DNA from: Thauera sp.
GTDB lineage: Bacteria > Pseudomonadota > Gammaproteobacteria > Burkholderiales > Rhodocyclaceae
Reading direction: 5' to 3'
NCBI GenBank assembly: GCA_030603925.1
Contig: JAUVWV010000004.1
Span: 1 to 38,474, forward strand
Length of the DNA stretch: 38,474 bases
How positions within the stretch are numbered: the first letter of the stretch is position 1; each line of letters opens with the position of its first letter. The notes under the pieces were generated by a model. It worked only from the letters and a program-made list of their open reading frames with translations. It made no database searches and had not been told where the DNA came from. Position numbers and translations under genes: made by a program. Shown piece after piece: positions 1 to 38,474 of this stretch.

Positions 1-740
1 GAGTTGCCGATGTTGGCGTTGATCTTGGTGAGGAAGTTGCGGCCGATGATCATCGGCTCGGTTTCCGGGTGGTTGATGTTGGCGGGGATGATGGCGCGGC
101 CGCGGGCGACTTCGTCGCGCACGAACTCGGGGGTGATCTCGGCCGGGATGCTGGCGCCGAAGTTCTGCCCCGGGTGCTGGCGGCCGAGCATGGCGGCCAT
201 CTTCTGCCCGGTAGGGCCGGCGTTCTTCAGTGATTCGATGTATTCCGCGCGGCGCAGGTTCTCGCGGATGGCGATGTATTCCATCTCCGGGGTGATGATG
301 CCGCGCCGGGCGTAGTGCATCTGCGTGACGTTGGCGCCGGCCTTGGCGCGCAGTGGCTTGCGGTGCAGGCCGGGGAAGCGCAGCTCGTCCAGCGCCGGGT
401 TTGCGGCGCGCTGGCGGCCGTACTCGGAGGACAGATCGGCGAGCTGCTCGGTGTCACCGCGCTCGGCGATCCAGCCGGCGCGCAGCGCGGGCAGGCCGGA
501 GCGGATGTCGATCTTCGCCTGCGGGTCGGTGTAGGGACCGGAGCAGTCATAGACGAAGATCGGCGGGTTGGGCTCGGCGCCGAAGGAGGCCGGGGTGTCG
601 GCCTGCGAGATCTCGCGCATGGGCACGCGGATGTCCGGGCGCGAGCCTTCCACGTAGATCTTGCGCGAGTTGGGCAGCGGGGCGATGGCGGCTTCGTCCA
701 CCCTGGCCTGCGTGGCGATGAATTGTTCCTTGGCGTTCAT
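1..740 (-). CDS. thiC: Phosphomethylpyrimidine synthase ThiC (partial, N-terminal part)
   Basis: Radical-SAM enzyme that rearranges aminoimidazole ribotide to the HMP-phosphate pyrimidine of thiamine. The reverse strand reads open from the ATG at 740 to the window edge, about 246 residues, starting [20 protein letters not shown]. The segment [12 protein letters not shown] and the stretch around [17 protein letters not shown] are typical of the ThiC N-terminal and early barrel region. The C-terminal cluster-binding CxxC motif lies outside the window, so catalytic competence cannot be judged. A GGAGAG ribosome binding site lies just upstream of the ATG. It is the second gene after thiD and is probably controlled by the same TPP riboswitch. 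A REP-like inverted repeat sits between the two genes. Confidence 0.95.
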
Positions 741-768
741 GGGTTCTCTCTCCGGGGGCGTTTATTGC

Positions 769-842
769 TGTAGGAGCGGGCTTGCCCGCGATTCGGTCGT
801 GGCAGGACGAACGCTGCAATCGCGGGCAAGCCCGCTCCTACA
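769..842. repeat. REP/BIME-like inverted repeat
   Basis: Two 25-bp arms, 769-793 and 818-842, are perfect reverse complements separated by 24 bp. The arm begins TGTAGGAGCGGGCTTG. This core resembles REP sequences known from Pseudomonas and other proteobacteria. It lies between the thiD stop and the thiC start and could act as an mRNA stabiliser or partial terminator. No other copy was noticed in this window. Confidence 0.85.
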
Positions 843-857
843 GGGGGGAGGCGTGGC

Positions 858-1694
858 TCAGCGCGGCCACAGTGCGTGGAAGTGATGCACCGGGCCGTGG
901 CCGCTGCCCACCGCCAGTTCTCCGGCGCGTGCGATGGCGCCCAGCAGCCACTGGCGGGCGTCGCGCACCGCGGCTTCCACCGGATGCAGGGCGTGCTGGC
1001 GTTGCGGCAGCAGGGCGGCGATGGCGGAACTCAGCGTGCAGCCGGTGCCGTGGGTGTTCCTGGTGTCGATGCGTGGCGCAGGCAGCTCGATCATGCGGTC
1101 GCCGTCGAACAGCAGGTCGGTGAGCTCGCTGCCCGGCAGGTGGCCGCCCTTGAGCAGCACCCAGCGCTCCGAGGACAGCGGCAGCAGTTCGCGCAGGCGC
1201 TCGGTGGCACGGTACAGTTCCTTCACCGTCTCCGGGGCGCGGCCCTCCAGCAGCACGCCGGCTTCGGGCAGGTTGGGGGTAATCATGAAGGCCTGCGGAA
1301 GCAGCGCCTCGCGCATCATCGAGATCGCACTTTTCGCCAGCAGCGCGTCGCCGCTCTTGGCCACCATCACCGGGTCCAGCACCACGTTGGCGGCCTGCCA
1401 GTGGGCCAGGCGGTCGGCCACCGTGGCGGTGACCTCGGCGCTGCCCAGCATGCCGATCTTGGTGGCGTGGATGGCGACGTCGGCGAACAGGGTGTCGATC
1501 TGCAGGCGCAGGAAGTCGGTGGGCGGCACATGCACCCCGCTCACGCCCTGGGTGTTCTGTGCGGTGAGCGCGGCGACCACGCCGCAGCCGTACGCGCCGA
1601 GCGCGGAAAAGGCCTTCAGGTCGGCGTAGATGCCGGCGCCGCCGGACGGATCGACGCCGGCGATGGTGAGTGCGTTGGGGATGGTGCTGCTCAT
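858..1694 (-). CDS. thiD: Hydroxymethylpyrimidine/phosphomethylpyrimidine kinase ThiD
   Basis: Ribokinase-fold enzyme that phosphorylates HMP and then HMP-P to HMP-PP for thiamine synthesis in the cytoplasm. About 278 residues, starting MSSTIPNALTIAGVDPSGGA. The N-terminal SGGAG substrate loop, the central LDPVMVAKSGD segment and the C-terminal GTGCTLSSAIAA anion-hole motif are all visible. The frame is open to an ATG at 1718, but the ATG at 1694 has GGGG a few bases upstream and matches the usual family start. It is the first gene downstream of the TPP riboswitch, followed by thiC. No ThiE domain is fused to it, unlike some relatives. Confidence 0.95.
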   Translation of the reverse strand: MSSTIPNALTIAGVDPSGGAGIYADLKAFSALGAYGCGVVAALTAQNTQGVSGVHVPPTDFLRLQIDTLFADVAIHATKIGMLGSAEVTATVADRLAHWQAANVVLDPVMVAKSGDALLAKSAISMMREALLPQAFMITPNLPEAGVLLEGRAPETVKELYRATERLRELLPLSSERWVLLKGGHLPGSELTDLLFDGDRMIELPAPRIDTRNTHGTGCTLSSAIAALLPQRQHALHPVEAAVRDARQWLLGAIARAGELAVGSGHGPVHHFHALWPR

Positions 1695-1792
1695 CGTGCG
1701 CCCCATCGCGGGCAGCACGATGTGCGTGCGGCGGCGAGAGCCGGCACAATGGCGGTACGACGGAACTGCGGACGGAATGAAGTCATCTGACG

Positions 1793-1873
1793 CGTTTCCC
1801 TACGCCGGTGCGATCCGGATCAGGTTCCAAGGGACTCTCTCAGCCCGCCGCCAGCCGGCAGGCACCCCCAACG
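1793..1873 (-). promoter_or_regulatory. TPP riboswitch (THI element)
   Basis: On the minus strand the element reads CGTTGGGGGTGCCTG, then GCTGAGAGAG, then ACCTGATCCGGATC and CGTAGGGAAACG. These are the conserved P1/P2 strand, the CTGAGA pyrimidine-sensing loop and the ACCTGAT pyrophosphate-sensing arm. The outer CGTT (1870-1873) and AACG (1793-1796) can pair as P1. It sits about 100 nt upstream of the thiD ATG. No clear terminator hairpin was seen between the aptamer and thiD, so control may act on translation start or through Rho. Confidence 0.95.
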
Positions 1874-1942
1874 GTAAGCTGGGGACGATACTGGATGGTA
1901 CCGGCGAAGGCAAGTCGGGTTGCAGGCCGCTCAAGCTTGGGC

Positions 1943-3427
1943 GTGCACGGCCGAAGATATGGTTCAACAGCACAACATCGCCGGGTTCTCCCACTGACGT
2001 ACACGCCGCTACGCCTCCTTCCCCTGTTTGCCGCGCTTTGCGCCGCGTTGAGCGCGCCGCCGGCTGCAGCCGACGACTGGGCAGTGGTCATGCGCGACCG
2101 CGACCGCAAGGTGGAGATCGACCGCGCCACCATCATCCAGTCTGACGGCGGCACCAAAGTTGCGTGGGGGCGGGTGGTGATGTCGCCGGCCGAGGCACGC
2201 AAGGCCGGTTACACCACGGTGAAGGCGCTCAACCGGTACGACTGCAATAACCGAGGCTTCTTCACCATCAAGCGGGTCTATCTCGACGACGACAACCTCG
2301 TGCTGCGCGAGGAGACGGTGGTCGACCAGAGCGTGGTGATGGTGGCACGCAACAGCGTGGACGAGCGCATGTGGCGCGAGGTCTGCCGGCCGCCTTCGGT
2401 GCAGGACCTGGCGCGCGTTGCCGAGCAGGCCGACCGAGCGGCAGCGGGTGCGACGCTTGCGCCGAGCACGCCGCCGGTGCGCGAACCCGTGCGCCAGGCC
2501 GACTACAAACCGGGCGGCGAGGGCGTTGATGTGATCGAGCGGACCATCGCCAGTCGCCCCGTGCCGGCACCCACCGCAGCGGCCGAACCGATGCCGCGCC
2601 AGACGGCGCCCGTGGCAGCGGCCCCAGCGCGCCCGCCTCAGGCGCAGCAGGCTGCGGCCGCGCCACGGCCCCGCGCTGCAGCCGGGGCGCAGGGCAGTGA
2701 CACCGCGCATACCGCAGCGCGCGCCCAGGCTCCGTCGGAGTCACGCGGTGAGGTGCGCTGGAGCTACCAGGGCGGAACCGGTCCGGAGCAGTGGGGCAGC
2801 CTGCGCCCCGACTGGTCGGCCTGCGCGCAGGGCAGGCGGCAGTCGCCGATCGATCTGCGCGACGGCATCGGCGTGGCACTCGAGCCGGTACGCTTCGACT
2901 TCCGCCAGACGCGCTTCCGCGTCGGCGACACGGGGCACACGCTGTCGGTCCGGGTCGGCGAGGGCATGGGCATGGAGGTGCGCGGCGACCGCTATGAACT
3001 GGAGAGCTTCCAGTATCACCGCCCCTCCGAGGTGCGTATCGACGGGCGCGCCAGCGACATGGCGATGCACTTTCATCTGCGCAGCCTGGAGGGGCGCCGT
3101 GCCGTGCTGGTGGTATTGCTGGAGCGCGGCGAGCGGGCCAATCCGGTGCTGCAGTCGGTGCTCAACAACCTGCCGCTGGAGCGCGGGGCGCATTTCATGC
3201 CGGCGGAAATCATCGATCTGGCGACCCAGGTGCCCGATGAGCCCGCGCATTTCCTGTTCATGGGCTCGCTCAGCCAGCCGCCGTGCACCGAGGACGTACT
3301 GTGGGTGGTGATGAAGCGACCGCTGCCGGTGTCCGACAACCAGCTCGCCATCTTCTCCCGCCTGTACGAGCGCAACGCGCGCCCGGTGCAGCCGCTCAAC
3401 GACCGGCTGGTGCTGGAGTCGCGCTGA
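1943..3427 (+). CDS. Secreted surface-adhesin-E-like / alpha-carbonic anhydrase fusion protein
   Basis: About 494 residues if the GTG at 1943 is used. No ATG lies close to the signal peptide, so the start is uncertain; an ATG at 1895 is also in frame. A signal peptide (LRLLPLFAALCAALSAPPAAA) precedes an N-terminal domain (about 44-150) resembling surface-adhesin protein E. An Ala/Pro-rich linker (about 170-268) leads to an alpha-carbonic anhydrase domain (about 270-490) with RRQSPIDLRDG and GSLSQPPCTEDVLW. By eye, the usual FHFH zinc motif reads FQYH, so the first ligand is Gln357; His359 and His376 align with the other two. The Glu before the third ligand is Ala. It may be inactive or altered in activity. 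It diverges from the thiamine operon. Confidence 0.8.
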   Translation: MHGRRYGSTAQHRRVLPLTYTPLRLLPLFAALCAALSAPPAAADDWAVVMRDRDRKVEIDRATIIQSDGGTKVAWGRVVMSPAEARKAGYTTVKALNRYDCNNRGFFTIKRVYLDDDNLVLREETVVDQSVVMVARNSVDERMWREVCRPPSVQDLARVAEQADRAAAGATLAPSTPPVREPVRQADYKPGGEGVDVIERTIASRPVPAPTAAAEPMPRQTAPVAAAPARPPQAQQAAAAPRPRAAAGAQGSDTAHTAARAQAPSESRGEVRWSYQGGTGPEQWGSLRPDWSACAQGRRQSPIDLRDGIGVALEPVRFDFRQTRFRVGDTGHTLSVRVGEGMGMEVRGDRYELESFQYHRPSEVRIDGRASDMAMHFHLRSLEGRRAVLVVLLERGERANPVLQSVLNNLPLERGAHFMPAEIIDLATQVPDEPAHFLFMGSLSQPPCTEDVLWVVMKRPLPVSDNQLAIFSRLYERNARPVQPLNDRLVLESR

Positions 3428-3617
3428 CCGGTCTCTGTCCGCCGGCAGCGCGGAGACCGGCCGGGAATCCGCGTGCGCGGCTGCGGCGCAGACGGTCAAT
3501 ATTTGTTACCGATTCCATGCGCAGCACCGTGGCGTATGCCAAAGGCGATATGCTGCGGCCCTGTATTCAATCGGGGCCGCAGGGCTGGACGCCCGCGGCG
3601 AGACCTTGGGCGCGCGC
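3428..3617. other. Intergenic region upstream of the response regulator
   Basis: 190 bp without a credible gene. It contains TTGTTAC (3503-3509) followed six bases later by CATG (3516-3519). A similar TTGTTAC-N7-CATG occurs downstream of the regulator at 4434-4451. No clear terminator or promoter hexamer pair was identified. Confidence 0.4.
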
Positions 3618-4322
3618 ATGGTTGAAGCGGTCGGCAGCGGAATCGAGATCTGTATCGTCGAGGACGACGAGAGCCTGCGCCAGGCGATTGCGCAGGCCCT
3701 GCGGGGCATGGGCTTCGGCGTACGCGGTTTTGCCGACTCGCTCGGCCTCTACCTCGGACTGCTGCAGGCCCCCTGCGACGTGCTGCTGCTCGATCTCAAC
3801 CTGGCGGGCGAGGATGGCTTCACCATCGTCGAGCAACTGCGCGGCGTGTGTTCCCCGGGCATCGTCATCCTCACTGCGCGCGACGATGCCGACATGCTGG
3901 TGCACTGCCTGACCAATGGTGCCGATGCCTACCTCGTCAAGCCGGTCGATTTCCGCCAGTTGGCCGCCACCCTGGTCAGTCTTGCGCGTCGCCTTGGGCG
4001 AGGCCAGACGGGCACCGCGCAGCCATCCGACTGGCAACTCGCCGGGGACGGCTGGACCCTGGTGGCGCCCGACGGTCAGCAGCTGGGCCTGACGGCCTCC
4101 GAACGCGCCCTGCTCGGCGAACTGTTCGGTCAGGCCAACACCGCGGTGCGCCGCGATGCCATCATCGCTGCGCTCGGCCACCACCCCGATTACTACCTCG
4201 ACCACCGTCTGGACATGCTGATCAGCCGTCTGCGCCGCAAGGTCAACGAGGCGATCGGCATTCCCCTGCCATTGAAGGCGGTGCGCGGCATCGGCTTCAT
4301 GCTGTCGCTGCGTACGCGCTGA
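3618..4322 (+). CDS. OmpR/PhoB-type DNA-binding response regulator (orphan)
   Basis: Two-component response regulator of 234 residues. The receiver domain (about 9-120) shows the acidic pocket Glu15-Asp16-Asp17, phosphoacceptor Asp59 in LLLDLNL, Thr86 in VILTARDD and Lys108 in YLVKPVD. A winged-helix DNA-binding domain (about 138-232) ends with the wing KAVRGIGFML. The ATG at 3618 is preferred to the TTG at 3606 as the first ATG in frame. No histidine kinase gene is in the window. It stands directly upstream of, and in the same direction as, the large DUF11/OmpA-barrel operon, which makes that operon a plausible target; this is inference from position only. Confidence 0.9.
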   Translation: MVEAVGSGIEICIVEDDESLRQAIAQALRGMGFGVRGFADSLGLYLGLLQAPCDVLLLDLNLAGEDGFTIVEQLRGVCSPGIVILTARDDADMLVHCLTNGADAYLVKPVDFRQLAATLVSLARRLGRGQTGTAQPSDWQLAGDGWTLVAPDGQQLGLTASERALLGELFGQANTAVRRDAIIAALGHHPDYYLDHRLDMLISRLRRKVNEAIGIPLPLKAVRGIGFMLSLRTR

Positions 4323-4687
4323 GTCCGGCGCGCGGTCCGGCGACACCTCCCCCCGTCAATCCACTTCACTTCGCATTCTGCCGGCGTGGCGGGGGCCTGT
4401 TCGTGCGTGCACGTCCGGCGAATCGGTGAATTCTTGTTACTCCCCGACATGGGTGGTGAGTTATCGGTGAATTTGGTGATTCCCATGCTGGATGCGTGAG
4501 CAACCGTGACCGACGCAATCCCCCGGATCCGTAGACTCGGCCGTCGTTTGTTAGCCCGCGTGCATAGCACGTGGGGATCGTCGCCTGGGCTGCTGCCCAC
4601 GCGACCTGTCGATGACGGATGCGTCGCATCGCGGCGCCGTAAGCTGGACGGGGACCCATGGTCGATAAGAAGGAAAGGAGCCGGGTC
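4323..4687 (+). promoter_or_regulatory. Long structured intergenic/leader region of the DUF11 operon
   Basis: 365 bp without a credible gene. The first part holds an 11-bp direct repeat ATCGGTGAATT at 4422-4432 and 4463-4473, a 41-bp shift (about four helical turns). The second part holds three successive inverted repeats: CGTGC-ATA-GCACG (4559-4571), GTCGC-CT-GGGC-TGCT-GCCC-AC-GCGAC (4580-4605) and GATGC-GTC-GCATC (4618-4630). A strong ribosome binding site AGGAAAGGAG (4671-4680) ends it. It does not match the c-di-GMP-I riboswitch consensus by eye. Promoter position is not resolved. Confidence 0.45.
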
Positions 4688-7600
4688 ATGTACCTGGCGA
4701 CATGCCTGGGGCGTGCGCTGCGCCGTGGGCTGGGGAGGAGGCTGCTGACCGGCAGCGCGCTGCTGGCGATGGCCGGTCCGGCTGCGGCGGCAGCCGACCT
4801 GGTGTTGAACAACACCGTCGACAAACCGTCGGCGCGGGCGACCGAGGAGGTGGTGTTCACCATCACCGTGGCCAACAACGGGCCCGATGCCTCGACGGGC
4901 ATCGTGCTCGTCGACACCCTGCCGGCGACGGCCACATACGTCAGCCACACCACCGACGTCGGCCCCGCCTGCACCCATTCGGGCGAAGCGGCCGGCGGCA
5001 CCTTGACCTGCAACATCGGCACGCTCCCCAATCAGGCCGTTGCCACGGTGACGCTGACCGCGCGGATCACCGCCTCCACCCCGGCGACCATCACCAACCT
5101 GGCCGCGGTCACCGCGGACAATGACGACGATACGAGCAACAACGCGCTGTCGCGCAATGTCACGATAACCAGCGGCACCGACCTGGAAATGGTGCTGAGC
5201 GGCAGCGCGGATCCGGTGCAGTCCGGCGGTACGCTGAGCTACACCGCGTCGGTCGTCAACAACGGCCCCGATGCGGCGCTCAGCCCGCGCGCGGTGATCA
5301 CCCTGGCGCCCGGGTTCAACCGGACCGGCTCCTTGCCGGGTGGCTGCACCCAGGCCGCTCAGGTGGTGACCTGCAATGCGGCCAACCTCGCCAGCGGCGC
5401 AACGTGGAACATCGGCGCCATCAGCGGCGTCGTGGCGGTCGCCGGGCCGAGCTCGCTCAGCACCACCGCAACGGCCAGCTACAACAACGGCAGCGGCTTC
5501 GACGGGATCACCGGTAATAACACCGCAGTGGTAAATACCCAGGTCAACGCGGGTACCGATGTTGGTGTGAGCATCAATCGCAGCCCGGCTGGCACGCTGG
5601 TCCTGCTGGATGAGTTTCAGATCCGTCTTGTCCCGACCTATTCCGGAGGGTTGCCGCAGAACCTCACGCTGAGCGCGAACATCGATCCAGCGTTCCAGAT
5701 TCTCGGCTTTGCCGCGACCAACGGCTGGAACTGCGGATCTGCAGGGCAGGCGGTCACCTGCACGCGCGCCGACGGTGGTGGGGCGAACGGTGCTTACAAC
5801 CATGCGATCGGCCGGGTTGACATCGACGTGCGTGCGATCGCATCCGGTGCGAATCTTTCCAACACTGCAACGATCTCTGCCGCAAGTCCGAACGACGACA
5901 ATGGCGCCAACGACAATGCCAGCCTGAACATTTCCGTGCAGGCGCCGGTCTTCGATCTGCAGGCCCTCAAGGCCGGCCCCACCCATGACCTGCGCGTGGT
6001 CGACGGCGAGGCGTTCGCCTACACGCTGCGGGTGCGCAACAACAGCAACGTCGGTTTCGTCGGCCAACTCACGATGACCGACACCCTGCCGGCCGGACTG
6101 CGGGTGGACAGCTACACGCTCAACGGCTGGTCCTGCAGTTCTACCGATGATCCGCTGCCGGTGGCCGGTCCCGCCACCATCACCTGCACCCGCAGCTACG
6201 CACCCGGCAGTCCGCTCGCAGCGGGCGCCACCACCCCGGGCGTGCTGCTGCATACCGTGGCCACCGCGGCCGGGGCGCATGCCAATCAGATGTGCGTGAG
6301 CAGCGCCGCTGAACCCGGCTACAGCTATCCGGCCGACAGCAATGCGGGCAACGATTGCCAGTCCAGCGGCATCACGGCGCAACTGAGTACCGCCAGTGCC
6401 GACATCGCGGTGCTCAAGAGCGGCGATCCCAGCGTGGTGGCCGGCGAGGTGCTGAGCTACAGCCTGGAGATCGTCAACAGCGGGCCGGCCAGCGCCTTCG
6501 ATGTGACCCTGAGCGATCTGTTCGAGGATCTGTTCACCGGCGGCTCCGGCAACGGCTTCGAAGGCGCGAGCGTCGCCGCAGGCAATGCCAGCTTCGGCAG
6601 TTGTACCAACGCCACCCCGGCCAACGTCGGCACGCGCAACCTGAGCTGCACCTTCACCGAGTTGCCGGTGTGTACGCAGGGCGACAACTGCCCGGTGGTA
6701 TCCGTCCAGGTGCGGCCCCTCGCCAACACCTCGAACGGCAACGACATCACCCGCAACAATCAGGCCTGCGCCTACTCGTCGACCACTTCCGATCCGGACT
6801 ACGGCAGCGGCAACAATTGCGGCAGCCACAGTACGACGGTCACGCCGATGGCCGACCTCTCGGTCGCCAAGAGCGCAGCCTGGGCCGAGTCGCCGGAGCC
6901 GATCGCGGCCGGCACCAACCTCACCTATACGCTGACGGTGCGCAACGAGTTGAGCGGCGCCTCCGGCAGCAACACGGTGACGCTCACCGACACCCTGCCG
7001 CTGGACCTGACCTTCGTGTCCGCCAGCGCGAGCGACGGCGGCAACTGCGCGACCACGCCGGGGGCGGGCGTCACCACCACATCGGCCAACCGCAGCCTGG
7101 TGTGCTCGTGGCCCAGCATCCAGCGCAACGGCCAGCGCACCGTGACCGCGGTGTTGCGGCCCGACCATGGCACCCAGGGGCAGACCCTGAGCAACCTCGT
7201 CGAGGTGTCCTCGGTGACGCCCGAGGTGTCCTTGGCCAACAACAGCGGCGCGGTGGATGTGCCGGTCGCCATCGCGCAGGCCGATCTGGCCACCACCCAA
7301 GTGGACAGCCCCGATCCGCTGCAGGTCGGCGACCGGGTGACCTACACGCTGACGGTCACCAACTACGGTCCCTCGGTGGCCACCGCGGTGCGCCTGTACG
7401 ACTCTCTGCCCACTTCCGGCCTGTCCTTCCAGGGCTTCCAGCATCTGGTCGGCGGCGTGCCGACGCCCGGCCTGCCGGCCGGCGTGAGCTGCAGCAGCCA
7501 GCCGGCGATCGGCGCCTACGGGGCCGGTGCCGTGCCGGCGGCGGTGTATGCCGGCCTGAACGGCGGCTGGAACGCTGCGCTGGAGGCCGCGGACATCGTC

Positions 7601-10546
7601 TGCGAGGTCAGCGGCGTGATGCTGCCCAATGACAGTGTGAGTTTCCAGGTCCTGCTCGATGCCGAGCAGCGCGGTGTCTACACCAACCACCTGGTGGCCC
7701 GTTCGCAGGAGCACCGCGATGGGCTGGCCGACCCCAATCCGGCCAATGACCGCGAGCCGGAGAACACCACGGTCCGCATCCAGGCCGACGTCGAAGTGGT
7801 GGAGAAGACCGCTTCGCTGGCCACCGTCGCGGTGCTGCTGCCTTTCGACTACAGCGTCGTGGTGCGCAACAACGGCCCCAACGAGGCGCTCGGCGTCCAG
7901 CTCGCCGACAACCTGCCTGCAGGCATGGTGCTGACCGGCCCGCCGGTCGTGACCGTCGAGGCCGGCAGTTTCGAAACCACCGCCTGCTCGGGCGTGGCCG
8001 GCGAAGCGGCCGTGCGCTGCGAGTTCGGTACGGTGAGCAGCGGCGCGCGTGCCAGCGTCACCATCCCGGTACGCATCCTCAGCTGGACCGGGGCGACGGT
8101 CTCCAACACCGCCGTCGTCTCGGCCAACAACCTGACCTACGACAGCGATCCGGCCAACAACGACAAGACCATCGTGGTCAACGTGCAGCGCCTGACCCTG
8201 GGTGGCCGGGTGTTCCAGAAGGCCGATCCGGCGCAGCCGGCCGATCCGTTCAATGCCGTCACCGATGCACCGATCGGCGGTATCGCCATCACCGTGTCGG
8301 GTGCCGACATCGCCGGCAATCCGGTCGACATCACCCGGCTGACCGAAGCGGACGGCAGCTATTCTTTCGACCTGCCGCCGAGCGACCCGGCCGGCTATAC
8401 CGTCACCCGCGGCAACGTGCCGATGAGCGTGGATGCAGCCGGTGCCCACCTGGGCAGCGGCCCGGCCACGCCCGGCGCGGTGTCCGCTGCGGACCGGAGC
8501 GGCGGCATCGTGCTCGACGACAACGGCGTCGACTACGACTTCTGGGTGGCCTCGAACGACATCACCCTGATGCCGCCGACGGTGAGCGGCTATGTGTACT
8601 TCGACCGCAACCGCAACCGCGTGCGTCCCTCGGTGCCCGATCAGGATCCGCTGGTGCAGGGCTGGACGGTCACCCTGTGGGCGGATCTGGTTGGCGGCGG
8701 GCGCGAGGAGGTGTGCCGTCTGCAGACCGACCAGTACGGCTTCTACCAGTTCGACAACGTGCGCTGCAATGCGGCCGGCTACGACCAGTGGCGCCTCACC
8801 GGCCTGCCGACCAGCGGTAGCACGCCAGCGGGCTACGCCGCGGCGATTGCCGATTTCAGCATCGAGTTCTCCAGCGAGGACGGCATGGCCGGCATGCCGC
8901 AGTCCGGCGGTGGCGCCGGTACCGAGCAGCCGCGCAGCATCACCGGCATCACGCTGAACCCGGGGCAGAACATCACCGAGCAGAACCTGCCCATCGACCC
9001 CGCCGGCGTCGTCTACGACGCGCTCACCCGCCAGCCGGTGTCCGGCGCGCAGGTCTTCTTCGAGGATGAGAACGGCGTTGCGGTCGCCCCTGCCTGCCTG
9101 ATCGGCGGCCTCAATCCCATCGTCACCAATGGCAGCGGGATCTACCAGTTCCTGCTCGACACCTCCGATCCGGTCGCCTGCGCGGCGTACATCCATGCCG
9201 CGCCGCGCGAGTACTCGCTTCGTGTGGTGCCGCCGGCCGGCTACCTGCCCGGGCCGTCGGAGCTCATTCCGGTGTGCGCGAACGCACTCGACGTCGGCAA
9301 CCCCGGCCCCTTCGACGTGCAGAACAGCGACGATCCGCCGCCCGAGGCCGCCGTGCAGCACGATCCGGCCCTGTGTCCGGCGAGCACCGCGGGGTTCAAT
9401 CCGGTCAACCAGGCCAGCACCCAGTACTACTTCCGCTTCAACCTGACGACCTCCGGCGGCGGTGCGTCGGGCGACGTGCTGCGCAACCACATTCCGCTCG
9501 ATCCCGTGCTCGGCGGTGCGCTGCGCATCGTCAAGACCACCCCGCTGGTGAATGTCACCAAGGGCCAGGCGGTGCCATACACGATCAGCGCCACCAATAC
9601 CCTGGGCGCGGCGCTGGTGGACGTGGATGTGGTGGACCGCATGCCCGCGGGCTTCCGTTACCGCAGAGGCAGCGGCTCGGTGCGCCAGGGCGGCGGTGCG
9701 GCCTTCGTGCCGGTCGAGCCCGCGGTGTCGGGGCGTACGCTGACCTGGACGGGGCAGGACTTTGCTGCGGGCGAGGTGAAGACCTACCGCCTGGTGCTGA
9801 TGGTCGGCGCCGGTGTGGGCGAAGGGGAATACACCAACCACGCCTGGGCGATGAACAGCGCCGCGGGGTCGCGCATCTCCAACATCGGCGAGGCCACAGT
9901 GCGCATCATCCCCGACCCGCTGTTCGACTGCTCGGACATCATCGGCAAGGTATTCGACGACCGCAACGCCAACGGCTACCAGGATCAGGGCGAGCCGGGC
10001 ATTCCCAACGTCCGCGTGGTGACCGCGCGCGGCCTGCTGATCACCACCGATGCGGAAGGGCGTTTCCACGTCAAGTGCGCGGACATCCCGCAGCGCGACC
10101 GCGGCAGCAACTTCGTCATCAAGCTCGACGAGCGCACCCTGCCGTCCGGCTTCCGGGTGACCAGCGAGAACCCGCGTGACGTGCGGGTGACGCGCGGCAA
10201 GATGGTCAAGCTGAACTTCGGCGCCAGCATCCACAAGGTGTATCGCATCGAGGTCGACGGGCGCGCCTTCGGCGAGGACGACGCGCTGCTGCCCGACTGG
10301 GCCGAGCGCCTGGCGATGGTGGTGCCGGCGATGCTGGAGCGCCCCACGGTGGCACGGCTGGCTTACGCCCCCGGCGAGGAGGGCGAGGCAGTGGCCAAGC
10401 GCCGCCTGAAGGCGATGGAGCGCGAGCTGCTGCGGCTGTACCGCGAACACGAGCGCACCGACCGAGAGGAGGACGGACGACCACCCCTGATTGTTGAACA
10501 CGAAGTGATGGGCGCCGTGCTGCGCGCCGAAGGAGGCCAGCAATGA
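4688..10546 (+). CDS. Giant secreted DUF11/SdrD-like repeat protein
   Basis: 1952 residues. The ATG at 4688 is chosen over the one at 4658 because AGGAAAGGAG lies 7 nt upstream and a Sec signal peptide follows at once (RALRRGLGRRLLTGSALLAM, cleavage near 35). Eight DUF11-type Ig-like repeats fill about 36-1168, each starting like ADL.V.KS..P and holding GPD.A..V.L.DTLP variants. Three SdrD-B/carboxypeptidase-regulatory-like domains follow (about 1168-1605), then a ninth DUF11 repeat (about 1608-1741) and an SdrD-B domain with DRNANGYQDQGEPG (about 1748-1850), a likely calcium site. The tail (about 1850-1952) is charged and perhaps helical. Each of repeats 1-8 has a cysteine pair, the ninth none. 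No LPXTG, PEP-CTERM or autotransporter barrel was seen. The stop overlaps the next start by 4 nt. Probable surface or adhesin-like role; exact function unknown. Confidence 0.88.
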   Translation: MYLATCLGRALRRGLGRRLLTGSALLAMAGPAAAAADLVLNNTVDKPSARATEEVVFTITVANNGPDASTGIVLVDTLPATATYVSHTTDVGPACTHSGEAAGGTLTCNIGTLPNQAVATVTLTARITASTPATITNLAAVTADNDDDTSNNALSRNVTITSGTDLEMVLSGSADPVQSGGTLSYTASVVNNGPDAALSPRAVITLAPGFNRTGSLPGGCTQAAQVVTCNAANLASGATWNIGAISGVVAVAGPSSLSTTATASYNNGSGFDGITGNNTAVVNTQVNAGTDVGVSINRSPAGTLVLLDEFQIRLVPTYSGGLPQNLTLSANIDPAFQILGFAATNGWNCGSAGQAVTCTRADGGGANGAYNHAIGRVDIDVRAIASGANLSNTATISAASPNDDNGANDNASLNISVQAPVFDLQALKAGPTHDLRVVDGEAFAYTLRVRNNSNVGFVGQLTMTDTLPAGLRVDSYTLNGWSCSSTDDPLPVAGPATITCTRSYAPGSPLAAGATTPGVLLHTVATAAGAHANQMCVSSAAEPGYSYPADSNAGNDCQSSGITAQLSTASADIAVLKSGDPSVVAGEVLSYSLEIVNSGPASAFDVTLSDLFEDLFTGGSGNGFEGASVAAGNASFGSCTNATPANVGTRNLSCTFTELPVCTQGDNCPVVSVQVRPLANTSNGNDITRNNQACAYSSTTSDPDYGSGNNCGSHSTTVTPMADLSVAKSAAWAESPEPIAAGTNLTYTLTVRNELSGASGSNTVTLTDTLPLDLTFVSASASDGGNCATTPGAGVTTTSANRSLVCSWPSIQRNGQRTVTAVLRPDHGTQGQTLSNLVEVSSVTPEVSLANNSGAVDVPVAIAQADLATTQVDSPDPLQVGDRVTYTLTVTNYGPSVATAVRLYDSLPTSGLSFQGFQHLVGGVPTPGLPAGVSCSSQPAIGAYGAGAVPAAVYAGLNGGWNAALEAADIVCEVSGVMLPNDSVSFQVLLDAEQRGVYTNHLVARSQEHRDGLADPNPANDREPENTTVRIQADVEVVEKTASLATVAVLLPFDYSVVVRNNGPNEALGVQLADNLPAGMVLTGPPVVTVEAGSFETTACSGVAGEAAVRCEFGTVSSGARASVTIPVRILSWTGATVSNTAVVSANNLTYDSDPANNDKTIVVNVQRLTLGGRVFQKADPAQPADPFNAVTDAPIGGIAITVSGADIAGNPVDITRLTEADGSYSFDLPPSDPAGYTVTRGNVPMSVDAAGAHLGSGPATPGAVSAADRSGGIVLDDNGVDYDFWVASNDITLMPPTVSGYVYFDRNRNRVRPSVPDQDPLVQGWTVTLWADLVGGGREEVCRLQTDQYGFYQFDNVRCNAAGYDQWRLTGLPTSGSTPAGYAAAIADFSIEFSSEDGMAGMPQSGGGAGTEQPRSITGITLNPGQNITEQNLPIDPAGVVYDALTRQPVSGAQVFFEDENGVAVAPACLIGGLNPIVTNGSGIYQFLLDTSDPVACAAYIHAAPREYSLRVVPPAGYLPGPSELIPVCANALDVGNPGPFDVQNSDDPPPEAAVQHDPALCPASTAGFNPVNQASTQYYFRFNLTTSGGGASGDVLRNHIPLDPVLGGALRIVKTTPLVNVTKGQAVPYTISATNTLGAALVDVDVVDRMPAGFRYRRGSGSVRQGGGAAFVPVEPAVSGRTLTWTGQDFAAGEVKTYRLVLMVGAGVGEGEYTNHAWAMNSAAGSRISNIGEATVRIIPDPLFDCSDIIGKVFDDRNANGYQDQGEPGIPNVRVVTARGLLITTDAEGRFHVKCADIPQRDRGSNFVIKLDERTLPSGFRVTSENPRDVRVTRGKMVKLNFGASIHKVYRIEVDGRAFGEDDALLPDWAERLAMVVPAMLERPTVARLAYAPGEEGEAVAKRRLKAMERELLRLYREHERTDREEDGRPPLIVEHEVMGAVLRAEGGQQ

Positions 10547-13500
10547 AGCGCCCCGCGATGAATCTGAAACGTTCGGTGGTGGCGACGCTGACCGCCCTGG
10601 CAACCCTCTCGTCCGCCCAGGCGGTACTGGCCGGCGAGGCGTCGGCCGGCAAGCGGGTGGACAACGGTCGCAGCGAAACGCGCGGGGTGCCCGCGCCCGG
10701 CGAATGGCAACCGGCGCTGGCCTATGAGCTGCCGTCCGCGGTGTCCCATGCGGAAGCGCGCGCCATGCTGGCCGCGCAGGCCCCGGTAGAAGCCCCGCAA
10801 CTCGCGGAGGTGCTCTCCGAGCAAGGCGTGGGGGCGCTCTTCGAGTCCGGGCAGGCCGACCTGCTGCCGGCCGCGAGCGCCGCCCTGGATGCGCTGGCCG
10901 CACGTCTGCAGGGCAAGCAGGCGCTGCGCATGCAGGTGGTGGGCCATGCCGATGCGCAAAGGCTCAGCGCCCGCGCGCGGGCGCGCTTCGGCAGCAACCA
11001 GGGCCTGTCGGAGGCCCGTGCGCTGGTGGTTGCGCAGTATCTGCGCGCCCGGCTGAGTCTGCCTGCGGAGGCGGTGGCCGTATCCGGCTATGGTGACGAG
11101 CGCCCGGTGGCGAGCAACGACAATGAGGACGGCATGGCGCGCAACCGCCGGGTGGAGATCGCCGTGTGGCACACCCCGGCGGCGCAGCCCGCAGTTCAGG
11201 CCGCGGGGCCGTGCGAGGCCGACGGGCAGGCCGGCCTGCCGTTCCGCATTACCGTGGATGGGGTCCCGCTGGCCGCCGGTGAGGGCATCAATGAAGCCGA
11301 CCGCCAGCGTTGTGTGGACGTGGCCCTGGCTGCCGCCGACATCCAGGTGAAGTACGACGACCTGGCCGCCAACCCCGCGCTCAACGTGTGGGCCGAAAGC
11401 GACGTCGCCCTGCAGGGCGAGACGGTACGCTTTGCCGGCTGGAGCAACTACGCGGCATGGATCCGCAAGGCCGAGGTGCGCGTGTTCCGCCACGATGCCC
11501 GGCCGACCGGCGCTCCCCTGGCGGTGCTGCCGCTGGCCTGGGGTGGAGCTGTCGAATGGACGGTGCCGAGCGACTCCACCGACGGCTATCGCTACCTGCT
11601 GCGGGTGTATGACGAGCAGGGGCGCTACGACGAAACCGCGGAGAAGTACCTGGAAGTGGTGGCCCGCCGCCGTCCGCTGGACGACCGCGACAGCGACGCA
11701 CGCGAGGCGCTCGCCGGCTGGGGCGAGAACGCCCTGTCGCTGCGCAACATTCCGGTGCGCGGCGGCACGGTCACCGTGAGCGGGCGCAACGTGGCGCCGG
11801 GCAGCACGGTGCAGGCGCTGGGCATGAAGGTGCCGCTGGGCGACAACGGCCGCTTCGTCGAACGCCAGATCCTGCCGGCCGGCCCGCAGAGCGTGGAAGT
11901 GCAGGTCACGGGAGCGGACGGTGACCTTGCGATGTTCCGGCGCAATGTGTCGATCCCCACCGAGGACTGGTTCTACATCGCCATCGCCGACCTTACCGTG
12001 GGGCGCAACGTGGTCAATCACCGTGACCGCGCGGAGCTGATCACCGGCGACGAACGCAGCTACCGCAACGAGACCTACATCGACGGGCGCGGCGCCTTCT
12101 ACCTGAAGGGCAAGATCAGGGGCGAATGGTTGCTCACCGCTGCTGCCGATACCCGCGAGCAGCCCTTCGAGCACCTGTTCACCAACTTCACCTCGAAGGA
12201 CCCGCGCTACCTGCTGCGCAACATCGACCCGGATGCCTACTACCCGGTATATGGCGACGACAGCACCACCGTGGATGACGCACCGACCCAGGGCAAGTTC
12301 TACGTGCGCCTGGAACGCGGCGACTCGCACGTGATGTGGGGCAACTTCCAGACCGCGTGGACCGGCAGCGAGCTGGTGCAGTACTCGCGGGGTCTGTACG
12401 GTGCGCGTGGGCGCTATGTGTCGGAAGCGGCAACCGGCTTCGGCGAGCGCCGTACGCGCGCCGAACTGTTCGCCGCCGACCCCGGCACGCTGGGCGCCCG
12501 GCAGGAGTTCCGCGGCACGGGCGGTTCGCTGTACTACCTGCGCAACCAGGACGTCACCCAGGGCTCGGAGCGCATCTGGGTCGAGGTACGCGACAAGGAC
12601 TCCGGCCTGGTGGTGGAGCGCCGCCAGCTCACCCCGGCGCTGGACTACGACATCAACTACCTGCAGGGCCGCGTCATGCTGCGCGAGCCGCTGTCTTCCA
12701 CCGGCAACGGCGGCGGCACGGTGCATACCGCGGCGGTGAACGGCAATCCGCTGTACCTGGTGGTCACCTACGAGTTCGTGCCCGGCATGGAGAAGGTGGA
12801 CAACCTGACCACCGGCCTGCGCGCCACGCACTGGGTCAATGACTGGTTCCGCCTCGGCCTGACCGGGTTCCGCCAGGGCGAGGATGCGACCCGCCAGACG
12901 CTGTCCGGCGTGGATCTGCTGTTCCGGGCCGGCGCCGGCAGCAGCCTGGCGGTCGAGCTGGCGCGTTCCACCGGCGCCGGCAGCCAGACCCTGTTGTCGG
13001 CCGACGGCGGCTTCGGCTTCGACGCGCTGACCAGCGCCGGCGGCCAGGCCGATGCGAAACGGGTGGAAGGCCATGTGGACCTCGCCGACTTCAGCGACAG
13101 CGCGCGCGGCAGGGTGTCGGCATACTGGCAGGACAGGGAACGCGGCTTCTCCGGCCCCGGGCAGATTGGCCTGGGCGCAGGCGGCGAGGGCGTCACCCAG
13201 TCCGGCGCCAGCGCCCGGGTCGAGGTCGGCGAGCGCGGCGAGCTCAGCGTCAAGGCCGACCACAGCAAGAGCGATGTGCAACTGCGCAGTACTGCCGAGC
13301 TCGGCTACCGCCACCAGGTGGACGAGGAGTGGGCGGTGACCGGCGCGGTGCGCCATGACGATCGCGACCTGCGCACCCAGGGGGTCATCGTCAGCCGCGC
13401 GCTGTCCGAAGAAGGCGAGCGCACCGACGTAGCCGTGCGCGTCGACTACCAGCCGCTGAAGGAAGGCGGTGAGGCCGGCGAGCGCGAGGACTGGGAAGTG

Positions 13501-14673
13501 TACGGCTTCGTGCAGGGCACGGTGGCCAAGTCCGGCGAACGGCGCGACAACAATCGCGCCGGTCTGGGCGGGCGCTGGCAGATGAACGACCGTGTCGGCC
13601 TGCGCGCCGAAGCCTCGGGCGGCAACGGCGGGCCGGGCGGTTTGCTGGGCATGGACTACCGCATCTCCGATCGCAGCAACGCCTACCTGAACTATGTGAT
13701 GGAGACCGAAGGTACGGACTACGGCTGGCGCGGGCGGACCGGCAGCCTGGTGACCGGTGCGGACTACCGGGTCAGCGAGCAGCTGCGGGTGTTCGGCGAG
13801 AACCGCGTCGCCCACGGCGCCGGCCCGCAGGGCCTGACCCAGGCCTTCGGCGTGGATCTGGCGCCCAACGACCGCTGGACCTACGGGTTGAAGATGGAGT
13901 TCGGCCGCATCAGCGAGCCCCTGTCGGGCGACTTCCGCCGGCGTGCGGTGGGGGGCTCGGTGGCCTACAAGCATGAACGGACCAAGTACACCGGCAGCCT
14001 GGAGTATCGCGAGGACAACAACTCGTCCGGCACCGGCCGCACCTGGCTGATGCGCAACACCCTGGGTTACCAGATGGACCCGGCCTGGCGCCTGATCGGC
14101 AAGGCCAACGTGTCGCGCAGCAGCGGCACGCGCGGCAGCTTCTGGGATGGCGACTTCCACGAGATCGTGCTCGGCGCGGCCTATCGCCCGGTGGACAACG
14201 ACCGCTGGAACACCTTGTTCAAGTACACCAACTTCCACAATGTCCCGTCCTCCGGCCAGCTCTCGGCGAGCGGACGCTCGGCCGATTACGCCCAGCGCAG
14301 TCAGGTGTTCTCGGTCGATACCATCTGGGACGCCAGGCCGTGGCTGTCGCTGGGTGTGAAGTACGGCCTGCGCATCGGCGACATCAAGTTCACCAACCCG
14401 GACAGCGAGTGGTTCCGCAGTCGCGCCGATCTGCTGGTGCTGCGCGCGGACTGGCACTTCGTGCGCGAGTGGGATGCGGTGGTCGAGTGGCGGACGCTGC
14501 GCGCGAAGGAGGCGCAGGATGCGCGTGCCGGCGCGCTGCTGGCGGTGTATCGCCATATCGGGCAGAACCTGAAGATGGGGGTGGGCTACAACTTCACCAC
14601 CTATTCGGACGATCTGACCGACCTGTCCTACCGCAGCAGGGGCTGGTTCTTCAATGTGCTGGCGACCTTCTGA
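10543..14673 (+). CDS. OmpA-domain and beta-barrel outer-membrane protein
   Basis: 1376 residues. AGGAGG (10531-10536) lies six bases before the ATG. A signal peptide (about 1-30, SVVATLTALATLSSAQAVLA) precedes an OmpA/MotB-like peptidoglycan-binding domain (about 96-209) with VVGHADAQR, LSEARA, SGYGDERPVASN and MARNRRVEI. Ig-like beta-rich segments follow (about 250-465). The remainder (about 473-1376) has alternating amphipathic strands typical of a large barrel, with YYPVYGDDSTT near its start, and the protein ends in ...NVLATF; a terminal Phe is the usual BAM signal. It is translationally coupled to the DUF11 giant, so it may anchor, assemble or export it; this is inference. It is much longer than standard OmpA proteins because of the barrel. 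Confidence 0.85.
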   Translation: MKRPAMNLKRSVVATLTALATLSSAQAVLAGEASAGKRVDNGRSETRGVPAPGEWQPALAYELPSAVSHAEARAMLAAQAPVEAPQLAEVLSEQGVGALFESGQADLLPAASAALDALAARLQGKQALRMQVVGHADAQRLSARARARFGSNQGLSEARALVVAQYLRARLSLPAEAVAVSGYGDERPVASNDNEDGMARNRRVEIAVWHTPAAQPAVQAAGPCEADGQAGLPFRITVDGVPLAAGEGINEADRQRCVDVALAAADIQVKYDDLAANPALNVWAESDVALQGETVRFAGWSNYAAWIRKAEVRVFRHDARPTGAPLAVLPLAWGGAVEWTVPSDSTDGYRYLLRVYDEQGRYDETAEKYLEVVARRRPLDDRDSDAREALAGWGENALSLRNIPVRGGTVTVSGRNVAPGSTVQALGMKVPLGDNGRFVERQILPAGPQSVEVQVTGADGDLAMFRRNVSIPTEDWFYIAIADLTVGRNVVNHRDRAELITGDERSYRNETYIDGRGAFYLKGKIRGEWLLTAAADTREQPFEHLFTNFTSKDPRYLLRNIDPDAYYPVYGDDSTTVDDAPTQGKFYVRLERGDSHVMWGNFQTAWTGSELVQYSRGLYGARGRYVSEAATGFGERRTRAELFAADPGTLGARQEFRGTGGSLYYLRNQDVTQGSERIWVEVRDKDSGLVVERRQLTPALDYDINYLQGRVMLREPLSSTGNGGGTVHTAAVNGNPLYLVVTYEFVPGMEKVDNLTTGLRATHWVNDWFRLGLTGFRQGEDATRQTLSGVDLLFRAGAGSSLAVELARSTGAGSQTLLSADGGFGFDALTSAGGQADAKRVEGHVDLADFSDSARGRVSAYWQDRERGFSGPGQIGLGAGGEGVTQSGASARVEVGERGELSVKADHSKSDVQLRSTAELGYRHQVDEEWAVTGAVRHDDRDLRTQGVIVSRALSEEGERTDVAVRVDYQPLKEGGEAGEREDWEVYGFVQGTVAKSGERRDNNRAGLGGRWQMNDRVGLRAEASGGNGGPGGLLGMDYRISDRSNAYLNYVMETEGTDYGWRGRTGSLVTGADYRVSEQLRVFGENRVAHGAGPQGLTQAFGVDLAPNDRWTYGLKMEFGRISEPLSGDFRRRAVGGSVAYKHERTKYTGSLEYREDNNSSGTGRTWLMRNTLGYQMDPAWRLIGKANVSRSSGTRGSFWDGDFHEIVLGAAYRPVDNDRWNTLFKYTNFHNVPSSGQLSASGRSADYAQRSQVFSVDTIWDARPWLSLGVKYGLRIGDIKFTNPDSEWFRSRADLLVLRADWHFVREWDAVVEWRTLRAKEAQDARAGALLAVYRHIGQNLKMGVGYNFTTYSDDLTDLSYRSRGWFFNVLATF

Positions 14674-14690
14674 GGCGCGTCGCGGCAGCG

Positions 14691-14707
14691 GGGCGGCGCG
14701 GCCGCCT
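14691..14707. terminator. Candidate bidirectional hairpin between convergent genes
   Basis: GGCGGC-GCG-GCCGCC at 14692-14706 lies in the 33-bp gap between the barrel protein stop and the MocR regulator stop. No T-run follows, so intrinsic termination is uncertain. Confidence 0.3.
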
Positions 14708-16107
14708 CAGCCGCCCAGCGCCTCGCCGAGGAAACGCTCCAGCGCCGGGTGATTGGCAAACGCAACGTTCAGGCGCAGCCACGGGCTGGCCTGCATCTGC
14801 GGGCGGAACACCTTGCCTGGTGCGAGCATGATGCCGGCGCTGGCGGCGCGCGTCGCCAGCGCGGCGACGTCTTCCACGCCCGGCGGACGGGCCCACAGGA
14901 ACACCCCGCCCGTGGGCTCCAGGTAGACCTCCAGGCCGCAGCGCTCCAGCATGCGCAGACAGGCATCGGTGGCCTGCGCCAGCCGGGCCTGCAGGCGCTC
15001 GGCGTACTTGCGGTAGTGCCCGTCGGTGAGCATCTGGTAGATCAGCTGTTCGTTGAACTCGGACGAACTCACGCTGGTAAGCGTCTTCACATCGGTGAAC
15101 TCCCCCGCCAGATCGGCTCGCGCGGCGATGAAGCCCACGCGCAGGCTGCCCGAAAGGGTCTTCGAGAAGCTGCCGATCAGGATCACCCGCTGGAGCTGAT
15201 CGAGATTGGCCAGGCGGGTGGTGGTATGCGGATGAAAGTCCGCATAGGTATCGTCCTCGATGATGTGGAAGTCGTGCCGCTCGGCCAGTTGCAGGATGCG
15301 GAAGGCTTTTGCCGGCGAGAGATTGGCGCCGGTCGGGTTGTGCAGCACCGACTGGGTGAAGAACACCTTCGGGCGGTGATGCGCGAGCAGGGCTTCCATC
15401 TCGCCGACGTTCGGGCCGTCGGACTCGCGCGGCACGCCGACCAGCTTGGCGCCCTGCAGGCGCAGGTTGCCGAAGAAGTTGAAGTAGCCCGGGTCGTCCA
15501 CCAGTACGGTGTCGCCCGGTTTGATCAGGTGGCGGGCGACGATGTCCAGTGCGCGGGTCGCGCCGTCGGTCAGCACGATCTGCTCGGGCGGCGCGCCGAT
15601 ACCGAACTCGGCCAGCTTGACCTGCAACTGCTGGCGCAGCGGCAGGTAGCCCTGTGCGGTGCCGTAACCGGTGAGGCGCGCGTCGGGGCGCCGCGACAGT
15701 GCGCGCAGGTGGCGGCGCAGGCCGTCGGCGTCCAGCCATTCGCAGGGCAGCCAGCCGGCGCCTGCCTTGATCTGTCCGGGGCGGTCGTCCAGCGCCTGGC
15801 GCATCAGCCAGGCTACGTCGACGGCGCGGTCGACCGGCGCCGGCAAGGGGGTCTGGCTGCGCTCCTGGCGCGGCGCGACGTAGAAGCCCGAGCCGCGCCG
15901 CGAACGCAGATAGCCTAGCGCAACCAGGCGGTCGTAGGCTTCCACCACGGTGAAGCGGCTCACCCCCTGGGTCTCGGCGAGCCGGCGGATCGGCGGCACG
16001 CGCATGCCGGGGCGCAGGATACGGTCCTCGATCTGGTCGCGGATGCCGCCGACGATCTGTTCCACCAGCGGGGTGGGTTGGCCGTGTTCCAGACTGAGCT
16101 GCAGCAT
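14707..16107 (-). CDS. MocR/PdxR-type GntR regulator with aminotransferase domain
   Basis: 466 residues. The N-terminal GntR winged helix (about 1-75) includes RVPPIRRLAETQGVSRFTVV and LRSRRGSGFYV. The C-terminal type I aminotransferase-like domain (about 110-465) has LTDGATRALD, VDDPGYFNFF, HNPTGANLS and the PLP-lysine motif SFSKTLSGSLR. MocR proteins sense PLP or amino-acid-derived ligands and control neighbouring metabolic or transport genes. The divergent neighbour is a TetR-led RND operon, so the target is not evident here. TGTCA half-sites occur in the intergenic region (16177, 16187, 16209). The substrate is unknown. Confidence 0.9.
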   Translation of the reverse strand: MLQLSLEHGQPTPLVEQIVGGIRDQIEDRILRPGMRVPPIRRLAETQGVSRFTVVEAYDRLVALGYLRSRRGSGFYVAPRQERSQTPLPAPVDRAVDVAWLMRQALDDRPGQIKAGAGWLPCEWLDADGLRRHLRALSRRPDARLTGYGTAQGYLPLRQQLQVKLAEFGIGAPPEQIVLTDGATRALDIVARHLIKPGDTVLVDDPGYFNFFGNLRLQGAKLVGVPRESDGPNVGEMEALLAHHRPKVFFTQSVLHNPTGANLSPAKAFRILQLAERHDFHIIEDDTYADFHPHTTTRLANLDQLQRVILIGSFSKTLSGSLRVGFIAARADLAGEFTDVKTLTSVSSSEFNEQLIYQMLTDGHYRKYAERLQARLAQATDACLRMLERCGLEVYLEPTGGVFLWARPPGVEDVAALATRAASAGIMLAPGKVFRPQMQASPWLRLNVAFANHPALERFLGEALGG

Positions 16108-16270
16108 CGGACGTTCCTTGCGAAGACGGATTCGTAGGGGATCGGCCGCTTCGCATGAGGCGAGCGAGCGGCAGATTGTCAGGGAGTGTCAGCGCGTGCT
16201 GCAGGGACTGTCAAGCGATTGGTCGGCAGGTTGCGGAGCGCTGGACAGTGGATGATTCGTCGTCTAAATT

Positions 16271-16284
16271 ACTGACCAGTCAGT
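16271..16284. promoter_or_regulatory. Palindromic TetR-type operator
   Basis: ACTGAC-CA-GTCAGT is a palindrome with 6-bp arms in an AT-rich patch 65 bp upstream of the TetR start. Palindromes of this kind are common autoregulatory operators of TetR repressors that head RND pump operons. Binding is inferred. Confidence 0.65.
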
Positions 16285-16349
16285 TATTAATCCCCGCAAG
16301 AACGGCTCGCGCTGCAGCTGTGGCGCGGGCATGCCGAGGAGTGAACAGG

Positions 16350-17015
16350 ATGACGCAGGCCCCTGCCGCCGTACCGAACGATGCCGCGCCCCGCCGCAGG
16401 CGCAAGGAAGCCCGCCCGCAGGAACTCACCGCGGCCGCCCTGTCGCTGTTCGTCGAGAAGGGGTTTGCCGCCACCCGGCTGGACGAGATCGCGGCGCGTG
16501 CCGGGGTGTCCAAGGGCACGCTCTACCTGTACTTCGACAGCAAGGAGGCGCTGTTCAAGGCGGTCATCGCCGAAGGCGTGGTGCCGGCCATCGAGGAAGG
16601 CGAGGCGATGCTGGAGCGCCATGCGGACGACCCGGTTACCCTGCTGCGCGAATTCCTCTACGGCTGGTGGGCGCGTATCGGCAACACCGAGCTGGGCGGC
16701 ATTCCGAAGCTGATGATCTCGGAGGCGCGCAACTTCCCCGAGGTCGCCGCCTACTATCACGAGACGGTCATCCATCGCGGCCTGAAGCTGATCCGTACCG
16801 TGGTGCAGCGCGGCGTGGAGCAGGGCGTGTTCCGCCCGGTGAGCACCGAGCTGATCGGCAACGTGTTCATGGCGCCGCTGCTTCACCTGGCGCTGTGGCG
16901 CCACTCCTTCGGCTCGTGCTGCGCGCGCGACCTGGATGCGGAACGCTTCCTCGCCACCTGGTTCGACCTGCTGATGCACGGCCTCGGCGTGCGCGACGCG
17001 GAGCCGCCGCAGTGA
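16350..17015 (+). CDS. TetR/AcrR-family transcriptional repressor of RND operon
   Basis: 221 residues. The N-terminal helix-turn-helix (about 20-68) includes LFVEKGFAATRLDEIAARAG and VSKGTLYLYFDSKEALFK, the most conserved TetR region. The C-terminal ligand domain is all-helical and carries GGIPKLMISEARNFPEVA, usual in AcrR/TtgR-like regulators. The ATG at 16350 is preceded by GAGGAG; the longer open frame back to 16155 crosses the operator and is not used. The stop overlaps the GTG of the adaptor gene by 4 nt, so it is the first gene of the pump operon. Repression through the ACTGAC-CA-GTCAGT palindrome is likely. The inducer is unknown. Confidence 0.93.
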   Translation: MTQAPAAVPNDAAPRRRRKEARPQELTAAALSLFVEKGFAATRLDEIAARAGVSKGTLYLYFDSKEALFKAVIAEGVVPAIEEGEAMLERHADDPVTLLREFLYGWWARIGNTELGGIPKLMISEARNFPEVAAYYHETVIHRGLKLIRTVVQRGVEQGVFRPVSTELIGNVFMAPLLHLALWRHSFGSCCARDLDAERFLATWFDLLMHGLGVRDAEPPQ

Positions 17016-18109
17016 GCGCGCTGCGTGCCGCCACGTGCGCCGCCGTGCTGCTCGCGCTGGCAGGCTGCGGTGCTCCGCAACAGGTGGACCGGCCGCCGCG
17101 CGCGGTGCTGGTCGGCAGTCCGCTGGCGGCAACGGCGGCGCACGGCGGCCACCTCTATGCCGGCGAGGTGCGCGCGCAGGTCGAGACCGACCTCGCCTTC
17201 CGCATTCCCGGCAAGCTGGCGGCGCGACCGGTGCAGGCCGGGCAGGTGGTGCTTGCCGGCGAAGTGCTCGCGCACCTCGATCCGGCGGATGTGAAGCTCG
17301 CGGTGGGCGCGGCGCGCGCGGCGCTCGCCGCGGCCGAGGCCGAACATGCCCTGGCGCAGGCCGAACTGCAGCGCGCCGTCGAACTGCATGCGCGCGGCTT
17401 CATCAGCGCATCGGCGCTCGATACGCGGCGTACCGCACTGGACGCCGCGCAGGCCGCCGAACGTGCGGCGCGCGCGCAGGCCGACAGCGCGGGCAACCAG
17501 GCGGGCTACGCCGAGCTGCGGGCGGCGCGCGATTACGTCGTGCTGGCCACGCTGGCCGAACCCGGTGCGGTGCTGGCGGCGGGCCAGGCGGTGCTGCGCG
17601 TTGCCGAAGTGCCGCTGCGCGAGGTGCTGATCCACGTGCCGGAGAGCCGCATCGGCGGGCTGGCGGTGGGGGCGCCCGCGGTGGTGCGCGGCTGGGCGCA
17701 GCCGGCACGCGAGTTTGCCGGGGTGGTGCGCGAACTGTCGCCGGTAGCCGATCCGGCCACGCGCAGCTTCGCGGTGCGCGTGGCGCTGCCGGATGCCGGC
17801 GAGAGCCTGGCGCTGGGCGCGACCGCAAGCGTCGCGCTGGGCGGGCCGGTGGGCAGTGCCCTGAAGGTGCCGCTCGGCGCGCTCGGCCGGGTGGATGGCA
17901 AGCCCGTGGTGTGGCGCGTTGACGCGGACGGGCGGGCAGCGCCGCAGGTGGTCGAGGTGCTCGCCTACCGCGAGGATGGGGTGGAGATCTCCGCCGAACT
18001 GCCGGCCGATGCCCGGCTGGTGGTGAGCGGCGTGCATCTGCTGGTGCCCGGCGAGACGGTGCGTCCGGTGGATGCCGCGGCGCCGGTGCAACTGGATCTG
18101 CGCCGGTGA
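17012..18109 (+). CDS. RND efflux periplasmic adaptor lipoprotein (membrane fusion protein)
   Basis: 365 residues from the GTG at 17012. A lipoprotein signal (VLLALAGC, Cys19) leads to a barrel-sandwich/lipoyl segment (GEVRAQVETDLAFRIPGKLA), then an Ala-rich alpha-hairpin (about 95-165) and beta-barrel and membrane-proximal domains (ATSSFAV-like segment DPATRSFAVRVALPD). It links an inner-membrane RND pump to an outer-membrane channel. The hairpin is short, as in many adaptors of this subfamily. It overlaps both neighbours by GTGA, implying translational coupling. No outer-membrane channel is in the operon; the TolC homologue at 22327 could serve. Confidence 0.92.
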   Translation: MSALRAATCAAVLLALAGCGAPQQVDRPPRAVLVGSPLAATAAHGGHLYAGEVRAQVETDLAFRIPGKLAARPVQAGQVVLAGEVLAHLDPADVKLAVGAARAALAAAEAEHALAQAELQRAVELHARGFISASALDTRRTALDAAQAAERAARAQADSAGNQAGYAELRAARDYVVLATLAEPGAVLAAGQAVLRVAEVPLREVLIHVPESRIGGLAVGAPAVVRGWAQPAREFAGVVRELSPVADPATRSFAVRVALPDAGESLALGATASVALGGPVGSALKVPLGALGRVDGKPVVWRVDADGRAAPQVVEVLAYREDGVEISAELPADARLVVSGVHLLVPGETVRPVDAAAPVQLDLRR

Positions 18110-21100
18110 GCGGCTTCAACATTTCCGCCTGGGGATTGCGCCACCAGGCGCTGGTGCTCTATGCGCTGGTCGTGCTGACCGCGATCGGGCTCTATGCATA
18201 CACCCGCCTGGGGCAGTCCGAGGATCCGCCGTTCACCTTCAAGGTCATGGTCGTGCGCGCCGAATGGCCCGGCGCCGCGGCGGCCGAGGTGGCCGAACAG
18301 GTCACCGACAAGATCGAGAAGAAGCTGCAGGAAGTGGCCCAGGTCGATGTGGTGCGCAGCTATTCGCGCCCCGGCGAAGCCATGGTCTTCTTCCTGGTGC
18401 GCGATTCCACCCCGCCGCGCGAGATGGGCGAGGTGTGGTACCAGGTGCGCAAGAAGATCGGCGACATCCGCCATACGCTGCCGCAGGGCGTGATCGGGCC
18501 GAGTTTCAACGACGAGTTCGGCGACACCTACGGCAACATCTTCGCCCTGTCCGGCGATGGCCTGAGCGATGCCGAGCTCAAGCGCTACGCCGAGGCGATC
18601 CGCGCGGAACTGCTGCACGTGCCGGACGTGGCCAAGGTGAGCTTCTTCGGCGAGCAGCCGCAGCGGGTGTATGTCGAACTGTCGAACACCCGCCTGGCCA
18701 CCTTCGGCTTCAGCCCGGCGGACATCGTCACCGCCCTCGCGGCGCAGAACGCGGTGACCGCGGGCGGTTTCTTCGAGACCGCGGAGGCGCGCATCTGGCT
18801 GCGTCCGGACGGGGCCTTCGAGGACCTCGAGGCGATCCGCAACACCCCGCTGCGTGCCGGCGGGCGCAGCATCCGCCTCGGCGACGTGGCCGAGGTACGG
18901 CGCGGCTATGCCGACCCGCCGCGCGAGCGCATGCGCTTCATGGGGCGCGAAGCCTTCGGGCTGGGCGTGTCGATGCGCGCCGGGGGCGACATCATCGCGC
19001 TGGGACGCCACCTGGACGAGGCGGTCGCGCGCATCCAGGCGCAACTGCCGCTGGGCGTATCGCTCGAGCGGGTCGCCGACCAGCCGCGTGCGGTGCAGCG
19101 CTCGGTGGGCGAATTCGTCAAGGTGCTGGCCGAGGCGGTGATCATCGTGATGGCGGTCAGCCTGCTCTCGCTCGGCCTGCGCACCGGGGTGGTGGTGCTG
19201 ATCATCATTCCAGTGGTGCTGGCGATCACCTTCCTGTTCATGCATCTGCTCGGCATCGGCCTGCACAAGATCTCGCTCGGCGCGCTGATCATCGCGCTCG
19301 GCCTGCTGGTGGACGACGCCATCATCGCGGTGGAGATGATGGCCACCAAGATGGAGCAGGGCTGGGAGCGGGTGCGCGCGGCGAGCTACGCCTACGTGTC
19401 CACGGCCATGCCCATGCTCTCCGGCACCCTGGTCACCGCGGCCGGCTTCCTGCCCATTGCCACCGCGGCCTCCAGCACCGGGGAATACACCCGCTCCATC
19501 TTCCAGGTCACGGTGATCGCCCTGCTGGTTTCCTGGGTCGCCGCAGTACTTTTCGTGCCCTGGCTGGGCTACCACCTGCTGCCCGACTTCGCTGCGCACA
19601 AGGGCAAGGCTTCGCCGCTCGCGCGCATCGCGGCGCGCTTCTCGCCACGGCTCGCGGCGCGCCTCGCGGCACGCGCGGCGCACGCGCCGCACGACGAGTA
19701 CGCCATCTATCACACCGCCTTCTACACCCGCTTCCGCGCCCTGGTCGACACCTGCGTGCGCTACCGCTGGCGCGTCATCGTGCTCACCGTGCTGCTCTTC
19801 GCCGCATCCCTGGCGGTCTTCGTGCGCCACGTGCCGCAGCAGTTCTTCCCCGACTCCACCCGCCCGGAGCTGCTGGTTGACCTGCGCCTGGCCGAAGGCA
19901 GTTCGCACCACGCCACCGAAGCCGCGGTGCGCCGCCTGGAAGCCTTTCTCGACGGACAGGCCGGTATCGAGAACTACGTCGCCTGGGTGGGCGGCGGCAG
20001 CCCGCGCTTCTATCTGCCGCTGGACCAGCAGCTGGCGCAGACCAGCTTTGCCCAGTTCGTCGTGTTGACCGAAGGCGTGGCGGCGCGCGAAGCGCTGCGC
20101 GCCCGCCTGATCGAGCTGTTCGAAGCCTCCCCCGACGGTCTGCGCGGCGTGGTCAGCCGGCTGGAGAACGGTCCGCCGGTGGGCTTTCCGGTGCAGTACC
20201 GGGTCAGCGGCCCGGATCCGGCGGAGCTCCACCGGATCGCGCACCGTGTGGCGGCGCAGTTGCGCGCCCATACGCAGCTCTACAACGTGCATCTGGACTG
20301 GGAGGAACCGTCCAAGGTGGTCCGCCTGCGGGTCGATCAGGACAAGGCGCGCCTGTTGGGCGTGTCCAGTGCCGACCTGGCGCGCCTGCTGGACACCTCG
20401 CTGCAAGGCCTGGTGGCGACGCAGTTCCGCGAGGGCAGCGAGACCATCGACGTGGTGCTGCGCGGCGCGCCTTCGGAGCGCGTTCACCTGGGCCTGTTGC
20501 CCGATCTTTCACTGCCCACGGCGGCCGGACATGCGGTGCCGCTCGCGCAGCTGGTTACCCCGGAATATGGCTTCGAGCAGGGCGTGATCTGGCGGCGCAA
20601 CCGCGTACCCACCGTCACCGTGCGCGCCAGCCTGTACGGCACCGTGCAGCCGGCCCAGGTGGTCGCGCAGCTGGCCCCGGCGATGCAGGAGATCGGCGGC
20701 GCGCTGCCGCTCGGCTATCGACTGGAAACCGGCGGCGCGGTGGAGGAAAGCGCGAAGGGCGGGCGTTCGGTGGCGGCCGGGATTCCGCTCTTCCTGTTCG
20801 CCGTGCTCACCGTGCTGATGCTGCAACTGCAGAACTTCGGCAGGGTGGTGATGGTGATCCTCACTGCGCCGCTCGGCATGATCGGGGTCACCGCATTCCT
20901 GCTGCTGTTCGACAAACCCTTCGGTTTCGTCGCCATGCTCGGCACCATCGCGCTGTCGGGCATGATCATGCGCAACTCGGTGATCCTGGTCGACCAGATC
21001 CGTCAGGACCTCGAAGCCGGCCGCGGGCAATGGGAGGCCATCGTCGAATCCACCGTGCGCCGCTTCCGGCCCATCGTGCTGACTGCCGCCGCCGCGGTGC

Positions 21101-21255
21101 TGGCGATGATTCCGCTGTCGCGCAGCGCCTTCTTCGGCCCCATGGCCGTGGCCATCATGGGCGGCCTGCTGGTCGCCACCCTGCTGACCATGTTGTTCCT
21201 GCCCGCCCTGTACGCCGCCTGGTACCGCGTGAAGCCGACTGCGCAAGTGGGATAG
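18106..21255 (+). CDS. RND efflux transporter permease subunit
   Basis: 1049 residues, usual RND length, from the GTG at 18106. One membrane helix near residue 20 is followed by a large periplasmic porter loop, a helix bundle (about 340-540), a second loop and a C-terminal bundle (about 870-1040). TM4 contains GLLVDDAIIAVEMM, with Asp403 and Asp404 at the positions of the AcrB proton-relay pair. TM10 has GMIMRNSVILVDQI, with Arg where AcrB has Lys940; this is common in this branch. Proton-driven export with the adaptor just upstream is expected. The substrate cannot be predicted; it belongs to the hydrophobe/AcrB-like side rather than the metal-exporting CzcA side, judged only by motif. Confidence 0.93.
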   Translation: MSGFNISAWGLRHQALVLYALVVLTAIGLYAYTRLGQSEDPPFTFKVMVVRAEWPGAAAAEVAEQVTDKIEKKLQEVAQVDVVRSYSRPGEAMVFFLVRDSTPPREMGEVWYQVRKKIGDIRHTLPQGVIGPSFNDEFGDTYGNIFALSGDGLSDAELKRYAEAIRAELLHVPDVAKVSFFGEQPQRVYVELSNTRLATFGFSPADIVTALAAQNAVTAGGFFETAEARIWLRPDGAFEDLEAIRNTPLRAGGRSIRLGDVAEVRRGYADPPRERMRFMGREAFGLGVSMRAGGDIIALGRHLDEAVARIQAQLPLGVSLERVADQPRAVQRSVGEFVKVLAEAVIIVMAVSLLSLGLRTGVVVLIIIPVVLAITFLFMHLLGIGLHKISLGALIIALGLLVDDAIIAVEMMATKMEQGWERVRAASYAYVSTAMPMLSGTLVTAAGFLPIATAASSTGEYTRSIFQVTVIALLVSWVAAVLFVPWLGYHLLPDFAAHKGKASPLARIAARFSPRLAARLAARAAHAPHDEYAIYHTAFYTRFRALVDTCVRYRWRVIVLTVLLFAASLAVFVRHVPQQFFPDSTRPELLVDLRLAEGSSHHATEAAVRRLEAFLDGQAGIENYVAWVGGGSPRFYLPLDQQLAQTSFAQFVVLTEGVAAREALRARLIELFEASPDGLRGVVSRLENGPPVGFPVQYRVSGPDPAELHRIAHRVAAQLRAHTQLYNVHLDWEEPSKVVRLRVDQDKARLLGVSSADLARLLDTSLQGLVATQFREGSETIDVVLRGAPSERVHLGLLPDLSLPTAAGHAVPLAQLVTPEYGFEQGVIWRRNRVPTVTVRASLYGTVQPAQVVAQLAPAMQEIGGALPLGYRLETGGAVEESAKGGRSVAAGIPLFLFAVLTVLMLQLQNFGRVVMVILTAPLGMIGVTAFLLLFDKPFGFVAMLGTIALSGMIMRNSVILVDQIRQDLEAGRGQWEAIVESTVRRFRPIVLTAAAAVLAMIPLSRSAFFGPMAVAIMGGLLVATLLTMLFLPALYAAWYRVKPTAQVG

Positions 21256-21261
21256 AATGAC

Positions 21262-21274
21262 GGGGTTTGACCCC
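21262..21274 (+). terminator. Short GGGGT-TTG-ACCCC hairpin after the RND operon
   Basis: A 5-bp stem with a 3-nt loop, just after the permease stop and ahead of the next promoter. No T-run follows, so it is a weak candidate. Confidence 0.25.
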
Positions 21275-21288
21275 AATCTGCGCTATTG

Positions 21289-21306
21289 ATTAGCGTGTGC
21301 TAATAT
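21289..21306 (+). promoter_or_regulatory. Palindrome overlapping an extended -10 box upstream of pcm
   Basis: ATTAGC-GTGT-GCTAAT (21289-21304) is a perfect 6-bp-arm palindrome. Its right arm contains TGCTAATAT, which fits an extended -10 (TAATAT at 21301-21306), 20 bp before the methyltransferase ATG. No good -35 is seen. The arrangement suggests a repressor operator over the promoter of the pcm-rhodanese-tolC genes. Confidence 0.5.
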
Positions 21307-21325
21307 TCGCTTCAGGGAGCCCTGA

Positions 21326-21979
21326 ATGAACTTCGAACAAGCCCGCTTCAACATGGTCGAGCAGCAGATCCGCCCGTGGGAGGTGCTGGATCCGACCGTG
21401 CTCGATCTGTTGATGACGGTGCGGCGCGAGGAATTCGTGCCTGCCGCATACAAGACGCTGGCCTTCGCCGACATCGAGATCCCGATCGGCTGCGGGCAGA
21501 CCATGCTGAAGCCGGTGATCGAAGGCAAGGTGCTGCAGGCGCTGCAGCTGCAGCGCTCCGACTCGGTGCTGGAGATCGGTGCCGGCTCCGGCTACTTCGC
21601 CGCGCTGCTCGCGGCGCGTGCCGAGTGGGTGCGCAGCGTCGACATCGAGCCCGAACTGGTGCGCCTGGCGCATGACAACCTCGAACGCTACGGTGTCGAG
21701 AACGTCATCGTCGAAGAGGGCGACGCCGCGCAGGGCTGGCCCTGCCGCGCGCCTTACGACGTGATCGTGGTGTCCGGCGGGCTGCCGATGCTGCCGCGCA
21801 CCCTGCTCGAACAGCTCAAGCCGGGCGGCCGCCTGTTCGCCTTCGTCGGCGAGGCACCGGTGATGAAGGGCCGCCTGGTGACCTGCGTGGGCGAAGGCCA
21901 GTTCAGCACCGAGGATGTCTTCGAGTCCCTGGTGCCCACGCTGAAGAACGCCCCGCGCCACGACAGCTTCCGCTTCTGA
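21326..21979 (+). CDS. Protein-L-isoaspartate O-methyltransferase family protein
   Basis: 217 residues. A class I SAM-dependent methyltransferase with the Pcm signature: N-terminal MVEQQIRPWEVLD, a REEFVP segment, and SAM motif I VLEIGAGSGYFAALLA (about 87-102), followed by VRSVDIEPELVRLA and YDVIVVSGGLP. Pcm repairs isoaspartyl residues in damaged proteins. Members beside tolC in betaproteobacteria are often shorter and only Pcm-like, so repair activity is not certain. GGGAG lies upstream of the ATG. It is probably the first gene of an operon with a rhodanese and TolC, under the palindrome-covered promoter at 21289. Confidence 0.87.
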   Translation: MNFEQARFNMVEQQIRPWEVLDPTVLDLLMTVRREEFVPAAYKTLAFADIEIPIGCGQTMLKPVIEGKVLQALQLQRSDSVLEIGAGSGYFAALLAARAEWVRSVDIEPELVRLAHDNLERYGVENVIVEEGDAAQGWPCRAPYDVIVVSGGLPMLPRTLLEQLKPGGRLFAFVGEAPVMKGRLVTCVGEGQFSTEDVFESLVPTLKNAPRHDSFRF

Positions 21980-21987
21980 GACGACCC

Positions 21988-22311
21988 ATGCGCCAGATGA
22001 CTCCCGCCGAACTCGCCTCCAGGCTCGCCGATCCGCCGGCAGACCGCCCCGTACTGCTGGATGTGCGCGAGCCGTGGGAGTTCCAGTACTGCCATATCGA
22101 CGGTTCGCTGGCCATGCCCATGGCCTCGGTGCCGGCGCGCCTCGCGGAACTCGATCCGGCGCGCGAGACGGTGGTCATCTGCCATCACGGCGGGCGCAGC
22201 GCCCAGGTGTGCATGTTCCTCGAGCGTCAGGGGTTCGGCAGCGTGATCAATCTGGCCGGCGGCGTGGCGGCCTGGGCGAACCAGATCGATCCCAGAATGC
22301 CGCAATACTGA
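21988..22311 (+). CDS. Rhodanese-like domain protein
   Basis: 107 residues, a single rhodanese domain. It has VLLDVREPWEFQYCHIDGS and the active-site loop CHHGGRS, with the catalytic Cys at about residue 68 of the motif VVICHHGGRS. Such proteins carry sulfur as a persulfide or act as sulfurtransferases. No signal peptide is seen, so it is cytoplasmic. It begins 8 bp after the methyltransferase stop and ends 15 bp before tolC, which implies co-transcription. Its partner is unknown. Confidence 0.92.
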   Translation: MRQMTPAELASRLADPPADRPVLLDVREPWEFQYCHIDGSLAMPMASVPARLAELDPARETVVICHHGGRSAQVCMFLERQGFGSVINLAGGVAAWANQIDPRMPQY

Positions 22312-22326
22312 CATCCGGAGTCCAGC

Positions 22327-23643
22327 ATGAAACGTGCCGCCGTCGTCCTGCTTGCAGGTCTGCTCTCCGCGCCGGCGTGGTCGGCCGACCTGCTCACGGT
22401 CTACCGGCAGGCGCTGGCCAACGATGCGCGCTTCGCCGCTGCGCGCGCCGAGCGCGAGGCCGGGCAGGAGCGCGTCGTGCAGGGCCGCGCCGGGCTGTTG
22501 CCCAACGTCGCCCTGTCGGCCAACACCACCTGGAACGAGGTCGAGGTGCGCACCGTCCTGCCGCGCCAGGAACGCAACTACAACACCAACGGTTACACCG
22601 TGCAGCTCACCCAGCCGCTGTTCCGCTGGCAGAACTGGGTGCAGTACCGCCAGGGCGAACTGCAGACCGCGCTGGCCGAGGCGCAGTTCGGCCAGGCCGG
22701 ACAGGACCTGATCCTGCGTGTCGCGGAAGCCTATTTCAACGTGCTCAACGCGCAGGATGCGCTGGACGCAGTGAGCCAGTTGCGCACCGCAGCCGCCGAG
22801 CAACTGGAGATCGCCAAGGTCAGCTTCGAGGTCGGCACGGTCACCATCACCGACGTACATGAGGCGCAATCGCGCTTCGATCTCGCCGTGGCGCAGGAAA
22901 TCGCCGCGCAGAACGAACTCGTCGTGCGCCGTCAGGTCCTCGCGCAGATCGTCGGCGCGGAGCCCGGCGAACTGGCCCCGTTGCGCGCCGGCGTGGATCT
23001 GCTGCGCCCGCAGCCGGAGAACATCGCCGACTGGGTGAGTGCGGCGGAACTGGGCAGCTATGGCGTGCAGGCTCAGCAGCTGCTGCGCGAGATTGCCACC
23101 CGCGAGGTACAGCGCAGCCGCGCCGGGCACTACCCCACGCTGGATGTGGTGGCCACCCGCGGACGTGCCAACAGCGGCTATGCGCAGGGCGTGGATGGCG
23201 GCAGCCGTACCGACAGCACGACCATCGGCCTGCAGCTCAACGTACCCTTGTTCGCCGGTGGCGGCATCTCCTCGCGCGAGCGCGAGGCCGCCGCGCTGAA
23301 GATCAAGGCCGATGCCGAGCTCGAGGCGGCGCGGCGCGAAGCCGCGCTGGCCGCGCGGCAGGCCTTTCTCGGCGTGACCAGCGGTCTGGCGCAGGTCGGG
23401 GCGCTGGAGGCCGCGCAGGTTTCGTCGAGTTCGGCGCTGGAATCCAACCGCCTGGGTTACGAGGTCGGCGTGCGGATCAACATTGACGTGCTCAATGCAC
23501 AGAGCCAGCTCGCCGACACCCGGCAGCGCCTGGCGCGCGCGCGCTACGACACGCTGCTCGCGCAACTGCGCCTGAAGGCGGCGGCCGGCACCCTGGGTGA
23601 AGACGACGTCGAACAACTCAACGCCCTGCTGACCACGCCCTGA
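22327..23643 (+). CDS. tolC: TolC-family outer-membrane channel protein
   Basis: 438 residues with a signal peptide (AAVVLLAGLLSAPAWSA). Two homologous halves each give helix-strand-helix repeats: the first starts DLLTVYRQALANDARFAAA and includes QLTQPLFRWQNW; the second includes QLNVPLFAGGGISSREREA, with NRLGYEVGVRINIDVLNAQ near the end. This matches the trimeric TolC tunnel used by tripartite pumps and type I secretion. It follows the rhodanese gene by 15 bp. The RND operon upstream lacks its own channel, so this protein is the natural partner. Confidence 0.93.
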   Translation: MKRAAVVLLAGLLSAPAWSADLLTVYRQALANDARFAAARAEREAGQERVVQGRAGLLPNVALSANTTWNEVEVRTVLPRQERNYNTNGYTVQLTQPLFRWQNWVQYRQGELQTALAEAQFGQAGQDLILRVAEAYFNVLNAQDALDAVSQLRTAAAEQLEIAKVSFEVGTVTITDVHEAQSRFDLAVAQEIAAQNELVVRRQVLAQIVGAEPGELAPLRAGVDLLRPQPENIADWVSAAELGSYGVQAQQLLREIATREVQRSRAGHYPTLDVVATRGRANSGYAQGVDGGSRTDSTTIGLQLNVPLFAGGGISSREREAAALKIKADAELEAARREAALAARQAFLGVTSGLAQVGALEAAQVSSSSALESNRLGYEVGVRINIDVLNAQSQLADTRQRLARARYDTLLAQLRLKAAAGTLGEDDVEQLNALLTTP

Positions 23644-23659
23644 GCCGGTCCGCCGGCTC
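23642..23659. terminator. Hairpin overlapping the tolC stop
   Basis: GAGCCGG-TCCG-CCGGCTC, a 7-bp stem that begins inside the stop codon, sits between convergent tolC and waaA. No T-run follows. The remaining gap to 23762 shows nothing else of note. Confidence 0.35.
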
Positions 23660-23762
23660 CGGATTCCGGCCCCTGCGGCAAGCTCAGGGCAGGTTCTTCG
23701 GCCGCCACCCGTGCGGCCGGCAAGCGCAGCCCGGATCGACTGCAGCGCATCCGCGACTGGCG

Positions 23763-25025
23763 CTATTCCGCGAGCAGTTCTTCCAGCAGCGCCATGGTCC
23801 TCGCCGTGGCGCCGCGATGCGCGCGCGCAAAGCGCAGCCCGGCCTCCCCCATCCCTGCGCGCCGCCTCGCATCCGCTGCCAGTTCCAGCGCTGCGGCCAT
23901 GCCGTCTTCGGCAGTGGCGCAGCGCATTGCGGCGCCGGCCGCTTCGGCCTGCTCGGCCACCAGGGCGAAGTTGAAGGTATGCGGTCCGAGGATGACCGGC
24001 GTGCCCACCGCGCAGGCCTCGATCAGGTTCTGCCCGCCGAAGGGCAGCCAGCTGCCGCCGATCAGCGCGACATCGCTGGCGGCGTAGTAGGCGAACATCT
24101 CACCCATTGAGTCGCCCAGCCAGACCCGCGTCCGTGCGTCTACCGAGGCCCCGTCCGAACGGCGCTGGACGACCGCGCCGCGCGCCGCGGCCAGCGCCGC
24201 CACCTCGTCGAAGCGCTGCGGGTGGCGCGGTACCAGCAGCAGCAGGGCGTCGGGCGCGGCATGCCGCAGAAAGGCCTCGAGCAGCGGCGCTTCCTCACCC
24301 TCGCGCGTGCTCGCCGCGAGGATCAGCGGACGTGCGCCGGCACGCGCGCGGAACTCGCGCGCCAGCGCGAGCAGCGCCTCCGGCGGCTCGATGTCGAACT
24401 TGATGTTGCCGGTCTGCACCACCCGCGTCGCGCCCAGCGTGGCGAGGCGCTCGGCATCGGCAGCCGTCTGCGCGCCGACCGCGCTCAGCGCCCCCAGTGT
24501 GTTGCGGGTGAGACTCGGCCAGCGCGCGTAGCGGCGCGCCGAGCGCGCGGACAGCCGCGCGTTGGCGAGGATCACCGGGACCCCCGCGTCACGGCAGGCG
24601 GCGAGCAGGTTGGGCCACAACTCGGTTTCCATGACCACCCCCAGGGCTGGACGGAAGCGGGCGATGAAGCGCCGCGCGAAAGGCGCCAGGTCGTAGGGCA
24701 GGTAGGCGCGCAGCACGCGCGGTTCGGCGCCGAACAGGGCCTCCGAGGTGGCCCGGCCGGTCGGCGTCATGTGGGTGATCAGCACGCGGTGCGCCGGCCA
24801 GCGCGCCAGCAGGGCGCGCACCAGCGGTTCGGCCGCGCGGGTCTCGCCCACCGACACGGCATGCACCCAGATCAGCGCTGCGGTGTCCTGCGGGCGGAAG
24901 CGCGCGAGCCGTTCGCCGACATGATGCAGGTACTCGGGCTGGCGACGGGCGCGCCACAGCAGGCGGAGCAGGACGAGCGGCAGCGCGGCCAGCCAGAGCA
25001 GGGAATAGGGCAGTCGGACGGACAT
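23763..25025 (-). CDS. waaA: 3-deoxy-D-manno-octulosonic acid (Kdo) transferase
   Basis: 420 residues. An inner-membrane GT-B glycosyltransferase that adds Kdo to lipid A precursor in lipopolysaccharide core synthesis. An N-terminal membrane anchor (LLWLAALPLVLLRLLWRA) precedes WVHAVSVGETRAAEPL, with the catalytic Glu in VGE. METELWPNLL, TGNIKFD, IGGSWLPFGGQNLIEACA and GPHTFNF are the family motifs in the right order. Length is usual for WaaA (about 420-430). The gene is convergent with tolC and divergent from apaH. Confidence 0.96.
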   Translation of the reverse strand: MSVRLPYSLLWLAALPLVLLRLLWRARRQPEYLHHVGERLARFRPQDTAALIWVHAVSVGETRAAEPLVRALLARWPAHRVLITHMTPTGRATSEALFGAEPRVLRAYLPYDLAPFARRFIARFRPALGVVMETELWPNLLAACRDAGVPVILANARLSARSARRYARWPSLTRNTLGALSAVGAQTAADAERLATLGATRVVQTGNIKFDIEPPEALLALAREFRARAGARPLILAASTREGEEAPLLEAFLRHAAPDALLLLVPRHPQRFDEVAALAAARGAVVQRRSDGASVDARTRVWLGDSMGEMFAYYAASDVALIGGSWLPFGGQNLIEACAVGTPVILGPHTFNFALVAEQAEAAGAAMRCATAEDGMAAALELAADARRRAGMGEAGLRFARAHRGATARTMALLEELLAE

Positions 25026-25118
25026 GGGGGAGTGGGTGGAGTTGCCGTAGTGCTGCAGGATGCTGCACGACAGCAGGAAAGCGGCACAAGTCCGCCATTC
25101 TGGGTAAAAATACGTCCC

Positions 25119-25916
25119 ATGGCTAGCATTGCGATTGGCGACATTCAGGGCTGTTATGCGCAGTTTTCCCGGCTACTGGAGAAAATCCGCTTCGATCCGG
25201 CGGCCGACCGCCTGTGGCTGGTCGGCGACCTGGTCAATCGTGGCCCGGAATCCTTGCAGGTGTTGCGCCTGGTTCGCAGCCTGGGCGATGCGGCTACCGT
25301 GGTGCTGGGCAATCACGACCTCTACCTGCTGATGATCGATGCGGGATTCACGCGGCGCGGCAAGGACGACACCCTGGCACGCATCCTGGAAGCACCCGAC
25401 CGGGAGGAGTTGCTCCACTGGCTGGCGCACCGCAGCATGCTGCATGTCGACGCCGACCGTGTGCTGGTGCATGCCGGCCTGCCGCCGTCGTGGAGCGTGG
25501 CGCAGGCGCGGAGCCTTGCTGCGGAGGTCGAGGCGGCCTTGCGCGGGGATCAGCGGCGCAAGTTCCTGCTGCACCTGCAGGGTGACAAGCCGGAGCGCTG
25601 GTCGGACGAGCTGAAGGGCTGGGATCGCCTGCGCTTCATCGTCAATGCGCTGACCCGGATGCGTTTCTGCACGCCGGACGGACGCCTGGCCCTGCGTGCG
25701 AAGGGACCGCCGGAGCGCGCGCCGCTCGGCACCGTCCCCTGGTTCCGCGTGCCGGGGCGGGCGAGCGCGGCGCACACCGTGGTCTGCGGCCACTGGTCTG
25801 CGCTGGGTTTCTACCGCGAACAGGGCTTGATCGCACTCGACTCGGGCTGTGTGTGGGGCGGCAAGCTGACCGCAGTGCGGCTCGACGACGGCACGGCCTG
25901 GCAGGTGACCGGCTGA
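25119..25916 (+). CDS. apaH: Symmetrical bis(5'-nucleosyl)-tetraphosphatase ApaH
   Basis: 265 residues. It hydrolyses Ap4A to two ADP and can remove Np4 RNA caps. Metallophosphatase motifs are in order: IGDIQGCY (7-14), LVGDLVNRGP, VLGNHDLYLL, VHAGLPPSW, and a late GHWSALG. The start MASIAIGDIQG is the usual one; the longer open frame upstream runs antisense to waaA and is rejected. No good ribosome binding site precedes the ATG. A TAAAAAT stretch (25105-25111) ends 7 nt before it, so a leaderless transcript is possible. The 3' end overlaps the convergent acyltransferase by 106 bp. Confidence 0.94.
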   Translation: MASIAIGDIQGCYAQFSRLLEKIRFDPAADRLWLVGDLVNRGPESLQVLRLVRSLGDAATVVLGNHDLYLLMIDAGFTRRGKDDTLARILEAPDREELLHWLAHRSMLHVDADRVLVHAGLPPSWSVAQARSLAAEVEAALRGDQRRKFLLHLQGDKPERWSDELKGWDRLRFIVNALTRMRFCTPDGRLALRAKGPPERAPLGTVPWFRVPGRASAAHTVVCGHWSALGFYREQGLIALDSGCVWGGKLTAVRLDDGTAWQVTG

Positions 25917-26680
25917 GGCGGCAGCGGCTGCAGCCTGAGCGCGCATAGATCGGCGATCTGTGCGCGTGCGTGCGTGGCAAGCAGCTTGCGTTCGGTGGTG
26001 GCCGGATCGGTGTCGAGCGGGCTGGCGACCTGCAGGCGCGCAATGATCGTGCGTGTGCCGATGATCGCCGAGAAGCACTCCCCCAGCGACAGGTCGCCGT
26101 CGTAGGCCGGGGCGCGCGTATGCGCGCCGTCCGGGCTGTGGTAGGACAGCGCCACCGGCTGCACCGGACGGCCGGCGGCGATGGCCGGCTGCAGCAGCGC
26201 GGCGTGAAAGTGCAGCACGTGGCTGCCGTCGGTGGTGGTGCCTTCCGGGAAGACCGCGACGTTGCGTCCGGCGTCGAGCAGCGCGGCGATCTCGGCGTTG
26301 ACGATGCGTGCGTGGCCGCGGCTGCCGCGCCGCAGGAAGACCGTCTCGCTCTTGGCCGCCAGCCAGCCGGCCACCGGCCAGGCGCGCACCTCGGCCTTGG
26401 AGACGAAGGCGGACGGCGCCAGCGCATTGATCACGAAGATGTCCACCCAGGAGATGTGGTTGGCCACCAGCATGCAGCCGGGGGCAACCGGCAGGCCTTC
26501 CACCTGCAGGCGGATGCCCATGATGCGCAGCAGCGCCCGCGACCAGCGTTGACGCAGGGCGAGCTGGCGGGCCTTGCCGCAGAAGGGGAAGACCGTGGCA
26601 ATGGTGAGGACGCCCTGCACGAGGTGCGCGACGGTGCGCAGCCTGCGCCAGGCGCGCAGCGGCAGCGGGCAGCGGTTCAT
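25811..26680 (-). CDS. olsA: Lysophospholipid/lyso-ornithine-lipid acyltransferase (PlsC family, OlsA-like)
   Basis: 289 residues from the ATG at 26680; the frame is open further upstream but that part overlaps olsB. Membrane-associated acyltransferase with the HX4D motif in NHISWVDI, FLRRGSRGHA (block II), FPEGTTTDG (block III) and VQPVALSYH (block IV). Its start lies 29 bp behind a GNAT N-acyltransferase of the OlsB type, which favours the O-acylation step of ornithine lipid (OlsA) over ordinary PlsC; plain PlsC remains possible. The last 35 residues or so are Pro/Ser-rich, lack family motifs and are encoded antisense to the apaH 3' end. Confidence 0.82.
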   Translation of the reverse strand: MNRCPLPLRAWRRLRTVAHLVQGVLTIATVFPFCGKARQLALRQRWSRALLRIMGIRLQVEGLPVAPGCMLVANHISWVDIFVINALAPSAFVSKAEVRAWPVAGWLAAKSETVFLRRGSRGHARIVNAEIAALLDAGRNVAVFPEGTTTDGSHVLHFHAALLQPAIAAGRPVQPVALSYHSPDGAHTRAPAYDGDLSLGECFSAIIGTRTIIARLQVASPLDTDPATTERKLLATHARAQIADLCALRLQPLPPQPVTCQAVPSSSRTAVSLPPHTQPESSAIKPCSR

Positions 26681-26709
26681 GTCGGGGGCGGCGGGCGGGG
26701 GTGGGGTAT

Positions 26710-27468
26710 TCAGTCCTTGCGTCCCATGAAATGTCGCGCGTACTTGCCGTCCACCTTGCTCATCGGCATCAGGATCGGCAGGTCGGCGGTGTTGAAGTCG
26801 GGGTCCCAGGCCGGTTCGCCGCAGATCCACGCGCCGGCGCGCAGATAGCCCTTGATCAGCGGCGGCGCGTCGGCCGGCAGGTCGCCGCGCAGGCGTTCGA
26901 GCGGCAGCGGGCAGCGCGGGAACACGCGGTACTCCGGCGGCGAGAGATGGCTGTCCTGCAGGCGATTATACAGACTGGCCGCGGTGTGGCCGCCGTCGGC
27001 CATGCTCACCGAGGCGCAGCCGATCAGGTAGTCGTACCAGTTCTCCTGCATGTAGCGCGCAAGGCCGGCCCACAGCAGAGCGATCACCGCGCCGCTGCGG
27101 TACTCCGCATCGATGCACGAGCGGCCGATCTCGACGATGCGGCTGCGCAGGTGCTGCAGACGGGTGAGGTCGAACTCGTTCTCAGAGTAATAGCCGCCCA
27201 CGCGCCGTGCCGCGGCGGGTGACAGGATGCGGTAGGTGCCGACGATGCGTCCGGCGTCTTCGTCGCGCACGATCAGGTGCTCGCAGAAGGGGTCGTAGAT
27301 GTCGCGGTCGACGCCCGGCGTGCGGCAGGACAGGCGGGCGCCCATCTCCTCGGCGAACACGCGGTAGCGCAGTTTCTGCGCTTCCAGTATTTCGGTGTCG
27401 CAGGTGGCCAGGCCGACATGCAGGTTGCGGCCGGTGCGCTGGGCGGATTGCGTGGTTTTCTGCAGCAT
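26710..27468 (-). CDS. olsB: L-ornithine N(alpha)-acyltransferase (GNAT, OlsB-like)
   Basis: 252 residues from the ATG at 27468, which has AAGGAG upstream; an upstream ATG at 27498 is rejected. A GNAT-like autoinducer-synthase-fold protein with LRYRVFAEEMGA, DPFCEHLIVRD, GTYRILSP, EIGRSCIDAEYR and a C-terminal LIKGYLRAGAWICGEPAWDP. These match the OlsB family, which attaches a 3-hydroxy fatty acid from ACP to ornithine, giving lyso-ornithine lipid. The acyltransferase just downstream would complete ornithine lipid. These phosphorus-free lipids replace phospholipids under phosphate limitation in several proteobacteria, and Pho-like half-sites lie upstream. Confidence 0.85.
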   Translation of the reverse strand: MLQKTTQSAQRTGRNLHVGLATCDTEILEAQKLRYRVFAEEMGARLSCRTPGVDRDIYDPFCEHLIVRDEDAGRIVGTYRILSPAAARRVGGYYSENEFDLTRLQHLRSRIVEIGRSCIDAEYRSGAVIALLWAGLARYMQENWYDYLIGCASVSMADGGHTAASLYNRLQDSHLSPPEYRVFPRCPLPLERLRGDLPADAPPLIKGYLRAGAWICGEPAWDPDFNTADLPILMPMSKVDGKYARHFMGRKD

Positions 27469-27523
27469 GGCGGACTCCTTGTTCCGGGTGTGCCCCATTC
27501 TCGAAAGCCGGTATTGCGCTCGC

Positions 27524-27552
27524 GTGACAGGGCGGTTACGCCACGGTGAACG
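27524..27552 (-). promoter_or_regulatory. Pho-box-like repeats upstream of olsB
   Basis: Reading the minus strand toward olsB: CGTTCAC (27552-27546), GCGTAAC (27541-27535) and CTGTCAC (27530-27524), each starting 11 bp after the last. The PhoB half-site consensus is CTGTCAT with a 4-bp spacer. A CAATAC stretch about 8 nt further on could be the -10. The match is by eye. Confidence 0.5.
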
Positions 27553-27570
27553 GCGCGCATCCCGGCCGGC

Positions 27571-27610
27571 GCTTCACCGTGCCGTCATCGCGGCGTCACG
27601 AAGTTGTCGT
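27571..27610 (+). promoter_or_regulatory. Pho-box-like repeats upstream of the glycosyltransferase
   Basis: Four 11-bp-phased half-sites: GCTTCAC (27571), CCGTCAT (27582), GCGTCAC (27593), TTGTCGT (27604). The last ends 23 bp before the ATG at 27634. The outer halves of both arrays also form a 9-bp inverted repeat, CACGGTGAA (27542-27550) and TTCACCGTG (27573-27581). TCACGA-AGTTG-TCGTGA (27596-27612) is a further overlapping palindrome. Confidence 0.5.
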
Positions 27611-27633
27611 GAAGGGTGCGCAGGATGCGGGGC

Positions 27634-28854
27634 ATGGATACCCCACTCGTTCTCCAGCATCTCGCAGGCGCCGAACGCCAGCTGCGCGTGGCCGTGGTCA
27701 CCGAAACCTATCCGCCCGAGGTCAACGGCGTGGCGATGACCACCGGGCGCCTGGTCGACGGCATGCTGCGCCTGGGGCACCAGGTGCAGCTGGTGCGGCC
27801 GCGCCAGGGCGAGACGGACCACCCGGGCTCGAGCGCGGGCTTCGAGGAGGTGTTGTCGCGCGGGCTGCCGATTCCGCGCTACAAGCACCTCAAGATGGGG
27901 CTGCCGGCACGCGCCGTACTGCAGCGCATGTGGGCGGTGCGCCGGCCCGACGTGGTGCAGGTGGTCACCGAGGGGCCGCTGGGCTGGTCGGCGGTGACGG
28001 CCGCGCGCCGCTTGCGCCTGCCGGTGGTCACCGAGTTCCACACCAACTTCCACAGCTACAGCAGCTACTACGGCATGGGCTGGCTGAAGCAGCCGGTGGA
28101 GGCCTGGCTGCGCCGCTTCCACAACAAGGGCGACCTCTGCCTGGCGCCGACCGCCGAACTGGCCGGCCAGCTGATGGCGCGCGGGATGCGCAGGGTGGAG
28201 GTGGTGGCGCGCGGCGTCGATACGCGCCTGTTCAGCCCGGCGCGCCGTTCCGCCGAGTTGCGCGAATCCTGGGGGGCTGCGCCGCACACCCTGGTGGCCA
28301 TCGTGGTCGGGCGCATGGCGCCGGAGAAGAACCTGGGGCTGGCGGTGCGTGCTTTCGACCGCTTGAAGGCCCAGCTGGGCGGCGATGCGCGGCTGGTGCT
28401 GGTGGGCGACGGGCCGGCGCGTGCCGCCCTGCAGGCCGAGCGCCCGGATCTGTGCTACGCCGGGATGCGTACCGGGGAGGATCTGGCGGCGCACTATGCC
28501 TCGGCCGATCTGTTCCTCTTTCCCAGCACCACCGAGACCTTCGGCAACGTGGTCACCGAGGCCCTGGCGAGCGGCCTGCCGGTGGTCGGCTACGACTACG
28601 CCGCCGCCGCCGAGCATGTGCGCGACGGCCACAACGGCTGTCTGGCCCCCCTGGGCGACGAGGCCGCCTTCGTCGCAGCGGCGCTGCGCATGGGGAGTGC
28701 GGCCCTGCGTGCGCAACTGGCCGGCAAGGCGCGTGACAGCGTGCTGAGCGTGGACTGGGATGCGGTGACCCGCAGCCTGGCCGGCCTGCTGGGCGAGGTG
28801 GTGCTGGCTCACGAGCGGCGCAATGCGCCGGATGCGCGTACGGCGACTGCCTGA
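27634..28854 (+). CDS. GT4-family glycosyltransferase (possible glycolipid synthase)
   Basis: 406 residues from the ATG at 27634 (GTG at 27616 and ATG at 27625 are alternatives). A GT-B fold: the N-terminal domain begins RVAVVTETYPPEVNGVAMTT and includes VTEFHTNFHSYSSYYGMG; the C-terminal nucleotide-sugar domain has VVGRMAPEKNLGLAVRAFD, LVLVGDGPARA and the EX7E motif in TTETFGNVVTEALASGLP. It resembles GDP-mannose or UDP-sugar dependent glycosyltransferases of the MgtA/Agt type that glycosylate diacylglycerol or uronic-acid lipids. Neither acceptor nor sugar is fixed by sequence. It is divergent from olsBA and shares the Pho-like region, consistent with phosphate-regulated glycolipid synthesis. 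Confidence 0.85.
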   Translation: MDTPLVLQHLAGAERQLRVAVVTETYPPEVNGVAMTTGRLVDGMLRLGHQVQLVRPRQGETDHPGSSAGFEEVLSRGLPIPRYKHLKMGLPARAVLQRMWAVRRPDVVQVVTEGPLGWSAVTAARRLRLPVVTEFHTNFHSYSSYYGMGWLKQPVEAWLRRFHNKGDLCLAPTAELAGQLMARGMRRVEVVARGVDTRLFSPARRSAELRESWGAAPHTLVAIVVGRMAPEKNLGLAVRAFDRLKAQLGGDARLVLVGDGPARAALQAERPDLCYAGMRTGEDLAAHYASADLFLFPSTTETFGNVVTEALASGLPVVGYDYAAAAEHVRDGHNGCLAPLGDEAAFVAAALRMGSAALRAQLAGKARDSVLSVDWDAVTRSLAGLLGEVVLAHERRNAPDARTATA

Positions 28855-28874
28855 AGGCCAGGCACGGCGGGCAC

Positions 28875-28880
28875 TATAAT
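28875..28880 (+). promoter_or_regulatory. TATAAT -10 box upstream of the PfkB kinase
   Basis: A perfect TATAAT lies 30 bp before the ATG at 28911, in the short gap after the glycosyltransferase stop. The -35 region 17 bp upstream (TGAAGG) is poor. It indicates that the kinase may have its own promoter. Confidence 0.5.
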
Positions 28881-28910
28881 GCGGGTTTCCTACAACGACC
28901 CGTGCCCGTC

Positions 28911-29861
28911 ATGTCCATTCTCGTCTGCGGTTCCATCGCCTACGACACGATCATGGTCTTCCATGACCGTTTCAAGCACCACATCCTGCCCGAGCAGATC
29001 CACATCCTCAACGTGGCCTTCCTGGTGCCCGACATGCGGCGCGAGTTCGGCGGCTGTGCGGGCAACATTGCCTACAATCTGAAGCTGCTCGGCGCCGATC
29101 CGCTGATCATGGCGACGGTGGGCGACGATGCCGATCCCTACCGCTATCGCCTGGAGCGCCTCGGCCTGCGCCAGGACCATGTGCGGCGCGTGGCGGAGAC
29201 CTTCACCGCGCAAGCCTTCATCACCACCGACCTGGACGACAACCAGATTACTGCCTTCCATCCCGGGGCAATGAACCATTCGCACCTCAACCGGGTGCAG
29301 GACGCGGCGGGCGTCACGCTGGGCATCGTGGCGCCGGACGGGCGCGACGGCATGCTCGGCCACGCCGCGCAGTTCGCCGAGGCGGGCGTGCCCTTCATCT
29401 TCGATCCGGGCCAGGGGCTGCCGATGTTCTCCGGCGACGAGTTGCTGCACTGCCTGCAACTGGCGCGCTACTGCTCGGTCAACGACTACGAGGCACGCCT
29501 GCTGAGCGAGAAGACCGGCCGTTCGCTGGAGGAACTGGCCGGGCTGGTCGATGCGCTGATCGTCACGCTGGGCGCGGAGGGTTCGCGGATCTACGCGGAG
29601 GGTGCGCAGATCGTCATTCCCTGCGTCGAGCCGGACGAGGTGGTCGACCCCACCGGTTGCGGCGATGCCTATCGTGCCGGCCTGCTGTACGGCATCTCGA
29701 ACGGCTATGACTGGGTGCGCAGCGGGCGGCTGGCCTCGCTGATGGGATCGATCAAGATCGCCCATCGCGGGGGACAGAACCACGCACCGACGCGTGACGA
29801 GATTGCCGCCCGTTACCGGGCGGCCTTTGGGGAAGAGCTATGGCAGGAGGCGGAAGCCTGA
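28911..29861 (+). CDS. PfkB-family carbohydrate/nucleoside kinase
   Basis: 316 residues from the ATG at 28911 (GTG at 28902 possible). A ribokinase-fold kinase: N-terminal VCGSIAYDTIM, the GGCAGNIAYNLKLLG substrate loop, and the C-terminal DPTGCGDAYRAGLLYG signature with catalytic Asp and anion hole. The layout (FGGCAGNIAYNL, HPGAMNHSHL) resembles adenosine-kinase-like PfkB proteins of betaproteobacteria. The substrate is unproven; adenosine, ribose or another sugar is possible. The 3' end overlaps the next gene by 22 nt, implying coupling. Confidence 0.88.
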   Translation: MSILVCGSIAYDTIMVFHDRFKHHILPEQIHILNVAFLVPDMRREFGGCAGNIAYNLKLLGADPLIMATVGDDADPYRYRLERLGLRQDHVRRVAETFTAQAFITTDLDDNQITAFHPGAMNHSHLNRVQDAAGVTLGIVAPDGRDGMLGHAAQFAEAGVPFIFDPGQGLPMFSGDELLHCLQLARYCSVNDYEARLLSEKTGRSLEELAGLVDALIVTLGAEGSRIYAEGAQIVIPCVEPDEVVDPTGCGDAYRAGLLYGISNGYDWVRSGRLASLMGSIKIAHRGGQNHAPTRDEIAARYRAAFGEELWQEAEA

Positions 29862-30313
29862 GCAGGGCGGGCAGTCTGGTATTGATGTTGGCCGCCCTCG
29901 CGGTGGCCGGCTGCGCCGCCGGGCTGGGGGGCGACACCTATCAGCGCGGCGAGGCGCGCCGCACGATGACGGTGCAGTTCGGTACGGTGGAATCCGTGCG
30001 CGCAGTGCTGATCGAGGGCACCAAGACGCCGATCGGCGCCGGCGCGGGCGCCGCGGTGGGCGGCATTGCCGGTTCCAACGTCGGCCGCGGCAGCGGTGCG
30101 GCGGTGGGGGCGATCGTCGGCGCGGTGGCCGGCGGCCTGGCCGGTGCGGCGATCGAGGAAGGTGCGACGCGGCGCGCCGGCGTGGAGCTCACCGTGCGCC
30201 TGGACGGCGGCAGCTACCTGGCGGTGGTGCAGGAGGACGGCGGCGAGAACTTCCGCCCCGGGGAGCGCGTGCGCCTGCTGCGCGACGCCGGGGTCACCCG
30301 GGTCACGCGCTGA
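29840..30313 (+). CDS. Glycine-zipper outer-membrane lipoprotein (SlyB/PcP-like)
   Basis: 157 residues. A lipoprotein signal with lipobox LAVAGC (Cys at about 25) is followed by a short linker and a glycine-zipper membrane segment (about 66-106: GAGAGAAVGGIAGSNVGR, then GAAVGAIVGAVAGGLAGA) and a small C-terminal domain ending in RVRLLRDAGVTRVTR. This is the 17-kDa-antigen/SlyB pattern; such proteins sit in the outer membrane and help keep the envelope intact. GGGGAAGAG precedes the ATG. It overlaps the kinase gene by 22 nt. Confidence 0.85.
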   Translation: MAGGGSLSRAGSLVLMLAALAVAGCAAGLGGDTYQRGEARRTMTVQFGTVESVRAVLIEGTKTPIGAGAGAAVGGIAGSNVGRGSGAAVGAIVGAVAGGLAGAAIEEGATRRAGVELTVRLDGGSYLAVVQEDGGENFRPGERVRLLRDAGVTRVTR

Positions 30314-30328
30314 ACGGGGTGCCGTTCA
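30311..30328. terminator. Hairpin holding both stop codons of convergent genes
   Basis: TGAACGG-GGTG-CCGTTCA. The left arm starts with the lipoprotein stop (30311-30313); the right arm ends with the dgkA stop in the other direction (30326-30328). No T-run on either side, so terminator activity is uncertain. Confidence 0.35.
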
Positions 30329-30718
30329 ACCCAGCAGCACCAGCGCCCACACCGCGGCCAGGTTGAGCAGGGACAGCAGTACGGCGGCGCTGCCGATGTC
30401 CTTGGCGCGCTTGGCCAGGCTGTGCCGCTCCAGCGACACGCGGTCGACCGTTGCTTCGATGGCGGAGTTGAGCAGTTCGACCACCAGCACCAGCAGGGTG
30501 CTGCCGATCAGCAGGGCCTTGCCGATGCCGCTGGTCGGAACGAACAGCGCAGCCGGGATCAGGATGGCCGCCAGCAGGCATTCCTGGCGGAAAGCGTCCT
30601 CGTGGGTGAAGGCCGCGCGCAGCCCGGCAAGCGAGTAGCGGAAGGCGTTCCAGATGCGGGCCAGGCCGGTCTTGCCCTTGAACGGGCTTTCCTGCGGCGG
30701 GCTGTGCGGGTGCTCCAT
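30326..30718 (-). CDS. dgkA: Diacylglycerol kinase DgkA
   Basis: 130 residues from the ATG at 30718. A small three-helix membrane enzyme that phosphorylates diacylglycerol to phosphatidate, recycling lipid head-group by-products. ARIWNAFRYSLAGLRAAF, EDAFRQE and the signature VVELLNSAIEATVDRVS are visible, with hydrophobic segments LLAAILIPAALFV, ALLIGSTLLVLVV and AAVLLSLLNLAAVWALVLL. The ORF is open further upstream but the start at 30718 fits family length. It lies about 95 bp after the DUF3426 gene on the same strand. Confidence 0.95.
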   Translation of the reverse strand: MEHPHSPPQESPFKGKTGLARIWNAFRYSLAGLRAAFTHEDAFRQECLLAAILIPAALFVPTSGIGKALLIGSTLLVLVVELLNSAIEATVDRVSLERHSLAKRAKDIGSAAVLLSLLNLAAVWALVLLG

Positions 30719-30812
30719 GGGGTGGCGATATCCTGTGTCTGAGGGCTGCAGTCGAAACGGCCTTTGTACCGGCCGGTGGTTACCGTGCCGTGACCTTCCG
30801 CACGGAGCCGGC

Positions 30813-32039
30813 TCAGGGGTAGAAGACGTAGATCCGAGAGCCGGTGGCCTCGACCGAGGGGGCATCGAAATGCAGTTCCACCGCCTGCTCGCGGCCTGCC
30901 GGAAAGCCGGCGCGCAGCTTGGCGGTTTCCGCGTGCGCCCACTCGAAGGGGTCGAGCACGCGGCGTACCACCGCGCGGTCGCGCGCATCGGTCAGGGTCA
31001 GCTCCAGGTGGGGCCAGGCCTGCGGGTAGGCGGCATTGTTGCGGATGCTGGCGAACAGCACGAAGCGACCCGGGATGCGCGGGTCGGACTGCAGGTCCGA
31101 GGCGTCGATGCCGATGCGCTCTGCGTCGCGCGGCAAGGGCAGGCTGCAGCCGAATTGCGCGCATGCCGCCTGGTAGAGCGGACGCAGGGCCGGCACGCTG
31201 CGCGTGATCTCCTGGCGGAAGAGATAGGCCGACTGCACGGTCAGCGCCCCCAGCATGAGACCGACCCCCAGGCTCCACAGCCACTTGCGCCCGGCGCCTG
31301 CGGCCGGTTCCGGGCCGTAGCGCGCGTCGAGGTGTTCGAGATCCGCCGGGGCGGGGCTGCGCCACTCGTCGGGCAGTTCGTCGCGGGCCTCCTCGCGAGT
31401 GGGCGGGGGCGGGGGCGCGTGGTCGGGCGCGCCCGGCGGCAGGGGGGACTCGTCTTCCGTCCCGGGGAGCTCCGTATCGGCCGAGGAGGCGCGGTAATCG
31501 CCCGGCTCCGTCCGCCCGCCGCCCGCCGCCGCGAGGGAAGCGGCAAAGGAGGGCGTGGGGGCGAGGGGCGTTGCTGCCGCGCGTGCGGGAGGCACGTCGA
31601 ACGCGCTGTCTGGCGCCTCGTCGGCAGGCGTCTCGTGCACCTCCGGCAGCGCGCCTGCCTGGGTCTTGAGCTGCTCGCGCGGCGAGCGCCAGACCTCCGG
31701 AATCTCGAAATCGAGCGCCGGATCGTCGTCGGTTCCGGTGGAGGCCGGCTCCGGCCCGGTCGCTTCGAAAGCGGCCGCCTGCCGTTCCTCAGGCGCAGGC
31801 TCGGTGTCGGAGGCCGCGACATCGATTTGTTGCGGTGCCGGGCCGCGGCGGAAGGCGTCGTCGATGGGCGCTGCGGGCACGGCGGTCGTGGCTGGGGTGC
31901 CCGCCTCGGTGAGCAGATGATCGAGTGCGTTGAACGGGTTGAAGCAGTGCCCGCAGCGGACTTCGCCATGGCGTGCGCGAAGCTGCTCCGGCCGGACCCG
32001 GAACACCGTCTGGCAGGCCGGGCAGCGGGCGAACATCAT
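30813..32039 (-). CDS. Zinc-ribbon DUF3426 membrane protein
   Basis: 408 residues. An N-terminal MJ0042-type zinc ribbon (CPACQTVF ... VRCGHC, residues 6-32) is followed by a long, acidic, Pro/Ala-rich and probably disordered region (about 45-265), one membrane helix (WLWSLGVGLMLGALTVQSAYLF, about 270-290) and a C-terminal periplasmic DUF3426 domain (about 300-408) with CAQFGCSLP. Function is unknown; the gene is almost always next to prmA in betaproteobacteria. Its start overlaps the prmA stop by 4 nt (ATGA). Confidence 0.9.
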   Translation of the reverse strand: MMFARCPACQTVFRVRPEQLRARHGEVRCGHCFNPFNALDHLLTEAGTPATTAVPAAPIDDAFRRGPAPQQIDVAASDTEPAPEERQAAAFEATGPEPASTGTDDDPALDFEIPEVWRSPREQLKTQAGALPEVHETPADEAPDSAFDVPPARAAATPLAPTPSFAASLAAAGGGRTEPGDYRASSADTELPGTEDESPLPPGAPDHAPPPPPTREEARDELPDEWRSPAPADLEHLDARYGPEPAAGAGRKWLWSLGVGLMLGALTVQSAYLFRQEITRSVPALRPLYQAACAQFGCSLPLPRDAERIGIDASDLQSDPRIPGRFVLFASIRNNAAYPQAWPHLELTLTDARDRAVVRRVLDPFEWAHAETAKLRAGFPAGREQAVELHFDAPSVEATGSRIYVFYP

Positions 32040-32938
32040 GGCCCGTCGTGCTCCCCGCGACGGCCTTCGAGGCGTACCCAGCCGTCGTGTGCGGCGCCGA
32101 CTTCAAGTGCGATGTAAGGGGCATAGGCGGCGATCACCTGATCGGCTTGCGCTTCGAGCACGCCGGAGAGTGCGATCCGTCCATCCGGCGCCACCCGGGC
32201 GCTGAGCAGCGGTGCCAGTACGCACAGCGGGTTGGTGAGGATGTTGGCCACGACGATGTCGAAACGCGCATCCAGCGGTTCGCGCGAGTGCTGCAGCCGC
32301 AGGCTGACGCCATTGCGCTGCGCGTTGTCCTGTGCGGCCACCAGGGCCTTGTCGTCGATGTCCACGCCGAGCACGTCGCCGGCGCCCAGGCGGGCGGCGG
32401 CGATGCCGAGGATGCCCGAGCCGCAGCCGTAGTCGAGCACGGTGTCGCCCGCCCGTACGGCGTCGCACAGCCACTGCAGGCAGAGCCGGGTGGTGGGGTG
32501 CGAGCCGGTACCGAAGGCCATGCCCGGGTCCAGCTCGATGTTGATCGCGGAGGCGTCCGGCGCCTGGTGCCAGGACGGGACGATCCACAGGCGGTCGGTC
32601 ACGTGGATGGGCTCGAACTGGCTCTGGGTGAGTTGCACCCAGTTCTGTTCGGCCACCTCGCTCACGCTGAACGGCGGCACCGCGTCGAAGCCGGCTTCGC
32701 TCGCGGCCCGGGCGAGTGCTACGGCGAGGTCGATGTCCTCGTCGAACAGGGCCACCACCCGGCTGTGGTCCCACAGCCGGGTGGGGTGGTGGCCGGGTTC
32801 GCCGAACTGCGGTTTCTCGGCCGCGGTGCCGGCGTCGGCATCCTCGATGCCGACCGACAGGGCGCCGGCCTCCATCAGGGCATCTGACAGCGCCTCGGCC
32901 TTGGCGGATTCAGCCTGCAGGGTGACCGACAGCCACAC
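32036..32938 (-). CDS. prmA: Ribosomal protein L11 methyltransferase PrmA
   Basis: 300 residues. It trimethylates ribosomal protein L11. The N-terminal L11-binding domain starts MWLSVTLQAESAKAEALSDA; the linker carries GMAFGTGSHPTTRLCLQWL; SAM motif I is VLDYGCGSGILGIAAARLGA, followed by DVLGVDIDDKALVAAQDNA and the substrate motif VANILTNPL. Length is standard. It sits 3 bp after accC and overlaps the DUF3426 gene. Confidence 0.97.
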   Translation of the reverse strand: MWLSVTLQAESAKAEALSDALMEAGALSVGIEDADAGTAAEKPQFGEPGHHPTRLWDHSRVVALFDEDIDLAVALARAASEAGFDAVPPFSVSEVAEQNWVQLTQSQFEPIHVTDRLWIVPSWHQAPDASAINIELDPGMAFGTGSHPTTRLCLQWLCDAVRAGDTVLDYGCGSGILGIAAARLGAGDVLGVDIDDKALVAAQDNAQRNGVSLRLQHSREPLDARFDIVVANILTNPLCVLAPLLSARVAPDGRIALSGVLEAQADQVIAAYAPYIALEVGAAHDGWVRLEGRRGEHDGP

Positions 32939-32941
32939 GGT

Positions 32942-34303
32942 TCAGGCCTTCTTCACTTCGTTGCGGTCGGCCAGCTTGTGCTCCAGGTAGTGGATGCTGG
33001 TGCCGCCTTCGATGAAGCGCGCGTCGAGCATCAGTTCCTGGTGCAGCGGCACGTTGGTCTTGATGCCTGACACCGCCATTTCGGACAGCGCGATGCGCAT
33101 CCGGCGGATCGCCTGCTCACGCGTGTCGCCGTAGGCGATCAGCTTGCCGATCATCGAATCGTAGTGCGGCGGCACGGTGTAGCCGTTGTACACATGCGAA
33201 TCGACCCGGATGCCGGGGCCGCCGGGGGTGTGCCAGTTGGTGATGCGCCCGGGAGAAGGGGTGAACTTGAACGGATCTTCGGCGTTGATCCGGCATTCGA
33301 TCGAATGGCCGCGGAACTCGATGTCGCGCTGCTTGAACCACAGCTTCTCGCCGGCAGCGATGCGCACCTGGGCCTGGACGATGTCCACGCCGGTGATCAT
33401 CTCGGTGACCGGATGCTCGACCTGCACGCGGGTGTTCATCTCGATGAAGTAGAACTCGCCGTTCTCGTACAGGAACTCGAAGGTGCCCGCGCCGCGGTAG
33501 CCGATCTTGCGGCAGGCCTCCGCGCAGCGTTCGCCGATGCGTGCGATCAGCCGGCGCTCGATGCCGGGTGCCGGCGCCTCCTCGATGACCTTCTGGTGGC
33601 GACGCTGCATCGAGCAGTCGCGCTCGCCCAGGTACACGGCATTGCCGTGCTGGTCTGCGAGCACCTGGATCTCCACGTGGCGCGGATTCTCCAGGTACTT
33701 CTCCATGTACACCACCGGGTTGCCGAAGGCCGCACCGGCTTCCGAGCGCGTGGTGGTCACTGCGTTGAGCAGGGCGGCTTCGGTGTGCACCACGCGCATG
33801 CCGCGCCCGCCGCCACCACCGGCCGCCTTGATGATCACCGGGTAGCCGACCGCGCGGGCGATCTTGACGATCTCCTTCGGGTCGTCCGGCAGTGCGCCTT
33901 CCGAGCCGGGCACGCAAGGGACTCCGGCGGCCTTCATCGCATCCTTTGCGGACACCTTGTCGCCCATCAGGCGGATGGTGTCCGGGCGCGGGCCAATGAA
34001 GACGAAACCGGATTGCTCGACACGCTCGGCGAAGTCGGCGTTCTCCGAGAGGAAGCCGTAGCCGGGGTGGATGGCTTCCGCGTCGGTGACTTCGGCCGCA
34101 GAGATGATCGCCGGCACGTTGAGATAGCTCAGGCCGGAGGGCGCCGGCCCGATGCACACCGACTCGTCGGCCAGCTTCACGTACTTGGCTTCGGTATCGG
34201 CTTCGGAATGCACCGCGACCGTGCGGATGCCGAGTTCGCGGCAGGCGCGCAGCACGCGCAAGGCGATTTCTCCGCGGTTCGCAATCAGGATCTTTTCAAA
34301 CAT
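32942..34303 (-). CDS. accC: Acetyl-CoA carboxylase biotin carboxylase subunit AccC
   Basis: 453 residues. The ATP-dependent carboxylase of BCCP-bound biotin, first half-reaction of fatty-acid synthesis. It starts [20 protein letters not shown], with the ATP-grasp glycine loop [13 protein letters not shown], the metal/biotin region [20 protein letters not shown] and the C-terminal [11 protein letters not shown]. The ATG at 34303 overlaps by 8 nt the end of a 42-codon ORF that repeats the same N-terminal sequence, so translation may be coupled to that ORF. GGAG lies about 9 nt upstream. Part of the accB-accC operon. Confidence 0.97.
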
Positions 34304-34424
34304 GGGTGGTCTCCGCGGTGAAGCCGCCCTCGTGGCCTGCGGCCACGGTGCAATTTGGCTGCGCCGCAGCGCCGCCAGCCGGCGGCTGGTCACCGCGGTT
34401 CGCGATCAGAATCTCGTCGAACAT
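34296..34424 (-). pseudogene. Relic or leader ORF repeating the accC N-terminus
   Basis: A 42-codon ORF begins [12 protein letters not shown] and then diverges into [12 protein letters not shown]. The first 12 codons match the AccC start ([12 protein letters not shown]): 27 of 32 bases agree and three of the five differences are silent. It starts 7 nt after the accB stop and stops within the accC start (ATGTTTGA). It may be a remnant of a duplicated or displaced accC 5' end, or a coupling leader peptide. No clear Shine-Dalgarno precedes it. The rest encodes no recognisable domain and contains three hairpins. Confidence 0.6.
34331..34389 (-). other. Three consecutive hairpins in the accB-accC spacer
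   Basis: Plus-strand inverted repeats: CGTGGCC-TGC-GGCCACG (34331-34347), GCTGC-GCC-GCAGC (34358-34370) and CCAGCC-GGC-GGCTGG (34375-34389). All have 3-nt loops. The last competes with an alternative pairing GCCGCC-AGCC-GGCGGC (34371-34386). They lie inside the transcript between accB and accC. Confidence 0.55.
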
Positions 34425-34431
34425 GATGCGA

Positions 34432-34884
<453 letters not shown>

Positions 34885-34931
34885 GCTGTTCTCCGGACAG
34901 GACGGCGCCCGATCGGGGCCGTCAGGTATGT

Positions 34932-35429
34932 TTAATGTTGTGCTTCCCGCAGGCGCGAGAGGGCGAACTCGAGGGCGGCCATGTAGCCGTAGGCCCCGAG
35001 GCCGCAGATGACACCGGCGGCGCGATCCGAGAAGTACGAATGCTGGCGGAACGGTTCGCGCGCGTGGATGTTGGACAGGTGCACCTCGACGTAGGGGATG
35101 GACACCGCCGCCAGGGCGTCGCGCAGGGCGACGCTGGTATGGGTGTAGCCCGCCGGGTTGATGACGATGAAGTCGACGCCTTCGGACGCCGCGGCCTGAA
35201 CCCGGTCGATGAGCTGACCTTCGTGATTGCTCTGGAAGGACTCGATCAGTGTGCCTTCGGCGCGTGCGCGCGCTTCCATGGCAGCGTGGATGTCCGCCAG
35301 TGTGGTGCGGCCGTAGATGTCCGGTTCGCGGGTGCCGAGCAGGTTCAGGTTGGGGCCGTGAAGAACCAGGATGCGGGCCGCCGGGGGCGGTGCAGATTGG
35401 GTCTTTTGGCTGCGTTTTGAGCGCGTCAT
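34932..35429 (-). CDS. aroQ: Type II 3-dehydroquinate dehydratase AroQ
   Basis: 165 residues. It dehydrates 3-dehydroquinate in the shikimate pathway. Family motifs: [21 protein letters not shown] (with the catalytic Tyr), [29 protein letters not shown] and [20 protein letters not shown] (catalytic His region). About 18 extra N-terminal residues ([18 protein letters not shown]) precede the core; the true start may be later. aroQ-accB-accC is a common order in proteobacteria. Confidence 0.96.
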
Positions 35430-35481
35430 GGCGGCAAGTTTGCCGCAAATCGCTGCATTTTGTCCAGCACGGCGAAAGCGC

Positions 35482-36036
35482 TCAGCCTTGTTGGCGTGGC
35501 AGCAGTGCGCGAATTTTGCCTTCGAGTTCGTCCTCTTTCAAGGTGCCGAGCTTGATATGGGCGATGCGTCCGTCGCGCCCGAAGATCACGGTAAATGGCA
35601 AGGCCTGCGCCGTATTGCCGAATTCGGCCGCCATCTGCAGGGTTTGCGGCGTGCCGATCAGCAGCGGATAGGGAATGTTGTACTGGTCCTGGAAGGCCCG
35701 CACCTTGTCCGCGCTGTCGATCGACAGGCCGACGAACTGCACGGGCTGGTCGGCCATGCGTTCGCTGACCGCGACGAAATCGGGGATTTCCTTGCGGCAG
35801 GGCGGGCACCAGGTGGCCCAGAAATTCACCACCAGCACCTTGCCCTGCCATTGCGCGAAGGGCTGCGGCGTGCCGGCGAGGTCGGGCAGGGCGAGGGCGA
35901 GCAAGGTTGCGCCGGCGTCGGGGCTCACGCCGGCCTGGGCGGCGCCCGGCGCGACGGCGCGGTTGGTGAGATAGCCGGCGGTTGCGGCGACGCACGCGAC
36001 AAGCACGATGAGGGCGAGTTGCAGGGGGCGTTTCAT
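35482..36036 (-). CDS. TlpA-like periplasmic thiol-disulfide oxidoreductase
   Basis: 184 residues. An N-terminal membrane anchor or signal ([17 protein letters not shown]) precedes a thioredoxin-fold domain (about 45-184) with [20 protein letters not shown]; the CPPC redox site and the cis-Pro region [12 protein letters not shown] are intact. Likely a reducing thioredoxin of the TlpA/ResA type facing the periplasm, for cytochrome c maturation or another client. Its start overlaps the upstream gene stop by 4 nt (ATGA). It could serve periplasmic proteins with cysteines, but no specific partner is indicated. Confidence 0.92.
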
Positions 36037-36638
36037 GGGGTGGTTTCCTGGGCCGGGGTTGCGAGCAAGGCCTCGACCTGTTGCAGGCGGGCCCGTTCGT
36101 GGGTCCTGCGACCCACGCGCTCGGCGCCCGAAGGATAGATCGACAGGCGCACCGGCAGCTCATCCCAGTCGAAGGCCAGCACTGTCTCCGGCGGGTTGGG
36201 GCCGGGGTGGCGGGGCTTGCGATGCTCGTAGGCGACATCCTCGTTGAGGAAGAAGATCTCCACTTCCTTCGTGCTCTCCGGGTACAGGTCGATCTCGATC
36301 TCGGCGTAGCGTCCGGCGGTGCCGTCCAGTACGCCGCCGGTCAGGTAGGGGCGGAAGTCTTCCAGCTGGCGCATGATCTCCACCGCGGCCTGGCGCATCT
36401 CGCGCACCCGGTCGTCCTGTTCCTCGTCCTGGTAGAGCGCCTGCCAGGCGCGCAGTTCCGCCTCGATCTCGGCGTTGGTCGGCAGGGTTTCCGTTTCGCT
36501 GGCGCCGAGCTGGCGCGCCGCCTTGCGCTTGGCAAAGCCATAGTCGCCGATTCCGTCTTCGGCCATCATGCGGGCGGCAAGCGCGGCGATCTCCCGACGC
36601 AGGGTGCCGGTACGGGGCGGACTGGCTCGTGTGGGCAT
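36033..36638 (-). CDS. Conserved hypothetical protein next to mpl
   Basis: 201 residues from the ATG at 36638. No signal peptide or membrane helix. The N-terminal part resembles a short nucleotidyltransferase-associated helix region (LRREIAALAARMMAEDGIGD, then GFAKRKAARQLG); this is followed by an acidic helical stretch and a C-terminal basic segment. Homologues in betaproteobacteria are common beside mpl and are sometimes labelled after that neighbour, which is not supported by the sequence: no Mur ligase motif is present. Function unknown. It is divergent from mpl, sharing a symmetric promoter region, and overlaps the tlpA-like gene by 4 nt. Confidence 0.8.
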   Translation of the reverse strand: MPTRASPPRTGTLRREIAALAARMMAEDGIGDYGFAKRKAARQLGASETETLPTNAEIEAELRAWQALYQDEEQDDRVREMRQAAVEIMRQLEDFRPYLTGGVLDGTAGRYAEIEIDLYPESTKEVEIFFLNEDVAYEHRKPRHPGPNPPETVLAFDWDELPVRLSIYPSGAERVGRRTHERARLQQVEALLATPAQETTP

Positions 36639-36664
36639 GGTCGCGGGCGGCTGGGCGCCTTCGG

Positions 36665-36685
36665 GTAGAATGCCGCCCATTCTAC
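36665..36685. promoter_or_regulatory. Symmetric divergent promoter/palindrome with two TAGAAT boxes
   Basis: GTAGAATG-CCGCC-CATTCTAC is a perfect 8-bp-arm palindrome. It places a TAGAAT -10-like box on each strand (36666-36671 plus, 36679-36684 minus). It lies 27 bp from the hypothetical gene start and 53 bp from mpl. -35 matches are weak on both sides. It may be a divergent promoter, an operator, or both. Confidence 0.5.
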
Positions 36686-36738
36686 ACCGGTCGATTGCGG
36701 GCGTTTTTCAATGCTTGCCCGGCGCCTGCGGAGTTCTC

Positions 36739-38103
36739 ATGCACATTCACATTCTCGGCATCTGCGGCACCTTCATGGGTGGCGTGGCGCTGCTCGCGCG
36801 CGCCGCCGGGCATACCGTCACCGGCTGCGACGCCAACGTCTATCCGCCGATGAGTACCCAGCTCGAGGAGCAAGGGATCGGCCTGGTGGAGGGCTACGAT
36901 CCGCGGCAGGTCGATCTTGCGCCCGACATCTTCGTCGTCGGCAATGCGATCTCGCGCGGCAATCCGCTGCTCGAGGAAATCCTCGATCGCGGCTTGCCCT
37001 ACGTCTCGGGGCCGCAGTGGCTGGCCGAGCATGTGCTGGCCGGACGCTGGGTGCTGGCGGTGGCCGGCACGCACGGCAAGACCACGACGACCTCGCTGCT
37101 CGCCTGGATGCTGGAGGATGCGGGTCTGAATCCCGGTTTCCTGATCGGCGGCGTGCCGAAGAACTTCGGTGTTTCCGCGCGGCTCACCGAGTCGCCGTTC
37201 TTCGTGATCGAGGCGGACGAGTACGACACGGCGTTCTGCGACAAGCGCTCGAAGTTCGTGCATTACCGTCCGCGCACTGCGATCCTGAACAATCTCGAGT
37301 TCGATCATGCGGACATCTTCGCCGATCTGGCGGCGATCGAGACGCAGTTTCATCATCTTGTGCGCATCATGCCGCACACTGGACGGATCGTCGCGAATGC
37401 CTCGGAAGGCGCGCTCAAGCGGGTGCTGGAGCGCGGCTGCTGGTCGGAGCTGGAGTGGTTCGACACACCCGATGGCTGGACGGCCGAGGCGGGGGCGAGT
37501 GATGCGGAAGCCGTGTTCGGCCTGGCTGGGCGCGAACTCGGCAGGGCGCAGATGACCCTGGCCGGGCGCCACAACCGCGCCAATGCGCTGGCGGCCATTG
37601 CCGCCGCGCGCCATGTGGGCGTGCCGCCGGAACAGGCGATCGCCAGCCTGGGGCGCTTTGCGGGCATCAAGCGGCGGCTGGAGGTGCGTGGCGAGGTGAG
37701 CGGGGTCACCGTCTACGACGACTTCGCCCATCACCCCACGGCGATCGCCCTCACCGTCGAGGGTCTGCGCCGCCGCCAGCCCGCCGGGCGCATCCTGGCG
37801 GTGCTGGAGCCGCGTTCCAATACCATGAAACTCGGGGTGATGAAGGCGCAGCTGCCGGATAGCCTGGCCTCGGCTGACCGGGTGTTCTGCTTCACCGGCG
37901 GACTGGGCTGGGACGCCGCCGAGGCGCTCGCCCCGCTGGGTGCGCGCGCGAGCTGCCATGCCGAACTGGCGCACCTGGTTGCAGCGGTGGTCGATGCGGC
38001 GCGGCCCGGCGACCACGTGCTGGTGATGAGCAACGGCGGCTTCGGCGGCGTGCATGACAAGCTGCTGGCCGCGCTGGCGCATGAGGGTGGCGTGCGCGGC
38101 TGA
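36739..38103 (+). CDS. mpl: UDP-N-acetylmuramate:L-alanyl-gamma-D-glutamyl-meso-diaminopimelate ligase Mpl
   Basis: 454 residues from the ATG at 36739. It recycles murein tripeptide by joining it to UDP-MurNAc. The N-terminal Rossmann-like HIHILGICGTFMGGVALLAR, the ATP loop VAGTHGKTTTTSLLAW, EADEYDTAFCDKRSKF, LNNLEFDHADIF, GRHNRANALAA and DDFAHHPTAI fit the Mur ligase family; the GTFMGG start and EADEYDTAF are typical of Mpl rather than MurC. Length matches E. coli Mpl (about 457). Confidence 0.96.
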   Translation: MHIHILGICGTFMGGVALLARAAGHTVTGCDANVYPPMSTQLEEQGIGLVEGYDPRQVDLAPDIFVVGNAISRGNPLLEEILDRGLPYVSGPQWLAEHVLAGRWVLAVAGTHGKTTTTSLLAWMLEDAGLNPGFLIGGVPKNFGVSARLTESPFFVIEADEYDTAFCDKRSKFVHYRPRTAILNNLEFDHADIFADLAAIETQFHHLVRIMPHTGRIVANASEGALKRVLERGCWSELEWFDTPDGWTAEAGASDAEAVFGLAGRELGRAQMTLAGRHNRANALAAIAAARHVGVPPEQAIASLGRFAGIKRRLEVRGEVSGVTVYDDFAHHPTAIALTVEGLRRRQPAGRILAVLEPRSNTMKLGVMKAQLPDSLASADRVFCFTGGLGWDAAEALAPLGARASCHAELAHLVAAVVDAARPGDHVLVMSNGGFGGVHDKLLAALAHEGGVRG

Positions 38104-38138
38104 AGAGCGGCGGCTGTCGCGGAACGCGGGCATGGGGA

Positions 38139-38173
38139 CAGAAAACGAAGAGCCCGGGATCTCTCCCGGGCTC
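38139..38173 (-). terminator. Rho-independent terminator after tRNA-Ile
   Basis: On the minus strand GAGCCCGGG-AGAGAT-CCCGGGCTC (38173-38150) is followed by TTCGTTTTC. A 9-bp GC stem plus T-rich tail 10 bp beyond the tRNA 3' end. In the plus direction it could also slow transcription from mpl. Confidence 0.85.
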
Positions 38174-38182
38174 CTGGACTGC

Positions 38183-38259
38183 TGGTGGGCCCTGCGGGAC
38201 TCGAACCCGCAACCAAAGGATTATGAGTCCTCTGCTCTAACCGATTGAGCTAAAGGCCC
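38183..38259 (-). tRNA. tRNA-Ile (anticodon CAT, lysidine type)
   Basis: A 77-nt tRNA with encoded CCA. The acceptor stem GGGCCTT pairs with AGGGCCC region; D-arm AGCTCAATCGGTTAGAGC; anticodon loop CTCATAA; T-arm GGGTTCGAGTCCC. The anticodon is CAT. Acceptor pairs C4-G69 and C5-G68, features of tRNA-Ile2 recognised by TilS, favour isoleucine over elongator methionine. It is a common neighbour of rpoD in betaproteobacteria. Confidence 0.85.
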
Positions 38260-38301
38260 CTGTTGCGCGCCCGCACGGATGGCGGGCGCGGTGAGAGAGC
38301 C

Positions 38302-38474
38302 TCAAGCGTCGCTGTCGAGGAAGCTGCGCAGGCGCTCCGAGCGGCTGGGGTGGCGCAGCTTGCGCAGGGCCTTGGCTTCGATCTGGCGGATGCGCTCGCG
38401 GGTGACGTCGAACTGCTTGCCGACCTCTTCCAGCGTGTGGTCGGTGTTCATCTCGATGCCGAAGCGCATGCGCA
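38302..38474 (-). CDS. rpoD: RNA polymerase sigma factor RpoD (partial, C-terminus)
   Basis: The last 56 residues are visible, starting [18 protein letters not shown] and ending RSFLDSDA. This is sigma region 4.2, the -35-binding helix-turn-helix: [20 protein letters not shown], then [13 protein letters not shown]. Sequence is that of the primary housekeeping sigma factor. The gene continues beyond the window edge. It lies upstream of tRNA-Ile on the same strand, 42 bp from it. Confidence 0.97.

Follow-up and report, generated by a model that had tools for sequence, protein, structure and literature searches.

Divergent Pho-box-like arrays between olsBA and a GT4 glycosyltransferase gene of Thauera sp.: candidate PhoB-dependent promoters for lipid remodelling

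Genes and candidate promoter arrays of the olsBA-GT4 locus

The window analyzed here is the whole stretch of 38,474 nucleotides from Thauera sp. (assembly GCA_030603925.1, contig JAUVWV010000004.1, positions 1 to 38,474), and all positions refer to it unless otherwise indicated. On the minus strand lie olsB, which encodes an ornithine N-acyltransferase-like protein (26710–27468), and an olsA-like gene for a lyso-ornithine lipid O-acyltransferase (25811–26680). The best NCBIfam models for both proteins are the OlsB and OlsA ornithine-lipid models, with scores below the equivalog cut-offs (NF052554, 163 bits against 350; NF052552, 147 bits against 300), and the Pfam domains Acetyltransf_5 and Acyltransferase, respectively, are found above cut-off. 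The open reading frame of olsB begins with an ATG at 27498 that is overlapped by the predicted -10 element; the start is therefore likely the next Met codon, at 27468, which a Shine-Dalgarno sequence (AAGGAG, 27475–27480) precedes. On the plus strand lies a gene for a GT4 glycosyltransferase, putatively Agt-like (27634–28854; Pfam Glyco_transf_4 and Glycos_transf_1 above cut-off), with a pfkB-family kinase gene on its 3' side (28908–29861, plus strand; Pfam PfkB) that is possibly cotranscribed. A dgkA-like diacylglycerol kinase gene (30326–30718, minus strand), assigned from a Pfam DAGK_prokar match of 117 bits on 30326–30901, is convergent with this pair.

The intergenic region contains, at 27497–27626, two divergent arrays, each of four half-sites in exact 11-bp steps, with a gap of 18 bp between them. 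The array directed towards olsB reads, on the minus strand and from the distal to the proximal half-site, CGTTCAC (27546–27552), GCGTAAC (27535–27541), CTGTCAC (27524–27530) and GCGCAAT (27513–27519), the last two within a match to the Pho matrix described below. The array directed towards GT4 reads, on the plus strand, GCTTCAC (27571–27577), CCGTCAT (27582–27588), GCGTCAC (27593–27599) and TTGTCGT (27604–27610), again with the last two inside a matrix match. The preliminary description had listed seven of these half-sites, and all seven are present at the 11-bp period; the eighth, GCGCAAT, had been overlooked. The two distal half-sites have the look of an inverted repeat, which fits the divergent orientation of the arrays.

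In both arrays a -10-like hexamer is located 10 bases past the core of the last half-site. GAGAAT (27497–27502, minus strand) is the predicted -10 element of olsBA, with a spacing equal to that in the pstS promoters of relatives, and CAGGAT (27621–27626, plus strand), which lies 7 nt 5' of the ATG, is predicted as that of GT4 from the matrix match and the upstream regions of relatives. Direct CTGTCAT-type half-sites with an 11-bp period, as in Pho boxes, thus occur four per strand, and each array takes the place of a -35 element at a fixed distance of 10 nt from the -10 element, as in pstS. A generic sigma-70 scan returned no -35/-10 pair in 27400–27700, as is expected of PhoB-dependent promoters.

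Matrix scores and conservation in relatives

The sites were scored with a 34-bp matrix (half-site, 4, half-site, 10, -10) trained on pstS promoters from other genomes of the family, with the sequences of the Thauera genome itself absent. Of 25 training promoters 23 fitted, and the two that did not (L097 and L098) were kept out, as were three pstS promoters adjacent to olsB or a GT4 (L085, L088 and L089). The olsB site (27497–27530, minus strand) scores 15.7 bits and ranks first among the 76,882 positions of the window; the GT4 site (27593–27626, plus strand), with a weak -10 element, scores 7.1 bits and ranks second. Both Pho-box-like arrays proposed in the preliminary description therefore outscore the rest of the window with a PhoB-type matrix, and the PhoB reading gains from their retention with the respective genes in relatives and from the pfkB genes used as a negative control, of which none of 44 distinct upstream regions holds a site of at least 5. 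A sample of 20 contigs from this genome (102,319 bases; 203,318 positions) contains one site of at least 7 (9.2 bits) and none of at least 10; because one sampled position outscores the GT4 site, the matrix score by itself does not settle the latter. The pfkB upstream regions and the sampled contigs replaced a broader set of upstream controls, which was dropped when 35 of 213 scored at least 7; those regions had been picked around pho and lipid genes and were, consequently, not clean.

Half-sites are short and degenerate, and the arrays could be chance assemblies in GC-rich sequence. We regard this as extremely improbable: among 20,000 dinucleotide-preserving shuffles of 27469–27633, none contained three consecutive half-sites on either strand and none reached matrix scores of at least 7 on both strands, and the runs conserved in relatives occur at 11 bp only. 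A pattern of three half-sites, picked post hoc, occurs three times in the 3.5-Mb genome; the arrays described here account for two of these matches, and the reversed control has none. A stricter first pattern found no match in the genome, as it required T as the second base of every half-site. The third match (L151:1501-1527; G000:C238:19528-19554) precedes a small lipoprotein-like open reading frame located between arsenite-exporter-like and ArsA-like genes, all named by eye, and may point to a link between phosphate and arsenate.

A match to olsB was found in 51 of 61 genomes of the family, and the best 30 loci of these 51 were taken as the promoter set. All 30 score at least 5.5 bits; 23 carry at least three successive half-sites at 11 bp and 18 at least four, and runs of three were found in none of the 30 at any spacing of 6–10 or 12–16 bp. 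Upstream of GT4, runs of three half-sites at 11 bp occur in 37 of 80 titled records (L154–L233); the other 43 show no such run with the motif used, and the spacings of 6–10 and 12–16 bp each gave none in the 80. Among 30 family GT4 upstream regions that were fetched, 18 score at least 5 and 12 below 5. Five GT4 genes without a site lie 26–72 nt behind a labelled gene (L054, L063, L065, L067 and L069); two others close behind a labelled gene yet have one (L062, 6.7; L064, 6.4), and L068 has neither a site nor a labelled gene close upstream. Operon position accounts for only part of the GT4 genes that lack a site. The in-operon GT4 genes (L061–L065, L067 and L069) were considered as a clean negative control and rejected, given the sites in L062 and L064 and a further one in L061 (6.0).

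The order olsA, olsB (minus), gt4, pfkB (plus), dgkA (minus) is found in 8 of the 80 titled records (Pseudothauera, Azoarcus, Denitromonas and one metagenome-assembled genome, MAG), and the colinear order dgkA, gt4, pfkB, olsB, olsA in 6 of them (Azospira oryzae and MAGs); colinear orders, some of them lacking a match to dgkA or olsA, also occur in Thiobacillus and other listed lineages. Inversion of gt4-pfkB converts one order into the other. The olsB array is also present in relatives where GT4 is not the divergent neighbor, and the GT4 array persists without olsB in that position in L055, L156, L167 and L203. Because each occurs without the other as divergent neighbor, the arrays can be read as two separate promoters brought together, and the head-to-head arrangement is most simply explained as two older Pho promoters united by a single inversion of gt4-pfkB, which we infer to have run from the colinear to the divergent order. 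In L203 (4001-5373, Azoarcus sp. L1K30), GT4 is matched in two blast pieces, possibly owing to a frameshift or an insertion; three successive half-sites still stand upstream, and the fetched flank has no olsB match. In two MAGs titled Moraxellaceae and Bordetella parapertussis (L160 and L214), the dgkA-gt4-pfkB loci resemble those found in MAGs of Rhodocyclaceae and Burkholderiales, and the labels of the two may be wrong.

The dgkA gene adjoins gt4 in many relatives. In the window, a possible Pho promoter with two half-sites (30763–30796, minus strand) lies 44 nt 5' of its ATG and ranks third with 6.3 bits. Of 13 titled relatives inspected, 8 have a site of at least 5 ahead of dgkA, and over all dgkA upstream regions the tally is 15 of 57; some relatives have none, such as L155, L158, L164 and L165. 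Some members of the clade may thus have dgkA among their Pho genes.

A predicted leaderless GT4 messenger

When 100 GT4 upstream regions are aligned at the ATG, with no matrix involved, GTMAY cores accumulate at -60/-62 (42 occurrences), -49/-51 (17) and -38/-40 (47), and last half-sites of the GTCG[CT], GCAG[CT] or GTCTT type, to which TTGTCGT belongs, at -27/-29 (39); these regions come from related genomes and the counts are not independent. The half-sites are, accordingly, locked to the ATG near positions -27, -38, -49 and -60. This distribution bears on the proposal that the olsB array alone is functional and that nearby half-site-like sequence gave rise to the GT4 array as a by-product. 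The lower score of the GT4 site (7.1 bits) and the GT4 orthologues without a site speak for it, but half-sites that peak at fixed distances from the ATG in 11-bp steps, and GT4 arrays that exist without olsB as divergent neighbor, make it very improbable.

In 107 distinct upstream regions, 70 GT4 promoters score at least 5, and in 50 of these the -10 element lies 6–8 nt from the first in-frame start codon. By contrast, at least 46 of 58 first starts of olsB are located 23–35 nt from the -10 element, and a Shine-Dalgarno sequence precedes olsB in 41 of 64 cases when the most upstream ATG is used and in 59 of 64 with the nearest. Such a sequence was counted upstream of 12 of 101 GT4 genes; as the counts for pfkB (7 of 42) and dgkA (13 of 51) are also low, its absence is weaker evidence for a leaderless messenger than it looks. 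A C at position -1 of the GT4 ATG (70%) was discarded as a start-site signature, the values for pfkB (60%) and dgkA (59%) being nearly equal. The plcP genes are mixed, with 6–11 nt from the -10 element to the start in 13 of 23 and 9 nt in this genome.

The GT4 messenger is thus predicted to be leaderless, with its 5' end at or next to the ATG. We lean slightly towards a broader proposal, in which GT4, and plcP in part, would be PhoB targets whose promoter runs directly into the coding sequence, with up to four half-sites, a 10-nt gap, the -10 element and an AUG at +1 or no more than 2–3 nt away. The messenger would be leaderless and in most cases lack a Shine-Dalgarno sequence. This arrangement would be conserved in Rhodocyclaceae and other Betaproteobacteria, and it may allow synthesis of the phosphorus-free glycolipid when phosphate starvation lowers the number of ribosomes or alters initiation; olsB, with the same regulator, would have a normal leader. 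As such, leaderless messengers are ordinary, since 171 leaderless starts have been mapped in Sinorhizobium (PMC3616915). Among the listed literature on leaderless messengers and PhoB or Pho boxes, phosphate starvation or Betaproteobacteria, titles and the opening lines of abstracts gave no report of such an arrangement.

Partner genes and the predicted PhoB-controlled lipid exchange

The same genome encodes PhoB (369 bits; cut-off 296) and PhoR (427; 334), both above the NCBIfam cut-offs, and a PstS-family protein (266; 207). The matrix scores 22.7 bits upstream of a plcP-like gene, 18.4 upstream of the PstS-family gene, 16.6 upstream of a second GT4 and 15.9 upstream of phoB. The phoB site, at a distance of 147 nt from the start, has a poor second half-site; phoR follows phoB, with no Pho-type site of its own noted. 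The plcP-like gene and the second GT4, each with its own Pho-type site, are located on other contigs (C113 and C158). The product of the former, a phosphoesterase putatively named PlcP from its neighborhood, matches lpxH-type models below cut-off and shares 76% identity with the Metallophos protein encoded in a gene cluster of a relative (G002; L101:429-15203). Within about 15 kb, that cluster combines phoB (above cut-off) and pstS with olsB, dgkA, the PlcP-like gene and both GT4s; phoB and pstS are separated by genes that resemble phoU and pstBAC by order only. It also holds a PAP2 phosphatase and constitutes a natural system for the study of the pathway. PhoB-like open reading frames near olsB were found in two further genomes (G019, L117; G022, L109), with 57–59% identity to PhoB of this genome. 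Across 61 genomes, GT4 (at least 47% identity, one partial hit counted) and plcP (at least 50%) occur together in 34, GT4 only in 6, plcP only in 5 and neither in 16 (Fisher p 4e-6, uncorrected for relatedness).

OmpR-family regulators are numerous in this genome (84 matches to the PhoB model), and some may bind 11-bp repeats. The arrays could then be bound by another such regulator and the operons answer another signal, a reading to which the spacers between the half-sites, GC-rich instead of AT-rich, lend some weight. We judge it quite improbable, in that pstS promoters were the training set of the matrix that detects the arrays and the motif is also found here ahead of the PstS-family and plcP-like genes and, in a poorer form, of phoB.

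The two best NCBIfam models of the GT4 enzyme are lipid glycosyltransferases, both below cut-off: N-acetylglucosaminyl phosphatidylglycerol synthase (153 bits against 480), followed by monoglucosyldiacylglycerol synthase. The AlphaFold model (mean pLDDT 81.7) has GT-B enzymes as best PDB matches, so that the GT-B fold accompanies the Pfam GT4 domains, as in Agt; among solved structures, MshA and BshA are the closest and PimA and WaaG rank lower, a comparison that does not name the acceptor. Because a PlcP-like phosphoesterase, dgkA and pst are recurrent neighbors, the most likely role, by analogy, is glycosylation of diacylglycerol, as by Agt. Under the same PhoB control, the acceptor could instead be phosphatidylglycerol, lipid A or an exported polysaccharide, for example, as the top NCBIfam model and the nearest structures might suggest. 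This is unlikely considering the second NCBIfam model and the neighbors of GT4 in relatives, olsB among them, and a glycosylated phospholipid would save no phosphate.

Taken together, we consider it highly probable that the arrays are two divergent PhoB-dependent promoters and that phospholipids are replaced by ornithine lipid and a glycolipid, as in the OlsBA and PlcP-Agt pathways. PhoB binding, induction, the donor and acceptor of GT4 and the lipid exchange are inferred from the computed sites, their spacing and conservation, the gene families and the Pho-type sites of the partner genes. In PhoB activation of the E. coli type, phosphorylated dimers occupy the half-sites and sigma-70 RNA polymerase is recruited. 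Upon phosphate starvation, PhoR would phosphorylate PhoB, whose dimers would line up on the four direct half-sites of each promoter, in the -35 position and 10 nt from the -10 element, and recruit the polymerase in both directions. Leftward transcription of olsBA would yield ornithine lipid; rightward transcription would supply an Agt-like GT4 that adds a sugar to diacylglycerol, freed from phospholipids by the PhoB-controlled PlcP-like phosphoesterase encoded elsewhere. Surplus diacylglycerol could be recycled by the product of the nearby dgkA, which has a possible, weak Pho site, and the net outcome would be phosphorus-free lipids in place of phospholipids. The compact lipid-remodelling module of the preliminary description finds support in gene content and neighborhoods (OlsBA, a lipid-type GT4, dgkA, the plcP-like gene and pst), but it is not self-contained, as the plcP-like gene and the second GT4 lie on other contigs.

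In Sinorhizobium, olsB is reportedly under PhoB control, with a Pho box upstream of the gene like the one predicted here. For Burkholderia sensu lato, predicted Pho boxes upstream of olsB are likewise reported (PMC7814305). The present locus has four half-sites and differs in olsA adjoining olsB and in the back-to-back promoter of a glycosyltransferase. PlcP-Agt lipid renovation is described for Pseudomonas aeruginosa (PA3219, PA3218 and PA0842; PMC8528852) and for marine bacteria (PMC4796936), and combines a Pho-box-associated phosphoesterase with GT4-type glycosyltransferases, two of them in P. aeruginosa, which also makes ornithine lipid under phosphate stress (PMC8528852). Unlike in those systems, one GT4 is here divergent from olsBA over shared intergenic DNA, the plcP-like gene and second GT4 are unlinked, GT4 (and plcP in part) is predicted to be leaderless, and the lineage is Betaproteobacteria. 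With the Agt enzymes of Agrobacterium and SAR11 (PMC4796936; PMC8231724), the GT4 presumably shares the transfer of a sugar to diacylglycerol under phosphate starvation, a likeness proposed at the level of role. The head-to-head layout and the conserved, promoter-encoded leaderless GT4 messenger that we predict are new here; the system is otherwise of a known kind.

A search of the open literature found no paper on Pho boxes and membrane lipids in Rhodocyclaceae or on ornithine lipid in Thauera. Rhodocyclaceae and their relatives (Azoarcus, Thauera and Zoogloea) are common in soils and wastewater plants. The arrays locked to the ATG offer a clear case for the study of leaderless translation under phosphate stress. 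If our reading is true, a starving bacterium could turn on ornithine lipid and a sugar lipid together, and Rhodocyclaceae and relatives would swap phospholipids for these two lipids under PhoB, a saving of phosphorus that is testable in Azospira oryzae, Pseudothauera or other relatives that can be cultivated.
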